DNA of 64,000 bases from Burkholderiales bacterium (GTDB lineage Bacteria > Pseudomonadota > Gammaproteobacteria > Burkholderiales > Ga0077523): positions 25,327 to 89,326 of the forward strand of contig JAIEQG010000045.1 of NCBI GenBank assembly GCA_019747905.1, given 5' to 3'. Position 1 is the first letter of the stretch. Each line of letters opens with the position of its first letter. This document shows, in pieces, positions 1 to 64,000 of the stretch. Made by a program: the position numbers and the translations under genes. The notes under the pieces are model-generated. The model did not search any database. It worked only from the letters and a program-made list of their open reading frames with translations, and was not told the origin of the DNA.

Positions 1-1
1 G

Positions 2-1267
2 ACCCAGCACATCACCGACGCCGGGTTCTGGCAGCGCATCGACGAAATTCCCCAGCACCTGTTCTGGAGCGTTCGGCAGTCGCTCAAGGCGCAGATGCTC
101 TACCTGGTACGCCATCGCATCTCGCGCCAGCACTTCCGCAACAACGGCTCGGAAGCGCACCTCGACCGCCTGCTCAAGTTCACCGACCCGGCGAATCCGA
201 ACGTGCTGACGATCGGTTTCGCACGCCGGTTCGCCACCTACAAGCGCGCGGCACTGCTGTTCGAGAACCTCGACCTGCTGCGCCAGATCGTCTGCAACGA
301 CGAGCGCCCGGTGCTGTTCATCTTCGCCGGCAAGGCCCACCCGGCGGACGTGCCCGGCCAGGACCTGATCCGTCGCATCAACCAGATCTCGCGCATGCAG
401 GAGTTCGAAGGGCGTGTTCTGCTGGTGGAGAACTACGACCTGCGCCTCGCGCGCCGACTCGTCTCCGGCGTCGACGTGTGGCTCAACAACCCGGTCTTTC
501 CGCTCGAAGCGAGCGGCACCTCCGGCATGAAGGCCGGCATCAACGGCGTGCTGAACCTTTCGGTGAGCGACGGCTGGTGGGACGAGGGCTACGACGGCAA
601 GAACGGCTGGGCCATCAAGCCGGTTTCCGAATCCCTCGACGAGCACCGGCGCAACTTCGAGGAATCGAAGACGCTCTACGAACTGCTGCAGGACCACGTC
701 ATTCCCAGCTACTACTCGCGCAACGAGATGGGCTTCTCACCCGAGTGGGTGAAGATGGCGAAGCATTCGATCGCGACCCTGCTGCCGCGTTTCAACTCCA
801 CCCGCATGGTGAACGAGTACGTCGCCAAGTTCTACCTGCCGGCGACGCGCCAGTGGCGCCGGCACAGCGAGAGCGACTACGCCAATGCGCGCCGGCTGGC
901 CGAATGGAAAACCCACATCCGCCAGTGCTGGGGCAACCTGCGTCTACGGCGGCTGGACGCCGCACCGCGCCGCATCGCCTTCGGCGAAGGCATCCGCCTC
1001 GAAGTGGCCGTGTTCCTGGACGGGATGAAACCCGAGGACGTGGTGGTCGAACTGGAACTGGCGCGGCGTACCCATCTCGATTCGCAGAAGCGCGTGAGCC
1101 ACTTCCGGTTCGAACCGGACGGCACGGTCACCGACGAGAAGGAACACCGGTTCGCGCTCGCGCTCACCCCCGAGATGTGCGGGCGGCTCGAGTATCGGAT
1201 CCGCGTCTACCCGCACCACGAACTGCTGACCCATCGCCTCGAGCTGGGGATGATGCAGTACCTGTAG
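2..1267 (+). CDS. glgP: Alpha-glucan (glycogen/starch) phosphorylase, C-terminal part; 5' truncated by window edge
   Basis: Open frame continues to window start upstream of ORF 95..1267; motifs GFARRFATYKRA, FAGKAHPAD, EASGTSGMKAGINGVLNLSVSDGWWDEGY typical of GT35 phosphorylases. Confidence 0.88.
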   Translation, partial: TQHITDAGFWQRIDEIPQHLFWSVRQSLKAQMLYLVRHRISRQHFRNNGSEAHLDRLLKFTDPANPNVLTIGFARRFATYKRAALLFENLDLLRQIVCNDERPVLFIFAGKAHPADVPGQDLIRRINQISRMQEFEGRVLLVENYDLRLARRLVSGVDVWLNNPVFPLEASGTSGMKAGINGVLNLSVSDGWWDEGYDGKNGWAIKPVSESLDEHRRNFEESKTLYELLQDHVIPSYYSRNEMGFSPEWVKMAKHSIATLLPRFNSTRMVNEYVAKFYLPATRQWRRHSESDYANARRLAEWKTHIRQCWGNLRLRRLDAAPRRIAFGEGIRLEVAVFLDGMKPEDVVVELELARRTHLDSQKRVSHFRFEPDGTVTDEKEHRFALALTPEMCGRLEYRIRVYPHHELLTHRLELGMMQYL

Positions 1268-1330
1268 CGCCTGCGGACGCGCATCGGCATCCGCCACGAC
1301 GGCGGACGTGCCCTCCGAGATCGCGAGCAT

Positions 1331-2257
1331 TCAGTATCCGGCAGCGCGGTCGACGGCGCCGAGCGGCGGTTCACCGCGTTCGAGGCGCCGCAGATTCGCG
1401 ATCACCTGGGCAGCGGCTTCCGAGGCGAGAGTCACGGCAGCGACGTGGGGTGTGACGATCACCCGCGGGTGCCGCCAGTACGGATGATCCCCGGACAGGG
1501 GTTCGTCGTGGAACACGTCCAGCAGCGCTCCGCCGATCTGTCCGCTGTCGAGTGCGGCGACGAGGTCGGCATCGACCACGTGGGCGCCGCGCGCGAGGTT
1601 CACGAGGCAGGCGCCCTTCGGCAGTTTCGCGAACAGGCGCGCATCGAGCATTCCCGTGGTGGCCCGCGTGAGCGGCAGAAAGTTCACCAGCACCGCCGTA
1701 TGCGCAAGGAAACGGTCCAGTTCTTCGGCGTCGTAGCATTTCACGCCGGGAATGCGCTTCGGCGTGCGACTCCAGCCGAGCACCGGATAGCCCAACGCGG
1801 CGATGTGCCGTGCGGCCTCGCTGCCCAGGACGCCGAGCCCCATGACGCCGACGGCGAAATCCTCGGTCGCCGTGGGCGCCAGGGGTTCCCATCGGCGGTC
1901 GCGCTGCAGCAGCGCGTACTCGTGCATGCGGCGATGAAAATGCAACACGCCGTAGGCGGCGTACTCGGCCATCTGCCGGCTCAGCCCGGCATCGAGCAGT
2001 CGCAGCACCGGCACGTCGGGTGGCAGCTGCGGATCGGCCAGGATCGCGTCGACGCCGGCACCGAGCGACAGGATCGCCCGCAAATGGGGAAACCGGGCAT
2101 GCCAACCGGCCGGCGGTTTCCATACAAGCGTGTAGCGGACTGCCGCCGGATCACCGGTCTGTGGCCATACATGGAACGGCAGCGACGGCAGTGCGGCGCG
2201 AATGGCTTCGCGCCAGGGTTCCGGGGCATCGGTGTTGCTGTAGAAGACGAGGCTCAT
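1331..2257 (-). CDS. D-2-hydroxyacid dehydrogenase, glyoxylate/hydroxypyruvate reductase A-like
   Basis: MSLVFYSN start; GVMGLGVLGSEAARHIAALGYPVLGWSR Rossmann motif; LVNLARGAHVVDADLVAAL, DVFHDEPL, PHVAAVT. Confidence 0.88.
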   Translation of the reverse strand: MSLVFYSNTDAPEPWREAIRAALPSLPFHVWPQTGDPAAVRYTLVWKPPAGWHARFPHLRAILSLGAGVDAILADPQLPPDVPVLRLLDAGLSRQMAEYAAYGVLHFHRRMHEYALLQRDRRWEPLAPTATEDFAVGVMGLGVLGSEAARHIAALGYPVLGWSRTPKRIPGVKCYDAEELDRFLAHTAVLVNFLPLTRATTGMLDARLFAKLPKGACLVNLARGAHVVDADLVAALDSGQIGGALLDVFHDEPLSGDHPYWRHPRVIVTPHVAAVTLASEAAAQVIANLRRLERGEPPLGAVDRAAGY

Positions 2258-2347
2258 GCGTGCCGGCAGGGCGTAGGTCGACGCGCGATCATAGGCGAGC
2301 CGCACCGATTGCGGATCGCGCTGGGCACAGCTACCCTCGCGGACTCG

Positions 2348-2596
2348 ATGCGCGAACCCGACCATCACCGCGAGTGGGACGCCGGCGACCTCGGTTGCGG
2401 CGATCTCGTCATCCGGCTGCGTTTCCTGCTGAAGGAGATGCAACCGGGCGAGGTGATCCGGGTGCATGCAACCGATACCGGCGCCCCGCTGGATCTGCCG
2501 GCCTGGTGCCGCATGACGGGTGAGCGGCTGATCGAGCACGACTCGCTGCGCTGCCTGTACTGGATCGAGCGGGCATCCCCGACCACCACTCGCTGA
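2348..2596 (+). CDS. TusA-like sulfur carrier domain protein (CPxP replaced by CGDL)
   Basis: MREPDHHREWDAGDLGCGDLVIRLRFLLKEMQPGEVIRVHATDTGAPLDLPAWCRMTGERL aligns by eye with TusA (Cys position, LxxGxxxxVxxTDxxxxxDxPxWCRxTG). Confidence 0.75.
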   Translation: MREPDHHREWDAGDLGCGDLVIRLRFLLKEMQPGEVIRVHATDTGAPLDLPAWCRMTGERLIEHDSLRCLYWIERASPTTTR

Positions 2597-2621
2597 CCAT
2601 CAAACAAGAGGAGACTCCACC

Positions 2622-2990
2622 ATGCCGGGTACCGGAAAATTCTGTGTAGCGCTCGCCTGCTCCACCGACAACACCGACAAGGCCACGGTCGCGTTCGTCG
2701 TGGCCAACGCCGCTGTCGCCTCGGCCCAGGACACGCTCGTGTTCCTTTCGATCGAAGGCGTGCGCCTGTCGCAGAAGGGTGTAGCCGATGCGATTCACGA
2801 AGAGGGCTTCGCGCCGCTCAAGGAACTCATCGAGAATTTCGTGAAGGCGGGCGGCAAGATCTGGGTCTGCTCGCCGTGCTTCAAGAAACGCAAGCTGGAC
2901 GAGGGCGGTCTGATCGCGGGTGCGACGATCGTTGGCGGAGCCAAGCTCGTGGAGTTCCTGTCCGACGGGACTCCGTGCCTGTCGTATTGA
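2622..2990 (+). CDS. DsrE-family sulfur-relay-like protein
   Basis: 122 aa; TDNTDKATVAFVVANAA, GKIWVCSPCFKKRKLDEGGLIAGATIVGGAKLVEFL; preceded by aagaggaga RBS. Confidence 0.8.
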   Translation: MPGTGKFCVALACSTDNTDKATVAFVVANAAVASAQDTLVFLSIEGVRLSQKGVADAIHEEGFAPLKELIENFVKAGGKIWVCSPCFKKRKLDEGGLIAGATIVGGAKLVEFLSDGTPCLSY

Positions 2991-3010
2991 GCAGCGGAAG
3001 AACCTCTTTC

Positions 3011-3092
3011 AACACGAAGGACGCGAAGGACACGAAGGAACTCGAACGAAAGTCTCCTGGGTTTCCTTCGTGCACTTCGTGTCCTTCGTGTT
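3011..3092. repeat. Dispersed inverted repeat (AACACGAAGGACRCGAAG...), copy 1
   Basis: Left arm 3011..3040 aacacgaaggacgcgaaggacacgaaggaa, right arm 3063..3092 ttccttcgtgcacttcgtgtccttcgtgtt; second copy at 15004..15092. Confidence 0.85.
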
Positions 3093-3110
3093 TCAGGCTT
3101 TGGCCTTTCC

Positions 3111-4643
3111 TTGACTACCTCTTCACTCACGCCGGATGCGAGTTTCGACGGCGGCGATCTCGATTGCGGCAACGGCTTGCTGCTCCTGATCCGCCGCCAC
3201 ATCGACCCGCTGCCGCGCGGGGCGCTGCTGGAAATCCTTTCCACCGAGACTTCGGTGCAGGAGGATCTGCCCGCATGGTGCCGGCTCACGGGCAACGAGT
3301 TCGTGTCGATGGCGCAACGCGAGGGTCGCGAACGGGCCTACCTCGTCTGCAAAGGTGCGTTGGCAGAGCGCGCTCCGACGACGGTGCGGGCACCTCGGGT
3401 TGCGCCGGTTGCACGGCAACCGATACCCGTGAGCAAACCCGATCGCCTGCCGGTGCCGGCCCCCGCACCGGCGATCGCCCCCCTGTCGGTCATGGGCATC
3501 GGCAGTTGGCCGCGGCCGCGCTGGTTGATCCGGGCCCTGCACGAGCGGCTCGAAGGCCGGCTGCCGGAAGCGGAGTTCGAATCGACTGCGGACGATGCCG
3601 TGCGCCTTGCCGTGGACGCCCAGATCCGCGCAGGCGTCGACGTCGTCACGGATGGCGAACAGCGCCGCGACAGCTACGCGAGCTTCGTCGGCGCGCGCCT
3701 GGACAACTGCCAACTCATTCCGCTCACGGACCTGCTGCCGTTGGTGGACGACCCCGAGGAGTTCGCCGAGGAGCTGCGTGCGCTCGACGTCCCGGCAGGG
3801 GAGGTTCGTCATCCCGCCGTGTTCGGGCCGCTCGGGCGCAGTCGTCCGATCGCCTTGCACGAAGCTCGATTCCTCATGACGCTGAGCGACCGCCCGGCGA
3901 AAGTGGCGCTGCCCGGCCCCTACCTCCTCGCGCGCACGCTGTGGCTCGAATGTCTCACCGAGAATGCCTACGCTTCGCGCGATGACATCGCCCGTGACAT
4001 CGTGCGCGTGCTGCGCGAGGAACTCGCCGATCTGCTGGGAGCGGGCGTGGCGTTGGTACAGTTCGATGAACCGGTCCTGTCCGAGGTGGTATTCACCGGG
4101 CCCAAGCAGCGCCGCAGCTTCATGTGCGGAGCGCTATCCGAGAGGGGCGACGCATCCACGGAACTCGCTTTCGCACGCGATCTGGTGAATGCCGTGACGG
4201 CCGGCTTTCCGCGCGAGAGGATCGCTCTGCACATGTGCCGCGGCAACTGGACTCCGGACGAGAGCACCTGTCTCGCCGGAGACTACGCACCGCTGGTACC
4301 GACCTTCGCCGCGATGAACGTCGGGACCTTCTCGCTCGAGCTGTGCACGCCACGCGCCGGCGAGATCGACGTCCTGCGGTCGCTGCCGGACGACCGCCGC
4401 GTGGGCGTCGGCGTGGTGAACCAGAAACACGCGCGCATCGAATCAGTGGACGAGATCGTCGCGAGAGCCGAGACGGCGATCCGGATCTTCGGCCTGGAGC
4501 GCGTGCTGCTGCATCCGGATTGCGGGTTCGCGACATTCGCCGACAATCCCGTGGCGTCCGCGGTCATTGCGGAACAGAAGCTTGCTGCGATCGCGGCGGC
4601 GACGCGCGCGTTGCGCGACAAGTACCGTTTGCCCCCACCCTGA
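3111..4643 (+). CDS. Fusion protein: N-terminal TusA-like domain + Pro/Ala-rich linker + MetE-like (cobalamin-independent methionine synthase C-terminal/core) methyltransferase domain
   Basis: N-term LDCGNGLLLLIRRHIDPLPRGALLEILSTETSVQEDLPAWCRLTGNEF (TusA-like); linker PVSKPDRLPVPAPAPAIAPL; C-term GIGSWPRP, DVVTDGEQRRDS, QFDEPVLSE, LHMCRGNW, SLELCTPRAGE, LHPDCGFAT (candidate Zn ligands HxC, E, C). Start (TTG at 3111) uncertain. Confidence 0.85.
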   Translation: MTTSSLTPDASFDGGDLDCGNGLLLLIRRHIDPLPRGALLEILSTETSVQEDLPAWCRLTGNEFVSMAQREGRERAYLVCKGALAERAPTTVRAPRVAPVARQPIPVSKPDRLPVPAPAPAIAPLSVMGIGSWPRPRWLIRALHERLEGRLPEAEFESTADDAVRLAVDAQIRAGVDVVTDGEQRRDSYASFVGARLDNCQLIPLTDLLPLVDDPEEFAEELRALDVPAGEVRHPAVFGPLGRSRPIALHEARFLMTLSDRPAKVALPGPYLLARTLWLECLTENAYASRDDIARDIVRVLREELADLLGAGVALVQFDEPVLSEVVFTGPKQRRSFMCGALSERGDASTELAFARDLVNAVTAGFPRERIALHMCRGNWTPDESTCLAGDYAPLVPTFAAMNVGTFSLELCTPRAGEIDVLRSLPDDRRVGVGVVNQKHARIESVDEIVARAETAIRIFGLERVLLHPDCGFATFADNPVASAVIAEQKLAAIAAATRALRDKYRLPPP

Positions 4644-4648
4644 CCTTC

Positions 4649-4714
4649 CCCCGGCAGAGCCGGGGGCGGGGAATGTACTACTCTCCTTCCCCCAGCTTCG
4701 CCGGGGGAAGGTCG
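4649..4714. repeat. Paired GC-rich inverted repeat between convergent genes, possible terminator region
   Basis: ccttcccccggcagagccgggggcgggg ... ccttcccccagcttcgccgggggaaggt. Confidence 0.5.
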
Positions 4715-4744
4715 GGATGGAGGCAAATGCGCGCAGATACCGCG

Positions 4745-5752
4745 CTACCACCGGTACCCGAGGCTGAAGATCAGCTGCCGATCGACGCTCTTGCGCTCGG
4801 GCGCCGGATTGCCATCCCAGTCCAGATTGAACAGCAAGGAGGCGAGGATGCCGCTGCGCAGCGGAAACCGCAGACCTGACTGGGTGCGCAGGAAGCTGGT
4901 GCGGATGTCTTCCAGGCTCGCGTAGAGCTGGTTGTTGTTGAACACCTGGATCGCGTCGTCCCACAACCAGCGATCGAAACGCGACCCCAGCCGCAGCGCG
5001 AAGAATCGCTCGTCCGGCGCATCGAAGAAGAGGGCGTTCACGCGGTCCACACCCGCTTCGAGCGCCAGGTTGGTGGGCCGGCCCTCGAAGACCTGGAAGC
5101 CCATCCCGGCGCCGTAGGTGGACCGCAGGCGCAGGTCCTTGAAGCGATCGTGCTCGAACGTCGTGGCACCGTAGCCGTACAGCCGCTCGTCGACGAACCG
5201 GTCGTACTTGAGGCCGACGATGGCGTTCATCTCGGTCTCGACCTTGCTGTCGGTCGCTTCGTTCGCACGTGCCGTGGCGGTCCAACGATTGCGATCGCGC
5301 CGCGCGATCGCTTCGCTGTCGAAGTTGTAGCGGCGCAGGTCGGTATTGCCGTCGGTGTTGGAGATGCCGAGATTGATGCGGCCGGTGAACTGCCAGTCCT
5401 TGTCGCCGAGGCGCCCGGGCTCGAGCGAGGCGACGCGCTTTGCGTCCACCGGGATGGGTGCCGCATCCGGCGCGGTGATCACGCTCGCGCGGCCGGCACT
5501 CACCGCGAGCCGGCCGATGAGCCGCGTGTAGTCCTTCATGAGCACCGTCACGTCACCGTCGGTGACGAGCGACTCCACCTCGTCGGTGTCGATGGTCACG
5601 GTCCCGGCGTAGCTCGTGTCGAGATCCAGCTTGCCGGCGCGAAAACGGCTCACGGTTCCGGTGAGGCGGTCGCCATTCTTCATCACGACGACGTCGGCGA
5701 GGGCGTACGGCACAAGCATCGCACCGACCAACGCCACGCAAAGCCCCGCCAT
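4745..5752 (-). CDS. DUF481 (YdiY-like) outer-membrane beta-barrel protein
   Basis: Signal peptide MAGLCVALVGAMLVPYALA; DVVVMKNGDRLTGTVSRFRAGKLDLDTSYAGTVTID; C-terminal aromatic LGYRW. Confidence 0.85.
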   Translation of the reverse strand: MAGLCVALVGAMLVPYALADVVVMKNGDRLTGTVSRFRAGKLDLDTSYAGTVTIDTDEVESLVTDGDVTVLMKDYTRLIGRLAVSAGRASVITAPDAAPIPVDAKRVASLEPGRLGDKDWQFTGRINLGISNTDGNTDLRRYNFDSEAIARRDRNRWTATARANEATDSKVETEMNAIVGLKYDRFVDERLYGYGATTFEHDRFKDLRLRSTYGAGMGFQVFEGRPTNLALEAGVDRVNALFFDAPDERFFALRLGSRFDRWLWDDAIQVFNNNQLYASLEDIRTSFLRTQSGLRFPLRSGILASLLFNLDWDGNPAPERKSVDRQLIFSLGYRW

Positions 5753-5787
5753 CCCTCGCCGCAACGCTGCTGACAATCCGACGCCTT

Positions 5788-7134
5788 CTAGCGCAACTCG
5801 GCGGCGCCGACTGCCCGGCTCCACAACAGGATACCGTCGCCGTCGTATGCCTCGAACGTCAGTGTACGGTTGCCCTTCGGACCCGCGAGCCGGACCATGC
5901 CGAAACTGCGCTGGGTAACGAGGGTGTCGGGCACGAGGTCGGGATTGCTGCGCTCCAGCCCGTCGGGATTCGCGAAGGCGCCGGCGGTGAGCGGCGACGA
6001 AGTGAACTCGTAGAGCGGGTAGGTACCCTCGCGCGGCAGGCGCAGCAGCTCCGAGAAGTGCCGGTCGCCGGACAGGAAGACGACTCCGGAGATGCGTTGT
6101 TCGCGCAGCCAGTCGCGCAACTTCTGCTGCTCGTCGGGGTAGTTCTGCCAGGTTTCGAATCGGCTGACCCGATTCCAGAACTGCGTGCCCATCGCGACCA
6201 CCTTGAAGGTCGCGTTGGAAGACAGCAGCGCCTGCTTCAGCCACTCGAGCTGCTGCGGGCCGAGCAGCGCTTTGTCCGGTACGTTGGGATAGCGGTTCGG
6301 GTAGCGGTACCAGCGATCGTCGAGCAGGAACAGATCGGCATCGGCCACGCGCACCTGCGTGAACACGCCTGGGACACCCGGCAAGCCGTGGGTCGGATTG
6401 GGCCAGTAGCGTTTGAAGGTGTCGAGCGCTGCACCCTTCAGGACGAACGAGGCATCACCATCGTTGGGGCCGTAGTCGTGGTCGTCCCAGATGGCGAGAT
6501 GCGACGTAGCGCGCCACAGGCGATGCAGTTCCGGCAGCTCGCGATAGGCGCGGTACCGGTCGTTCATCGCTTCGGCGGAGGTCCACTCCGGCTCGCGGAA
6601 ATACACGTTGTCGCCGAGCCACAGCATGACGTCGGGGGCTTGCGCGGCGATCGCGTCGAAGATGCCGTAGCCGCCGCCATAGGGCGTGCCTGGCCGGTCG
6701 AAACGGCCGTCGTTGAGGTACGCGCACGAGCCGACGGCGATGCTCACGGCCGGTGGATCGGTGCGCCACTCCCACAGTGCCTGGGTGCGAAAGGTGCCGA
6801 CGTCGCCCGTGGGCTGGCCGTCGGCCAGCAGCCGGTAGCGATAGCGCGTGCCCGGTTCGAGCCCGGCCAGGCGCAACACCACCGCGAAATCGCGGTCGCG
6901 CGAAGCTTCGGTGTCGATACTGTGCACGGCGGCATTGCCGTCGAGCACCGAGAACTCGACACCGATCCGGCCCGGTCCGCGCTTCTGGGCCCAGAGCGTG
7001 AAGCTGGACTGGTCCGCGAAACCGTGCATCACGGAAAGTTGCTCCGCTGCCGACGGGACGGGCAAGGCGAGCAGTGCCAGTACCAGCATCGGCACCACGC
7101 GGCGGCCCACGGCGACGATCAATCTAGCCGGCAT
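5788..7134 (-). CDS. phoD: PhoD-like alkaline phosphatase/phosphodiesterase
   Basis: Signal peptide; VGSCAYLND, DVMLWLGDNVYFREPEW, WDDHDYGPND, GVVFLSGDRHFSE motifs. Confidence 0.87.
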   Translation of the reverse strand: MPARLIVAVGRRVVPMLVLALLALPVPSAAEQLSVMHGFADQSSFTLWAQKRGPGRIGVEFSVLDGNAAVHSIDTEASRDRDFAVVLRLAGLEPGTRYRYRLLADGQPTGDVGTFRTQALWEWRTDPPAVSIAVGSCAYLNDGRFDRPGTPYGGGYGIFDAIAAQAPDVMLWLGDNVYFREPEWTSAEAMNDRYRAYRELPELHRLWRATSHLAIWDDHDYGPNDGDASFVLKGAALDTFKRYWPNPTHGLPGVPGVFTQVRVADADLFLLDDRWYRYPNRYPNVPDKALLGPQQLEWLKQALLSSNATFKVVAMGTQFWNRVSRFETWQNYPDEQQKLRDWLREQRISGVVFLSGDRHFSELLRLPREGTYPLYEFTSSPLTAGAFANPDGLERSNPDLVPDTLVTQRSFGMVRLAGPKGNRTLTFEAYDGDGILLWSRAVGAAELR

Positions 7135-7999
7135 CCGCGACCGTGCGGCCCGAGGGACAGACGAGCGCGTCCAGGTCGGCGGCGAGCGCGGCCGCTCGGG
7201 CACGCACGCGCTTGCTTTGAGCTTCGTCCATCGCATTGGCGACCCCGACCAGAAGGTCGATCGTCAGGTTGCGATTCGCCTCCACCTGCTCGAGCAGTCC
7301 CGGGGTCCAGTACCGGTCGGGCTCTGCCAGCAGGGACCGCAGCTGCGCCACGCGCTGCGTATCCCTGCTGCGATACTGCAGCGTCCGGACGAGTTCGGAC
7401 TGCCAGCGCGTGCGACTCGCCAGGGTATCCGGGCCGGTCATCCGCAGCTCGCGGCTCCAGGCCTCCACCAGCGGGCGCTGACGCTTGCCGAGCGGGCCGA
7501 TCCACCACTCGATACGCGCTTGCAGGCGCTTCGCGCGCTCGGCCCGGACCGTCGGCTCGGGCACGTCGATCCATCGGTCCCGGTACTTCCGGTTGCCCTT
7601 GTCGAAGCTGCGCTGCAACTCGGCCAGCTGGGCCTCGCTCAAGGAGTGGCTGATCGCCTCCAGGCGCGGCGCAGCGTGGTCCCCCATCACTCGCGCGAAC
7701 TGCTGAAGGTCGGCGAAGCGCATGGCGATACGCTCAGCATTCACGCCGGGCTGGAACTCCTCGCCCACCTCGCGCAGCCATGCCGCATAGCCGGCCAGCT
7801 GGGTGCTGCAGTGCCACTGCTTGAAGTCCACGAGTTGCTGGCCGAGCAGGCGGCTTTGCTGGCGGTCGAGCGACACATAGCTCTCCGCGTACCATACCCC
7901 CATGCGTTCGGCCTGGCCGTAGCTCAACCGGATCGTGCTGCACCCCGCACACAGCAGCGCGATGCCGATCAGTGGAACGAGGATGTGCAAGCGGCGCAT
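7124..7999 (-). CDS. DUF6279-like lipoprotein
   Basis: Lipobox LLCAGCSTIRLSYGQAERMGVWYAESYVSLDRQQSRLL; overlaps the phoD-like start. Confidence 0.75.
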   Translation of the reverse strand: MRRLHILVPLIGIALLCAGCSTIRLSYGQAERMGVWYAESYVSLDRQQSRLLGQQLVDFKQWHCSTQLAGYAAWLREVGEEFQPGVNAERIAMRFADLQQFARVMGDHAAPRLEAISHSLSEAQLAELQRSFDKGNRKYRDRWIDVPEPTVRAERAKRLQARIEWWIGPLGKRQRPLVEAWSRELRMTGPDTLASRTRWQSELVRTLQYRSRDTQRVAQLRSLLAEPDRYWTPGLLEQVEANRNLTIDLLVGVANAMDEAQSKRVRARAAALAADLDALVCPSGRTVADAG

Positions 8000-8038
8000 G
8001 GAACCAGTCCGACCCGTGCTGTTCCGTCCAGGTTCCCG

Positions 8039-8806
8039 TCAGGACAACTGCCCGAACTGGACGCGGGTGTCGTATTCGAACTCGACCTGCCCGCCGACCT
8101 GCTGGGCGTCGAACAACGCCCGCAGCTCGAGCATGCCGGCCTCGTGCCCGGTCTTCGGCACGAAGGACGACGAGCGATGCCGGGCCACCAGGCCGTCCCA
8201 GTCGAAGCGCTGCCGGTTGTCCAGCACGACTTCGGCGTAGCCTTGCGGACCGTAGAACCGCTGCAGCGCCGGCGCATCGACGTTGCGGTGGACGACCTGC
8301 AGATAGTCCGGGCAGTGGCGCACCAGCAGATCCTCGTACCCGCGCAGGAACCGTGTGGCATCGAGGCGACGATCGTTCCAGATCAGCACGACCCACCCGC
8401 CAGGTTTGAGGATGCGGGCGAATTCCTGTCGCGCGCGTTCCCGGTCGAACCAGTGGAACGCCTGGCCCGCGGTCACGAAGTCGACGACGGCGCCCGGCAG
8501 TGTCGTCGCCTCCGCACCGCCGTCGATGCTGCGGAACTGCGGATAGGCGCGCAGGAACTCCTCGCCGGCCGCGCGCATCTCGGCGTTCGGTTCGATGCCG
8601 AACACGCGGTTGCCATGCTCCAGGAACAAGCGGGCGAGCAGACCGGTACCGCTACCGACGTCGGCAACCGCGGCGCGCGGGGTGAAGTCGCAACGTCGCG
8701 CCAGCACGTCGACGAGCTCGGCCGGATAGCCCGGTCGTGCACGCACGTAGTCGGCGACACGATCGGAGAAACGTCCGGTGGGGTTGTGATTGGGCAACGT
8801 CGGCAT
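8039..8806 (-). CDS. Class I SAM-dependent methyltransferase
   Basis: AVADVGSGTGLLARLFLEHGNRVFGIEPNAEM; DFVTAGQAFHWFDRERARQEFARILKPGGWVVLIWN. Confidence 0.87.
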   Translation of the reverse strand: MPTLPNHNPTGRFSDRVADYVRARPGYPAELVDVLARRCDFTPRAAVADVGSGTGLLARLFLEHGNRVFGIEPNAEMRAAGEEFLRAYPQFRSIDGGAEATTLPGAVVDFVTAGQAFHWFDRERARQEFARILKPGGWVVLIWNDRRLDATRFLRGYEDLLVRHCPDYLQVVHRNVDAPALQRFYGPQGYAEVVLDNRQRFDWDGLVARHRSSSFVPKTGHEAGMLELRALFDAQQVGGQVEFEYDTRVQFGQLS

Positions 8807-8961
8807 GGCGCGCTGCGGCGCGGGAATTCGTTGACAGCGTTCTCGAGCGGAACATAGCATACGGCCCCGCTCGCCAATCCTAGGGTTGCGTCGGGCCAGC
8901 GCCGGCAGAAAGAGACTCGGGATGAGGGTCCGTGGCGCGCAACAGCACGAAGGGAGGGGAG

Positions 8962-10089
8962 ATGCGCCGTCTTGCCGGAATCGCCGCGGCTGCGTTGGCC
9001 GCAGCGTGGACCGTCTGCGCTCACGCAGAGGACACGGTGAAGATCGGGCTGGTCAACGAGGCGACCGGTCCCAACGCCGAAGCCGGCGTCTACACCCACA
9101 ACGGCGCGAAGCTTGCCCTCGCGGAAATCAACGCCGCCGGCGGCGTGCTCGGCAAGAAGCTCGAACTCAAGCTCGAGGACAACCAGAGCACGAATCCCGG
9201 CACCGTGCTCGCCTTCTCCAAGCTCTTCGGCGAAGGCGGCATCGTGGCCATCATCGGTCCGATCCGCAGCACGCAGATCCAGGCCGCTTCGCCCACCGTC
9301 GCCAAGGCCGGCATCCCGACCATGATCGGCGGTACCGACCCCAGCCTCACGAAGGTGAACAATCGCTGGGTGTTCCGGGCCCGACCGAACGACTCCTACT
9401 CCTCGCGCGTGATCGCGGACTTCGGCGTCAACACGCTCAAGAAGCAGAAGTGGGCCATCATTCACTCGACCGACGCATTCGGGTCGGGGGGCATGAACGC
9501 GCTCACCGCGGCGCTGAAGAGTTTCGGCGTGACACCGGTGCTGGTGCAGGGCTACACCAACAACTCGCAGGACTTCACGCCGGTCGTACTCGCGATCAAG
9601 AAGTCCGGTGCGGACGTCATCGGGTCCTACATGACCAACTCGCCCGACGTCGGCATCTTCGCGAAGCAGCTCCGGCAACTCGGCGTCGCCGCGGAGTGGG
9701 TGGGGTCGCCCTCGGTCGTCACCGACACCGCGATGAAACTGGCCGGCCCGGCATTGCACGGCGTCTACGGCATCGCCGATTTCACGCCGGACGCCACCCC
9801 CGAATCCAAGGCCTACACGAAGCTGTACCGCGACACCTACAAGCTCGACCCCGACGTGTACTCGAGCTGGGCCTACGACGCGCTGCGCGTCCTGGCGCTC
9901 GCGATCAACACGGCCAGGAGCACCGATCCGGAAGCCATCCGCAAGGCGATCGTCTCGATCAAGGGCTGGAAGGGCGTCGAAGGCACCTACAACTTCGACG
10001 AGAACGGCGACGGCCTGCGCGGCTACAACGTCGTGAAGAACGAAGCCGGCAAGGTCGCCTTCATCAAACACATCGATTTCAAGGACTAA
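8962..10089 (+). CDS. livK: Branched-chain amino acid ABC transporter substrate-binding protein
   Basis: RBS agggagggg; signal peptide MRRLAGIAAAALAAAWTVCAHA; DTVKIGLVNEATGPNAEAG...GAKLALAEINAAGGVLGKKLELKLEDNQS. Confidence 0.9.
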   Translation: MRRLAGIAAAALAAAWTVCAHAEDTVKIGLVNEATGPNAEAGVYTHNGAKLALAEINAAGGVLGKKLELKLEDNQSTNPGTVLAFSKLFGEGGIVAIIGPIRSTQIQAASPTVAKAGIPTMIGGTDPSLTKVNNRWVFRARPNDSYSSRVIADFGVNTLKKQKWAIIHSTDAFGSGGMNALTAALKSFGVTPVLVQGYTNNSQDFTPVVLAIKKSGADVIGSYMTNSPDVGIFAKQLRQLGVAAEWVGSPSVVTDTAMKLAGPALHGVYGIADFTPDATPESKAYTKLYRDTYKLDPDVYSSWAYDALRVLALAINTARSTDPEAIRKAIVSIKGWKGVEGTYNFDENGDGLRGYNVVKNEAGKVAFIKHIDFKD

Positions 10090-10144
10090 GGCCTTACGGG
10101 CACGAGCCTCCGCAACCGCGACGCATTTTCCAAGTTGTTGTTCC

Positions 10145-10177
10145 ACGCCGGGCGCCGGGCCGCCCCAAGCCCGGCGT
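10145..10177. promoter_or_regulatory. Stem-loop 1 of 3 in livK-livH intergenic region
   Basis: acgccgggc (10145-10153) / gcccggcgt (10169-10177), perfect 9-bp stem. Confidence 0.7.
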
Positions 10178-10186
10178 CTGATCAAC

Positions 10187-10234
10187 TCGAATGAAGAAAG
10201 TGCGTTGCGCAAGCAACGTACTTTCTTCATTCGA
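10187..10234. promoter_or_regulatory. Stem-loop 2 of 3 in livK-livH intergenic region
   Basis: tcgaatgaagaaagtgcgttg / caacgtactttcttcattcga, 21-bp arms (one position pairs as G-U in RNA), 6-nt loop. Confidence 0.85.
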
Positions 10235-10251
10235 CACACACTGGGGGAGGG

Positions 10252-10305
10252 GAACCCGCCGCCGGACCGCAGCAGTCAGAAAAGACGGTCCGGCGGCAAG
10301 GGTTC
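10252..10305. promoter_or_regulatory. Stem-loop 3 of 3 in livK-livH intergenic region
   Basis: gaacccgccgccggaccg / cggtccggcggcaagggttc (2-nt bulge). Confidence 0.8.
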
Positions 10306-10320
10306 CGAGCGAGGCAGACC

Positions 10321-11205
10321 GTGCAGTTCGTCACCGAAAACCTGCAGATCCTGTTCACCGGCCTCGGGTTGGGCAGCATCTACGCGCTCGTGGCGCTCGG
10401 CTTCGTGCTTATCATCCGCGCCACGAACGTCGTCAATTTCGCCCAGGGCGATTTCGCCATGCTGGGCGGCTACGCGATGGTGTTGTTCTTCACCGGGCTC
10501 GGCTGGCCCTACTGGATCGCGTTCATCGGCGCTTTGCTGGCCATGGCGGTCTTCGGCGTGCTGTTCAACTACGGCGTCTACTATCCGCTGCGACACCGAT
10601 CGTTCCTGCCGGTGCTGATCAGCACCCTGGGCGCGTCCATCTTCCTGCAGAACACCGTCCTCTACGTCGCCGGTCCGCAACCCAAGCCGCTCGACAAGCT
10701 GCTCAACTTCGACGGCATCACCCTGGGCGGCGTGTTCCTCGACAGCCAGTACATCGTGATCCTGGTGGCGACGGTGGCGCTGGTGTTCTTCACCTTCCTC
10801 TTCTTCGAGAAGACGCTGCTCGGCAAGAAGCTGCAGGCCACGTCGCAGGACAAGGACATGGCCCGGCTGCTCGGCATCCCGGTGGCGCTGATGATCGCCA
10901 TCACGTTCATCTACAGCGCGGTGCTGGGCGGAATCGCCGGGGTGCTGGTGGGGCCGATCCTGTTCGTGTCCATCGGCATGGGCTCCATCATTGCGCTGAA
11001 GGCTTTCGCCGCCACGATCATCGGCGGCTTCGGTGACGTGAAGGGCGCCATCGTCGGTGGGCTGTTGCTCGGCGTGATCGAGAGCCTCGCGGCACAGCAC
11101 ATCTCCGTGCCCTACAAGGACGCCTACGCGTTCCTCGCGCTGTTCCTGTTCCTGCTCTTCCGGCCCCAGGGGATCTTCGGGGAGAAGGTGTCCGAGAAGG
11201 CTTGA
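10321..11205 (+). CDS. livH: Branched-chain amino acid ABC transporter permease (LivH)
   Basis: GTG start; GLGLGSIYALVALGFVLIIRATNVVNFAQGDFAMLGGY; EAF-like loop RPQGIFGEKVSEKA. Confidence 0.92.
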   Translation: MQFVTENLQILFTGLGLGSIYALVALGFVLIIRATNVVNFAQGDFAMLGGYAMVLFFTGLGWPYWIAFIGALLAMAVFGVLFNYGVYYPLRHRSFLPVLISTLGASIFLQNTVLYVAGPQPKPLDKLLNFDGITLGGVFLDSQYIVILVATVALVFFTFLFFEKTLLGKKLQATSQDKDMARLLGIPVALMIAITFIYSAVLGGIAGVLVGPILFVSIGMGSIIALKAFAATIIGGFGDVKGAIVGGLLLGVIESLAAQHISVPYKDAYAFLALFLFLLFRPQGIFGEKVSEKA

Positions 11206-11207
11206 GC

Positions 11208-12992
11208 ATGCAGAACCGGATCTCCTTGCCGGCGTTGATCGTGCTCGCGATCATCGCGATCGCGCTGCCGCTGATTCCCTATCAGCTGCAGGTCAGCACC
11301 TACGTGGTGCAGATGTTCATGCAGGCGGTGACCTACGCCATCGCCGTCCTCGGCATGGTGGTGGTCCTCGGGTACACCGGGCAGATCAATCTCGCCCAGG
11401 CCGCGTTCTTCGGGCTCGGTGCCTACGGCGTCGCGCTCGGCACGGTGAGCGGCGGCATCAACTTCTGGATCTCGCTCGCACTGGGTGTCGGCGCCGCGAC
11501 CGTCGCGGGACTGGCGCTGGGCCTCACCACGCTGCGCCTCGGCGGCCACTATCTGGCGATGATCACCATCAGCTTCCAGCAGATCTTCGACCTGATCCTG
11601 GTCAACTGGGTGGAAGTGACCCACGGACCCGACGGCATCGCCGGCATCGGCCGCCCTTCCATCCTCGGGCTCGAACTCGCCGACGACAAGGCCTACCTGC
11701 TGCTGTGCACGATCGTGCTCTACGCACTGGTGTTCGCCGTCTGGTACCTGCCGTCGACCCGCCTCGGACGAGCAATGCGGTCGGTGCGCGAGAACGAGCT
11801 GGCCGCGGAGGTGGTCGGCGTCCATACCCTGCGCACCAAGGTGATCGCGTTTGCGCTCTCGGCGCTGCTCGGTGCCATTGGCGGCGCCCTTTATGCCGGC
11901 GGTTTCGCTTACATCAGCCCGGACAATTTCAACTTCGCGCGCTCGATCGAGTTCCTGACGGCGACGCTGCTGGGAGGTGCCCAGTCGCCCTTCGGCGGCG
12001 TGATCGGCACGGTGCTGATCGTGCAGTTGCCCGAGTGGCTGAAGCACCTGCCGGAATCCCTGCGTTTCATCAAGGACGTCTACCTCGCCGTCTACGGCCT
12101 CGGCGTGATCCTGATCATGGTGTTCCTGTACGAGGGCATCTGGGGTCTCATCAAGAACCTGCGCGCGAAGCTCGTGAAGACGCAGGTCACCACCGATGTG
12201 TCCGGGGTGCGACCGCTGGTGCTGGACGTGCAGGGTGCAGGCAACGGTCCCCTGCTGCGGCTGGAGAACCTCCAGAAGCATTTCGGCGGCTTGAAGGCCG
12301 TGGACGGCATCGACATCGACGTGCAGCGCGGCACCGTGCATGCGCTGATCGGCCCGAACGGATCGGGCAAGACGACGTCGCTCAACGTGGTGAGCGGCAT
12401 CTACCGGCCCACGGGTGGCAAGGTGGTTCTGGATGGTGAAGACGTCTCGATGCTGAAGCCGCACCAGCGTGCCGGCCGCGGCGTCGGTCGCACATTCCAG
12501 AACATCCGCCTGTTCGCCTCGTTGTCGGCGCTCGAGAACGTGATGGTGGGCGCACAGCGCGACAACAATCCGATTCCGAAGGGCGACAAGGCCTTGCGCG
12601 ATCGCGCCATGTCCGCACTGCAGTTCGTCGGCATGGCGGACCGGGCCCACGTGATCGTCCGGAACCTGCCCTATGGCCACCAGCGCCTGGTGGAGATCGC
12701 GCGCGTGCTCGCCGGGCATCCGAAGCTGCTGCTGCTGGACGAACCCGCCGCGGGCCTCAACCAGACCGAGAAGATGGAGTTCGTCGAACTGCTGAAGCGC
12801 CTGCGCGGTCACGGCCTCACCATCTTCCTGATCGACCACGACATGGGTCTGGTGGAGAAGGTGTCGGATCGCATCACCGTGCTCAATTTCGGCCGCAAGA
12901 TCGCCGAGGGCGCCCCGGCCGAAGTGCTGCGCAACCCGGACGTGATCGCCGCGTATCTGGGCACCGCGGGAGAGACGAATGCCGCTGCTTGA
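11208..12992 (+). CDS. livMG: LivM permease fused to LivG ATPase (branched-chain amino acid ABC transporter)
   Basis: N-term permease LGYTGQINLAQAAFFGLGAYG; C-term GPNGSGKTTSLNVVSG Walker A, LLLLDEPAAGLNQTE Walker B, single ORF. Confidence 0.92.
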   Translation: MQNRISLPALIVLAIIAIALPLIPYQLQVSTYVVQMFMQAVTYAIAVLGMVVVLGYTGQINLAQAAFFGLGAYGVALGTVSGGINFWISLALGVGAATVAGLALGLTTLRLGGHYLAMITISFQQIFDLILVNWVEVTHGPDGIAGIGRPSILGLELADDKAYLLLCTIVLYALVFAVWYLPSTRLGRAMRSVRENELAAEVVGVHTLRTKVIAFALSALLGAIGGALYAGGFAYISPDNFNFARSIEFLTATLLGGAQSPFGGVIGTVLIVQLPEWLKHLPESLRFIKDVYLAVYGLGVILIMVFLYEGIWGLIKNLRAKLVKTQVTTDVSGVRPLVLDVQGAGNGPLLRLENLQKHFGGLKAVDGIDIDVQRGTVHALIGPNGSGKTTSLNVVSGIYRPTGGKVVLDGEDVSMLKPHQRAGRGVGRTFQNIRLFASLSALENVMVGAQRDNNPIPKGDKALRDRAMSALQFVGMADRAHVIVRNLPYGHQRLVEIARVLAGHPKLLLLDEPAAGLNQTEKMEFVELLKRLRGHGLTIFLIDHDMGLVEKVSDRITVLNFGRKIAEGAPAEVLRNPDVIAAYLGTAGETNAAA

Positions 12993-13704
12993 ATTGCGCA
13001 ACGTCGCAAGCTACTACGGCAACGTCCAGGCGTTGAAGGGCGTCAGCCTGCGCGTCGAGCAAGGCGAACTGGTCACCCTGCTCGGGGCCAACGGCGCAGG
13101 CAAGAGCACGACTCTCAAGACCATCTCCGGGCTGGTGGTGCCTGCACAGGGCGAAGTGCTGTTCGAAGGCAAACCGGTCCAGAAGCTCGGCCCGGAAGCG
13201 ATCGCACGCCTCGGCATCAGCCACGTCCCGGAAGGCCGCCGCATCTTTCCCGGCCTCACGGTACGCGAGAACATCCTGCTCGGCGCTTCGAACCGCAAGG
13301 GCGTGCCGCGCCGGCAGCTCGAGGAAGAGGCCGACGAGAAGTTCACCATCTTTCCGGAGATCAAACCCTTCGAGAACGCGCTCGGGTGGACCCTGTCCGG
13401 TGGCCAGCAGCAGATGCTCGCCGTGGCGCGCGGACTGATGGCAAGACCGAAGTTGCTGCTGCTGGACGAACCGTCGCTCGGTCTCGCGCCGCTGATCGTA
13501 CAGAACCTGTTCGGCACCATCCGCAAGATCCGCGCGGCGGGGACCACCATCCTGCTGGTGGAGCAGAACGCCAATATGGCACTGTCGGTGGCCGATCGCG
13601 GCTACGTGCTGGAGACTGGTTCACTCACCGTGGAAGGCACGCCGCAGGAGTTGCTGGGGAACGAGGAAGTGCGTGCGGCGTATCTGGGCGGCCATCACGG
13701 CTGA
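12979..13704 (+). CDS. livF: Branched-chain amino acid ABC transporter ATPase LivF
   Basis: GANGAGKSTTLKTISG; LSGGQQQMLAVARGLMARPKLLLLDEPSLGLAP; overlaps livMG stop. Confidence 0.93.
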   Translation: MPLLELRNVASYYGNVQALKGVSLRVEQGELVTLLGANGAGKSTTLKTISGLVVPAQGEVLFEGKPVQKLGPEAIARLGISHVPEGRRIFPGLTVRENILLGASNRKGVPRRQLEEEADEKFTIFPEIKPFENALGWTLSGGQQQMLAVARGLMARPKLLLLDEPSLGLAPLIVQNLFGTIRKIRAAGTTILLVEQNANMALSVADRGYVLETGSLTVEGTPQELLGNEEVRAAYLGGHHG

Positions 13705-13749
13705 CCCAGCGCTGCTATTCTCCGCGACGTCGGATCGTGGAGGTATGGC

Positions 13750-14550
13750 ATGAAGCTGTCCCAGGAACAACTGAAGACTTTCGAGCGCAACGGCTACATC
13801 ACCGTGCCGGCGCTGTTCACGCGCGACGAAGTCGACGTGCTGCGCGCCGCACTCGATCGCATCAAGACCATGACCGATCGGCCCGAAGTGGTGCGCGAGC
13901 GCAGCAACGACGCGGTACGAGTGGTCTACGGAGCGCACCGGTTCGACGACATCTACCGGCGGCTATCCCGGCATCCGCGCTGGATCGAACCGGCGCGGCA
14001 GCTGCTGGGCGGTGACATCTACATCCACCAGACCCGCCTCAACCCCAAGGCCGCCTTCGACGGGCAGGGCTGGTGGTGGCACCAGGACTACGCCACCTGG
14101 CGCTTCGAGGACGGCATGCAATCGCCGAAGGCGTTGATGATCGGCCTGTTCCTGAACGACATGACGGCGGCCAACGGGCCGCTCATGGTAATTCCGGGCT
14201 CGCAGCGCCACGGCCACATCGACGACACCTCGCGCGACCTCGATCGCAGCGGCTACTCGGTGATGGAACTGCCGAAGGCCTTGATCGCAGAACTCACCGA
14301 AGAGGGCGGCGTCGACGCCGTCACCGGACCGGCGGGAACGGCGCTCTTCATGCACTGCAATCTGGTACACGGCTCGGTAGGCAACATCACGCCTTACGAG
14401 CGCACCATCGCCTATCTCAACGTGGCCGCCTGCGACAACCCGACGACTTCGGGCAAGCGCGCCGAATGGTTCGCGAATCGCGACTTCTCGCCACTCACGA
14501 CCCTTGCCGACGATTGCCTTCTCGAGGAAATCGCGGCAGCGACCTCCTAG
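13750..14550 (+). CDS. Phytanoyl-CoA dioxygenase (PhyH) family protein
   Basis: GWWWHQDYATW (HxD), FLNDMTAANGPLMVIPGSQRHGH, MHCNLVHGSVGNITPYERTIAYLN. Confidence 0.87.
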   Translation: MKLSQEQLKTFERNGYITVPALFTRDEVDVLRAALDRIKTMTDRPEVVRERSNDAVRVVYGAHRFDDIYRRLSRHPRWIEPARQLLGGDIYIHQTRLNPKAAFDGQGWWWHQDYATWRFEDGMQSPKALMIGLFLNDMTAANGPLMVIPGSQRHGHIDDTSRDLDRSGYSVMELPKALIAELTEEGGVDAVTGPAGTALFMHCNLVHGSVGNITPYERTIAYLNVAACDNPTTSGKRAEWFANRDFSPLTTLADDCLLEEIAAATS

Positions 14551-14954
14551 ATCTTCAGGTTCTTCAGCAGGTCCAGGCCCTGCGCGACCAGGTCGTCCTG
14601 CATGCTGCCGTTGGGCGTGAGGCGGTCGACCACACCCGGCAGCACCTGGGCGCGTCCGCCCATGGCTTCGTTCTGCTGCATGCCGAGCTTCGACAGCATG
14701 TCTTGCAGCTGACCGCCGCCGCCGCCGAACACCTTCATGAGGTCCTCGGCGGAGATCGGCAGGTTCTGGCCGGTGCCGACCCAGGAAGCGGCCTGCTGTC
14801 CGAGCCCGGCACGGGTGAATTGTTCGATCAGGCCCTGCAGCCCGCCCGGGTGGTTCTGCAGCAGCTGCATGACGAGCTGGATCATCTGGTTCTGTCCCGC
14901 GCCGCCGCCCATCTGCCCGCCGAGTGCACCTGCGATCTGGTCCAAGAGTCCCAT
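14547..14954 (-). CDS. YidB-like (DUF937) protein
   Basis: MGLLDQIAGALGGQMGGGAGQN...GLIEQFTRAGLGQQAASWVGTGQNLPISAEDLMKVFG. Confidence 0.85.
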   Translation of the reverse strand: MGLLDQIAGALGGQMGGGAGQNQMIQLVMQLLQNHPGGLQGLIEQFTRAGLGQQAASWVGTGQNLPISAEDLMKVFGGGGGQLQDMLSKLGMQQNEAMGGRAQVLPGVVDRLTPNGSMQDDLVAQGLDLLKNLKI

Positions 14955-15003
14955 TGCATTCTCCTCATATCGAGTTGCGGGCCAAAAGCTGAAACCTCTT
15001 TCA

Positions 15004-15092
15004 ACACGAAGGACACGAGGGGCACGAAGGAAAGGCAAGGACGGCCACCCTGGTTTCTTCGTGCTCCCTCGTGCTCCTCGTGTCCTTCGTGT
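15004..15092. repeat. Dispersed inverted repeat (AACACGAAGGACACGAGG...), copy 2
   Basis: Left arm from 15004 aacacgaaggacacgaggggcacgaaggaaa; right arm ending 15092 tttcttcgtgctccctcgtgctcctcgtgtccttcgtgtt; shares cctctttcaacacgaaggac with copy 1. Confidence 0.85.
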
Positions 15093-15113
15093 TTCAGGAA
15101 GTACCGGTGCTCT

Positions 15114-15776
15114 TCACCGAGGCGCCTGCAACACCCGCAACGCCGCGCAGGCCGCACCGAAGCCGTTGTCGATGTTCGTTACCAGCAAACCCGATGAGCA
15201 GCTCGACAGCATCGTGTTGAGCGCCGCCGTTCCACCCGTCGCCACGCCGTAGCCGTTGGACGTGGGGCAGCCGATCACGACGCCCGGCACCAGACCGCCC
15301 ACTACCGTGGGCAGTGCGCCGTCCATGCCCGCCACCACGATCACCACGGGCATGTGGCGGATCTCCTCGATGCGCTCGAGCAGGCGCCAGACGCCGGCCA
15401 GCCCTACGTCCGTGACCTCCAGCGCGGGCTCGCCGTACCAGTTGAGGGTGCGAGAGATCTCGCGCACCACGTTGATGTCGGAGGTGCCGGCTGCAACCAC
15501 GGCGATGCGCGTCTGCGTCACCAGCGGCAGCGGATCGCCGAAATACCCGGTACGGGACAGATCGTCGTAGTCGATGCGGGAACGATGGTGCTCCGGCAGC
15601 GCGTCCCTCTGCTCGCGCGTGAGGCGCGTGAACAGGAAGCGCGCGTTGTGCTGCGTCGCCTCATCGAGAATGGCGGTGAGATGGGCTACCGTCTTGCCGC
15701 TCGCGAGGATCGCCTCGTCGAGACCGATGCGGGCGCGGCGCTCGAAGTCGAGCTTGATGTCGCGGTGGATGTTCAC
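15114..15776 (-). CDS. larB: Nickel pincer cofactor biosynthesis protein LarB (PurE-like AIR carboxylase fold)
   Basis: LDEAILASGKT, VVAAGTSDINVVREI, TDVGLAGVWRLLER, VVIVVAGMDGALPTVVGGL, GCPTSNGYGVATGGTAALNTMLSSCSSG. Confidence 0.92.
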   Translation of the reverse strand: MNIHRDIKLDFERRARIGLDEAILASGKTVAHLTAILDEATQHNARFLFTRLTREQRDALPEHHRSRIDYDDLSRTGYFGDPLPLVTQTRIAVVAAGTSDINVVREISRTLNWYGEPALEVTDVGLAGVWRLLERIEEIRHMPVVIVVAGMDGALPTVVGGLVPGVVIGCPTSNGYGVATGGTAALNTMLSSCSSGLLVTNIDNGFGAACAALRVLQAPR

Positions 15777-16603
15777 GGGGTGGCCGGCGATTTCAGTTCA
15801 CGGATGAGAAAGGCGCTGCCGGTACGGTAGGGCGCGAACGCGACAGCGAGATCGAAACCGCGGTCGCGAAAGATCTTCGCAACCGCGTCGGATAGTTCGA
15901 TGCGACGGGACTCATCGAGGTCCGCCAGCGTCGCCCGATCGAGTTCGATCACCGCACCACCCGCACGCACACGGCAACGCACGGTGCGCGGTTGCAGGGC
16001 GGTCGTCATCCGCTGCTCGACGGCATGCACCGCAGCGAGCATGGCCGGGTCGATGGCGATCCCGGTCTCGATCCGGCTCGACAGGCACGGCGCGGAAGGC
16101 AGCTCGGCGACGTCGTCGAGCCCGAGATGGCGTGCAATCTCGCGCACGCCGGCCTTGTCGATACCGGCCTCGACGAAGGGGTGGCGAACGTCGTGGTCGC
16201 GCGCCGCTTCGAGCCCGGGACGGTACTCGCCCAGATCGTCGAGATTGGTGCCGGACACGATCTGCGCGACGGTGGCCGGCCGGATTGCACCGTAGAGACT
16301 GGTCTTGCAATAGAAGCAACGATTCACCGGATTGGCACGGTATTCCTCGCGCGCGAACTCACCGGCGTCGATCACCGCGAAGGACCACCCTTCGGTTTGC
16401 GCCAGGCGTTGCGTACGCGACGTCGCTTCGGGCGGTACCGCAGGCGAGGTGGCGTGGAACATCTCGACGCGCTCGCCCAGGCGGCGATGCGCGAAGGTGG
16501 CGAGAGTCAGGCTGTCGACGCCGCCGCTCACGGCCACGGCGATGTCGCCCATCTGGGCGAGGACGGCTTCGAGCCGATCGAGTTGTGATTGAGTAGCGCC
16601 CAT
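15773..16603 (-). CDS. larE: Nickel pincer cofactor biosynthesis sulfur transferase LarE
   Basis: PP-loop AVAVSGGVDSLTLA; NRCFYCKTSLY; LPSAPCLSSRIETG. Confidence 0.92.
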   Translation of the reverse strand: MGATQSQLDRLEAVLAQMGDIAVAVSGGVDSLTLATFAHRRLGERVEMFHATSPAVPPEATSRTQRLAQTEGWSFAVIDAGEFAREEYRANPVNRCFYCKTSLYGAIRPATVAQIVSGTNLDDLGEYRPGLEAARDHDVRHPFVEAGIDKAGVREIARHLGLDDVAELPSAPCLSSRIETGIAIDPAMLAAVHAVEQRMTTALQPRTVRCRVRAGGAVIELDRATLADLDESRRIELSDAVAKIFRDRGFDLAVAFAPYRTGSAFLIRELKSPATP

Positions 16604-16604
16604 C

Positions 16605-17804
16605 CTAGTCTTGGTCTTTCAAGCTCTCGGCTTCAGCGGTACGACGCAGCGCAGAGCGCGTATCGAAACCGGGCACCTGGGCGGTATCGTCGCTCTCTGC
16701 CTTGGCGGTGGTCGACTGCGGCCGCTGCGCGATCTTGACGCGCACGGACCGGTTCTCGACCTGCACCACCTTGAGATCGCGGGGCAGCGTCTGGCGCTTC
16801 ACCACCTGGTGACGCAGTCCGATGGTTGCCGTTTCCAGGAAGCACAGCTGCGCCACAGCTTCGAGCGCCTGCGGGTCGGCCAGCACCTGGATGTGCGCCG
16901 CAATGCGGCCTTTCTTCGCGAACACGGGGCTCTGAAACACGTCGAGCACCGACGGATGGGATCGCAGGCGATCGAGCGCGATCGCGAGATCCTCCGGCGT
17001 CTGGTCGTCCACTTCGAACTGGATCAGTGCCACATCGGAACCGGGCTCGTCCGAATCGACGTTCGCCGTCTCGAAAGCCAGCACGCGCAGCACGTTGCTC
17101 AAGCCGATGAAGACCTTCGTGCCGAAACCGTAGCCGCTGTGCTCGAGGCGGCGCGCGGTGCGATCGCGCTCCTGGCTGCACTTCAGATGGCGCACGATCG
17201 CCGCACCGGTCGGTGTCACGCGTTCGCCCGGAAAGCCGTCGTCCGCACACGCAAAACCTTCCAGCAGCAGCGCCGTAGCGGGCGTCGGTACGGGCAGCCG
17301 TCCGTGCGCGGTCTGCGCGAAGCCCGACCCGAGCGGCAACGTGCCGATGGACCACGACTCGGCACCGAGCGCCGTGATCAGCCAGGCGGCACCCACGATG
17401 TCCGCGATGGAATCCCACTCGCCGATCTCGTGAAACGAGACGTCTTCGGGTGCCACGCCGTGGATCTTTCCCTCTGCCGCAGCGAGCAGGGTGAAGATGC
17501 CCACCGCGTGATGCTTCACCTCCGGACTGAGATCCGATTCGAGCAGATGCTCGCGGATGTCCGCGAAATCCCGATGCTGGTGGTGCCCGGGAGCAGCGCG
17601 ATGCTGCCGCTCGTCCACGATGAACCGGCTGCCGGTCAGCGCGTGATCGCGATGGGCTTCGAACCGGCACTCGATGTCCTGTGGCAGTCCGGCCTGCGCG
17701 ATGGCCTTCAACATGCCTTCGCGCAGGTGCGGAAATGCGTCGGTGACGGCCGCGATGAACATGTCACCCGCGACGCCACCGACCGCATCGAGATGGACGT
17801 GCAC
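16605..17804 (-). CDS. larC: Nickel insertion protein LarC (unsplit)
   Basis: HLDAVGGVAGDMFIAAV; FHEIGEWDSIADIVGAAWLI; HGRLPVPTPATALLLEG; GERVTPTGAAIVRHL; GTG start. Confidence 0.9.
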   Translation of the reverse strand: MHVHLDAVGGVAGDMFIAAVTDAFPHLREGMLKAIAQAGLPQDIECRFEAHRDHALTGSRFIVDERQHRAAPGHHQHRDFADIREHLLESDLSPEVKHHAVGIFTLLAAAEGKIHGVAPEDVSFHEIGEWDSIADIVGAAWLITALGAESWSIGTLPLGSGFAQTAHGRLPVPTPATALLLEGFACADDGFPGERVTPTGAAIVRHLKCSQERDRTARRLEHSGYGFGTKVFIGLSNVLRVLAFETANVDSDEPGSDVALIQFEVDDQTPEDLAIALDRLRSHPSVLDVFQSPVFAKKGRIAAHIQVLADPQALEAVAQLCFLETATIGLRHQVVKRQTLPRDLKVVQVENRSVRVKIAQRPQSTTAKAESDDTAQVPGFDTRSALRRTAEAESLKDQD

Positions 17805-17831
17805 TGCCGCTACTCCGGGAGACTGTGCGCG

Positions 17832-19157
17832 CTAGGCAGTCGCGTGCTCGCGGTGCTTGCCGAGCATCGGGTAGAGCGTGCCCTTGGCATCGAACTTGAA
17901 CGCTTCCAGCTCACCCACGATCTCGAACATGGACGGGTTCGCTTTCACAAACGGCAGCAACGGCTCGGAGACGTGGATGTCCATGATCTCGAGCGTGTTG
18001 GCGACGCGCACGATCTTGGTGTCCTGCGGCTTCACCCGCACCACGGTCTTCACCGCGAGCTGGATCGCTTCCTGGTCGGTGTTCATGATGATCGGGATGC
18101 CGGCGCCGTCCAGATAGGTGGACGTGATCACGTTCGCGTAGGTCTTCGCGATGTCGATGTCGCGGTAGAGGCGCATGGTGATGACGTCGGCGAGGCCGAG
18201 CCCGGTGGCGTTGCCGTGGGTCTCGGGCGTCAGGCCCAGGATGGCGATCTTCTTCACCAGCGGCTTCATGTCCCATTCGGTGAAGCGGCAGTTGCGGCCG
18301 GTGATGTTGGGGTCCATGCCGGAGCCGGAAATGTTCTTGCCGATCTTCTCGACCACCAGGACGTCGATCTCGTCGAACTGCAGGCGCGCCATCAGCGACT
18401 TCGCCTTGGCCTGCAGCACCGGCTCGCGATCGAACACCTGTTCGCCGGGGACGGCTTCGATGATCGCCGTCTCGTCCGCCGCGTTCTCGACCATGGCCAC
18501 GCCGATCAGGAAGTTCTTCTTCGCCATGATGAGGCGCGCCGCAATGGGCAGCAGCTCACCGAAAGCGTCCATGCCATCCGTGTGCAGCGTCGTGGCACCG
18601 ATGATCTTGCCCATGCCGATGGTCATCATCTTGACGATGCCCGACTCGATCGGCGCGCGGAAATTCGTATGCGGCTTGACGCGGCAGATGAGCACCACGC
18701 CGTCGGCGGCGGCCGCGAGCTTGTCCATGTACACCGGCATGCCGCTGTCGAGCTTGCCGAGTTCCACCACGTCCATCTGCGAGTGCACCGGGCAACCCAT
18801 GGTCGCTTCGGTGATGCCGTAGCCTTCGAGCACTTCGCGCTGGCCTTCGGCGGTCGCGCCGCCGTGGCTGCCCATGGCGGGGAAGATGAAGGGCTTCGCA
18901 CCCAGCGCCTTCAGTTCCGCGATGACCTGCTTGGTGCACTCGGCGATGTTGTTGATGCCGCGGCTGCCGCAGCCGACCGCGATGGTCATGCCGGGCTTCA
19001 CCTTGGCGCGCACTTCGGGACGCTTGAACTGCTCGACCACGGTCGCGGTCACGCTGGCGAGGCGCGGGCGGTCGAACTTCTGGCGCACGTGCACCATGCG
19101 CGGCAACGGCACGTCGAGGCCGCCCGCGATGTTGGTTTCGATCCTGTCTCCGATCAT
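17832..19157 (-). CDS. LarA-like (DUF2088) nickel-pincer-dependent racemase/epimerase homologue, substrate unknown
   Basis: AMGSHGGATAEGQREVLEGYGI; VVLICRVKPHTNFRAPIESGIVKMMTIGMGK (His and Lys of LarA-type pincer site); directly upstream of larC-larE-larB. Confidence 0.85.
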   Translation of the reverse strand: MIGDRIETNIAGGLDVPLPRMVHVRQKFDRPRLASVTATVVEQFKRPEVRAKVKPGMTIAVGCGSRGINNIAECTKQVIAELKALGAKPFIFPAMGSHGGATAEGQREVLEGYGITEATMGCPVHSQMDVVELGKLDSGMPVYMDKLAAAADGVVLICRVKPHTNFRAPIESGIVKMMTIGMGKIIGATTLHTDGMDAFGELLPIAARLIMAKKNFLIGVAMVENAADETAIIEAVPGEQVFDREPVLQAKAKSLMARLQFDEIDVLVVEKIGKNISGSGMDPNITGRNCRFTEWDMKPLVKKIAILGLTPETHGNATGLGLADVITMRLYRDIDIAKTYANVITSTYLDGAGIPIIMNTDQEAIQLAVKTVVRVKPQDTKIVRVANTLEIMDIHVSEPLLPFVKANPSMFEIVGELEAFKFDAKGTLYPMLGKHREHATA

Positions 19158-19230
19158 TTCACCCCTCCACCTGTCGTAGAGCCCGCGCGGGCCCGTTCGT
19201 TATGTTCCGGAACCGTAATTTTGCCACCCT

Positions 19231-20682
19231 TTAGAGGGGTGCCGCCACCGAGTCATAGAGGGCCGAATACCCCTTGGCCGAGGCGTCCCAGCTGTAGTCG
19301 CGGTCCATCCCCCGGCGCTGCAGCTGCCGCCAGAGGCGCCGATCGTGATACGCGGCGACCGCCCGCTCCACGGCCGCATACAGCGCCTCGGGGCTCGCCT
19401 CTTCGAACAGGAAACCGGTCGCGGTCCCGGCGGCCCGGGTCTGCGGCGTACAGTCGACCACCGTGTCCACCAGGCCGCCAGTGGCCCTGGCGACGACAGG
19501 GGTACCGTAGCGCTGGCTGTACATCTGGTTGAGGCCACAGGGTTCGTAGCGCGACGGCATCAGGAATACGTCGGCCCCTGCCTCGATCAGATGCGACAGC
19601 GCTTCGTCGAAGCCGACCTGCACTGCGATCGCGCCGGCGTGCTGGCGCGCCAGCTCGCGGAAGCCGTTCTCGAGGATGGTGTCACCCGAACCCAGCACCG
19701 CGAGCTGCACCGGCAGCTTCAGCATGCGCTCGGTCGCGGCGACCACCAGGTCGAGACCTTTCTGGTAGGTGAACCGGCTGATCACGCCGAGAACCGGCGT
19801 CGAAGCCGACGGCTCCAGCCCCATGCGTTCCTGCAGCGCGCGCTTGTCGTCGGTCTTGCGCGCCAGCGTGGCCGACTTGTAGCGCCGCGGGATCGATTCG
19901 TCGGTTGCCGGATTCCAGGCATCGATGTCGATGCCGTTCACGATGCCGGTCAGGTCCTTCGCCCGCCACGCGAGCAGCCCCTGCAACCCGAAACCGAGCG
20001 GCTCGCTCTGGATCTCGCGGGCGTAGGTGGGACTCACCGTGCTGAGCCGGTCAGCGTAGTGCAGCCCGGCCTTGAGAAACGAGAGGTTGCCGTAGAACTC
20101 CACGCCGTCCACCTTGAATGAGTCCCAGGGCAGGCCCACCCTCGGCACCGACGTCGGCGGAAAAATGCCCTGGTAGGCGAGGTTGTGGATGGTCATGAGC
20201 GTGCGCGCACGCGCACCCGGCATGAAAGCGAGATACGCCGGCGCGAGACCGGTCTGCCAGTCGTTGCAATGGAGCACGTCGGGACGCCACGAAATCGGGC
20301 TCGCTTCGTGTGCCAGCGCCGCAGCGACCCGTGACAGCAGGCCGAACCGGATGTCGTTGTCGGGCCAGTCGTCACCGCCGACCTGTTGGTACGGACCGCC
20401 GCCGCGCGCGTACAGCTCCGGACAATCGAGCACGAGCAACGGCACCTTGGAAGGGAACGCCGCAGCGAGCAGGCGCACCGGCGGAAACGGCGCGATGTGC
20501 AGTTCGGCCAACACCTGCGAACTGCCGTCGATCCAGCCCAGCACCGGACCATAGCCGGGCAGCAGCACCTGCACGTCGACGCCCTGCTTGCGCAACGCAT
20601 CCGGCAGGGCCCCACTCACGTCGGCGAGTCCGCCGGTCTTGATGAGCGGCACCGCCTCCGAGGTCGCGAAAAGCACCTTCAT
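19231..20682 (-). CDS. glgA: Glycogen synthase
   Basis: MKVLFATSEAVPLIKTGGLADVSGALP; NLAYQGIF; ISRFTYQKGLDLV; MPSRYEPCGLNQMYSQRYGTPVVARATGGL. Confidence 0.96.
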   Translation of the reverse strand: MKVLFATSEAVPLIKTGGLADVSGALPDALRKQGVDVQVLLPGYGPVLGWIDGSSQVLAELHIAPFPPVRLLAAAFPSKVPLLVLDCPELYARGGGPYQQVGGDDWPDNDIRFGLLSRVAAALAHEASPISWRPDVLHCNDWQTGLAPAYLAFMPGARARTLMTIHNLAYQGIFPPTSVPRVGLPWDSFKVDGVEFYGNLSFLKAGLHYADRLSTVSPTYAREIQSEPLGFGLQGLLAWRAKDLTGIVNGIDIDAWNPATDESIPRRYKSATLARKTDDKRALQERMGLEPSASTPVLGVISRFTYQKGLDLVVAATERMLKLPVQLAVLGSGDTILENGFRELARQHAGAIAVQVGFDEALSHLIEAGADVFLMPSRYEPCGLNQMYSQRYGTPVVARATGGLVDTVVDCTPQTRAAGTATGFLFEEASPEALYAAVERAVAAYHDRRLWRQLQRRGMDRDYSWDASAKGYSALYDSVAAPL

Positions 20683-20773
20683 GTCGGTGCGCTACTCGCT
20701 ACCGCGACGGGCCAGCGGCCGGCGTAGCCGGGTCGCACAGGCCCTCTCGCAAGAAACCGTGAGGCGAGTAGCG

Positions 20774-20840
20774 CCGGACCGCCCCAAGCCACTGACGCGC
20801 CATCCTGGGGGGCAGCGACCGAAGGGAGGGTGGGGGTCGT
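20774..20840. repeat. Dispersed intergenic repeat (CCGGRCCGCCCCAAGCCACTGACGCGCC...GGGGCAGCGACC...GGGAGSGTGGGGGT), copy A
   Basis: Near-identical ~67-nt segment at 40513..40580; an 18-nt exact fragment at 10154..10171. Confidence 0.85.
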
Positions 20841-20841
20841 C

Positions 20842-23004
20842 TCATTCCGGCAGCAGGATGACGGCGCCGAGCGGCGGCATGGTAGCGACCACGGAGAACG
20901 GGAGCCCCATCCACGGCATGCGTTCGGCATCGAGGCCGGCGCCGTTGCCGACGTCGGCGCCGCGATAGTGGCGCGAATCGCTATTGAAGGCTTCGCGATA
21001 GTGGCCGCCCTGGGGCACGCCGATGCGATAGCCCTCGCGCGGCACCGGCGTGAAATTGAGCAGCACGATGGCGAAGCGGCCGTCGCGCGCGCGGCGGATG
21101 AAGGCCACCACCGACTGATCGGCATCGTGGCAGTCGATCCATTGGAACCCGGACGACTCGAAGTCGAGTTCATGCAGCGCCGGCGTGTCGCGATACAGGC
21201 GATTGAGGTCGCGACTGCATGCGTGCGCGCCGCGGTGCCAGTCGTGCTCGAGCAGCCACCAGTCGAGTTCGCCCCCGACGCGCCATTCGCGCCCCTGGCC
21301 GAACTCGCAGCCCATGAACAGCAGCTTCTTGCCAGGGGAGGTGGCCTGGTAGGCGAGCAGCAGGCGCAGGTTGGCGAACTTCTGCCAGACATCGCCTGGC
21401 ATCTTGTCGAGCAGCGAGCGCTTGCCGTGCACCACTTCGTCGTGCGACAGCGGCAGCAGGAAATTCTCGGAGTAGGCGTAGAGCTGACCGAAGGTGAGCT
21501 TGTCGTGGTGGAAGCGGCGATGGATGGGATCGTGCTCGATGTAAGCCAGCGTGTCGTTCATCCAGCCCATGTTCCATTTCATCGAGAAACCGAGCCCGCC
21601 CACGTACGTCGGACGCGACACCATCGGCCACGCGGTCGATTCCTCCGCGAAGGTGAGTGCGCCCGGGTACTCGCGATGCACCAGCGCGTTCAACTCGCGC
21701 AGGAAGTCGATGGCTTCGATGTTCTCGCGACCGCCGAAGCGGTTCGGCAACCACTCGCCGGCCTTGCGCGAGTAGTCGAGGTAGAGCATCGAGGCCACGG
21801 CGTCCACCCGCAGCCCGTCGATGTGGAACTCGGCCAGCCAGTAGGCCGCCGACGACAGCAGGAAGCTCTTCACCTCGTTGCGACCGAAGTTGAAGATGTG
21901 CGTGCCCCAGTCCTTGTGCTCGCCGAGGCGCGGATCCTCGTGCTCGTAGAGCGCCGTGCCGTCGTAGCGCGCGAGCGCCCAGGCGTCACGCGGAAAATGC
22001 GCCGGCACCCAGTCGAGGATGATGCCGATGCCGGCCCGGTGGCAGGCGTCGACGAACGCACGCAACTCGTCCGGGGCTCCGTGGCGCGTGGTGGGTGCGA
22101 AGTAGCCGGTCGCCTGGTAGCCCCAGGATTCGTCGAGCGGATGCTCGGACAGCGGCATCAGCTCGATGTGCGTGTAGCCCATGTCCACGACGTAGGGCAC
22201 CAGGTGCTCGGCCAGTTCGCCGTAGCTGTAGAAGCGGCCGTCGGGATGCCGTTTCCAGGAACCGGCGTGAACCTCGTACGCGTTGAGGGGTGCATGCAGC
22301 CAGTCTCGACCTTCGCGCGCCGCCATCCAGGCGTCATCGCCCCACGCGTAGTCCGAGCTGGCGCACACCCGGGCCGCGGTGCCGGGCCGCAACTCGAAGC
22401 ACCGCCCGTACGGGTCGGCCTTCACGGCCACGGCTCCGGTGGCGCGGTTGCGGATCTCGAACTTGTACAGGGCATCCACCGCGACGCCCGGCACGAACAA
22501 CTCCCAGACGCCGCTCGCTCCGCGGCTGGTCATGGGATGACAGCGACCGTCCCAGCGGTTGAAATCGCCGACCACGCTCACCCGCTCCGCATTCGGTGCC
22601 CAGCAGGCGAAGCGCACGCCGGGCACACCGCTGCGCACCACGCGATGGGCACCGAGCATGCGCCAGCCCTGGGTGAGGCGACCCTCGTTGAACAGGTACA
22701 GGTCGTGATCGGAGAGCGCCGGCGCGAATGCGTACGGACTCACCACGTCGGCCGTGGCACCGCCGCCGTACTCGATGCGTACCTGGAGCGGTGACCAGGG
22801 CGCCTGGCTGCCGCGCCATTCGAACAGGCCGGCTCCGAGCCGCGTCATCGGCTCGAAACCCGTGGCGGTGCGCACCGCGGCCGCCTTGCCATAGGGATCG
22901 AAATGACGGGCGACGTTGCCGCCGTTCTCGGCATGCACGCCCAGGAACCCATGGGGCTCGTGCAGGCGGCCTTCGAGTAGTGCAGCGATGCGGGAATCGG
23001 TCAC
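20842..23004 (-). CDS. glgB: 1,4-alpha-glucan branching enzyme
   Basis: [94 protein letters not shown] start at 23004 gives ~720 aa. Confidence 0.95.
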
Positions 23005-23056
23005 GGGATGGGAGGAAAGCTCGCGCCGATACGGTCCGGAACTCGGCAAGGGCGCT

Positions 23057-23062
23057 ATTATA
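23057..23062 (-). promoter_or_regulatory. Candidate -10 (TATAAT on minus strand) for glgB in divergent glgB/glgC region
   Basis: cctaTAATag read on minus strand, ~50 nt upstream of glgB start; no good -35 seen. Confidence 0.35.
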
Positions 23063-23179
23063 GGAACCGAGAGCGGGGCGCCGAGGGATGACGAATCCCG
23101 TCGCAGGTGTCGAATCGGTGCGCAGGGTCTACGATACCCGCTCGAGCCCGTCCGCGCGTCTTTTCCGTCGTCCGCCGCA

Positions 23180-24460
23180 ATGTCCACCGAGCCAGCGACC
23201 CGCTTCGTCAGCCGCCTCACCAAGAGCACGTACGCGCTGGTGCTCGCCGGCGGCAGAGGCAGCAGGCTGCGCAACCTCACCGACTGGCGCGCGAAGCCCG
23301 CCGTTCCTTTCGGCGGCAAGTTCCGCATCATCGATTTCGTGCTTTCGAACTGCGTCAACTCGGGCGTACGCCGCATCGGCGTGGCGACGCAGTACAAGGC
23401 GCACAGCCTGATCCGCCACCTGCAGCGCGGCTGGAGTTTTCTCGACGGCCGCTTCGACGAGTTCGTCGACGTGCTGCCCGCCTCTCAGCGCCTCGACGAA
23501 GGCTGGTATGCCGGCACCGCCGACGCCGTCTACCAGAACCTCGACATCATCCGCGCCGCCGAACCGGACTACGTGCTGATACTGGGCGGCGACCACATCT
23601 ACAAGATGGACTACGGCCGGCTGCTGGCCGATCACGCCAGCAAGCAGGCCGATCTCACGGTGGCGTGCATCGAAGTGCCGGTGGCGGAAGCGAAGGCCTT
23701 CGGCGTCATGGGTGTCGACAACGAGCTGCGCGTGCGCGAGTTCGTGGAGAAGCCCCCGCAGCCCAACGAGTTGCCCGGCAAACCCGGCATGGCGCTCGCC
23801 AGCATGGGCATCTACGTGTTCAACGCCAAGTTCCTCTACGAACAGCTGGAGCGCGACACGTTGACGCCCGAGTCGAGCCACGACTTCGGCAAGGACCTGA
23901 TCCCCTATCTCGTGCCGCGCTATCGCGTGTATGCCCACAGCTTCACCGACAGCTGCGTGGGCAACAAGGAGGACTCGCCACCCTACTGGCGCGACGTCGG
24001 CACGGTGGACGCGTACTGGGAGGCGAACCTCGATCTCTCCACGGTCGATCCCGAGCTCAACATGTACGACGAGGAGTGGCCGATCTGGACCCACCAGGAA
24101 CAGCTGCCGCCCGCCAAGTTCGTGTTCGACGACGTCGGCCGCCGCGGCTTCGCCGTGGATTCCCTGGTTTCCGGCGGCTGCATCGTCAGCGGGTCGATGG
24201 TGGCGCGCTCGGTGCTTTTCTCGCGCGTGCGCGTACACAGTTTCGGCTCGATCGAAGACTCGGTCCTGCTGCCCGAAGTCACCGTCCAGCGCCACGTGAC
24301 CTTGAAGCGCTGCGTGGTGGACAAACGTTGCGTGCTGCCCGAAGGTCTGATGGCCGGCGTCGATGCGGAGGAGGACCGCAAGCGCTTCCACGTGACCGAG
24401 AGCGGGCTCACGCTCATCACCCCCGAAATGCTGGGCCAGGAGGTCTTCCGCCAGCGCTGA
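23180..24460 (+). CDS. glgC: Glucose-1-phosphate adenylyltransferase
   Basis: [64 protein letters not shown]. Confidence 0.96.
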
Positions 24461-24505
24461 CCGCGCATCGCCCGACGATTCGCGGGTTCTTCGTCTTCTT
24501 CCTCT

Positions 24506-26194
24506 ATGGCCGATACCAAATCTCTCGACCTGGTGCTGCTGTGGCACATGCACCAGCCGGACTTCCGCGATTGCGCCACCGGCGAATATCGCCTGCCGTG
24601 GGTATACCTGCACGCGATCAAGGACTACTCGGACATGGCCGCGCATCTCGAGCGCCATCCCAAGGTCCGGGCGGTGGTCAATTTCGTGCCGGTCCTGCTC
24701 GATCAACTGGAGGACTACGCCCGCCAGTTCGAGACCGGCGTCATCCGCGATCCGCTGCTGGCAATGCTGGCACGCGACGATCTGAACGACCTCGACGCCG
24801 CGGCGCGCGAACTGATCCTCGACCGCTGCTTCCGCGCCAACCATACCAAGATGATCGAGCCTTATCCCGCCTACCGGCGGCTGCTCGATCTGTTCCGTTA
24901 CACCGAGGAGCGCGGGGCCGCCGCGCTGGACTACCTGTCGGGGCAGTATCTCGCCGACCTGCTCACCTGGTATCACCTCGCGTGGACCGGCGAGACGGTG
25001 CGGCGCGAACACGTCACCGTCGTCCAGTTGATGTCCAAGGGCGAGCAGTTCACCGCGGCGGATCGACGGCGCCTGTTCGACCTGATCGGCACGATCCTGC
25101 GCGACGTCGTGCCACGCTGGCGCCGTCTCGCCGCATCGGGCCAGGTGGAGATTTCATCCACGCCGCACTACCACCCGATCGGTCCGCTGCTGCTCGACTT
25201 CGCGACCGCGCGCGAAACCCAGCCGGCGCTGCCGTTGCCGCAGTCGTCCCACTACGCCGGCGGGCGGCAGCGCCTCACCGATCACCTGACCCTGGCCGTG
25301 GCCTCGCACACGCAGCGCTTCGGCGCTCCGCCCACCGGGATCTGGCCCGCGGAAGGGGCCATTTCGGACGGCGTGCTCGACATGTTCGCTGCGCAGGGAG
25401 TGCGCTGGTGCGCGAGCGGCGAAGCGTTGCTGGCAACGAGCCTCGCGGTCAAGGGCCCGTTGCCGCCACAGGCCGACTACCTGTACCGCGGCTATCGGTT
25501 CCGCGGCAGCGAGCTCACGTGCTTCTTCCGCGACGACCGGCTGTCCGACCTGATCGGCTTCGAGTATTCCAAGTGGCATGGACGCGATGCCGCCGCCCAT
25601 TTCGTGCAGGAACTCGCGAACGTGGCCGCTGCCGCCGCGACGCCACCGCTCGTGAGCGTGATCCTCGATGGCGAGAACGCCTGGGAGTACTACCCTTACA
25701 ACGGCTTCTTCTTTCTGGATGATCTTTACGCAGCCCTCGAGGATCACGTCGCCATCCGCACCCGCACGTATCGCGACGTGCTGGCCGACGATTCCGGCGA
25801 ACGGTTCGGGTCGCTCGATCACGTGGTAGCCGGAAGCTGGGTGTACGGCAACCTCTCCACGTGGATCGGTTCGCGCGACAAGAACACCGCATGGGACCTG
25901 CTGTGCGACGCGAAGCGCAATTTCGACCTGGTCATGGTCTGCGGCAAGCTGTCGGGCGATGCAAAGGCGCTGGCGGAACGGCAGCTCGCGATCTGCGAAG
26001 GCTCCGACTGGTACTGGTGGTTTGGCGACTACAACCCGCCGGAATCCGTGATCGCCATGGATCGCGTGTTCCGGCTCAATCTCGCACACCTCTATCGCCT
26101 GCTCGATCTCCCCGTCCCCGCCGTGCTCGAGCACCCGATCAGCCAGGGTGGCGGGCACGCGGAGATGGGTGGGGCGATGCGCCGAGCGTCCTGA
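24506..26194 (+). CDS. Glycoside hydrolase family 57 protein (alpha-amylase/glucanotransferase-like)
   Basis: LVLLWHMHQPDF; PTGIWPAEGAIS; SVILDGENAWEYYPYNGFFFLDDLYAAL. Confidence 0.88.
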   Translation: MADTKSLDLVLLWHMHQPDFRDCATGEYRLPWVYLHAIKDYSDMAAHLERHPKVRAVVNFVPVLLDQLEDYARQFETGVIRDPLLAMLARDDLNDLDAAARELILDRCFRANHTKMIEPYPAYRRLLDLFRYTEERGAAALDYLSGQYLADLLTWYHLAWTGETVRREHVTVVQLMSKGEQFTAADRRRLFDLIGTILRDVVPRWRRLAASGQVEISSTPHYHPIGPLLLDFATARETQPALPLPQSSHYAGGRQRLTDHLTLAVASHTQRFGAPPTGIWPAEGAISDGVLDMFAAQGVRWCASGEALLATSLAVKGPLPPQADYLYRGYRFRGSELTCFFRDDRLSDLIGFEYSKWHGRDAAAHFVQELANVAAAAATPPLVSVILDGENAWEYYPYNGFFFLDDLYAALEDHVAIRTRTYRDVLADDSGERFGSLDHVVAGSWVYGNLSTWIGSRDKNTAWDLLCDAKRNFDLVMVCGKLSGDAKALAERQLAICEGSDWYWWFGDYNPPESVIAMDRVFRLNLAHLYRLLDLPVPAVLEHPISQGGGHAEMGGAMRRAS

Positions 26195-26198
26195 TGCC

Positions 26199-28205
26199 AT
26201 GAGTTCGGTCGCACTTCTGCTCGGAGTCCATGCGCATCAACCGGCGGGTAACTTTCCCGAGGTGGTGGATGAGGCTCACCTCAAGTCCTACGGACCGTTT
26301 CTGCGCACGGTGCACCGGTATCCGGAGTTCCGCTTCGCGATCCATTTCAGTGGCTGGCTGCTCGCCTTCCTGCTCGAACGCTATCCACAGGACATGGCGC
26401 TGCTCGCCGAGATGGTGGCGCGCCGTCAGGCCGAGTTGTTCGGCGGCGGCGACATGGAACCGGTACTCGCGGCGATTCCGGCGCGCGATCGCGTCGGACA
26501 GTTGAATGCCCTCGCGGATCGCCTCGAACGCGCGTTCGGCCAGCGGCCTCACGGGGCCTGGCTCACCGAGCGCGTTTGGGAAGCGACCGTGGTGCCGTCG
26601 CTGGAGGATGCCGGTGTCGAGTTCGTCACCGTGGACGACTATCACTTCCTGTGCGCGGGACGCGAGCTTGACGAACTGCGCGGCTATTTCACCACCGAGG
26701 AGGAGGGCCGCTGCCTCGACCTGTTCCCGATCTCGGAGCAGCTGCGCTACCGCATTCCGTTCGCCCCGGCCGACGAGACCGTGCGCTACATCGAATCGTT
26801 CGCGACCACGGACGAAACGCCCGCCGCGGCGATCTACTTCGACGACATCGAGAAGTTCGGCATCTGGCCGGAGACCTACGAATGGGTCTACGAGAAAGGC
26901 TGGCTCGAGCACTTCATCGAAGGCGTGCTGGCCTCGCCGGTCATCCGCACCCGGCACTTCCGCGAGTTCCGGCGCGAAGCGCGCACGCGCGGCATCGTCT
27001 ATCTGCCGACCACGTCCTACATGGAAATGGGCGAGTGGTCGCTGCCCGCGGCGCGCGCCGACGAGTTCGCTGCGCTCATCCATCAGGAGAAGTCGCACGG
27101 TCGCTACGAGCGCTTCAAGCCCTTCCTGCGTGGCGGCATCTGGCGCAACTTCTTCAGCCGGTTCAGCGAAGCCAACTGGATGCACAAGCGCATGCTCGGT
27201 CTGTCGGCACGGGTCGAGGCGCTGCCGCCTGCCGCGCGCACGGGTGCGATGATCGATCTCCTCTACCGAGGCCAGGCGAACGATGCGTACTGGCACGGGC
27301 TGTTCGGCGGGCTCTACCTCCCGCATCTGCGCCGCGCCGTCTGGAATGCACTCATCGCCCTGGAAGCGTTGCTCGATGCACGACACCCGATCGAGAATCC
27401 CGATCCGGTCGACGTGGATCTCGACGGGCACGAGGAACTGTTCCTGCGTACCCCTGCACTGCTGGCCGTGGTGCGTGACGACAGCGAGGCTGCCACGATC
27501 GAACTGTCGAGCTACCCGCTGCGTCACAACTTCGGCGACACGTTGATGCGCCGCCGGGAGCACTATCACGCCAAGCTCACGCTAGGGGCCGCGGCGAACG
27601 CGCACGCCGAGGGCATCGCTTCCGCGCACGATCGCGTGGCGTTTCGACATCAGGTGACGCTCGCCGATGCCGTGCCGGACGACCGGCCGCGCGCGTTGTT
27701 CGTAGACCGCTTCGTGCCGGGCGACGGGACGGCACCGCAGGCGCCGCACTATCGCAAGGTGGCGGGCGAGGCTGCGGAGTTTGCCGGGACCGTCGGCGGC
27801 GGCAGCATGCGCAAGCACTACTCCGTCCAGGACGATCGGCTCGTCGTACGCTATCGCTTCGACGTGCCGCAGGCGGGCGGGTTTCGCACTGAGATCAACC
27901 TCGCGATGCCGAGTTGCGACGGCTTTCTCGGACGCTACCGGATTGCCGGGGACGTGCCCGGCGGCTTCGGCGAACCTCTCGCCATGGCAGCGCTCGACGC
28001 GATCGTGCTCGAGGACGGCGTGCTGGGCGGCAGCCTCCGCGTGCAGTGCCAGCCGCCCGGCGCGCTCGACGCGCGTCCGCTGCACACGGTGTCGCAGTCC
28101 GAAGCGGGGTTCGAGAAGATCATGCAGGCCGCTACGCTGACTCTGGCCTGGCAGTTACCCGCAGGATCGAGCGAGGTCATCGTCACCCTGTCGGCCAGCG
28201 TCTGA
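26199..28205 (+). CDS. Glycoside hydrolase family 57, 4-alpha-glucanotransferase/alpha-amylase-like with C-terminal DUF1925/1926-type region
   Basis: LLLGVHAHQPAGNFPEVVDEAHLKSYGPFL; GAWLTERVWEATVVPSLEDAGVEFVTVDDYHF; AIYFDDIEKFGIWPETYEWVY. Confidence 0.87.
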   Translation: MSSVALLLGVHAHQPAGNFPEVVDEAHLKSYGPFLRTVHRYPEFRFAIHFSGWLLAFLLERYPQDMALLAEMVARRQAELFGGGDMEPVLAAIPARDRVGQLNALADRLERAFGQRPHGAWLTERVWEATVVPSLEDAGVEFVTVDDYHFLCAGRELDELRGYFTTEEEGRCLDLFPISEQLRYRIPFAPADETVRYIESFATTDETPAAAIYFDDIEKFGIWPETYEWVYEKGWLEHFIEGVLASPVIRTRHFREFRREARTRGIVYLPTTSYMEMGEWSLPAARADEFAALIHQEKSHGRYERFKPFLRGGIWRNFFSRFSEANWMHKRMLGLSARVEALPPAARTGAMIDLLYRGQANDAYWHGLFGGLYLPHLRRAVWNALIALEALLDARHPIENPDPVDVDLDGHEELFLRTPALLAVVRDDSEAATIELSSYPLRHNFGDTLMRRREHYHAKLTLGAAANAHAEGIASAHDRVAFRHQVTLADAVPDDRPRALFVDRFVPGDGTAPQAPHYRKVAGEAAEFAGTVGGGSMRKHYSVQDDRLVVRYRFDVPQAGGFRTEINLAMPSCDGFLGRYRIAGDVPGGFGEPLAMAALDAIVLEDGVLGGSLRVQCQPPGALDARPLHTVSQSEAGFEKIMQAATLTLAWQLPAGSSEVIVTLSASV

Positions 28206-28575
28206 CGCGGTCACGAATTGTCACAGACCACCCGTTATCGGACGGTTGACATCGGTGCGTCGGAGCGCGCATCGTGTAGGCGAGATGCAGGACAGAGATG
28301 TAACGGCCGTCCCCCGCACGATGCTTGAACCAGGCTTCCGGGCCCGCTTTTTTCCGCATCGTGGCGCTCTTGGACAGGCCACTCTTGGACAGCCCGCTTT
28401 TAGGCTGCCATCCGTCTCGAGACACCGGATCGCCGCGATCACGGTGAACGTCCCGCCGTCCGATCACTCTCACGCAGGAGACCCATCACCCGCCCGACAG
28501 GCGGGCCGCAGGTGTGCGGCCGTGCGCCGCACAGCAAGTCGCACCATCGATGTCGTACGCGAAGGAGACAAGAGC

Positions 28576-28953
28576 ATGCAGACACCGCTGCAAATCACGT
28601 TTCGAGACATGCCCCATTCCGCAGCCATGGAAGTGCACATACGCGAAAAGGCGCTCAAGCTGGAGTCCCATTTCTCCCACATCATGGGCTGCCACGTGAC
28701 GATCGAACAGCCGCACAAGCACAAACACCAGGGAAAACATTTCTGCGTGCACGTGGATGTGCGCGTACCCGGTGCCGAGCTGGTGGCGAACCACCACGAG
28801 AACGAGGACGCCTACGTCGCCCTGCGCGACGCCTTCGACGCGGCGCGGCGCCAGGTCGAAGACTATGCCCGCAAACTGCGCGGCGAGGTGAAGACGCACA
28901 ATGGTGCTCGCTCACCTTCCGTCACGCCGGCCGAGGAACTGTCCGGCGACTGA
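28576..28953 (+). CDS. HPF/RaiA-family ribosome-associated protein (short form)
   Basis: MQTPLQITFRDMPHSAAMEVHIREKALKLESHFSHIMGCHVTIEQPHKHKHQGKHFCVHVDVRVPG; RBS gaaggag. Confidence 0.88.
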   Translation: MQTPLQITFRDMPHSAAMEVHIREKALKLESHFSHIMGCHVTIEQPHKHKHQGKHFCVHVDVRVPGAELVANHHENEDAYVALRDAFDAARRQVEDYARKLRGEVKTHNGARSPSVTPAEELSGD

Positions 28954-28976
28954 CTCCGTCCGCCGAGGACGCGATG

Positions 28977-29010
28977 AACGGGCGGCCCACGAGGCCGCCC
29001 GTTTCATTTC
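28977..29010 (+). terminator. Rho-independent terminator after hpf-like gene
   Basis: aacgggcggcc-cacga-ggccgcccgtt followed by tcatttc. Confidence 0.75.
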
Positions 29011-29057
29011 ACCGCTCACCACGCTTGATATAGTCGCGGTCTCGAGGAGGAGAACCC

Positions 29058-30785
29058 ATGACCCGACGGAAACTTGCGGAGAACCTGCGCAGCCAGCGCT
29101 GGTTCGCCACCCGCGACCTGCGCGGCTTCGGCCATCGCTCGCGCGCCCTGCAGCTCGGCCTCACGCACGAGGACACCAAGGGCAAACCGGTGGTCGCGAT
29201 CATCAACACGTGGAGCGACGTGAACCATTGCCATTCGCACCTGCGCGAACGGGCCGAGGACGTGAAGCGCGGCATCTGGCAGGCCGGCGGCGTGCCGATC
29301 GAGATGCCCGCCATCTCGCTCGCGGAAGTGTTCCAGAAGCCGACCACGATGATGTATCGCAACTTCCTCGCCATGGAGACCGAGGAGCTGCTGCGCTCCT
29401 ATCCCGTCGACGGCTGCGTCCTGATGGGCGGCTGCGACAAGACCACGCCGGGCTTGCTGATGGGAGCCATCAGCATGAACCTGCCCGCGATGTTCGTCCC
29501 CGCCGGCGCGATGTTGCGCGGCAACTGGCAGGGCCGCACTCTCGGTTCCGGGTCCGACGTCTGGAAGTACTGGGACGAGTTGCGCGTAGGCAACATCACC
29601 GAGCGCGACTGGAGCGAGATCGAGGAGGGCATCTCGCGCTCGCCCGGCACCTGCATGACCATGGGCACGGCGTCGACCATGACGAGCCTCGCCGAAGTGC
29701 TCGGCTTCAGCCTGCCGAACGCCTCGTCGATTCCCGCGCCCGATTCGAACCACCGCCGCATGGCGGCCTACACCGGCCAGCGCATCGTCGAGATGGTGTG
29801 GGAAGATCTCAAGCCGCGCGACCTGCTGACCGCGCAGTCCTTCGACAACGCCATCCAGGTGCTGATGGCACTGGGCGGTTCCACCAACGGCCTGATCCAC
29901 GTGATCGCCATGGCCGGACGCGCGGGTTTGCGCATTCCGCTCGAACGCTTCGAGGAACTGGGACGCAGGACGCCCTATCTCGTCAACATGCGCCCGGCGG
30001 GCAAGTACCTCATGGAGGACTTCTACTATGCCGGCGGCCTGGTGGGGCTGCTGGAAGGCATGCGCGGGCTGCTGCACATGGACGCGATGACATGCACCGG
30101 CAAGACCCTCGGCGAGAATGTCGCGGGTTCGAAGATTCACCAGCCCGACGTCATCCGCACCCCGGCGAATCCGATCCAACCCGAAGGCGGGCTGGTGGTG
30201 CTGCGCGGCAACCTCGCGCCGGACGGTGCCGTGATCAAGGCCAACGCCGCCGAACCGCGGCTGTTGCAGCACGCCGGTCGCGCCATCGTGTTCGACGACT
30301 ACAACGACATGGCAGCGCGCATCGACGATCCGAACCTCGATGTGGACGCCGATTCGGTGTTGATCCTGCGCAACGCCGGCCCGCTCGGCGGCCCCGGCAT
30401 GCCGGAGTGGGGCATGCTGCCGATCCCGAAGAAGCTGCTGAAGCAGGGTGTGCGCGATCTGGTGCGCATCTCCGATGCACGCATGAGCGGCACGAGCTAT
30501 GGCACCTGCGTGCTGCACGTGGCGCCCGAATCCTTCGTCGGCGGTCCGCTGGCGCTGGTGCGTTCCGGCGACATCGTCAAGCTCGATGTACCGGCGCGCC
30601 GTCTCGACCTCGACGTGAGCGACGCCGAGCTCGCGCGCCGCAAGGCCGCATGGGTCGCGCCGGCACCGCGCTTCGCGCGCGGCTACGGGGCGTTGTTCTC
30701 GCAGAGCGTCACGCAGGCGAACGAAGGGTGCGACTTCCGATTCCTCGAGGGCACAGCGCCGATCGCCGAACCGGAGATCCACTGA
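29058..30785 (+). CDS. IlvD/Edd family dehydratase (sugar-acid dehydratase-like)
   Basis: IINTWSDVNHCHSHLRERAEDVKRGIWQAGG; VDGCVLMGGCDKTTPGLLMGA; SPGTCMTMGTASTM; DARMSGTSYGTCVLHVAPES. Confidence 0.9.
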   Translation: MTRRKLAENLRSQRWFATRDLRGFGHRSRALQLGLTHEDTKGKPVVAIINTWSDVNHCHSHLRERAEDVKRGIWQAGGVPIEMPAISLAEVFQKPTTMMYRNFLAMETEELLRSYPVDGCVLMGGCDKTTPGLLMGAISMNLPAMFVPAGAMLRGNWQGRTLGSGSDVWKYWDELRVGNITERDWSEIEEGISRSPGTCMTMGTASTMTSLAEVLGFSLPNASSIPAPDSNHRRMAAYTGQRIVEMVWEDLKPRDLLTAQSFDNAIQVLMALGGSTNGLIHVIAMAGRAGLRIPLERFEELGRRTPYLVNMRPAGKYLMEDFYYAGGLVGLLEGMRGLLHMDAMTCTGKTLGENVAGSKIHQPDVIRTPANPIQPEGGLVVLRGNLAPDGAVIKANAAEPRLLQHAGRAIVFDDYNDMAARIDDPNLDVDADSVLILRNAGPLGGPGMPEWGMLPIPKKLLKQGVRDLVRISDARMSGTSYGTCVLHVAPESFVGGPLALVRSGDIVKLDVPARRLDLDVSDAELARRKAAWVAPAPRFARGYGALFSQSVTQANEGCDFRFLEGTAPIAEPEIH

Positions 30786-30928
30786 GAACCCCATCCCAGT
30801 GGGCCTGCAGCCCTCCTTCATGGGCAAGCCCACCGAGGGCGGCGCTGCGCGGGCCGTGATGTCCGCGGCCGTGACTGGGCAGTGCCCTGTGCCGCCGGGG
30901 TACAAGGGCCCTCGGGGCCTCTTGGGCG

Positions 30929-31372
30929 GTGCGTGAGCCGACCGTGACGCGGCTCCTCAAGTTCGCACACATCGTCGCCACGATCGGACTGGTCGGCTCC
31001 CTGGGCCTCTTCGCAGCGCTTGCGATGTGGCTGCAGCGGGTCCCGGCCGTGGACGCACCCTCGGTGCTTCAGGCGATGTCGTGGTGCTTCACTCGGGTCA
31101 CACTGCCCTCGGTTGCGTTGCTGTGGATCACCGGGCTGCTGGCGCTGGCCGTGCGGCCGGCGCTGCTCGACAGCGGCTGGGTCTGGGCGAAGATGATCCT
31201 CGGCATGGCGCTCGCCGGGCTCGTTTTCATCGGCATCTGGGGCGCCCTGGAACGATTTCCGGAGGGATCCCTGGTCACCTGGCTAGGTGTCGGTGGCGCC
31301 GTCGGCCTGGCCGGCGCTGCGTTCGGCGTATGGCGGCCCCGTCTGTGGGGACGCAACAACTCTGGGTCCTGA
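30929..31372 (+). CDS. Integral membrane protein, unknown function (about four TM segments)
   Basis: Hydrophobic segments IVATIGLVGSLGLFAALAMWL, VALLWITGLLALAV, MILGMALAGLVFIGIW, WLGVGGAVGLAGAAFGVW. Confidence 0.65.
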   Translation: MREPTVTRLLKFAHIVATIGLVGSLGLFAALAMWLQRVPAVDAPSVLQAMSWCFTRVTLPSVALLWITGLLALAVRPALLDSGWVWAKMILGMALAGLVFIGIWGALERFPEGSLVTWLGVGGAVGLAGAAFGVWRPRLWGRNNSGS

Positions 31373-31378
31373 AGCTGG

Positions 31379-31846
31379 TCAGGCCTTGGGTTCCCGGTGG
31401 ATGTCATCCACCCAATGCACCGTCTCCGGCCGCTCCACGACCGGAATGTCGAGGTTGACCACCACCGGTTCCTGCCCGCTGCGGCACAGGACGCAGGACA
31501 GCGGCTCGGTGTCGGAAGCATTGATCTCCTGGTGCGGCACGAACGGCGGCACGTAGATGAAATCGCCGGGGCCGGCCTCGGCCGTGAACTCGAGCGCGTC
31601 GCCCCAGCGCATGCGAGCCTTGCCGCTCACGACGTAGATCACGCTTTCCACGGGGCCGTGGTGGTGGGCGCCGGTCTTCGCCTTGGCGTGGATGACGACC
31701 GTGCCCGCCCACAATTTCTCGGCGCCGCAACGGGCGTGGGTGATCGCGGCTGCGCGATTCATGCCCTGTGTCTGCGCGGTATTCGTGTCGAGTTCGGTGC
31801 TCTTCACCACCCGCACGCCATGGAACTTCCAGTCGGCATCGCTCAC
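31379..31846 (-). CDS. Cupin-domain protein
   Basis: GTVVIHAKAKTGAHHHGPVESVIYVVSGKARMRWG; GDFIYVPPFVPHQEINAS. Confidence 0.85.
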   Translation of the reverse strand: MSDADWKFHGVRVVKSTELDTNTAQTQGMNRAAAITHARCGAEKLWAGTVVIHAKAKTGAHHHGPVESVIYVVSGKARMRWGDALEFTAEAGPGDFIYVPPFVPHQEINASDTEPLSCVLCRSGQEPVVVNLDIPVVERPETVHWVDDIHREPKA

Positions 31847-31867
31847 GTCTTCCTCACTCCCGAACCG

Positions 31868-32158
31868 TCAACTGAACAGGAACAACACCAGCAGCAGAAT
31901 GGTCGGCACCCACATGTTGATCAGGGACAGATAGAGCAGGCGGCGCGGTCCGGTCTCGCCGAACACCAGTTTCGAGACTGCCGTCGCACCCGAGATCACC
32001 ATCACCAGGCCGCCGACCGCATAGAACCCGGCAAACGCGTGCAGCCCGAGATCGCGCTCGTTCTCCGGCACCCATGCGAGCTGCCACACGGTGAATGCGA
32101 CGAGGAGCAGGTTGAGCGCCACCGGCACCGCGTAGAGCACAAGGAATCGCCACTTCAT
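31868..32158 (-). CDS. Small integral membrane protein
   Basis: 96 aa, three hydrophobic segments; ATGA overlap with upstream gene. Confidence 0.65.
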   Translation of the reverse strand: MKWRFLVLYAVPVALNLLLVAFTVWQLAWVPENERDLGLHAFAGFYAVGGLVMVISGATAVSKLVFGETGPRRLLYLSLINMWVPTILLLVLFLFS

Positions 32159-35082
32159 CGTGGTACACCACCTTCCGTCATCAATGCCCGCTCCAGGACT
32201 CTCGCGACGTGGACCGCGGTTCTCCCCGCACCGTCCGCGATCTGATGCCGGCAGCTCGTGCCGTCGGCCACGATCACCGCATCGGCCGACGCATTGCGCA
32301 CCGCCGGGAGCAGCGCGGTTTCACCCATCTTCATCGACAGGTCGAAATGCTCCGCCTCGTAGCCGAAGGCCCCGGCCATGCCGCAGCAGCTCGACGTCAC
32401 CGTCTCGACCACGAGGTCCGGCACCAGGCGCAGCGCCTGTTCGACCGCGCCGACGGCGTCGAACGCCTTCTGATGACAATGCCCATGCAACAGTGCACGG
32501 CCGTTCGCGAGCGGTTGCAGCGGCGGGGCAAAGCGTCCGGCAGCGTGTTCCCTCACGATGAATTCCTCGAGCGAGACTGCCGCCAGTACGAGCCGCGCGG
32601 TCTCGCCCGCAGGCAGCATGGCCACATACTCGTCTTCGAAGGTGGACAGGCATGAAGGCTCGAGTCCGACGATGGCGAGACCGCGATCCAGCGCCGGAGT
32701 CAGGGCCTCCAGCACACGGCGAGCCTCGATGCGTGCTGCGTCGACCATGCCCGCCGCCAGGAACGTGCGGCCGCAGCACAACGGGCGGCCACCGTCTGCC
32801 GGCTTGGCCACTTCCACCGCATAGCCTGCCGCATTCAAGACCCGCAATGCGGCGCGCAGATTGTCCGGCTCGAACCAGCGGTTGAAGGTGTCGGCGAACA
32901 GGACGACCGTCTTCGCGGAGCCCTTGGTCGCTCCGCCCTCGCGATCGCGAAAGGCGTCACGGCGCCAGCGCGGCAGCGAGCGGCGCGCCGACAAGCCGAG
33001 CCATCTCTCCGTGAGGCGCGCCACCCCCGGGACACCGCTGCCAAGGTTGGCGAGCGGTGCGACCTTCGCCACCCAGGGTGCGTAGCGCGGCAGATACGCC
33101 ACGAGCTTGTCGCGCAACGATCGCGGCTGGGTACGGTGCCGTTGATGCCGCATCTCGATCTTGAGGCGCGCCATGTCCACGCCGGTGGGACATTCGCGCT
33201 TGCAGCCCTTGCAGCCGACGCAAAGGTCCATCGCTTCGTCCACGGCGGCAGCATCGGCAATACCGCCGAGCTGGCCCGACAACGCGAGCCGCAGCGTATT
33301 GGCACGGCCGCGCGTCGAATGGATCTCGTCACGGGTGACGCGGTACGACGGGCACATGGTGCCGGCGTCGAACTTGCGACAATGCCCGTTGTTGTTGCAC
33401 ATCTCGACCGCCGAGGCGAGCCCGCCCCAGGCCGACCAGTCCAACGCCGTGTCGATCTTCGCGGTTGCGTACCCCGGCTTGAAGCGAAACAGGGTCCGAT
33501 CGTCCATGCGGGTGGCACGCACGATCTTGCCGGGGTTGAACAGGTTGTGCGGATCGAGCAGATCCTTGATCTCGCCGAGGGCGAGGGTGAGGCGTTCGCC
33601 CAGGATCGGTTCGATCCACTCCGAGCGGACCAGGCCGTCGCCGTGTTCGCCGGAGAATGCGCCCTTGAACTGCCGGACCAAAGCGCAGGCCTCTTCTGCC
33701 ATGGCGCGCATCTTCTCGGCACCGTCGCGCCGCATGTCGAGCACCGGCCGGACGTGCAAGGTTCCGACGGAGGCGTGCGCGTACCAGGTGCCGCGCGTGC
33801 CGTGGCGGGCGAACACTTCGTCGAGCCGCTGCGTGTATTCCGCGAGATGCTCCAGCGGCACCGCGCAGTCTTCGATGAAGGAGACCGGCTTGCCGTCACC
33901 TTTCATCGACATCATGATGTTGAGGCCGGCCTTGCGGACCTCCCAGATGTCGCGCTGCGCACGTGCGTCCGTCACTTCGACCACGCTGCCGGGCAAGCCC
34001 AGGTCGGCCAGCAACGCCACCAGACGTCGTAGCTTCGCGAGCTGGGCGGCACGATCCTCGCCCGCGAACTCGACCAGCAGGATCGCATCCGGTGCGCCGA
34101 GGAAATAGCGCTCCACCACGGGCCGGAAGGCCGCCTGGTCGCGAGCCAGCCCGATCATGGTGCGATCCACCAGCTCGACCGCATCGGGATCGAGCTTCAC
34201 GATCTCCTGCGTCAGCTCCATCGCGCGATGGAACGTCGGGAAGTGGGCCACGCCCAGCACCTTGTGCGCAGGCAGCGGGGCGAGCTTCAGTTCGAGCCGC
34301 CGCGACCAGGCTAGGGTGCCTTCGGAACCCACCAGCAGATGCGCGAGATTGTGCGGCACATGGGGCTGCACCATGTCGAGGTTGTAGCCCTGCACGCGCC
34401 GCAGCACCTTGGGCCAGCGTGCCTCGATCTCGGCTGCCTCGCGGCGCGCGATCGCGTGGATGCGCTCCACCAGATCGCGATAGTGCGCGGGGCCGCCGTC
34501 CACTTCGTCGGCAGGCCCGAACACGCATTCGCTGCCGTCGGCCAGCAAGGCGTCGATGGCCAGCACGTTGTGCACCATGTTGCCGTAACGGATCGAACGT
34601 GCACCGCAGGAATTGTTGCCAGCCATGCCGCCAAGGGTCGCCTGCGCCGCCGTGGAAACGTCCACCGGAAACCACAGGCCGTCGGCCTTCAACCGCGCGT
34701 TGAGGCGATCCAGCACCAGGCCGGGTTCGACCCAGGCGGTACGTGCGTTTGCATCCACTTCGAGCACGCGATCGAGGTGCTTGGAGGTGTCGATCACCAG
34801 CGCCGCGCCGACGGTCTGCCCGCATTGCGAAGTCCCGGCGCCGCGCGGCAGGATCGGCACGCCCTGTTCGCGCGCGATGCCCAGTGCCACGGCGACATCC
34901 TGCTGCGTTCTGGGCACCACGACACCCACCGGCTCGATCTGGTAGATCGACGCATCGGTGGAATAGCGGCCGCGACTTGCGGCATCGAACAGCACTTCGC
35001 CTTCGATCTCGCGCCGCAACCGCCCCGCCAGCGCGCTGTCGCCGGGACGCAGAGGTCGGTGCAGTGTGACCGGGGCGTTCAT
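32155..35082 (-). CDS. FAD-linked oxidase / Fe-S (CCG domain) dehydrogenase, D-2-hydroxyacid (lactate/glycolate/2-HG) dehydrogenase-like
   Basis: ILPRGAGTSQCGQTVG, GMAGNNSCGARSIRYGNMVHNV, LCVGCKGCKRECPTGVDMARLKIE, TSSCCGMAGAFGYE. Confidence 0.9.
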   Translation of the reverse strand: MNAPVTLHRPLRPGDSALAGRLRREIEGEVLFDAASRGRYSTDASIYQIEPVGVVVPRTQQDVAVALGIAREQGVPILPRGAGTSQCGQTVGAALVIDTSKHLDRVLEVDANARTAWVEPGLVLDRLNARLKADGLWFPVDVSTAAQATLGGMAGNNSCGARSIRYGNMVHNVLAIDALLADGSECVFGPADEVDGGPAHYRDLVERIHAIARREAAEIEARWPKVLRRVQGYNLDMVQPHVPHNLAHLLVGSEGTLAWSRRLELKLAPLPAHKVLGVAHFPTFHRAMELTQEIVKLDPDAVELVDRTMIGLARDQAAFRPVVERYFLGAPDAILLVEFAGEDRAAQLAKLRRLVALLADLGLPGSVVEVTDARAQRDIWEVRKAGLNIMMSMKGDGKPVSFIEDCAVPLEHLAEYTQRLDEVFARHGTRGTWYAHASVGTLHVRPVLDMRRDGAEKMRAMAEEACALVRQFKGAFSGEHGDGLVRSEWIEPILGERLTLALGEIKDLLDPHNLFNPGKIVRATRMDDRTLFRFKPGYATAKIDTALDWSAWGGLASAVEMCNNNGHCRKFDAGTMCPSYRVTRDEIHSTRGRANTLRLALSGQLGGIADAAAVDEAMDLCVGCKGCKRECPTGVDMARLKIEMRHQRHRTQPRSLRDKLVAYLPRYAPWVAKVAPLANLGSGVPGVARLTERWLGLSARRSLPRWRRDAFRDREGGATKGSAKTVVLFADTFNRWFEPDNLRAALRVLNAAGYAVEVAKPADGGRPLCCGRTFLAAGMVDAARIEARRVLEALTPALDRGLAIVGLEPSCLSTFEDEYVAMLPAGETARLVLAAVSLEEFIVREHAAGRFAPPLQPLANGRALLHGHCHQKAFDAVGAVEQALRLVPDLVVETVTSSCCGMAGAFGYEAEHFDLSMKMGETALLPAVRNASADAVIVADGTSCRHQIADGAGRTAVHVARVLERALMTEGGVPR

Positions 35083-35174
35083 GCGCGAGATGATACTCGT
35101 TGGTCTACTCGAACAGCCCTCGGCGGGCCTGCCATCGACCGGTGGCCGCGAGGTCTGTCGGGGGGCGCGTCATC

Positions 35175-35540
35175 TCACTCGGCGACGACGATCGCGGCGT
35201 TCTCGACCTCGACCGGCAATGCCTCGAGACTGCGCCCCTGGCATGGACCGTCTTCGCAGAAGCCGTCTTCATACCGGAACACCGCGCCGTGGGTGGAGCA
35301 GACGATCCATTCGTGGTCGAAGCTCACGAAACGATCGGGCATGTCGTTCAGCGGAATGTAGTTGTGCGGGCAGCGATTGACATATCCCCAGGCGCGGTCA
35401 CCGCGCCGGACGACGAGTACGCGCACGCCGCTCACCGAATTGCCGAACACGAACTCGCGACCTTCGCCGTCCGGAATCGCTTCGAGCCTGCACAGCACCG
35501 TCCCGGCGCCGGGCGCCGCCGGATGATCGTGCCACGCCAT
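35175..35540 (-). CDS. Rieske [2Fe-2S] protein
   Basis: NRCPHNYIPLNDMP...WIVCSTHGAVFRYEDGFCEDGPCQGRSL (CxH..CxxH). Confidence 0.88.
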   Translation of the reverse strand: MAWHDHPAAPGAGTVLCRLEAIPDGEGREFVFGNSVSGVRVLVVRRGDRAWGYVNRCPHNYIPLNDMPDRFVSFDHEWIVCSTHGAVFRYEDGFCEDGPCQGRSLEALPVEVENAAIVVAE

Positions 35541-35743
35541 CAGGAGGGTTTCCCGCCGCAGCTGCGCGGTTGTGCGTAGACCACTCCGTAGGGCGGCGCG
35601 CGATCGGCGAAGAAACGCCCGACGAGGATGCTCTCGCACACCGCGTTCACGCCCGGCGGATTGTCGGTCGCATCGAAGCGCACGCTCGGATACTCGAAGC
35701 GCAGCTTGCGCTGCCACTCGGCCAGCGTATCGAAGGTGGCCAT
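35540..35743 (-). CDS. 67-aa conserved-looking hypothetical protein between sbtB and Rieske gene
   Basis: MATFDTLAEWQRKLRFEYPSVRFDATDNPPGVNAVCESILVGRFFADRAPPYGVVYAQPRSCGGKPS; TGATG overlaps on both sides. Confidence 0.7.
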   Translation of the reverse strand: MATFDTLAEWQRKLRFEYPSVRFDATDNPPGVNAVCESILVGRFFADRAPPYGVVYAQPRSCGGKPS

Positions 35744-36054
35744 CAGAACTTCTCCGGGCGCAGCACGCCGATGTCGGCGAAGAACAGGGTGGTCGCGTAG
35801 TGGCTGGAGTAAGTGTCGCGCACGTGCGCGGCGATCGCGTCCGCGACCGCGGCGTCGCAGATCACTTCCAGGCGGATATTGCGGTCCGCCTGCCAATCGG
35901 CGTCGCGCGGGCCGTGCCGACCACCGCCGCGTACGTCGGCGATGGTATATCCCTGTGCGCCCAGCTTCAGGACATCCTTCACCAGCGTGGACTCGAGCGC
36001 CGCTTCGGTGATGATGACGAGGAGTTTGCGGACATGGGTCTGCATGGCGATCAT
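35743..36054 (-). CDS. sbtB: PII-like protein, SbtB type
   Basis: KLLVIITEAALESTLVKDVLKLGAQGYTIADVRGGGRHGPRDADWQADRNIRLEVICDAAVADAIAAHV; ATGA overlap with sbtA. Confidence 0.8.
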   Translation of the reverse strand: MIAMQTHVRKLLVIITEAALESTLVKDVLKLGAQGYTIADVRGGGRHGPRDADWQADRNIRLEVICDAAVADAIAAHVRDTYSSHYATTLFFADIGVLRPEKF

Positions 36055-36992
36055 CCCAGGGGGCCGAACAGCATCTGCGCCATTCGATGGTAGAGCGGAA
36101 TACCGAACAGCACGTTGAAGGGGAAGGTGACTCCGAGAGCCGCCGCGATGGACAGCGAAGGATTCGCCTCCGGCACGGCGATCCGCATCGCAGCCGGCGC
36201 GGCGATGTAGGACGCGCTCGCGGCCAGGGTGGCGAGCAGCATCGCACCGCCCGGCGACAGCCCGATCAGACGCCCCGCGCCCAGGCCGATCACCGCGAAC
36301 ACGCAGGGCACGACGATGCCGAACGCGGCGAGAAACGGTCCGCTGGCGCGCAGATCGCGCAGGCGGCTCGCCGCCACCAGGCCCATCTCCAGCATGAACA
36401 GCGCCAGCACGCCCTTGAACAGGTCGAAGAACAGTTTCGATTGCGGCGCCAGCGCCTCGGGGCCGGCGATCCAGCCGATCAGCAAGCCGCCCGTCAGCAG
36501 CACGACACTCCGGCCGAGGAACACCTCATGGGCCAGCGCTCCCCAGCGCAGTGCGGCGCCCTGTCCGACGCGGGCCAGCAGGATGCCGACCACGATGCCG
36601 GGGACTTCGAGCAGCACCACGAAGAGCGGCAGGTATTGTTCGTGCGCAATGGCACGATCCGCGAGGAAATTGAGTGCCACGGCGAAGGTCACCATGCTGA
36701 CCGATCCGTAGTGCGCCGCGATCGATGCGGCATCGGCGCGCTTCAGCCGGCCGAGATAGCGCAACACCGGAAATGCAAGCAGCGGCAACACGCATCCCAG
36801 TGCGATCACGCCCGCCATCTGTGGCAGCAGCGGAACCAGCGGCCGCGTGGCGAGTTCCACTCCCCCCTTCAACCCGATGGCGAGCAGCAGGTAGATGGAC
36901 AGTCCTTCGTACAGCGCTTCGGGCAGCCGCAGGTCGCTCTTCAGGAGGCGCGCCAGCACGCCGAGGAGAAAGAACAGGACGATGGGGTCCAT
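36051..36992 (-). CDS. sbtA: Sodium-dependent bicarbonate transporter family permease SbtA
   Basis: MDPIVLFFLLGVLARLLKSDLRLPEALYEGLSIYLLLAIGLKGG; AHYGSVSMVTFAVALNFL; LATLAASASYIAAPAAMRIAVPEANPSLSI. Confidence 0.88.
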   Translation of the reverse strand: MDPIVLFFLLGVLARLLKSDLRLPEALYEGLSIYLLLAIGLKGGVELATRPLVPLLPQMAGVIALGCVLPLLAFPVLRYLGRLKRADAASIAAHYGSVSMVTFAVALNFLADRAIAHEQYLPLFVVLLEVPGIVVGILLARVGQGAALRWGALAHEVFLGRSVVLLTGGLLIGWIAGPEALAPQSKLFFDLFKGVLALFMLEMGLVAASRLRDLRASGPFLAAFGIVVPCVFAVIGLGAGRLIGLSPGGAMLLATLAASASYIAAPAAMRIAVPEANPSLSIAAALGVTFPFNVLFGIPLYHRMAQMLFGPLG

Positions 36993-36999
36993 GATTCCG

Positions 37000-37968
37000 T
37001 CAGGGTGCGCCGCCGCCGGCACCTGCGGCGGCGCGGGTCAGACGATCGCGCACGGCGGCCCACGCAGGATCGTCCGGCGGCATTTCGACGACGATCCGCT
37101 CGAAGCCACCGGCATCGAGGACTCGCAGGCGCGCGTACAGATCATGCGCGTAACCGGTCGCATCGATCGGCGCCTCGATCCATGTCGCGCACGCGTTCTC
37201 GGGTGCCGGTCGGCGCGCCAGGATCACGATCCGCCGCGACGAGATGGCAAGGGCGTCGACATCACGAGCGGCGAGCAGCGTGAGCGGCGTCGACGGTGCA
37301 TAGTGCGCGGCGAGCGCGCCCGAGACCCGCGGTGATTCGTCGGTCGGTCGCGCCAACGGCTGGCCCAGCACGGCTTCGAGTTCTGCTGCGCCGATCATGC
37401 CCGGGCGCAGCAGCGCCGGCCGCTCTCCCGAGACGTCGACGATGGTGGATTCGATGCCCACTTCGGCCTGCCCGCCGTCAAGCACCAGGTCGACGCGTTC
37501 GCCGAGTTCCGCGCGCACGTGGTCGGACGTGGTGGGCGAGATGCGACCGAAGCGGTTCGCCGACGGTGCCGCGATGCCGCGGCCGAACGCGCGCAGCAGC
37601 GCCTGGGCCACGGGATGGGACGGCACGCGCACGCCCACGGTGTCCTGCCCGCCGGTCAGGGTGTCGCTGACGCCGGCCGCCCGCGCGACGATCAGGGTGA
37701 GCGGTCCCGGCCAGAATGCGTGGGCCAGCTGGCGCGCCGTTTCCGGCACGGTGCGCGCCCACGCGCCAAGATCGACCGCATCGGCCACGTGCACGATCAC
37801 CGGATGATCGGCAGGACGGCCTTTCGCTTCGAAGATGCGTCGCACTGCCTCGGGATTGGCGGCGTCGGCACCGAGGCCGTAGACGGTTTCGGTGGGAAAA
37901 GCGACCAGTCCGCCGCTATCCAGGATCGCCGCGGCGCGGGCGATCGCGTCGGTCGCCACCGTTCTCAC
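37000..37968 (-). CDS. tsaC: L-threonylcarbamoyladenylate synthase (TsaC/Sua5)
   Basis: [70 protein letters not shown]; long C-terminal Sua5-type extension; GTG start. Confidence 0.92.
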
Positions 37969-38849
37969 CCCAACAGCAGACGCGCCGCTTCCTCGTACTT
38001 GGCAGCGGTCTTCGACAGGACGTCGGCAGGCAGCGCCGGCGCCGGCGGCTGCTTGTTCCAGTGCTGCGCCTCGAGCCAGTCGCGCACGAACTGCTTGTCG
38101 AAGCTCGGCGGGCTGATACCCACGCGGTACTGGTCCCTGGGCCAGAACCGCGACGAATCCGGCGTCAGTGCTTCGTCGATCAGGTATAACACGCCAGCGG
38201 CGTCGGTACCGAACTCGAACTTGGTATCGGCGATGATGATGCCCTTGGTGGCAGCGAAGTCTGCCGCCTCACGGTACAGCCGGATCGCGGCATCGCGCAC
38301 TTCGGCGGCCCGCGCCGCTCCGAGCAGGCGCTCGGCCTCGGTATAGGGAATGTTCTCGTCGTGCGTCCCCTTGGGAGCCTTGGTGGACGGCGTGAAGATC
38401 GGTTGCGGCAGCTTCGATGCCTCCTGCAGGCCTGGGGGCAACGCAATACCGCAGATCGCACCGGTCGCGCGGTAGTCCTTCCAGCCCGACCCCGCGACGT
38501 AGCCGCGCACGATCGCTTCGATCGGCAGCGGCTGCAGGCGGCGCACGACGAACGCGCGGCCTGCCACCTGCGGGCGTTCGGCCGGTGCGACGACACTCTC
38601 CGGATCGACGCCGGTGAGGTGGTTCGGAATGACGTGCGCGAGTTTCGCGAACCAGAAGTTGGATACCGCAGTGAGCACCTTGCCCTTGCCCGGGATCGGC
38701 GTGGGCAGGATCACGTCGAACGCCGACAGCCGGTCGGTCTGGATGACCAGGAGGCGCTCGTCGTCGATCGCGTAGAGATCGCGTACCTTGCCGCGGTGCA
38801 ATAGCGGCAACGAGCGCAAATTCGTTTCCTGGATGGCTTGCTCGCTCAT
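37965..38849 (-). CDS. purC: Phosphoribosylaminoimidazole-succinocarboxamide synthase
   Basis: [64 protein letters not shown]. Confidence 0.96.
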
Positions 38850-40006
38850 GACCCCTGCGATTCCAGTTCGACGGCGGCGTCCGCATCCAGCCGGGCCCGG
38901 ATGGTCCGGGCCGTGGCGACTGCACGCTCCTGGTCGTCGTCCAGTACGGTGAAGTGCCCCATCTTGCGACCGACGCGCGCGACGTCCTTGCCGTACAGGT
39001 GCAGCTTGGCGCGCGGATGGCACAGCACATGGGTCCAGTCGGGTTCTCCGGCTGCCCACAGATCACCGAGCAGATTCACCATCACGCTCGGGCAATGGGG
39101 TGCGGTATCGCCGAGCGGCAGGCTGCACATCACGCGCGCCTGCTGCTCGAACTGCGACGTGATGCAGCCGTCGATGGTGTAGTGGCCGCTGTTGTGCGGG
39201 CGCGGCGCGATCTCGTTGGCGATCAGCTCGCCGCGCACCACGAAGTATTCCACGCACAGCACCCCGCGGTAGTCCAGCGACTCGGCCACGCGCACGGTGG
39301 CGTCGCGGGCGCGATGCGCGAGCTCCTCGGACACGCGTGCCGGCACGATGCTGACGTCGAGAATGCCGCCCGAGTGCGCGTTCTCTGACACCGGAAACGT
39401 GCGCACTTCGCCGTCGAACCCGCGGGCGACCACGCAGGACACTTCCAGCTCGAGATCGAGCCGCTGTTCGAGCACGCAAGGTTCGGCGCCCAGCGCCCAG
39501 AACGCGGCCCGCACCTCGTCGACGCTGGCAACGCGCATCTGCCCCTTGCCGTCGTAGCCGAAGCGGGCGCGCTTGAGTATTCCCGGCAGCAGCCGCACAT
39601 CCACGGCGTCCGCGTCGGCTTCGCTCTCGATGACCGCAAACGGTGCAGTGGCGAGGCCGACACCGGCCAGGAAACGCTTCTCGCGGATGCGATCCTGGGC
39701 CACCGCCACGCTCTCCGCGGCGGGGCTTACCACGCAATGCTGCGCCAGCCGGCGCAACGCTTCGGCCGGGACATTCTCGAATTCGGTGGTGACCGCCGCG
39801 CAACGCCGCGCGAGTTCGTCGAGAGCCATGGCGTCGAGATAGTCAGCGCGCAGATGCTCGTCGGCGACGGAGCCGGCGGGACTGTGGTCGCTCGGGTCCA
39901 CCACCACGATCCTGTAGCCCATGCTCTGGGCCGCCATGGTGAACATGCGCCCGAGCTGGCCGCCGCCGAGCAGGCCCAGCCACGCGCCGGGTGCCACGGC
40001 CTTCAT
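38846..40006 (-). CDS. purK: N5-carboxyaminoimidazole ribonucleotide synthase
   Basis: [64 protein letters not shown]. Confidence 0.96.
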
Positions 40007-40503
40007 GACGCGGGCGGCAACCTGACCGCTTCCACCGCCGCTTCCTGTTCGCGCCGGAACGACTCCAGTCGCGCGGCCAGTGCCGGATCGGTCGTGGCGA
40101 GCAGCGCGACCGCGAACAGGGCCGCATTGACTGCACCGGCCTCCCCGATGGCGAACGTGGCTACCGGAACGCCTCGGGGCATCTGGACGATGGACAGCAG
40201 CGAGTCGAGCCCTTGCAGCGCCTTGCTCTGCACCGGAACGCCGAGCACCGGCAGTATCGTCTTGGCGGCGACCATGCCGGGCAGGTGGGCAGCGCCACCG
40301 GCGCCGGCGATCACGCAACGCAGGCCGCGCGCCGCCGCCGTAGCGGCGTAGGCGAACATCGCATCGGGTGTGCGATGGGCCGAGAGCACCTGCGCCTCGT
40401 GCGCCACGCCGAACTCCTCGAGCTTGACGGCCGCGTGGCGCATGGTCTCCCAGTCGCTCTGCGATCCCATCACGATGCCGACCAGCGGTTTGCCGATGCT
40501 CAT
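40003..40503 (-). CDS. purE: N5-carboxyaminoimidazole ribonucleotide mutase (class I PurE)
   Basis: [67 protein letters not shown]. Confidence 0.96.
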
Positions 40504-40512
40504 GTCAGTGGT

Positions 40513-40580
40513 GCCGGGCCGCCCCAAGCCACTGACGCGCCCCCTCCGGGGGCAGCGACCAACGGGAGCGTGGGGGTGGT
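40513..40580. repeat. Dispersed intergenic repeat, copy B
   Basis: gccgggccgccccaagccactgacgcgccccctccgggggcagcgaccaacgggagcgtgggggtggt; see copy A. Confidence 0.85.
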
Positions 40581-40604
40581 TTCATCTGATCGTGCCCTGC
40601 CGCT

Positions 40605-42035
40605 TCAGACCTTGTGCTCGCCGACCTTCACGATCTTCATCGTGTTGGTGCCGCCGGGTTTGCCGATGGGCTCGCCGATGGTGAGCACGATGAGATCGCC
40701 GTCCTGCACGGCACCGTGCCGCTTCAGCTGCTCCTCGGCTTCGCGCAGCAGCTGTTCGCGATCGCTGCCGAAGTACTGGATCATCAGCGGGTAGGTGTCC
40801 TTGTACAACGAGAGCCGGTAGCGGGTCGAGATCTCGGGTGTCAGCGCGTAGATCGGCACACCGCAGTTCAAGCGCGAGATCCACAACGCGGTGGAGCCCG
40901 ACTGGGTCAGCGCCGCGATGCATTTCACCTTGAGGTGGAAAGCGGTGAACAGGGCCGCCATGGCGATCGACTGATCGACTCGCGTGAAGACCCGGTTGAG
41001 GAATTCGCGATCGAGCGTGGTATCGGCCGACTTCTCCGCCTCGAGGCAGATGCGGCTCATGGACTCCACGGTCTGCACCGGGTACTTGCCGGCGGCCGTC
41101 TCGGCGGAAAGCATCACGCCATCGGTACCGTCGAGCACTGCGTTCGCGACGTCGGACACTTCGGCACGGGTGGGCACCGGACTGTCGATCATGGATTCCA
41201 TCATCTGCGTGGCGGTGATGGTGAGCTTGTTCTTCTCGCGGGCCAGCCGGATCATGCGTTTCTGCAGCGCCGGCACGGCCGCATCGCCCACTTCCACGGC
41301 GAGATCGCCGCGCGCGACCATGATGCCGTCCGAGGCGTCGAGGATCTCCTCCAGGGCGCCGATGGCCTCCGCGCGTTCCACCTTGGCGATGAGCAAGGCG
41401 CGGCCACCGGAAGCCCGCATCAGTTCGCGCGCCATGTACATGTCGGCGCCGCTCTTCGGAAACGACACGGCGAGGAAGTCCGCCTTCATCCGCGTGGCGG
41501 TGCGGATGTCTTCCATGTCCTTCGATGTGAGCGCGGGCGCGGTCAGGCCGCCGCCCTGGCGGTTGATGCCCTTGTTGTTGGACAGTTCGCCGCCGTGCCG
41601 AGTGACGGTGTGGATTTCGCTGCCGCTCACCTTCTCGACCGTCAGCGTGATGCGGCCATCGTCGAGCAGCAGGATATCGCCGGCCCGAACGTCGTTCGGC
41701 AGTTCCGGATAGTCGAGGCCTACGCGCTCCTGGTTGCCGAGCGCACAGGCAGCATCGAGGATGAAGCGGGACCCGTTCTCGAGCGTGATGCGGCCCTTCT
41801 CGAACTTGCCGATACGGATCTTCGGGCCCTGCAGGTCGCACATGATGCCGACCGTGCGCTCGAGCTCGCGCGCCGCTTCGCGCACGGTTTCGGCACGGGC
41901 CAGATGATCATCCGCGGTGCCATGGGAAAAATTCATCCGTACCACGTCCACACCCGCGGCGATCATCCGGCGCAGGATTTCGCGATCGGAGGATGCCGGA
42001 CCGAGCGTGGCGACGATCTTGGTGCTGCGTTGCAT
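40605..42035 (-). CDS. pyk: Pyruvate kinase
   Basis: MQRSTKIVATLGPASSDREILRRMIAAGVDVVRMNFSHG; GIMVARGDLAVEVG; TATQMMESMIDSPVPTRAEVSDVANAVLDGTDGVMLSAETA. Confidence 0.96.
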   Translation of the reverse strand: MQRSTKIVATLGPASSDREILRRMIAAGVDVVRMNFSHGTADDHLARAETVREAARELERTVGIMCDLQGPKIRIGKFEKGRITLENGSRFILDAACALGNQERVGLDYPELPNDVRAGDILLLDDGRITLTVEKVSGSEIHTVTRHGGELSNNKGINRQGGGLTAPALTSKDMEDIRTATRMKADFLAVSFPKSGADMYMARELMRASGGRALLIAKVERAEAIGALEEILDASDGIMVARGDLAVEVGDAAVPALQKRMIRLAREKNKLTITATQMMESMIDSPVPTRAEVSDVANAVLDGTDGVMLSAETAAGKYPVQTVESMSRICLEAEKSADTTLDREFLNRVFTRVDQSIAMAALFTAFHLKVKCIAALTQSGSTALWISRLNCGVPIYALTPEISTRYRLSLYKDTYPLMIQYFGSDREQLLREAEEQLKRHGAVQDGDLIVLTIGEPIGKPGGTNTMKIVKVGEHKV

Positions 42036-42048
42036 GAAGGGTCCCGAG

Positions 42049-43227
42049 TCAGCCGGCAGCCCTGGCCTCGAGAATCTCGAGCGCCGGCAGTTTCCGGCCT
42101 TCGAGGAACTCGAGAAACGCGCCACCGGCGGTGGAGATGTAGGAAACGCGGTCGGTGATGCCGTACTTGGCGATGGCGGCGATGGTGTCGCCACCGCCTG
42201 CGAGCGAGAAGCCGCGCGCGGCAGCGATCGCGTCGGCGATCGCCTTGGTGCCGCCGCCGAAGCGGTCGAACTCGAACACGCCGACCGGTCCGTTCCAGAC
42301 GATGGTGCCGGCCGCCGTCAGCATTGCGGCGAACCGTGCGGCGGTCTTCGGACCCACGTCGAGGATGAGATCGTCGGGCGCCACGTCCTTCACGTCCTTT
42401 ACCGTGGCTTCGGCGTCGGCGGCAAAGGTCTTGGCCACCGTCACGTCCACCGGGATCGGCACGGAAGCGCCTCGCGCCGCGGCAGCGTCCATGATCTTGC
42501 GCGCCTCGGGAACCAGGTCGGGTTCGGCGAGCGACTTGCCGATGGGCAGGCCGGCCGCCAGCATGAAGGTGTTGGCGATGCCGCCGCCGACGATGAGCTG
42601 GTCGACCTTCTCGGCGAGCGAGGCGAGGATGGTGAGCTTGGTCGACACTTTCGACCCGCCCACGATCGCGATCATCGGCCGTGCCGGCTGGTGCAGCGCC
42701 TTCGTGAGTGCGTCGACCTCGGCCCCCATCAACGGGCCGGCCACGGCCACGGGCGCGAAGCGCGCGATGCCATGGGTGGTGGCCTCGGCCCGGTGCGCTG
42801 TCGCGAAGGCATCGTTCACGTAGACGTCACACAATGCCGCCATCTGCTTGGACAGCGCCTCGTCGTTCTTCTTCTCGCCCTTGTTGAAGCGGCAGTTCTC
42901 GAGCAGCACGGCCTGGCCGGGGGCGACCTCGACGCCGTTCAGCCAATCACGCTTCAGCGGAACCGCGGCACCCAGAAGCTCAGCCAACCGCTGCGCGACG
43001 GGCTCGAGCGATTCGGCCGGATCGAACTGACCTTCGGTGGGCCGGCCCAGGTGTGACACCAGCATCACCTTTGCGCCCTGCCCGAGCGCATAGCGGATCC
43101 CCGGCAGGACGGCGCGGATGCGCGTGTCATCGGTGATCCTGCCATCGGCCAGCGGGACGTTCAGGTCGACGCGGATCAGCACGCGCTTGCCGCGGACATC
43201 GATGTCGGAGAGTTTGCGGATTGCCAT
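42049..43227 (-). CDS. pgk: Phosphoglycerate kinase
   Basis: [59 protein letters not shown]. Confidence 0.96.
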
Positions 43228-43252
43228 CGTGAGAAAGGACGTCAAATGAGAA

Positions 43253-43301
43253 GGGCGAGGCAGGAGGCAGGACGCATCGGTCGCTGCCTCCTACCTCGCC
43301 C
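43253..43301. promoter_or_regulatory. Stem-loop between gap and pgk
   Basis: gggcgaggcaggaggcag / ctgcctcctacctcgccc, 18-bp arms with one mismatch, 13-nt loop, no T tract. Confidence 0.8.
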
Positions 43302-43311
43302 CTCCCGGGAA

Positions 43312-44322
43312 CTACTTGGCGTTCATGAATGCTACCGCAGTATCCAGCATCCGGTTGCTGAAGCCCCATTCATTGTCATACCAGGACGACACCTTCACCA
43401 GCGTGCCCTCGGCCACCTTGGTGAGCGAAGCGTCGAAGATCGACGAGCGTGGATCGTGGTTGTAGTCGATCGAGACCAGTGGCTCCTTGGTGTACCCGAG
43501 GATGCCTTTCAGCTCGCCTGCCGCGGCCGACTTGATGGTGTCGTTCACTTCCTCCACGGTCGTGGGGCGCTTGGCGACGAACGACAGGTCCACCAGAGAC
43601 ACGTTGATGGTCGGTACCCGGATGGCATAGCCGTCGAGGCGGCCCTTCAGCTCCGGCAGCACCTCGCCCACAGCCGAGGCAGCGCCGGTCTTGGTGGGGA
43701 TCATCGACATGGTGGCGGACCGCGCCCGGCGCAGGTCCTCATGGTAGACGTCGGTCAGCACCTGGTCGTTGGTGTAGGCGTGGATGGTGGTCATCAGCCC
43801 GGCCACGAGACCGATCTTGTCGTGCAGCGGCTTCACCATGGGGGCCAGGCAGTTGGTGGTGCAGGACGCGTTCGAGATGACCGTATGGGCCGGCTTCAGC
43901 GTGTGGTGGTTGACGCCGTAGACGATCGTCGCATCGACGTTCTTGCCGGGTGCCGAGATGATCACCTTCTTCGCGCCGCCGGCGAGGTGGGCGGCGGCCT
44001 TTTCCTTGGCGGTGAAGAGGCCCGTGCACTCCATCACCACATCCACGCCGAGCGACTTCCACGGCAGCTTGGCCGGATCACGCTCGGCGAATACCTTGAT
44101 GGGGTCCCCGTTGACCACCAGCGCATCGCCTTCGACGTTCACCGTGCCCTGGAACTTCCCGTGCGCCGTGTCGTAGCGCGTCAAGTGCGCGTTCGTTTCC
44201 GGACTGCCCAAATCGTTCAAGGCGACGATCTGGAGCTCGCCGTTGCGCCCCGATTCGTACAGCGCACGCAGGATGTTGCGGCCGATGCGGCCGTAGCCGT
44301 TGATAGCAACGCGGATGGGCAT
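43312..44322 (-). CDS. gap: Glyceraldehyde-3-phosphate dehydrogenase
   Basis: [54 protein letters not shown]. Confidence 0.97.
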
Positions 44323-44534
44323 GTAGGTCTCCTCTGCTTCGAGACGAAGGATTGTATCTCAGCACCGTGAACGCCGTTCCCGCACCGCGCATGGACAATG
44401 CGCGCGTGACTTGGGTATGCTGGACCACGATCCCATACGAGCGAACGACACGATTCGACCCGGGGTCCAGGGCAGGTACCCAGCGCGCGGTGCAGGCAGT
44501 GGCCGCGCCCGTCACGAATACGGGAGGAGCAAAC

Positions 44535-45797
44535 GTGAGCATTCAGCGTTCATTCGCGCGGACCGTCGTCGCCTGCGCCGTCGGCTCGTTGTTCGCCGTG
44601 GGCAGCGCCATCGCCGGCGAAGTGGAAGTGCTGCATTGGTGGACCTCGGGCGGCGAGGCCAAGTCGGTCGTGGAGCTCAAGAAGATCCTCGAGACCAAGG
44701 GCCACAAGTGGAAGGACTTTGCCGTGGCCGGCGGCGGCGGCGAGAACGCGATGACGGTGCTCAAGTCGCGCGTCGTGTCCGGCAAGCCGCCGACGGCGGC
44801 TCAGGTCAAGGGGCCGTCGATCCAGGAATGGGGTGCGGAGGGCGTGCTCTCCCAGATGGACGGGGTTTCCAAGGCCGGCAACTGGGATGGCCTGTTGCCT
44901 GCCGTGGTGAGCAACGTCATGAAGTACAAGGGCCACTATGTGGCGGTACCGGTCAACGTGCACCGCGTGAACTGGATGTGGGCCAATCCGGAAGTCTTCA
45001 AGAAGGCGGGCGCCAAGATCCCGACCACCTGGGATGAATTCGCCGTCGCCGCCGAGAAGATCCAGAAAGCCGGCTTCGTGGCCGTGGCGCACGGCGGCCA
45101 GCCGTGGCAGGACGCTACGGTGTTCGAGTCGGTCGCTCTGGGAGTCGGCGGCGCCGACTGGTTCAACAAGGCGTTCGTGAAGCTCGATACCGGCGCCCTG
45201 AACAGTCCGACCATGGAGAAAGCGTTCGCGACCCTGCGCACGGTCCAGAAGTACGTCGACAAGGATGCCGCCAACCGCGACTGGAACCTGGCCACGGCCA
45301 TGGTGATCAACGGCAAGGCGGCCATGCAGTTCATGGGCGACTGGGCCAAGGGCGAGTTCACCGCGGCCAACAAGGCACCCGGCAAGGACTACATTTGCGC
45401 TCCCGCACCGGGCACGGCGGGCGCCTTCACCTTCAACATCGACAGCTTCATCATGTTCGAGCAGAAGGATCCGGAGGCGAAGAAGGCGCAGGCCGACCTG
45501 GCGAGCGCCATCATGGAGCCCCAGTTCCAGGAGGTCTTCAACCTGAACAAGGGCTCGATCCCGGCACGCTCCGGCATGGACATGGCGAAGTTCGACCAGT
45601 GCGCGAAGGACTCGACCGCCGAGTTCCAGTCGAGCAGCAAGTCGGGCAAGCTGGTGCCCAGCTGGGCGCACGGCATGGCCATGCCTTCTGCCGTTCAGGG
45701 TTCGATGTTCGACGTGGTGACGCAGTTCATGAATTCGAACATGTCGCCCAAGGACGCGGCCGCCAAGATGGCCGCAGCAACCAAGGCCAAAGGCTGA
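44535..45797 (+). CDS. gtsA: Sugar (glucose/mannose-type) ABC transporter substrate-binding protein
   Basis: GTG start after gggaggagc RBS; signal peptide; GEVEVLHWWTSGGEAKSVVELKKILETKGHKWKDFAVAGGGGENA. Confidence 0.85.
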   Translation: MSIQRSFARTVVACAVGSLFAVGSAIAGEVEVLHWWTSGGEAKSVVELKKILETKGHKWKDFAVAGGGGENAMTVLKSRVVSGKPPTAAQVKGPSIQEWGAEGVLSQMDGVSKAGNWDGLLPAVVSNVMKYKGHYVAVPVNVHRVNWMWANPEVFKKAGAKIPTTWDEFAVAAEKIQKAGFVAVAHGGQPWQDATVFESVALGVGGADWFNKAFVKLDTGALNSPTMEKAFATLRTVQKYVDKDAANRDWNLATAMVINGKAAMQFMGDWAKGEFTAANKAPGKDYICAPAPGTAGAFTFNIDSFIMFEQKDPEAKKAQADLASAIMEPQFQEVFNLNKGSIPARSGMDMAKFDQCAKDSTAEFQSSSKSGKLVPSWAHGMAMPSAVQGSMFDVVTQFMNSNMSPKDAAAKMAAATKAKG

Positions 45798-45805
45798 TCG
45801 TCACC

Positions 45806-45839
45806 TGACGGGAAGGGTCGCTCGCGCCCCTTCCCGTCA
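45806..45839. promoter_or_regulatory. Stem-loop between substrate-binding protein gene and first permease gene
   Basis: tgacgggaaggg / cccttcccgtca, 12-bp perfect stem, no T tract. Confidence 0.8.
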
Positions 45840-45862
45840 ACCCCCCGGCGAAGGCACAAGCC

Positions 45863-46771
45863 TTGGATGACGCCGCCCCCATGCCGCGCCGTTCCGCACT
45901 CGATAGCCTCGAGGCAGCACTGCCGAAGATCGTGCTCGGGCCGAGCCTGCTCGTCAGCCTGATCTTCGTCTACGGCTTCATCGCCTGGACCGCGATCCTG
46001 TCGTTCACCAAGTCGCGCATGCTGCCGAACTACGAGTTCGTCGGACTCTATCAGTACGTGACGCTGTTCGAGAACGAGCGCTGGTGGGTGGCGCTCAAGA
46101 ATCTCTGCGTCTTCGGCGGGCTATTCATTTTCTCCTGTCTCGCCGTGGGGCTGATCCTCGCGATCCTGCTCGATCAGAAGATCCGCGCGGAAGGCTGGCT
46201 GCGCTCCATCTATCTCTATCCCATGGCCCTGTCGTTCATCGTCACCGGGACGGCCTGGAAATGGATTCTCAATCCCGGGCTCGGCGTCGAACGCGTGGTG
46301 CAGCAACTGGGTTTTCCCGGCTTCACCTTCGACTGGCTGGTCAACCCGCAGATGTCCATCTACGCGGTGGTCATCGCGGGGGCCTGGCAATCGTCCGGGT
46401 TCGTGATGGCGCTGTTTCTCGCGGGTCTGCGCGGCATCGACGATTCGATCATCAAGGCCGCTCAGGTGGACGGCGCTTCGATGCCCCGCATCTACTGGAG
46501 CATCATCATCCCGACCCTGCGCCCGGTGTTCTTCAGCGCGGTGATGATCCTCGCCCATATCGCCATCAAGAGCTTCGACCTGGTGATGGCGTTGACCGGC
46601 GGCGGTCCGGGATTCTCGTCCGACCTGCCGGCGACGTTCATGTATGCCTTCGGCTTCACGCGCAACCAGGTCGGGCTGGGTGCCGCCTCCGCCATGATGA
46701 TGCTCGCCACGGTCGTGGCAGTGATTGTCCCGCTCATGTACTCCGAAGTGCGCAGGCACCGTCGTGGCTGA
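45863..46771 (+). CDS. gtsB: Sugar ABC transporter permease
   Basis: MalF-type TM protein; GIDDSIIKAAQVDGASMPRIYWSIIIPTLRPVF EAA-like loop; start TTG 45863 or ATG 45881. Confidence 0.87.
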   Translation: MDDAAPMPRRSALDSLEAALPKIVLGPSLLVSLIFVYGFIAWTAILSFTKSRMLPNYEFVGLYQYVTLFENERWWVALKNLCVFGGLFIFSCLAVGLILAILLDQKIRAEGWLRSIYLYPMALSFIVTGTAWKWILNPGLGVERVVQQLGFPGFTFDWLVNPQMSIYAVVIAGAWQSSGFVMALFLAGLRGIDDSIIKAAQVDGASMPRIYWSIIIPTLRPVFFSAVMILAHIAIKSFDLVMALTGGGPGFSSDLPATFMYAFGFTRNQVGLGAASAMMMLATVVAVIVPLMYSEVRRHRRG

Positions 46772-47645
46772 GTTCACGCGCGCCGAAAGCGCCGGGGGCA
46801 GGGCCTTCGGCAGAGTGATCGTGTACGGCCTGCTGGTCCTGGTCGCGATCTACTACCTGATGCCGCTCATCGTCATGCTGACCACGTCGGTCAAGTCGCT
46901 GGAGGAGATTCGCGCAGGCAACCTGGTGGCGCTGCCGACCAGCATCACCTTCGATGCGTGGAGCAAGGCCTGGGGCACGGCGTGCACCGGCGCGGACTGC
47001 AGCGGGCTCAAGGGGAATTTCTGGGCTTCGATGAACTTCGTGCTGCCGGCCGTGGTGATCTCCACGCTGATCGGCGCATTCAACGGCTACGTGCTCACGC
47101 TGTGGCGCTTCAAGGGCTCGGACGCGCTGTTCACCATCATGCTCGTGGGCTGCTTCATTCCGTTCCAGGTGGTGCTGCTGCCCATGGCCCAGACCCTGGG
47201 CTGGCTTGGTCTCGCCAACACGACGCCGGGGCTGGTGTTCGTGCACGTCGTCTACGGGCTGGCGTTCACGACGCTGTTCTTCCGCAATTTCTACGTGAGC
47301 GTGCCGGAAGAGATGGTCAAGGCCGCGCGCATCGACGGGGCCGACTTCTTCACCATCTTCTGGCGCATCATCCTGCCGCTGTCGCCGCCCATCATCGTCG
47401 TATGCGTGATCTGGCAGTTCACGCAGATCTGGAACGACTTCCTGTTCGGGGTCGTGTTCTCGGGCGGCGAGCGCCAGCCCATCACGGTGGCGCTCAACAA
47501 CCTGGTGAACACCTCCACCGGAGTGAAAGAGTACAACGTCGACATGGCCGCCGCGATCATCGCGGCGCTGCCGACGCTGTTCGTCTACGTCGTGGCCGGC
47601 AAGTACTTCGTCCGCGGCCTCACCGCAGGTTCCGTCAAGGGCTGA
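46764..47645 (+). CDS. gtsC: Carbohydrate ABC transporter permease
   Basis: GTG start overlapping gtsB stop; VPEEMVKAARIDGADFFTIFWRIILPLSPPI EAA loop. Confidence 0.88.
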   Translation: MAEFTRAESAGGRAFGRVIVYGLLVLVAIYYLMPLIVMLTTSVKSLEEIRAGNLVALPTSITFDAWSKAWGTACTGADCSGLKGNFWASMNFVLPAVVISTLIGAFNGYVLTLWRFKGSDALFTIMLVGCFIPFQVVLLPMAQTLGWLGLANTTPGLVFVHVVYGLAFTTLFFRNFYVSVPEEMVKAARIDGADFFTIFWRIILPLSPPIIVVCVIWQFTQIWNDFLFGVVFSGGERQPITVALNNLVNTSTGVKEYNVDMAAAIIAALPTLFVYVVAGKYFVRGLTAGSVKG

Positions 47646-47656
47646 AGCGACAAATC

Positions 47657-48769
47657 ATGGGCGCACTCTCGATTCGCAACGTCGTCAAACGCTACGGCAA
47701 CGTCACGATTCTGAAGAGCATCAACCTCGAGGTGCGCGACGGCGAGTTCGTGATCCTGGTGGGCCCGTCGGGCTGCGGCAAGTCGACCCTGCTCAACATG
47801 ATCGCCGGGCTCGACACCGTGTCCGAAGGCGAGATCGCCATCGGGGGGCGGGTCGTCAACGATCTCCCGCCCAAGGACCGGGACATCGCCATGGTGTTCC
47901 AGTCCTACGCGCTGTATCCGACCATGAACGTGCGCGAGAACATCCTGTTCGGCCTGCGCATCCGCAAGGCCACCCCGCCACAGATGGAGGAAGCGCTGGC
48001 CCGCGTCGCGAAGACGCTGCAGATGGAGCATCTGCTCGATCGCAAGCCGTCGCAGCTCTCGGGTGGACAGCGACAGCGAGTCGCCATGGGGCGGGCGCTC
48101 GCGCGCGATCCTGCGCTGTTCCTGTTCGACGAGCCGCTCTCGAACCTCGACGCCAAGTTGCGGGTCGACATGCGCACCGAGATCAAGCTGCTGCACGACC
48201 GGGTCAAGACCACCATCGTGTACGTCACGCACGACCAGATCGAAGCCATGACCCTGGGTGATCGGATCGTCGTGATGAAAGATGGCGAGGTGCGTCAGGT
48301 GGGCAGCCCGCAGGAGGTCTACGACGATCCGGCCGACCTGTTCGTGGCCGGCTTCATCGGATCGCCGTCGATGAACTTCATCCGCTGCACCGTGGAGTCG
48401 CGCGACGGACGCCTCGGCGTCGGCCTGCACGATGGCACCGGCACGTTCTTCGTGCCGGCACCTCCGTCCATCACCGGATTGAGCGAGCGCGCCGGCAGGG
48501 AAGTGATCCTCGGCATCCGGCCCGAACAGATCACGGACAAGGACCCCTATGCCGGCGCGAATCCGCATTCGATCGAGCAATCGGCACGCATCGAAGTGGT
48601 CCAGCCGACGGGGCCGGACACGCTGGTGCTGATTCGCCTGAACGGCACGCCGGTCACTTGCCGCGTGCATCCGGGTGCCAATCCCAAGGCGTCGCAGCCG
48701 CTAGGGCTCACCTTCGACCTGTCGAAGGTGGTGTTCTTCGATCCGGCAACGGAGAAGCGAATCCGCTAG
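47657..48769 (+). CDS. ugpC: Sugar ABC transporter ATP-binding protein (UgpC/MsmK family)
   Basis: ILVGPSGCGKSTLLNMIAGLD; QLSGGQRQRVAMGRALARDPALFLFDEPLSNLDAKLR; C-terminal TOBE region. Confidence 0.93.
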   Translation: MGALSIRNVVKRYGNVTILKSINLEVRDGEFVILVGPSGCGKSTLLNMIAGLDTVSEGEIAIGGRVVNDLPPKDRDIAMVFQSYALYPTMNVRENILFGLRIRKATPPQMEEALARVAKTLQMEHLLDRKPSQLSGGQRQRVAMGRALARDPALFLFDEPLSNLDAKLRVDMRTEIKLLHDRVKTTIVYVTHDQIEAMTLGDRIVVMKDGEVRQVGSPQEVYDDPADLFVAGFIGSPSMNFIRCTVESRDGRLGVGLHDGTGTFFVPAPPSITGLSERAGREVILGIRPEQITDKDPYAGANPHSIEQSARIEVVQPTGPDTLVLIRLNGTPVTCRVHPGANPKASQPLGLTFDLSKVVFFDPATEKRIR

Positions 48770-48776
48770 GGCCTGG

Positions 48777-49070
48777 CTAGGGCAGGTCCGAATCGGTATC
48801 CCGGTTCGCGCGCCGCCCGCTGTACCGGACTTTCAACGCGATCACCAGCACGGAAAGCACGAGAGTCACCACGTTGGCGACGATGATCGGCATCGCTCCC
48901 AGCGCGATGCCGTAGGCGAGCCACAACACGATGCCGAGGCTGAAGATGCCGAACATCAGGTACGACACGTCGTCGGCCGACTTGGTCACCCAGATCTTGA
49001 CCGCCTGCGGCACGAACGCGATGGTGGTCAGCGTGCCCGCAAGCAGGCCGATCCAGTCGACGGAGGTCAA
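48777..49070 (-). CDS. SemiSWEET-like sugar transporter
   Basis: DWIGLLAGTLTTIAFVPQAVKIWVTKSADDVSYLMFGIFSLGIVLWLAYGIALGAMPIIVANVVTL (PQ-loop); likely TTG start overlapping glk stop. Confidence 0.85.
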   Translation of the reverse strand: MTSVDWIGLLAGTLTTIAFVPQAVKIWVTKSADDVSYLMFGIFSLGIVLWLAYGIALGAMPIIVANVVTLVLSVLVIALKVRYSGRRANRDTDSDLP

Positions 49071-50023
49071 GAGAAAGCGCGCGCGACGCCGCGCAGGGCG
49101 GGATTGCGCGCCGTGATCACGTAGGTCGGCACGGCGGCCACGTAGGTGCGGAAGCGTCCCTTCTGTTCGAAGCGCGCGCGAAACGGCGACTGGTCGAACC
49201 AGGAGCCGAGGCTCGGCACGATGCCGCCGCCGATGAACACGCCGCCGCGCGCGCCGAGCGTGACACAGAGGTTGGCGGCGGCACTTCCCAGGATGCCGCA
49301 GAACATCTCGAGCGCCTCGACGCAGACTGGCTCGGCACCGTTCATGCCGCGACGCGCAATCTCTTCGGGCGTCAGCGCCGGTGGGGCAGCACCATCGATG
49401 GTGCACAGCGCGTCGCGCAGGGCAACGAGTCCCGGACCGCTCGCGAGCCGTTCCGTCGACACGTGGTCGTAGCTCCGCCACATGACCTTGAGCACTTCGG
49501 TCTCGCGCGGCGTGACCGGGCTGAAGGCGGTATGTCCGCCTTCACCCTGGATCGGAATCCAGGACTCGCCCGCCGGCACCAACCCGGAGACCCCCAGGCC
49601 GGTTCCCGCGCCGATCAAGGCGATCGGGGTTCTCGCGACCGGCAGGCTGCCGCCAACCTGGCGGTACTCATCCGCACCGAGCAGCGGCAGCGACAAGGCG
49701 AGTGCGGTGAAGTCGTTCACCAGCACGAGGCGGTCGAGTTCGAGCATCTTGCGCGTCTGCTCGATCGAAAACGACCAGTCGTTGTTGGTGAGCTTGATGC
49801 GATCGCCCGTGATCGGCGTGGCGACCGCGACCGCCGCCTCCTGCACGGGCGGAGTGCCTTGTGCCTGGAGATACCGGGCCGCGGCGGCACCGAGGTCGGG
49901 GAAATCGGCGCACTGCAGGGTCGATTCCTGCTGCGGGGTTTCGCTCCCTTCGGCGAGCAGCGCGAATCGCGCGTTGGTCCCGCCGATGTCGGCGACCAGG
50001 CGCGTGAATCGCGGCGTCGCCAT
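49067..50023 (-). CDS. glk: Glucokinase
   Basis: LVADIGGTNARFALL; LTNNDWSFS; LVNDFTALA; GAGTGLGVSGL; IQGEGGHTAFSP. Confidence 0.95.
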   Translation of the reverse strand: MATPRFTRLVADIGGTNARFALLAEGSETPQQESTLQCADFPDLGAAAARYLQAQGTPPVQEAAVAVATPITGDRIKLTNNDWSFSIEQTRKMLELDRLVLVNDFTALALSLPLLGADEYRQVGGSLPVARTPIALIGAGTGLGVSGLVPAGESWIPIQGEGGHTAFSPVTPRETEVLKVMWRSYDHVSTERLASGPGLVALRDALCTIDGAAPPALTPEEIARRGMNGAEPVCVEALEMFCGILGSAAANLCVTLGARGGVFIGGGIVPSLGSWFDQSPFRARFEQKGRFRTYVAAVPTYVITARNPALRGVARAFS

Positions 50024-50028
50024 GGCGT

Positions 50029-52029
<2,001 letters not shown>

Positions 52030-52195
52030 GAAACCCGATTCCGGAAATGAAAAACCGCCTCGCGGCGGAAGGGACCAGAATTCTAGCGGAAAGCCCCCCT
52101 CCATTCCTTTTCCGACGATCGGTCTCACCGATCGTCGCAGTCTGCTCCTTCCCCCGTGGCACGGTCAGGGGGGAAGGCGGGGGCGAGGTGCCGAC

Positions 52196-53458
52196 TTACG
52201 ACTCGGACTTGCGCGGTGGCGCCACGCCCAGCTGCTTCAGCTTGCGGTAAAGATGGGTCCGTTCCAGGCCGACTTTTTCGGCGACGCGGCTCATGTTGCC
52301 GCCCTCGCGCGCGATGTGATACTCGAAGTAGGCGCGCTCGAAGGCGTCGCGCGCTTCACGCAGTTCCATGTCGAGCGGCAGGCCGCTCAGCGAACTCGAG
52401 CCAAAGTCGTCTTGCGAGAGTGCCGTGCCCACATCCGACGGCACGATCTCGTCGCCGGCGGCCACCAGGGCCGATGACTTCACCACGGTCTCGAGCTGCG
52501 CGAGGTTGCCGGGCCAGGGATACATGCGCAGCTGGTTCAGCGCCGCCGTACTGAACGACTTCAGCGGGATCTCCTTCGCTTCGGCCATGCGCGCCAGCAG
52601 CAGGTTGGCGATTTCGGGTATGTCCTCGGCATGTTCGCGCAGGCTCGGGATGCGCAGCGTCACCGCCGCGAGGACGCTGTAGAGCTTCGAATCGAAGTGG
52701 CCTTCGGCCACGCGCTGCGGCAACAACGGCCCCGCGGTGGAAACGAGCCGCGCGTTGCAGCGCTCGATGCCCGGCAGGTGGTGCAGCAAGGCGCGCTGCG
52801 CATCGCGACCGAGCGCATCCACCGCGCGCAGGAACAGCGATCCGTCGGATGCCTGGGCGATCTGCTTGTCGGCCGGGTCGTCGAGGAAGGCGGTATCGGC
52901 AGGCGCAATCCACGGCGTGTTCGCGCGATGCATGTAGCGCGCGCACAGGTGCCGCCCGCACCCCGGCTCCCCGAGCAGCATCACGGGCGTGCGCAGATCG
53001 CGCACGCGTTCGAGCCGTGCCTTGAGATCGGTGATGATCGGCGCGCGACCGAGGAAGGCGATGGATCGTTCAGGTACCGCCGCGACCGGCACGGCACTTT
53101 GCGCGAGCGCCTTGCCCACGGTCGCCAGCAGCTTCTGCAGTGCAATCGGCTTTTCCAGGAATCCATAGGCGCCGATGCGCGTGGCTTCCACCGCGGTATC
53201 GATGGTGCCGTGGCCCGACATCATCACCACCGGCATGGTGAGCTGGCCGCTCGCCGACCATTCCTTGAGCAGCGTGATGCCATCGGTATCGGGCATCCAG
53301 ATATCGAGAAGCACCAGATCCGGCCGCGCGCGGCCGCGCTGCTGGCGCGCCTCGGTGGCGTTCTGGGCAACACGGACCTGGTGACCTTCGTCCGACAGGA
53401 TCTCGGACAGCAGCTCGCGGATACCGACTTCGTCGTCGACCACGAGGATCTGACTCAT
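52196..53458 (-). CDS. ntrX: NtrX-like response regulator with REC, degenerate AAA+ and Fis-type HTH domains
   Basis: ILVVDDEVGIRELLSEIL; DLVLLDIWMPDTDGI; degenerate LGEPGCGRHLCAR and DGSLFLRAVDALG; C-term GGNMSRVAEKVGLERTHLYRKLKQLGV. Confidence 0.87.
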   Translation of the reverse strand: MSQILVVDDEVGIRELLSEILSDEGHQVRVAQNATEARQQRGRARPDLVLLDIWMPDTDGITLLKEWSASGQLTMPVVMMSGHGTIDTAVEATRIGAYGFLEKPIALQKLLATVGKALAQSAVPVAAVPERSIAFLGRAPIITDLKARLERVRDLRTPVMLLGEPGCGRHLCARYMHRANTPWIAPADTAFLDDPADKQIAQASDGSLFLRAVDALGRDAQRALLHHLPGIERCNARLVSTAGPLLPQRVAEGHFDSKLYSVLAAVTLRIPSLREHAEDIPEIANLLLARMAEAKEIPLKSFSTAALNQLRMYPWPGNLAQLETVVKSSALVAAGDEIVPSDVGTALSQDDFGSSSLSGLPLDMELREARDAFERAYFEYHIAREGGNMSRVAEKVGLERTHLYRKLKQLGVAPPRKSES

Positions 53459-53471
53459 GAGTACACCACGT

Positions 53472-55655
53472 TCATTCGTTGGCCGCCCTCGGCGACGCGG
53501 AGCTCACCTGTGCGACCGCCGCCGCCGGTGGAAGCCAGATGATGACGCGGGCCCCCACGGGAACGAGATTCTCGAGACGGATACGGCCGCGGTGTTCCTC
53601 GACGATCTTCTGGACGATCGCCAGCCCGAGGCCGGTACCCTTGGGCTTGGTCGTCACATAGGGTTCGAACGCCCGCCCCATCACGTCGGCGGGAAACCCG
53701 GGGCCATTGTCGGAAACACTGAGCGCGATGCCACCGCCTTCCGCGCTGACGCTGACCGCGATGATCGGCGCCGACACGGTCGCGACGGCGTCTTCCGCAT
53801 TGCGCAGCAGATTGTGAATCACCTGGCGCAGCTTGGCCGCATCACCGAGTATGGGGGGCAAGCCGGGCTGGACCTTCAACTGGATGACGAAACCCATGGA
53901 CTCGTACAGGCCGAGCACTTCGCGGGTGAGCGGCCCGAGGTCGACGGGTACGGCGCGTGTTTCCGGGGCGCGAGCGTACTCGCTGAACGCATTGACCATG
54001 CTCTTCAACGCCGCGACCTGATTGACGATCGTCTGGGTGAGTCGCTCCAGCAATTCCGCGTCGGTCGCATCGAGCTTGGCCGAAAGGCGCTGCTGCAGGC
54101 GTTCGGCGGAAAGCTGGATCGGCGTGAGCGGATTCTTGATCTCGTGCGCGAGTCGTCGCGCCACTTCGCCCCAGGCCGCCTGGCGTTGCGCCTTCATGAG
54201 ATCGGTGATGTCGTCGAACACGACGACGTGACCGCCGGGCGCGGCCTGCCGGATCGCCGCGGCACGGGCGAGCAGCATCAGTTCGCCCTGGGGTCCGTGA
54301 TAGGCGATTTGCGCCTGCCAGTCGTCTTCGAGCGGTCCGGCGAGTGCGGCATCGAGCGGTACCGCGATGGCCGCCAGCCGCGGTTCACGGTGGCGCCATT
54401 CGCTCACCGGAACGTCGATCAGGGCTTCGAGATCGATTCCGAGGATACGGCTGGCGCTCGGATTGGACGAGCGCAGACGACGCTCGCCATCGAGCGATAT
54501 CACGCCCGCGGAGAGAGTTGCGAGAATGCTCTCGAGCTGCCGCTGATAGCGTTGCGTATCGCCTTGCGATTCGGCCAGTTCGCGCGTCATCGCGTTGAAC
54601 GACTGCGTGAGAATGCCCAGTTCGTCGTAACTGCGCACCGGCGTGCGCTGGCTGAAGTCGCCCTGCGCGACCGCGCGCGTTCCCTCGGCCAGCACGCTCA
54701 AAGGCGCGGACAGTTTCTGGCTGAAGTAGATGGCGAGCAGCAGTGCCGCGAACAGCGCGAGCAACAACGCGAGGGTCAGCGTCAGCCCGTACAGCCGCTT
54801 GAGACCCGAGCGCGAGAACGCGAGCTCCTGGTATTCGGAATGGGCGAACTGGACCGCTTCGGCATTGCGCGACACGGCTTCGGGTACTCGCTGCACCAGC
54901 TCGAGCGCCAGCACATCGCCATCGGCCACGTTGACCGGCACCACCACCCGCAACAACAGGCCCCCGGAAGGCTCCGCGACAATCCCCGTGTAAGTCTTCT
55001 GCAGCCGCAGCTCGCGCAAGGCTGAAGGCGAGAGCGGATCGGGCATGAGGCCGCTGTGTTCATCACCGGAGAACGCCAGCACCGTGCCGTTGGTGTCGAG
55101 CAACGCCACTTCCTGCACTGCGGCCTGCTCGCGCAGCGTGTTGAGGAGGGCCAGCTGTTGCCGCGGCGGCCGGTCCGCCACCATCAACGCCATGGTATCG
55201 GCCTTGCCGCGCAGATCCTTCACCATGCTGTCGAGCACGTTGCGGCCCAGTGCCAGGCCACCGTCGAGCGCGCGCTCCACGCGCACGTCGAACCACGTGT
55301 CGACCGAGCGTGCAAGGAACTGCACCGACACCGCATAGACCAGCGCCCCGGGCAGCACAGCCACCAGCGAGAACAGCAGCACCAGTCGCAACGACAGCTT
55401 GGACCCGAACACGCGCTGACGCAGGCGCCGGCGCAGCGTGAGCAGCTGGTAACCAGTGAGCAGCATCAGCAGCAGGACCACACCCAGGCCCACCAGGAGC
55501 AGTTGCGGCAGACCCTGGGTGAAGGCGGGCATATCGGCGTGCGTGCCGGACAGCAGATACAGCACGATCGCGCCGACGGCTGCCACGATCGCGGCGAGCA
55601 CTCTGCCCCCGCGCGTCGTGAGCGAGAGCCAGAACAGTCTCAGGCGTCGGCTCAT
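53472..55655 (-). CDS. ntrY: NtrY-like sensor histidine kinase (HAMP-PAS-HisKA-HATPase)
   Basis: RRLAHEIKNPLTPIQLSAERLQQRL; NLLRNAEDAV; VSDNGPGFP; KGTGLGLAIVQKIVEEHRGRIRLEN. Confidence 0.92.
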   Translation of the reverse strand: MSRRLRLFWLSLTTRGGRVLAAIVAAVGAIVLYLLSGTHADMPAFTQGLPQLLLVGLGVVLLLMLLTGYQLLTLRRRLRQRVFGSKLSLRLVLLFSLVAVLPGALVYAVSVQFLARSVDTWFDVRVERALDGGLALGRNVLDSMVKDLRGKADTMALMVADRPPRQQLALLNTLREQAAVQEVALLDTNGTVLAFSGDEHSGLMPDPLSPSALRELRLQKTYTGIVAEPSGGLLLRVVVPVNVADGDVLALELVQRVPEAVSRNAEAVQFAHSEYQELAFSRSGLKRLYGLTLTLALLLALFAALLLAIYFSQKLSAPLSVLAEGTRAVAQGDFSQRTPVRSYDELGILTQSFNAMTRELAESQGDTQRYQRQLESILATLSAGVISLDGERRLRSSNPSASRILGIDLEALIDVPVSEWRHREPRLAAIAVPLDAALAGPLEDDWQAQIAYHGPQGELMLLARAAAIRQAAPGGHVVVFDDITDLMKAQRQAAWGEVARRLAHEIKNPLTPIQLSAERLQQRLSAKLDATDAELLERLTQTIVNQVAALKSMVNAFSEYARAPETRAVPVDLGPLTREVLGLYESMGFVIQLKVQPGLPPILGDAAKLRQVIHNLLRNAEDAVATVSAPIIAVSVSAEGGGIALSVSDNGPGFPADVMGRAFEPYVTTKPKGTGLGLAIVQKIVEEHRGRIRLENLVPVGARVIIWLPPAAAVAQVSSASPRAANE

Positions 55656-56266
55656 GGGCGCACCGTCCAGCGGTACCAGTCGGAAGAAAGATTCCAGCCC
55701 TTGGAGCCCAGCGCACTTACCTGGAACGCCTTGGGCAGCTGCGAAGTGTCGAGACGCAGGCGCAACTGCGCCGAGTACACCTTGTCCGCATCGAGTTCAT
55801 CGCGCGGCACGATGAAACGGTTGCGGATCTGACCCATGACCGCCAGCGCCTCGCGCAGCGAGTCGACGTTCTGCGTGAGAGCGCCGGCGGCGACCCGATA
55901 CTGGCGCGTGAGCGCGTTGTAGGTGAGCCGATAGCGCTGCCCGAAATCCGCCATGGTGCGGTTCCACAGATTGAGCAGGTACCAGCGCTCGTAGATCAGC
56001 TCGAAGTCGACCAGGAAGTTGAGCGCCACACCCTTGGTCAGGGCTTCTTCGAGCGTATCGCCCAACTCGATCTCGAAGCTTGCGTCCAGGTAGTAACCAT
56101 CGGCGCTGGAAGTGATCTCGGCCGAGCGCACGTTGATGGCCGGTTCGCCCGCATGCAGCGCACCGGGCCAGCACAGGAGCAGGACCAGCAACGCCGCGGC
56201 GGTCGCGGCCCACCGGCGCAGCTCAACGATCGGACTTTCGCAGCGGCGCGTAATAGAAACCGTCAT
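55652..56266 (-). CDS. DUF4390 domain-containing protein
   Basis: Signal peptide; INVRSAEITSSADGYYLDASFEIELGDTLEEALTKGVALNFLVDFELIYERWYL; position between rsmB and ntrY. Confidence 0.83.
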   Translation of the reverse strand: MTVSITRRCESPIVELRRWAATAAALLVLLLCWPGALHAGEPAINVRSAEITSSADGYYLDASFEIELGDTLEEALTKGVALNFLVDFELIYERWYLLNLWNRTMADFGQRYRLTYNALTRQYRVAAGALTQNVDSLREALAVMGQIRNRFIVPRDELDADKVYSAQLRLRLDTSQLPKAFQVSALGSKGWNLSSDWYRWTVRP

Positions 56267-57488
56267 GCTCTTGGTCAGGGAGAAGCTGCCCGCCGCTGCC
56301 CGGCAAACGGGCAGGCTCCGAATGACGCGCATCAGGATGGCGTTCGAGGAAGGCCTGGACCGTATCCCGGTTCTCCTCCGCAAACACCGAGCAGGTCGCG
56401 TAGAGCAATGTACCACCGGGGGCGAGGACCTGCCAAAGTGCGTCCAGCAGGCGCGCCTGCTGGCGCGCGAACGATTCGAGGTCCCCCGGGCGACGCAGCC
56501 ACTTGGCGTCAGGATGGCGTCGCACGATACCGGACGCGGAACACGGCGCATCCAGCAGGATGCGGTCGAACACGCGTCCATCCCACCACGTGTCGACGGC
56601 AGCGGCATCGGTGGCCTGCAGTTGGGCACGCAACCCCAGGCGGGCCAGCAGCCGCTCGATATCTTGGAGGCGGCGGCCGTCCACATCGATCGCGAGCAGG
56701 TCGACCGCCGCCAGTTCCAGGATGTGCGCGGCCTTGCCCCCGGGCGCGGCGCACGCGTCCAGCACGCGATCGCCATTGCGAGCCTCGAGCAATGGCGCGG
56801 CCCATTGAGCGCCCGAATCCTGGATCGAAACGAGCCCTTCGTCGAACCCGGGCAGACGTGCGGACGGCACCGGATGTTCCAGCAGCAGCGCATCGTTCTC
56901 GAGCCGTCGGACACGGATGCCCGCCTCGTCGAGCCGCGCGCGATAGGCATCGGGGGATATGCGGCGCCGGTTGACCCGGATGCTCATGGGGGGGTGTTCG
57001 AGTCCCGCCGCCAGGACCGCTTCCGCGTTCGCACCGAGCTGCCGTTCGAGCTTGTCGATCCACCACTTCGGACAGGACCACCGACCTTCCGGCGTGACCG
57101 CAGCACGCGGCAGCAGGTGTTCGCGTTCGCGCAGGAATCGCCGCAGCAGCGCGTTCACGAAACCGGCCGCGGCGGCCGCGCCGAGAGCACGAACGGCCCG
57201 TACCGCGTGATCGACGATCGCATGGGGTGCGTGGCGCGTCTGCCAGAGCTGGAACAAGGCAACCAGGACGAGCGCCTCGACCCGCTCGTCCGCTATGGGG
57301 CGTGCCGCCATCTGCGCAACCAGGGCCCGCAGAGTGCCCAGGTGCCGCAGGGTACCCTGGGTCAAGTCGAGGGCCGCCGCCCGGTCGCCCTGATCCAGCG
57401 CATCGTCTTCGAACCGGCGCTGGGCGAGGCTGCGTCCGGCCAGCACGGACGCCACCCGTTGGGCGGCGACCCGTTGGGCGGCGATCAC
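56223..57488 (-). CDS. rsmB: 16S rRNA (cytosine-967-C5)-methyltransferase
   Basis: VLDACAAPGGKAAHILEL; ILLDAPCSASGIVRRHPDAKWLRRPGD; LLYATCSVFAEEN. Confidence 0.95.
   Translation of the reverse strand: MIAAQRVAAQRVASVLAGRSLAQRRFEDDALDQGDRAAALDLTQGTLRHLGTLRALVAQMAARPIADERVEALVLVALFQLWQTRHAPHAIVDHAVRAVRALGAAAAAGFVNALLRRFLREREHLLPRAAVTPEGRWSCPKWWIDKLERQLGANAEAVLAAGLEHPPMSIRVNRRRISPDAYRARLDEAGIRVRRLENDALLLEHPVPSARLPGFDEGLVSIQDSGAQWAAPLLEARNGDRVLDACAAPGGKAAHILELAAVDLLAIDVDGRRLQDIERLLARLGLRAQLQATDAAAVDTWWDGRVFDRILLDAPCSASGIVRRHPDAKWLRRPGDLESFARQQARLLDALWQVLAPGGTLLYATCSVFAEENRDTVQAFLERHPDARHSEPARLPGSGGQLLPDQEHDGFYYAPLRKSDR
57454..57483. repeat. Perfect 15-bp tandem duplication (x2) at rsmB 5' end
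   Basis: acccgttgggcggcg acccgttgggcggcg, encoding AAQRVAAQRVA. Confidence 0.9.
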
Positions 57489-57501
57489 AGGCCGACCGCG
57501 G

Positions 57502-58443
57502 TCAAATCCCGTCCTCGAATCGGCTGCCGACCGCCACGCCGTGCCCGCGCAGGAAATCCGCCACGGCGAGGCGCTTGCCACCGGGCCGCTGGAGCTGGGT
57601 CAGCGCCAGGACTGTGGCGCCGCCGCAGGCGACCTCGATGCCTTGCGGGCCGACGGCCAGCACCTCGCCGGGAGGACGGGCCCGATCGTCCGGGCGGGCG
57701 CGAGCCCTCCAGATTTTCAGCGGCTCGCCGTTGAATCGCGCATGCGCTCCTGGAACCGGGTCGAAAGCCCGCACTTGTCGCTCGCTGACTTCCGCGGAAT
57801 CGGTCCAGCGAATGGCCGCTTCACGGCGGCCGATTTTCGGCGCATACACGGCAAGATTGTCGTCTTGCGACGTCGGTTGCACGTTGCCGCCCACCAGGCG
57901 GGCCAGGGCTTCGACGATAGCTCGCCCGCCCATTGCGGCCAGGCGGTCGTGCAGGGACCCGGCGGTTTCATCGGGCGCAATGTCGAGCGCGGTCTGGGTC
58001 AGCACCGGACCCGTATCGAGACCGACATCCATCTGCATGATGCTGATCCCGCTCGTTGCATCACCCGCCAGCAGTGCCCGCTGGATCGGCGCGGCACCGC
58101 GCCAGCGCGGCAGCAACGAGGCGTGGATGTTGATGCAGCCGCGGGGAAAGGCTTCGAGGACGGGCGGCGGCAAGATCAGCCCATAGGCAGCCACGATCAT
58201 CGCTTCAGCTCCTGTATCCCGCAGTGCGTCCGCAGCACTCGGGGTTTTCAGCGAGAGCGGTTGATCGATCCTCAAGCCGCGCGCCAGTGCCAGCCGCTTG
58301 ACCTCGCTGGGGGTCGGCTGCAGGCCGCGTCCGGCCGGGCGGTCCGGCTGGGTCAGCACGAGCACGATCTCGTGGCCCGCAGCCAACAGCGCTTCGAGCG
58401 CGACCGCGGCGAAGCCCGGCGTACCGGCAAATACCAGACGCAT
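57502..58443 (-). CDS. fmt: Methionyl-tRNA formyltransferase
   Basis: MRLVFAGTPGFAAVALEALLAAGHEIVLVLTQPDRPAGRG; INIHASLLPRWRGAAPIQRALLAGD. Confidence 0.96.
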   Translation of the reverse strand: MRLVFAGTPGFAAVALEALLAAGHEIVLVLTQPDRPAGRGLQPTPSEVKRLALARGLRIDQPLSLKTPSAADALRDTGAEAMIVAAYGLILPPPVLEAFPRGCINIHASLLPRWRGAAPIQRALLAGDATSGISIMQMDVGLDTGPVLTQTALDIAPDETAGSLHDRLAAMGGRAIVEALARLVGGNVQPTSQDDNLAVYAPKIGRREAAIRWTDSAEVSERQVRAFDPVPGAHARFNGEPLKIWRARARPDDRARPPGEVLAVGPQGIEVACGGATVLALTQLQRPGGKRLAVADFLRGHGVAVGSRFEDGI

Positions 58444-58461
58444 CGGCGGCAACAGGGCCTG

Positions 58462-58965
58462 CTATCCCGCGCGGCGCTGCTGCTTCCTCATGCGCGAGGC
58501 GATGCGGTTCTGCTTCAGGCGGGACAGGTACTCGACGAAGACACGACCCTTAAGATGGTCCATTTCGTGCTGCACGCACACGGACATGAGCCCGTCTACC
58601 TCCAGCTCGAACCGCTCGCCACGAACATCCCGCGCCTCGATGCGGACTCGCTCGTAGCGCGGCACCTGGTCGTACACCCCAGGGACCGACAAGCACCCCT
58701 CCTCGAGCCCGGACTCGCCCCAGCCCTCGAGCAACACCGGATTGATGAAGACCTGCAGCGCGTCGCGCGTATCCGACACGTCGATCACGATCACCTGGCG
58801 GTGGATGTCCACCTGGGTGGCCGACAGCCCGACCCCGGGGGCGGCGTACATGGTTTCGGCCATGTCGCGCACGAGGCGCTGAAGCTCGTCATCGAACCGG
58901 GTCACTGGGGCCGCGACGATGTGCAGGCGGGGATCAGGGTACTGCAGAATGGGCAGCTGTGCCAT
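58462..58965 (-). CDS. def: Peptide deformylase
   Basis: [50 protein letters not shown]. Confidence 0.96.
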
Positions 58966-59078
58966 AAAAGCTTGCTAAGTTAGGCGATTACGATCAGAAT
59001 CTCAAGAAGAATATAGTAACCATGCGCAATCTCCCGTATTCCAGCGACAAATTCCCTGTCCTACAGGTGGGGACTCGT

Positions 59079-60248
59079 ATGCGACATTCAATCATATCGG
59101 CTGTCCTCGGGCTAACCCTCGCCGCGCTGCTGGCTCTGCCGGCCCTGGCACAGGAGGAGGAGCAAAAGCCGCTCGAACTGGCGGACAACCCCCCCGACCG
59201 CTACGTCGTGGTGAAGGGCGACACGCTCTGGGGCATCTCGAGGCGCTATCTCAAAAGTCCGTGGCGCTGGCCCGACCTCTGGGGCATGAACAAGGACGAG
59301 GTGAAGAACCCTCACCGCATCTACCCCGGCAACGTGCTAATCCTGGACCTGTCCGGCGCAACCCCGCGGCTGCGCATGGAAGGCGAAGGCCCCGGTGGCG
59401 TCGTGGCGGCCGCCCAGGGGACCGGCGTGGGCAGCACCGTGAAGCTGACCCCCAAGGTCCGCGCCGAGCAGGTGGACACCGCACCGATCCCCAGCATCCC
59501 TTCGACCGCCATCGAGCCGTTCCTCAATCGGCCGCTCATCGTCGACGCCAGCCAGTTCGACTCCGCACCCCGGATTGTCGCGACCCAGGAGAACCGAGTG
59601 GTCCTGGGCACTGGCGACGCGGCGTTCGTGAAGGGTCTCCCGGCCGACTCGCCGCTCGTGTGGCAGATCTATCGTTCCAGCAAGCCGCTGGTCGACCCGG
59701 CCACGAAGGAAGTGCTCGGCTACGAAGTCATCTACCTCGGCGACGCTCGCGTGCGCGAGTTCGGGGATATCACGACGGTGCGCATCCTGCGCGCACGCCA
59801 GGAGATCACCACCGGCGATCGACTCGTGCTGGCACCCCCGGCGGACGTACTCGCCTACGTTCCGCATTCCGCGGCAGCCGACGCCACCGGCACCGTGATT
59901 TCGGCCCCGGAGACGGTCATCACGGAGATCGGGCAGCAACGCGTGATCGTCCTGAATCGCGGCGCGCGCGAGGGTGTCGAGGTGGGCAACGTCTACGCGC
60001 TGTACCGCGCCGGCAAGACTGTCACTCCGCGCGCGTTGCCGCGCAGCAGTTCCAACGAAGTGCATCGCTCGCGGATCGAGACCGTGCAATCGGAGTTCGA
60101 TCCGAAGAACCAGAACGAGCCGGTGATGCTGCCGGATGAACGTTATGGCCTCGTGTTCGTGTTCCGCGTTTTCGAGAAGGTCTCCTACGCGCTCGTCATG
60201 ACCACCTCGCGTCCGGTGAATCTGCTGGACGTCGTGCGCGCCCCTTAA
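59079..60248 (+). CDS. LysM-domain secreted protein
   Basis: Signal peptide; VVKGDTLWGISRRYLKSPWRWPDLWGMNKDEVKNPHRIYPGNVLIL. Confidence 0.88.
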   Translation: MRHSIISAVLGLTLAALLALPALAQEEEQKPLELADNPPDRYVVVKGDTLWGISRRYLKSPWRWPDLWGMNKDEVKNPHRIYPGNVLILDLSGATPRLRMEGEGPGGVVAAAQGTGVGSTVKLTPKVRAEQVDTAPIPSIPSTAIEPFLNRPLIVDASQFDSAPRIVATQENRVVLGTGDAAFVKGLPADSPLVWQIYRSSKPLVDPATKEVLGYEVIYLGDARVREFGDITTVRILRARQEITTGDRLVLAPPADVLAYVPHSAAADATGTVISAPETVITEIGQQRVIVLNRGAREGVEVGNVYALYRAGKTVTPRALPRSSSNEVHRSRIETVQSEFDPKNQNEPVMLPDERYGLVFVFRVFEKVSYALVMTTSRPVNLLDVVRAP

Positions 60249-60274
60249 ACCCCGCACTGCGCGATCCGTCGGCG

Positions 60275-61348
60275 ATGGCCGCGGACGCAGACCTTGCAGG
60301 CTGGCTGCGACTGACGCTGACCCCGGGGGTCGGGCCGCGCACCGCGCGGCTCCTGCTGCAGGCCTTCGGTTCACCGGAAGCCGTCGTCGCTGCCAGTACG
60401 GCCGCCCTGGAGCGCGTCGTACCCCGCGCGATCGCGTCGGCGATAGCGACCGCATCGCTCGAGGATGCGATAGCAGCGACGAAAGCTTGGTCGGAACAGC
60501 CGGGCAACCACGTGGTCACGCTCGCGGACGAATCATATCCACCGGCTCTGCTCGAGATTCCGGATCCACCGGTCGTGTTGTTCGCCAAGGGTCGTGTCGA
60601 GCTGTTGCGCGCTGCCGCGGTCGCGGTCGTCGGTAGCCGCAACGCGACACCGCAGGGCGCCGAGACCGCGCGCGAGTTCGCGCATGCGCTGTCCGATGCC
60701 GGACTGACGATCGTGAGCGGTCTCGCGCTCGGCATCGACACCGCTGCGCATGAAGGTGGGCTGGCCGGACCGTCCAGCACCATCGCGGTGACTGGCACCG
60801 GACTCGACATCGTCTACCCCGCCCGCAATCGCAAGCTGGCCCATCGCATCGCCGAGGACGGTTTGCTGATCTCCGAGTTCGCGCTCGGGACCGGTGCCAT
60901 CGCCCACAACTTTCCGCGCCGCAACCGCCTGATCAGCGGGCTCGCGCGCGGTGTGCTCGTGGTGGAAGCGGCGGTCCGCAGCGGTTCGCTCACCACCGCG
61001 CGGCTTGCGGCGGATCAAGGGCGGGAGGTGTTCGCAATTCCGGGCTCGATCCATTCACCGCTGTCGCGCGGTTGCCACGCGCTCATCAAGCAGGGTGCGA
61101 AACTGGTAGAAAGCGCACAGGATGTGCTCGAGGAACTGCATCTGGCCGTCCCCGCGCGCGAAGCCCCGCGAACACGTGCGGCGGACGATCCCTTGCTGGA
61201 ACAACTGGGTCATGACCCTTGCGATCTCGACACCCTGGCCGCGCGCAGCGGCCTTGGCGCCGATGTCCTGACCGCCCGCTTGCTCGAGCTCGAGCTGGAA
61301 GGCCTGGTCGCCAGTCTGCCCGGCGGACGCTACCAGCGGCTCGGCTGA
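60275..61348 (+). CDS. dprA: DNA-processing protein DprA
   Basis: VAVVGSRNATPQGAETAREFA; IVSGLALGIDTAAHEGGL; IAVTGTGLDIVYPARNRKLA; FPRRNRLISGLARGVLVVEAAVRSGSLTTARLAADQGREVFAIPGSI. Confidence 0.95.
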   Translation: MAADADLAGWLRLTLTPGVGPRTARLLLQAFGSPEAVVAASTAALERVVPRAIASAIATASLEDAIAATKAWSEQPGNHVVTLADESYPPALLEIPDPPVVLFAKGRVELLRAAAVAVVGSRNATPQGAETAREFAHALSDAGLTIVSGLALGIDTAAHEGGLAGPSSTIAVTGTGLDIVYPARNRKLAHRIAEDGLLISEFALGTGAIAHNFPRRNRLISGLARGVLVVEAAVRSGSLTTARLAADQGREVFAIPGSIHSPLSRGCHALIKQGAKLVESAQDVLEELHLAVPAREAPRTRAADDPLLEQLGHDPCDLDTLAARSGLGADVLTARLLELELEGLVASLPGGRYQRLG

Positions 61349-61460
61349 CGCACCACGGTCGTTCCGATGCTTCCGAGCGGTGCCTTGCTTGCACCGCCGG
61401 AATTCGAGCGCTTATGATGCGCGGCCCTCGACAGCGCCCCCCACCAGGGAGCCCGACCCC

Positions 61461-64000
61461 ATGCCCGCGACGAAGCGCGCCGCAGCACCCAAGACGAAGG
61501 CACGTTCCGCGCCGGCGCGGTCTTCTGCCGCAGCCGGCAAGAGGCTCGTCATCGCGGAAAAACCGTCGGTGGCGAACGACATAGCGAAGGCGCTGGGCGG
61601 CTTCACCAAGCACGACGGCTACTTCGAGTCGGACGACTACGTCGTGTCGTCGGCCGTCGGCCACCTGCTCGAGATCGCCGCGCCGGAAGAATATGAAGTG
61701 AAACGCGGCAAGTGGAGCTTCAACCACCTGCCCGTGATTCCGCCGCATTTCGATCTCAATCCGATCGCGAAGAGCGAGGATCGATTGAAGCTGCTCGCGC
61801 GGCTGATCAAGCGCAAGGACATTGCCGAGATCATCAATGCTTGCGACGCGGGGCGCGAAGGCGAACTGATCTTCCGCTACATCGTGCAGTCGACCGGCGC
61901 GAAACAGCCGGTGCGGCGGCTGTGGCTGCAGTCCATGACGCCGGCCGCGATCCGCGACGGCTTCGCGCACCTGCGTACCGACGAGGAGATGATGCCGCTC
62001 GCCGCGGCTGCCCGGAGCCGGTCGGAAGCGGACTGGATCGTCGGCATCAACGGCACGCGCGCGATGACGGCCTTCAATTCCAAGGGCGGCGGCTTCTACC
62101 TGACCACGGTCGGGCGCGTACAGACGCCCACGCTGGCCGTGGTGGTGGAGCGCGAACGCCGCATCAAGGCCTTCGTGCCGCGCGACTACTGGGAAGTGCG
62201 GGCGCAATTCGCGGCCAAGGCTGGCGCCTACGAAGGCCGCTGGTTCGATCCGAAATTCAAGAAGGTCGAGGACGATCCGGAGCGCAAGGACAGCCGCCTG
62301 TGGAAGGCCAAGGAAGCCGCGGCGATCGTCGACGCATGCCTCGGCAAACCCGGCACCGTCACCGAGGAATCCAAGCCGTCGAGCCAGCTCTCGCCGCTGC
62401 TGTTCGACCTGACCTCGCTGCAGCGCGAGGCCAATGGTCGCTTCGGCTTCTCCGCCAAGACCACGCTGTCGATCGCGCAGGAGTTGTACGAGAAGCACAA
62501 GGCGCTCACCTATCCGCGAACCGACTCGCGCCATCTGCCGGAGGACTACGTCAAGACCGTCAAGTCGACGCTGGACGAGATGCGCGAGTCGAACACCTAC
62601 GGCAAGTTCGCGGGCCAGGTGCTGAAGCAAGGCTGGGTGCAACCCAACAAACGCATCTTCGACAACACCAAGATCAGCGATCACTTCGCGATCATTCCCA
62701 CCCAGCAGATGCCGCACGGCCTCAACGAAGTGCAGCAGAAGGTGTACGACCTGGTGGTGCGGCGTTTTCTCGCGGTGTTCTTTCCGGCCGCGGAATCGCT
62801 CGTCACGACGCGGATCACCGTGGTCGAAGGCCACCATTTCAAGACCGAGGGCAAGGTGCTGGTCAACCCAGGCTGGCTCGCCGTGTACGGCAAGGAAGTC
62901 CAGGACGAGGACGCGAACCTGGTGCCGGTCGCGAAAGGCGAGAAGCCCAAGGCCGAAGCCGTCGAAGCCATCGCGTTGCAGACCAAGCCGCCGGCGCGCT
63001 ACAACGAAGCGACGCTGCTGTCCGCCATGGAGGGTGCCGGCAAGTTCATAGAGGACGACGAACTGCGCGAGGCAATGGGCCAGAAGGGCCTCGGTACGCC
63101 GGCGACGCGCGCCCAGATCATCGAGGGACTCATCGGCGAGAAATACCTGCTGCGCGAAGGTCGCGAACTGGTGCCCACGGCCAAGGCATTCCAGCTGATG
63201 ACCTTGCTGCGCGGCCTGGGCGTGGAAGAACTGACCCAGCCAGAACTCACCGGGGAGTGGGAATACAAGCTGTCCCAGATGGAACGGGGCAAACTGAAGC
63301 GCGAGACGTTCATGCGCGAGATCGCGCGCATGACCGAGCAGATCGTGAAGCGGGCCAAAGAGTACGACAGTGACACGGTTCCCGGCGACTACGTCACGCT
63401 CAAGACACCATGCCCGAACTGCGGGGGAGTGGTGAAGGAGAACTATCGGCGCTTCGCCTGCGAGGCATGTGCGTTCTCGATCACCAAGACGCCCGCGGGG
63501 CGCCAATTCGAGGTCGCCGAGGTCGAGCAACTGCTGAAGGAGCGCCAGCTCGGACCGTTGCAGGGTTTCCGCTCCAAGATGGGCCGGCCCTTCGCCGCGA
63601 TCCTGAGGATCGTGCGCGACGACGAGAACGACAACCAGAAACTCGAATTCGACTTCGGCCAGAACGACGCAGGCGACGAGGACGGCGAGGAAATCGACTT
63701 CACGGGCCAGCAAGCCCTCGGCGCGTGCCCGAAGTGCAGCGGCGCCGTGTACGAACACGGCATGAGCTACATCTGCGAGAACCTGCCGGTCAAGAAGTGT
63801 GATTTCCGCTCGGGCAAGGTGATCCTGCAACAGGAGATCAGTCGCGAGCAGATGCACAAGCTGCTGGCCGAGGGTCGGACCGATCTGCTCACCGGTTTCG
63901 TGAGCAACCGCAACGGTCGCAAGTTCAAGGCCTTCCTGGTCAAGCAGCCAGATGGCAAGATCGGTTTCGAGTTCGCGCCGCGCGAACCCAAGAAGGCCGC
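61461..64000 (+). CDS. topB: DNA topoisomerase III (type IA), 3' truncated by window edge (not in supplied ORF list because no stop)
   Basis: KRLVIAEKPSVANDIAKALGG; NACDAGREGELIFRYIV; TVGRVQTPTLAVVVERE; LTYPRTDSRHLP; ISDHFAIIPT; C-terminal zinc-ribbon CPNCGG and CPKCSG. Confidence 0.93.
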   Translation, partial: MPATKRAAAPKTKARSAPARSSAAAGKRLVIAEKPSVANDIAKALGGFTKHDGYFESDDYVVSSAVGHLLEIAAPEEYEVKRGKWSFNHLPVIPPHFDLNPIAKSEDRLKLLARLIKRKDIAEIINACDAGREGELIFRYIVQSTGAKQPVRRLWLQSMTPAAIRDGFAHLRTDEEMMPLAAAARSRSEADWIVGINGTRAMTAFNSKGGGFYLTTVGRVQTPTLAVVVERERRIKAFVPRDYWEVRAQFAAKAGAYEGRWFDPKFKKVEDDPERKDSRLWKAKEAAAIVDACLGKPGTVTEESKPSSQLSPLLFDLTSLQREANGRFGFSAKTTLSIAQELYEKHKALTYPRTDSRHLPEDYVKTVKSTLDEMRESNTYGKFAGQVLKQGWVQPNKRIFDNTKISDHFAIIPTQQMPHGLNEVQQKVYDLVVRRFLAVFFPAAESLVTTRITVVEGHHFKTEGKVLVNPGWLAVYGKEVQDEDANLVPVAKGEKPKAEAVEAIALQTKPPARYNEATLLSAMEGAGKFIEDDELREAMGQKGLGTPATRAQIIEGLIGEKYLLREGRELVPTAKAFQLMTLLRGLGVEELTQPELTGEWEYKLSQMERGKLKRETFMREIARMTEQIVKRAKEYDSDTVPGDYVTLKTPCPNCGGVVKENYRRFACEACAFSITKTPAGRQFEVAEVEQLLKERQLGPLQGFRSKMGRPFAAILRIVRDDENDNQKLEFDFGQNDAGDEDGEEIDFTGQQALGACPKCSGAVYEHGMSYICENLPVKKCDFRSGKVILQQEISREQMHKLLAEGRTDLLTGFVSNRNGRKFKAFLVKQPDGKIGFEFAPREPKKA

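Follow-up and report, generated by a model that had tools for sequence, protein, structure and literature searches.

The window, a 64,000-nucleotide stretch of a Burkholderiales genome, encodes an NtrX-like response regulator (52196..53458, minus strand; 420 aa from an ATG start) in which the central AAA+ domain has collapsed. The whole is best explained, with a probability of roughly 0.8, as a phosphorylation-controlled DNA-binding regulator that would act at non-sigma-54 promoters and carry a non-catalytic AAA+ relic, representing one stage in the reduction of the domain.

The cognate sensor kinase gene ntrY (53472..55655, minus strand) lies directly upstream of the regulator gene, which places the latter among the NtrX proteins of NtrYX systems; Pfam finds NtrY_N, HAMP, PAS, HisKA (with HEIKN) and HATPase domains in the kinase. 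Further upstream on the same strand are a plrP-type gene with a DUF4390 domain (PF14334; 55664..56140), the 16S rRNA methyltransferase gene rsmB (56223..57581), fmt and def, and a transketolase gene is found downstream of ntrX. The presence of rsmB and a DUF4390 gene 5' of ntrYX is the pattern of the PlrPSR-type beta/gamma NtrYX systems, as in PMC13001219. Sequence and neighbourhood identify the protein as the PlrR-type NtrX of a locus with the gene order rsmB-plrP-ntrY-ntrX. Among characterized NtrX proteins its best full-length match, and its best match in the PDB, is Brucella abortus NtrX (5m7n; E-value of 3e-59), and NtrX also holds Foldseek ranks 1-6. The best NCBIfam match is NF051870, the NtrX equivalog, which models NtrX with a full AAA+ domain; as the score of 274 bits does not reach the cut-off of 600, the protein is classed as an NtrX-family homologue of a reduced beta type and not as an NF051870 equivalog.

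The Pfam architecture consists of Response_reg, Sigma54_activ_2, AAA_lid_14, and HTH_8. The receiver (REC) domain (53105..53458, minus strand; residues 1-118; PF00072, 1.4e-28) retains D8, D9, D52, S81, and K103, and a Fis-type helix-turn-helix (HTH) is found at the C-terminus (52223..52363, minus strand; residues 366-412; HTH_8, 1.2e-7), from which DNA binding is predicted. Between them are the collapsed AAA+ core (52640..53056, minus strand; residues 135-273; PF14532 match at residues 136-273), which takes a reduced AAA+ core fold in an AlphaFold2 model, and the AAA+ lid (52406..52639, minus strand; residues 274-351; Pfam).

The motifs of this core and lid were aligned with those of seven canonical activators from the same genome, all of which have GxxGxGKE, GAFTGA, and an intact Walker B motif. 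In the window protein, Walker A reads GEPGCGRH instead of GESGTGKE (52949..52972, minus strand; residues 163-170), the lysine and the following glutamate being missing, and Walker B reads DGSLFLRAV instead of GGTLFLDEI (52820..52846, minus strand; residues 205-213), with both acidic residues gone. The replacement of the Walker A lysine by arginine is peculiar to the branch of the window protein; in most relatives this position is occupied by A, F, V or I. The ELFGHxxGAFTGA segment is deleted (52859..52927, minus strand; residues 178-200), leaving the protein without the GAFTGA L1 loop of a sigma-54 activator (bEBP), as judged by alignment and spacing. The interval separating the Walker A and Walker B motifs has a median length of 34 residues among NtrX proteins of the order and 52 among those of the remaining class, compared with 57 in the canonical activators, and this shortening indicates that the segment is truly absent and not displaced; a shifted GAFTGA or Walker A was ruled out by the alignment and the shortened spacing. 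All three defects had been anticipated in the original prediction, made from the DNA sequence without database searches. It had also held REC, the C-subdomain and the Fis-type HTH to be intact, which stands for REC and the HTH. The C-subdomain is not fully intact, since the alignment reveals two further losses that had not been named: both arginines are missing from the R-finger region (FDSKLYSVL versus FREDLYYRL; 52670..52696, minus strand; residues 255-263), and the sensor II arginine is missing as well (WPGNLAQL versus WPGNVREL; 52493..52516, minus strand; residues 315-322). Altogether, the alignment finds no Walker A lysine, Walker B Asp-Glu pair, R-finger arginine or sensor II arginine in the window protein.

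Whether the degeneration is shared across the lineage had been left as a check, and it is found in all sampled relatives of the order (n = 112). Among the best 80 relatives in genome_contigs, mostly titled Betaproteobacteria or betaproteobacterial genera, the proteins are 415-438 aa long and none has the Walker A lysine. Full-length relatives from the order span 413-438 aa, the closest being 97% identical to the window protein. The region downstream of the DUF4390 gene was also taken from 120 genomes of the class, and NtrX was recovered in 117 of them; the 112 order sequences longer than 350 aa combine the best-80 set, this DUF4390-locus set and the window protein. The Walker A lysine occurs in one of the 112, the first R-finger arginine in none, and the sensor II arginine in one, compared with 62, 67, and 64, respectively, of the 77 sequences from the rest of the class. 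GAFTGA is absent from both groups (0/189 NtrX sequences >350 aa examined from the class). A few NtrX proteins outside the order, among them L269, L275, L252, L257, and L276, have also lost catalytic residues, apparently in parallel.

Nine members of the order, from 8 of about 30 sampled families, have no AAA+ domain at all and consist of receiver, linker, and HTH only (211-264 aa); their REC and HTH are 62-74% and 49-76% identical to those of the window protein. In a tree of receiver and HTH, 63 sequences from the order (54 collapsed, nine deleted) separate from the 77 others with an SH-aLRT of 99. The AU test of a single versus multiple origin of the complete deletion gave p = 0.082. In the order as sampled, the collapsed relic is the norm, and complete deletion is seen in certain families. 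As read from these sequences, the order-wide decay of NtrX is real but largely ordinary and not peculiar to the window genome. Four metagenome-assembled genomes titled Bordetella parapertussis (L002, L003, L008, and L041) carry the collapsed form (~416-420 aa); these titles may be wrong, as the literature gives Bordetella PlrR as a receiver plus DNA-binding domain.

The original claim that the protein cannot activate sigma-54 is supported by the loss of the catalytic and contact elements, its extent throughout the order, and the nine relatives lacking the domain. It is well supported, from the sequence comparisons, that the window protein would be unable to drive sigma-54 through ATP hydrolysis.

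No match to the sigma-54 model PF04552 was found in the window's own genome assembly, which is 91.5% complete. Since RpoN is encoded in 40/40 searched relatives, 11 of them from the same genus and including families with the AAA+-less form, the gap probably reflects the incompleteness of the assembly. At least seven intact GAFTGA-bearing activators are encoded in the window genome. Loss of RpoN as the cause of AAA+ decay was rejected given its presence in all searched relatives, which indicates that the loss of AAA+ function is uncoupled from that of RpoN.

The flanking domains are conserved. The REC acceptor and switch residues D52, S81, and K103 are invariant in all 112 order relatives, and the HTH motif [LI]ERTHLYRK is retained even in the short AAA+-less forms. 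Within the genus, dN/dS is 0.01-0.15 for REC, 0-0.13 for the HTH, and 0.03-0.47 for the relic, which is under relaxed but purifying selection. In the relic, few positions are invariant besides Q221, P271 and some fold glycines. C172 (52943-52945, minus strand) is a cysteine in 89 of the 112 order relatives, a residue uncommon in the 77 other class members, and W183 is likewise lineage-specific (101/112). The AlphaFold2 model, built from 37 sequences, gives pLDDT values of mostly 77-97 for the relic and an uncertain domain arrangement (pTM 0.60), with Brucella NtrX as its top fold match in Foldseek.

The simplest reading of the sequence data is a stepwise reduction towards a phosphorylation-controlled DNA-binding protein. 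NtrY is the presumed kinase for D52 of the receiver, and phosphorylated NtrX, probably as a dimer formed via the Fis-type HTH, would bind DNA and activate or repress promoters with no need for sigma-54. The central relic would be non-catalytic and serve at most as a spacer or dimer scaffold. We infer that the change ran from the larger to the smaller forms. A first stage would have removed the GAFTGA L1 loop, which is gone from every examined NtrX of the type. A second, seen throughout the order, would have taken the ATPase elements together with ~18 more residues, and a third, seen in certain of its families, the whole AAA+ domain. The relic may keep some role, as the AAA+ core folds in the model, some glycine and glutamine residues are kept, and selection on the region is purifying.

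This last observation could also be taken to mean that the domain is no relic and has been repurposed to bind a ligand (a nucleotide or cyclic dinucleotide) or to sense redox through the conserved cysteine. VpsR and FleQ, both bEBP-like regulators, bind a ligand of the cyclic dinucleotide kind, and structures of both with c-di-GMP are among the fold matches of the model; the lineage-specific C172 and W183 would fit such a function as well. However, VpsR and FleQ rank below the NtrX/NtrC structures and the Foldseek matches track the general AAA+ fold, few positions are invariant beyond the fold glycines, Q221, and P271, and nine relatives do without the domain. Repurposing is for these reasons improbable, as is its specific form, in which the AAA+ region would gate the signal from receiver to HTH in the order, for example as a redox switch that depends on Cys172 or as a dimer scaffold that binds a ligand.

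It is even less probable that NtrX still works with sigma-54, for instance in mixed rings with the intact activators of the same genome, although such activators exist and RpoN is found in every searched relative. With the R-finger and sensor II arginines and the L1 loop lost order-wide, NtrX would be expected to poison such rings, and the complete deletion of the domain in relatives argues that a ring is not needed. The faster divergence of the AAA+ region relative to the remainder of the protein might suggest a decaying, functionless gene or an assembly artefact, but this is the least credible of the readings, as the frame is open and hardly varies in length across 112 relatives, dN/dS is 0-0.15 in REC and HTH, and the gene cluster is conserved. 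The nearly identical lengths of relatives from the same order (413-438 aa) and the low dN/dS ruled out a frameshift, a pseudogene or an assembly artefact.

A reduction with loss first of the loop, then of catalysis, and then of the domain would constitute a compact natural example of how an enhancer-binding protein becomes a plain response regulator in a genome that has kept RpoN. Both Pfam sigma-54 models (PF14532 and PF00158) score above their cut-offs in the window protein, so automatic annotation would name it and its relatives sigma-54-dependent regulators.

The finding is of a known kind, given the precedents in PMC13001219 and PMC10274813. A passage of PMC13001219, citing Bonato 2016, describes betaproteobacterial NtrX as lacking the AAA+ domain of alphaproteobacterial NtrX, and to the extent of that passage the loss is already published. 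The same 2026 paper on Bordetella PlrSR describes the rsmB-plrP-plrSR cluster, gives PlrR as a receiver plus DNA-binding domain, and provides genetic data indicating that the phosphorylated form of PlrR is essential in Bordetella. A combined literature search for NtrX/NtrYX jointly with GAFTGA found nothing. What the present sequences appear to add beyond PMC13001219 is the graded series, the retention of a collapsed relic by most sampled families, and the absence of the GAFTGA loop from all class NtrX examined.

The window protein shares with Bordetella PlrR and betaproteobacterial NtrX the rsmB-plrP(DUF4390)-ntrY-ntrX neighbourhood and the combination of a receiver and a DNA-binding domain with no working AAA+ domain, but differs from PlrR in keeping a collapsed relic of ~139 aa plus the lid. 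Brucella abortus NtrX (5m7n/5m7o/5m7p), the best full-length match in sequence and fold, also lacks the GAFTGA loop; it has the Walker A lysine and was crystallized with ATP and ADP, whereas the window protein lacks this lysine and the other ATPase residues. With the NtrC-type sigma-54 activators, the REC-AAA+-Fis domain order is shared and the Walker A lysine, GAFTGA, Walker B acids, R-finger, and sensor II arginine are not. In Caulobacter, both NtrC and NtrX are without GAFTGA, and bEBPs that lack this motif regulate sigma-70 promoters (PMC10274813). Loss of GAFTGA goes with regulation of sigma-70 promoters in Vibrio VspR and in the NtrC proteins of Rhodobacter capsulatus and Caulobacter (PMC10274813); the window protein resembles these but has in addition lost the ATPase residues and ~18 more residues of the Walker A-to-B interval.
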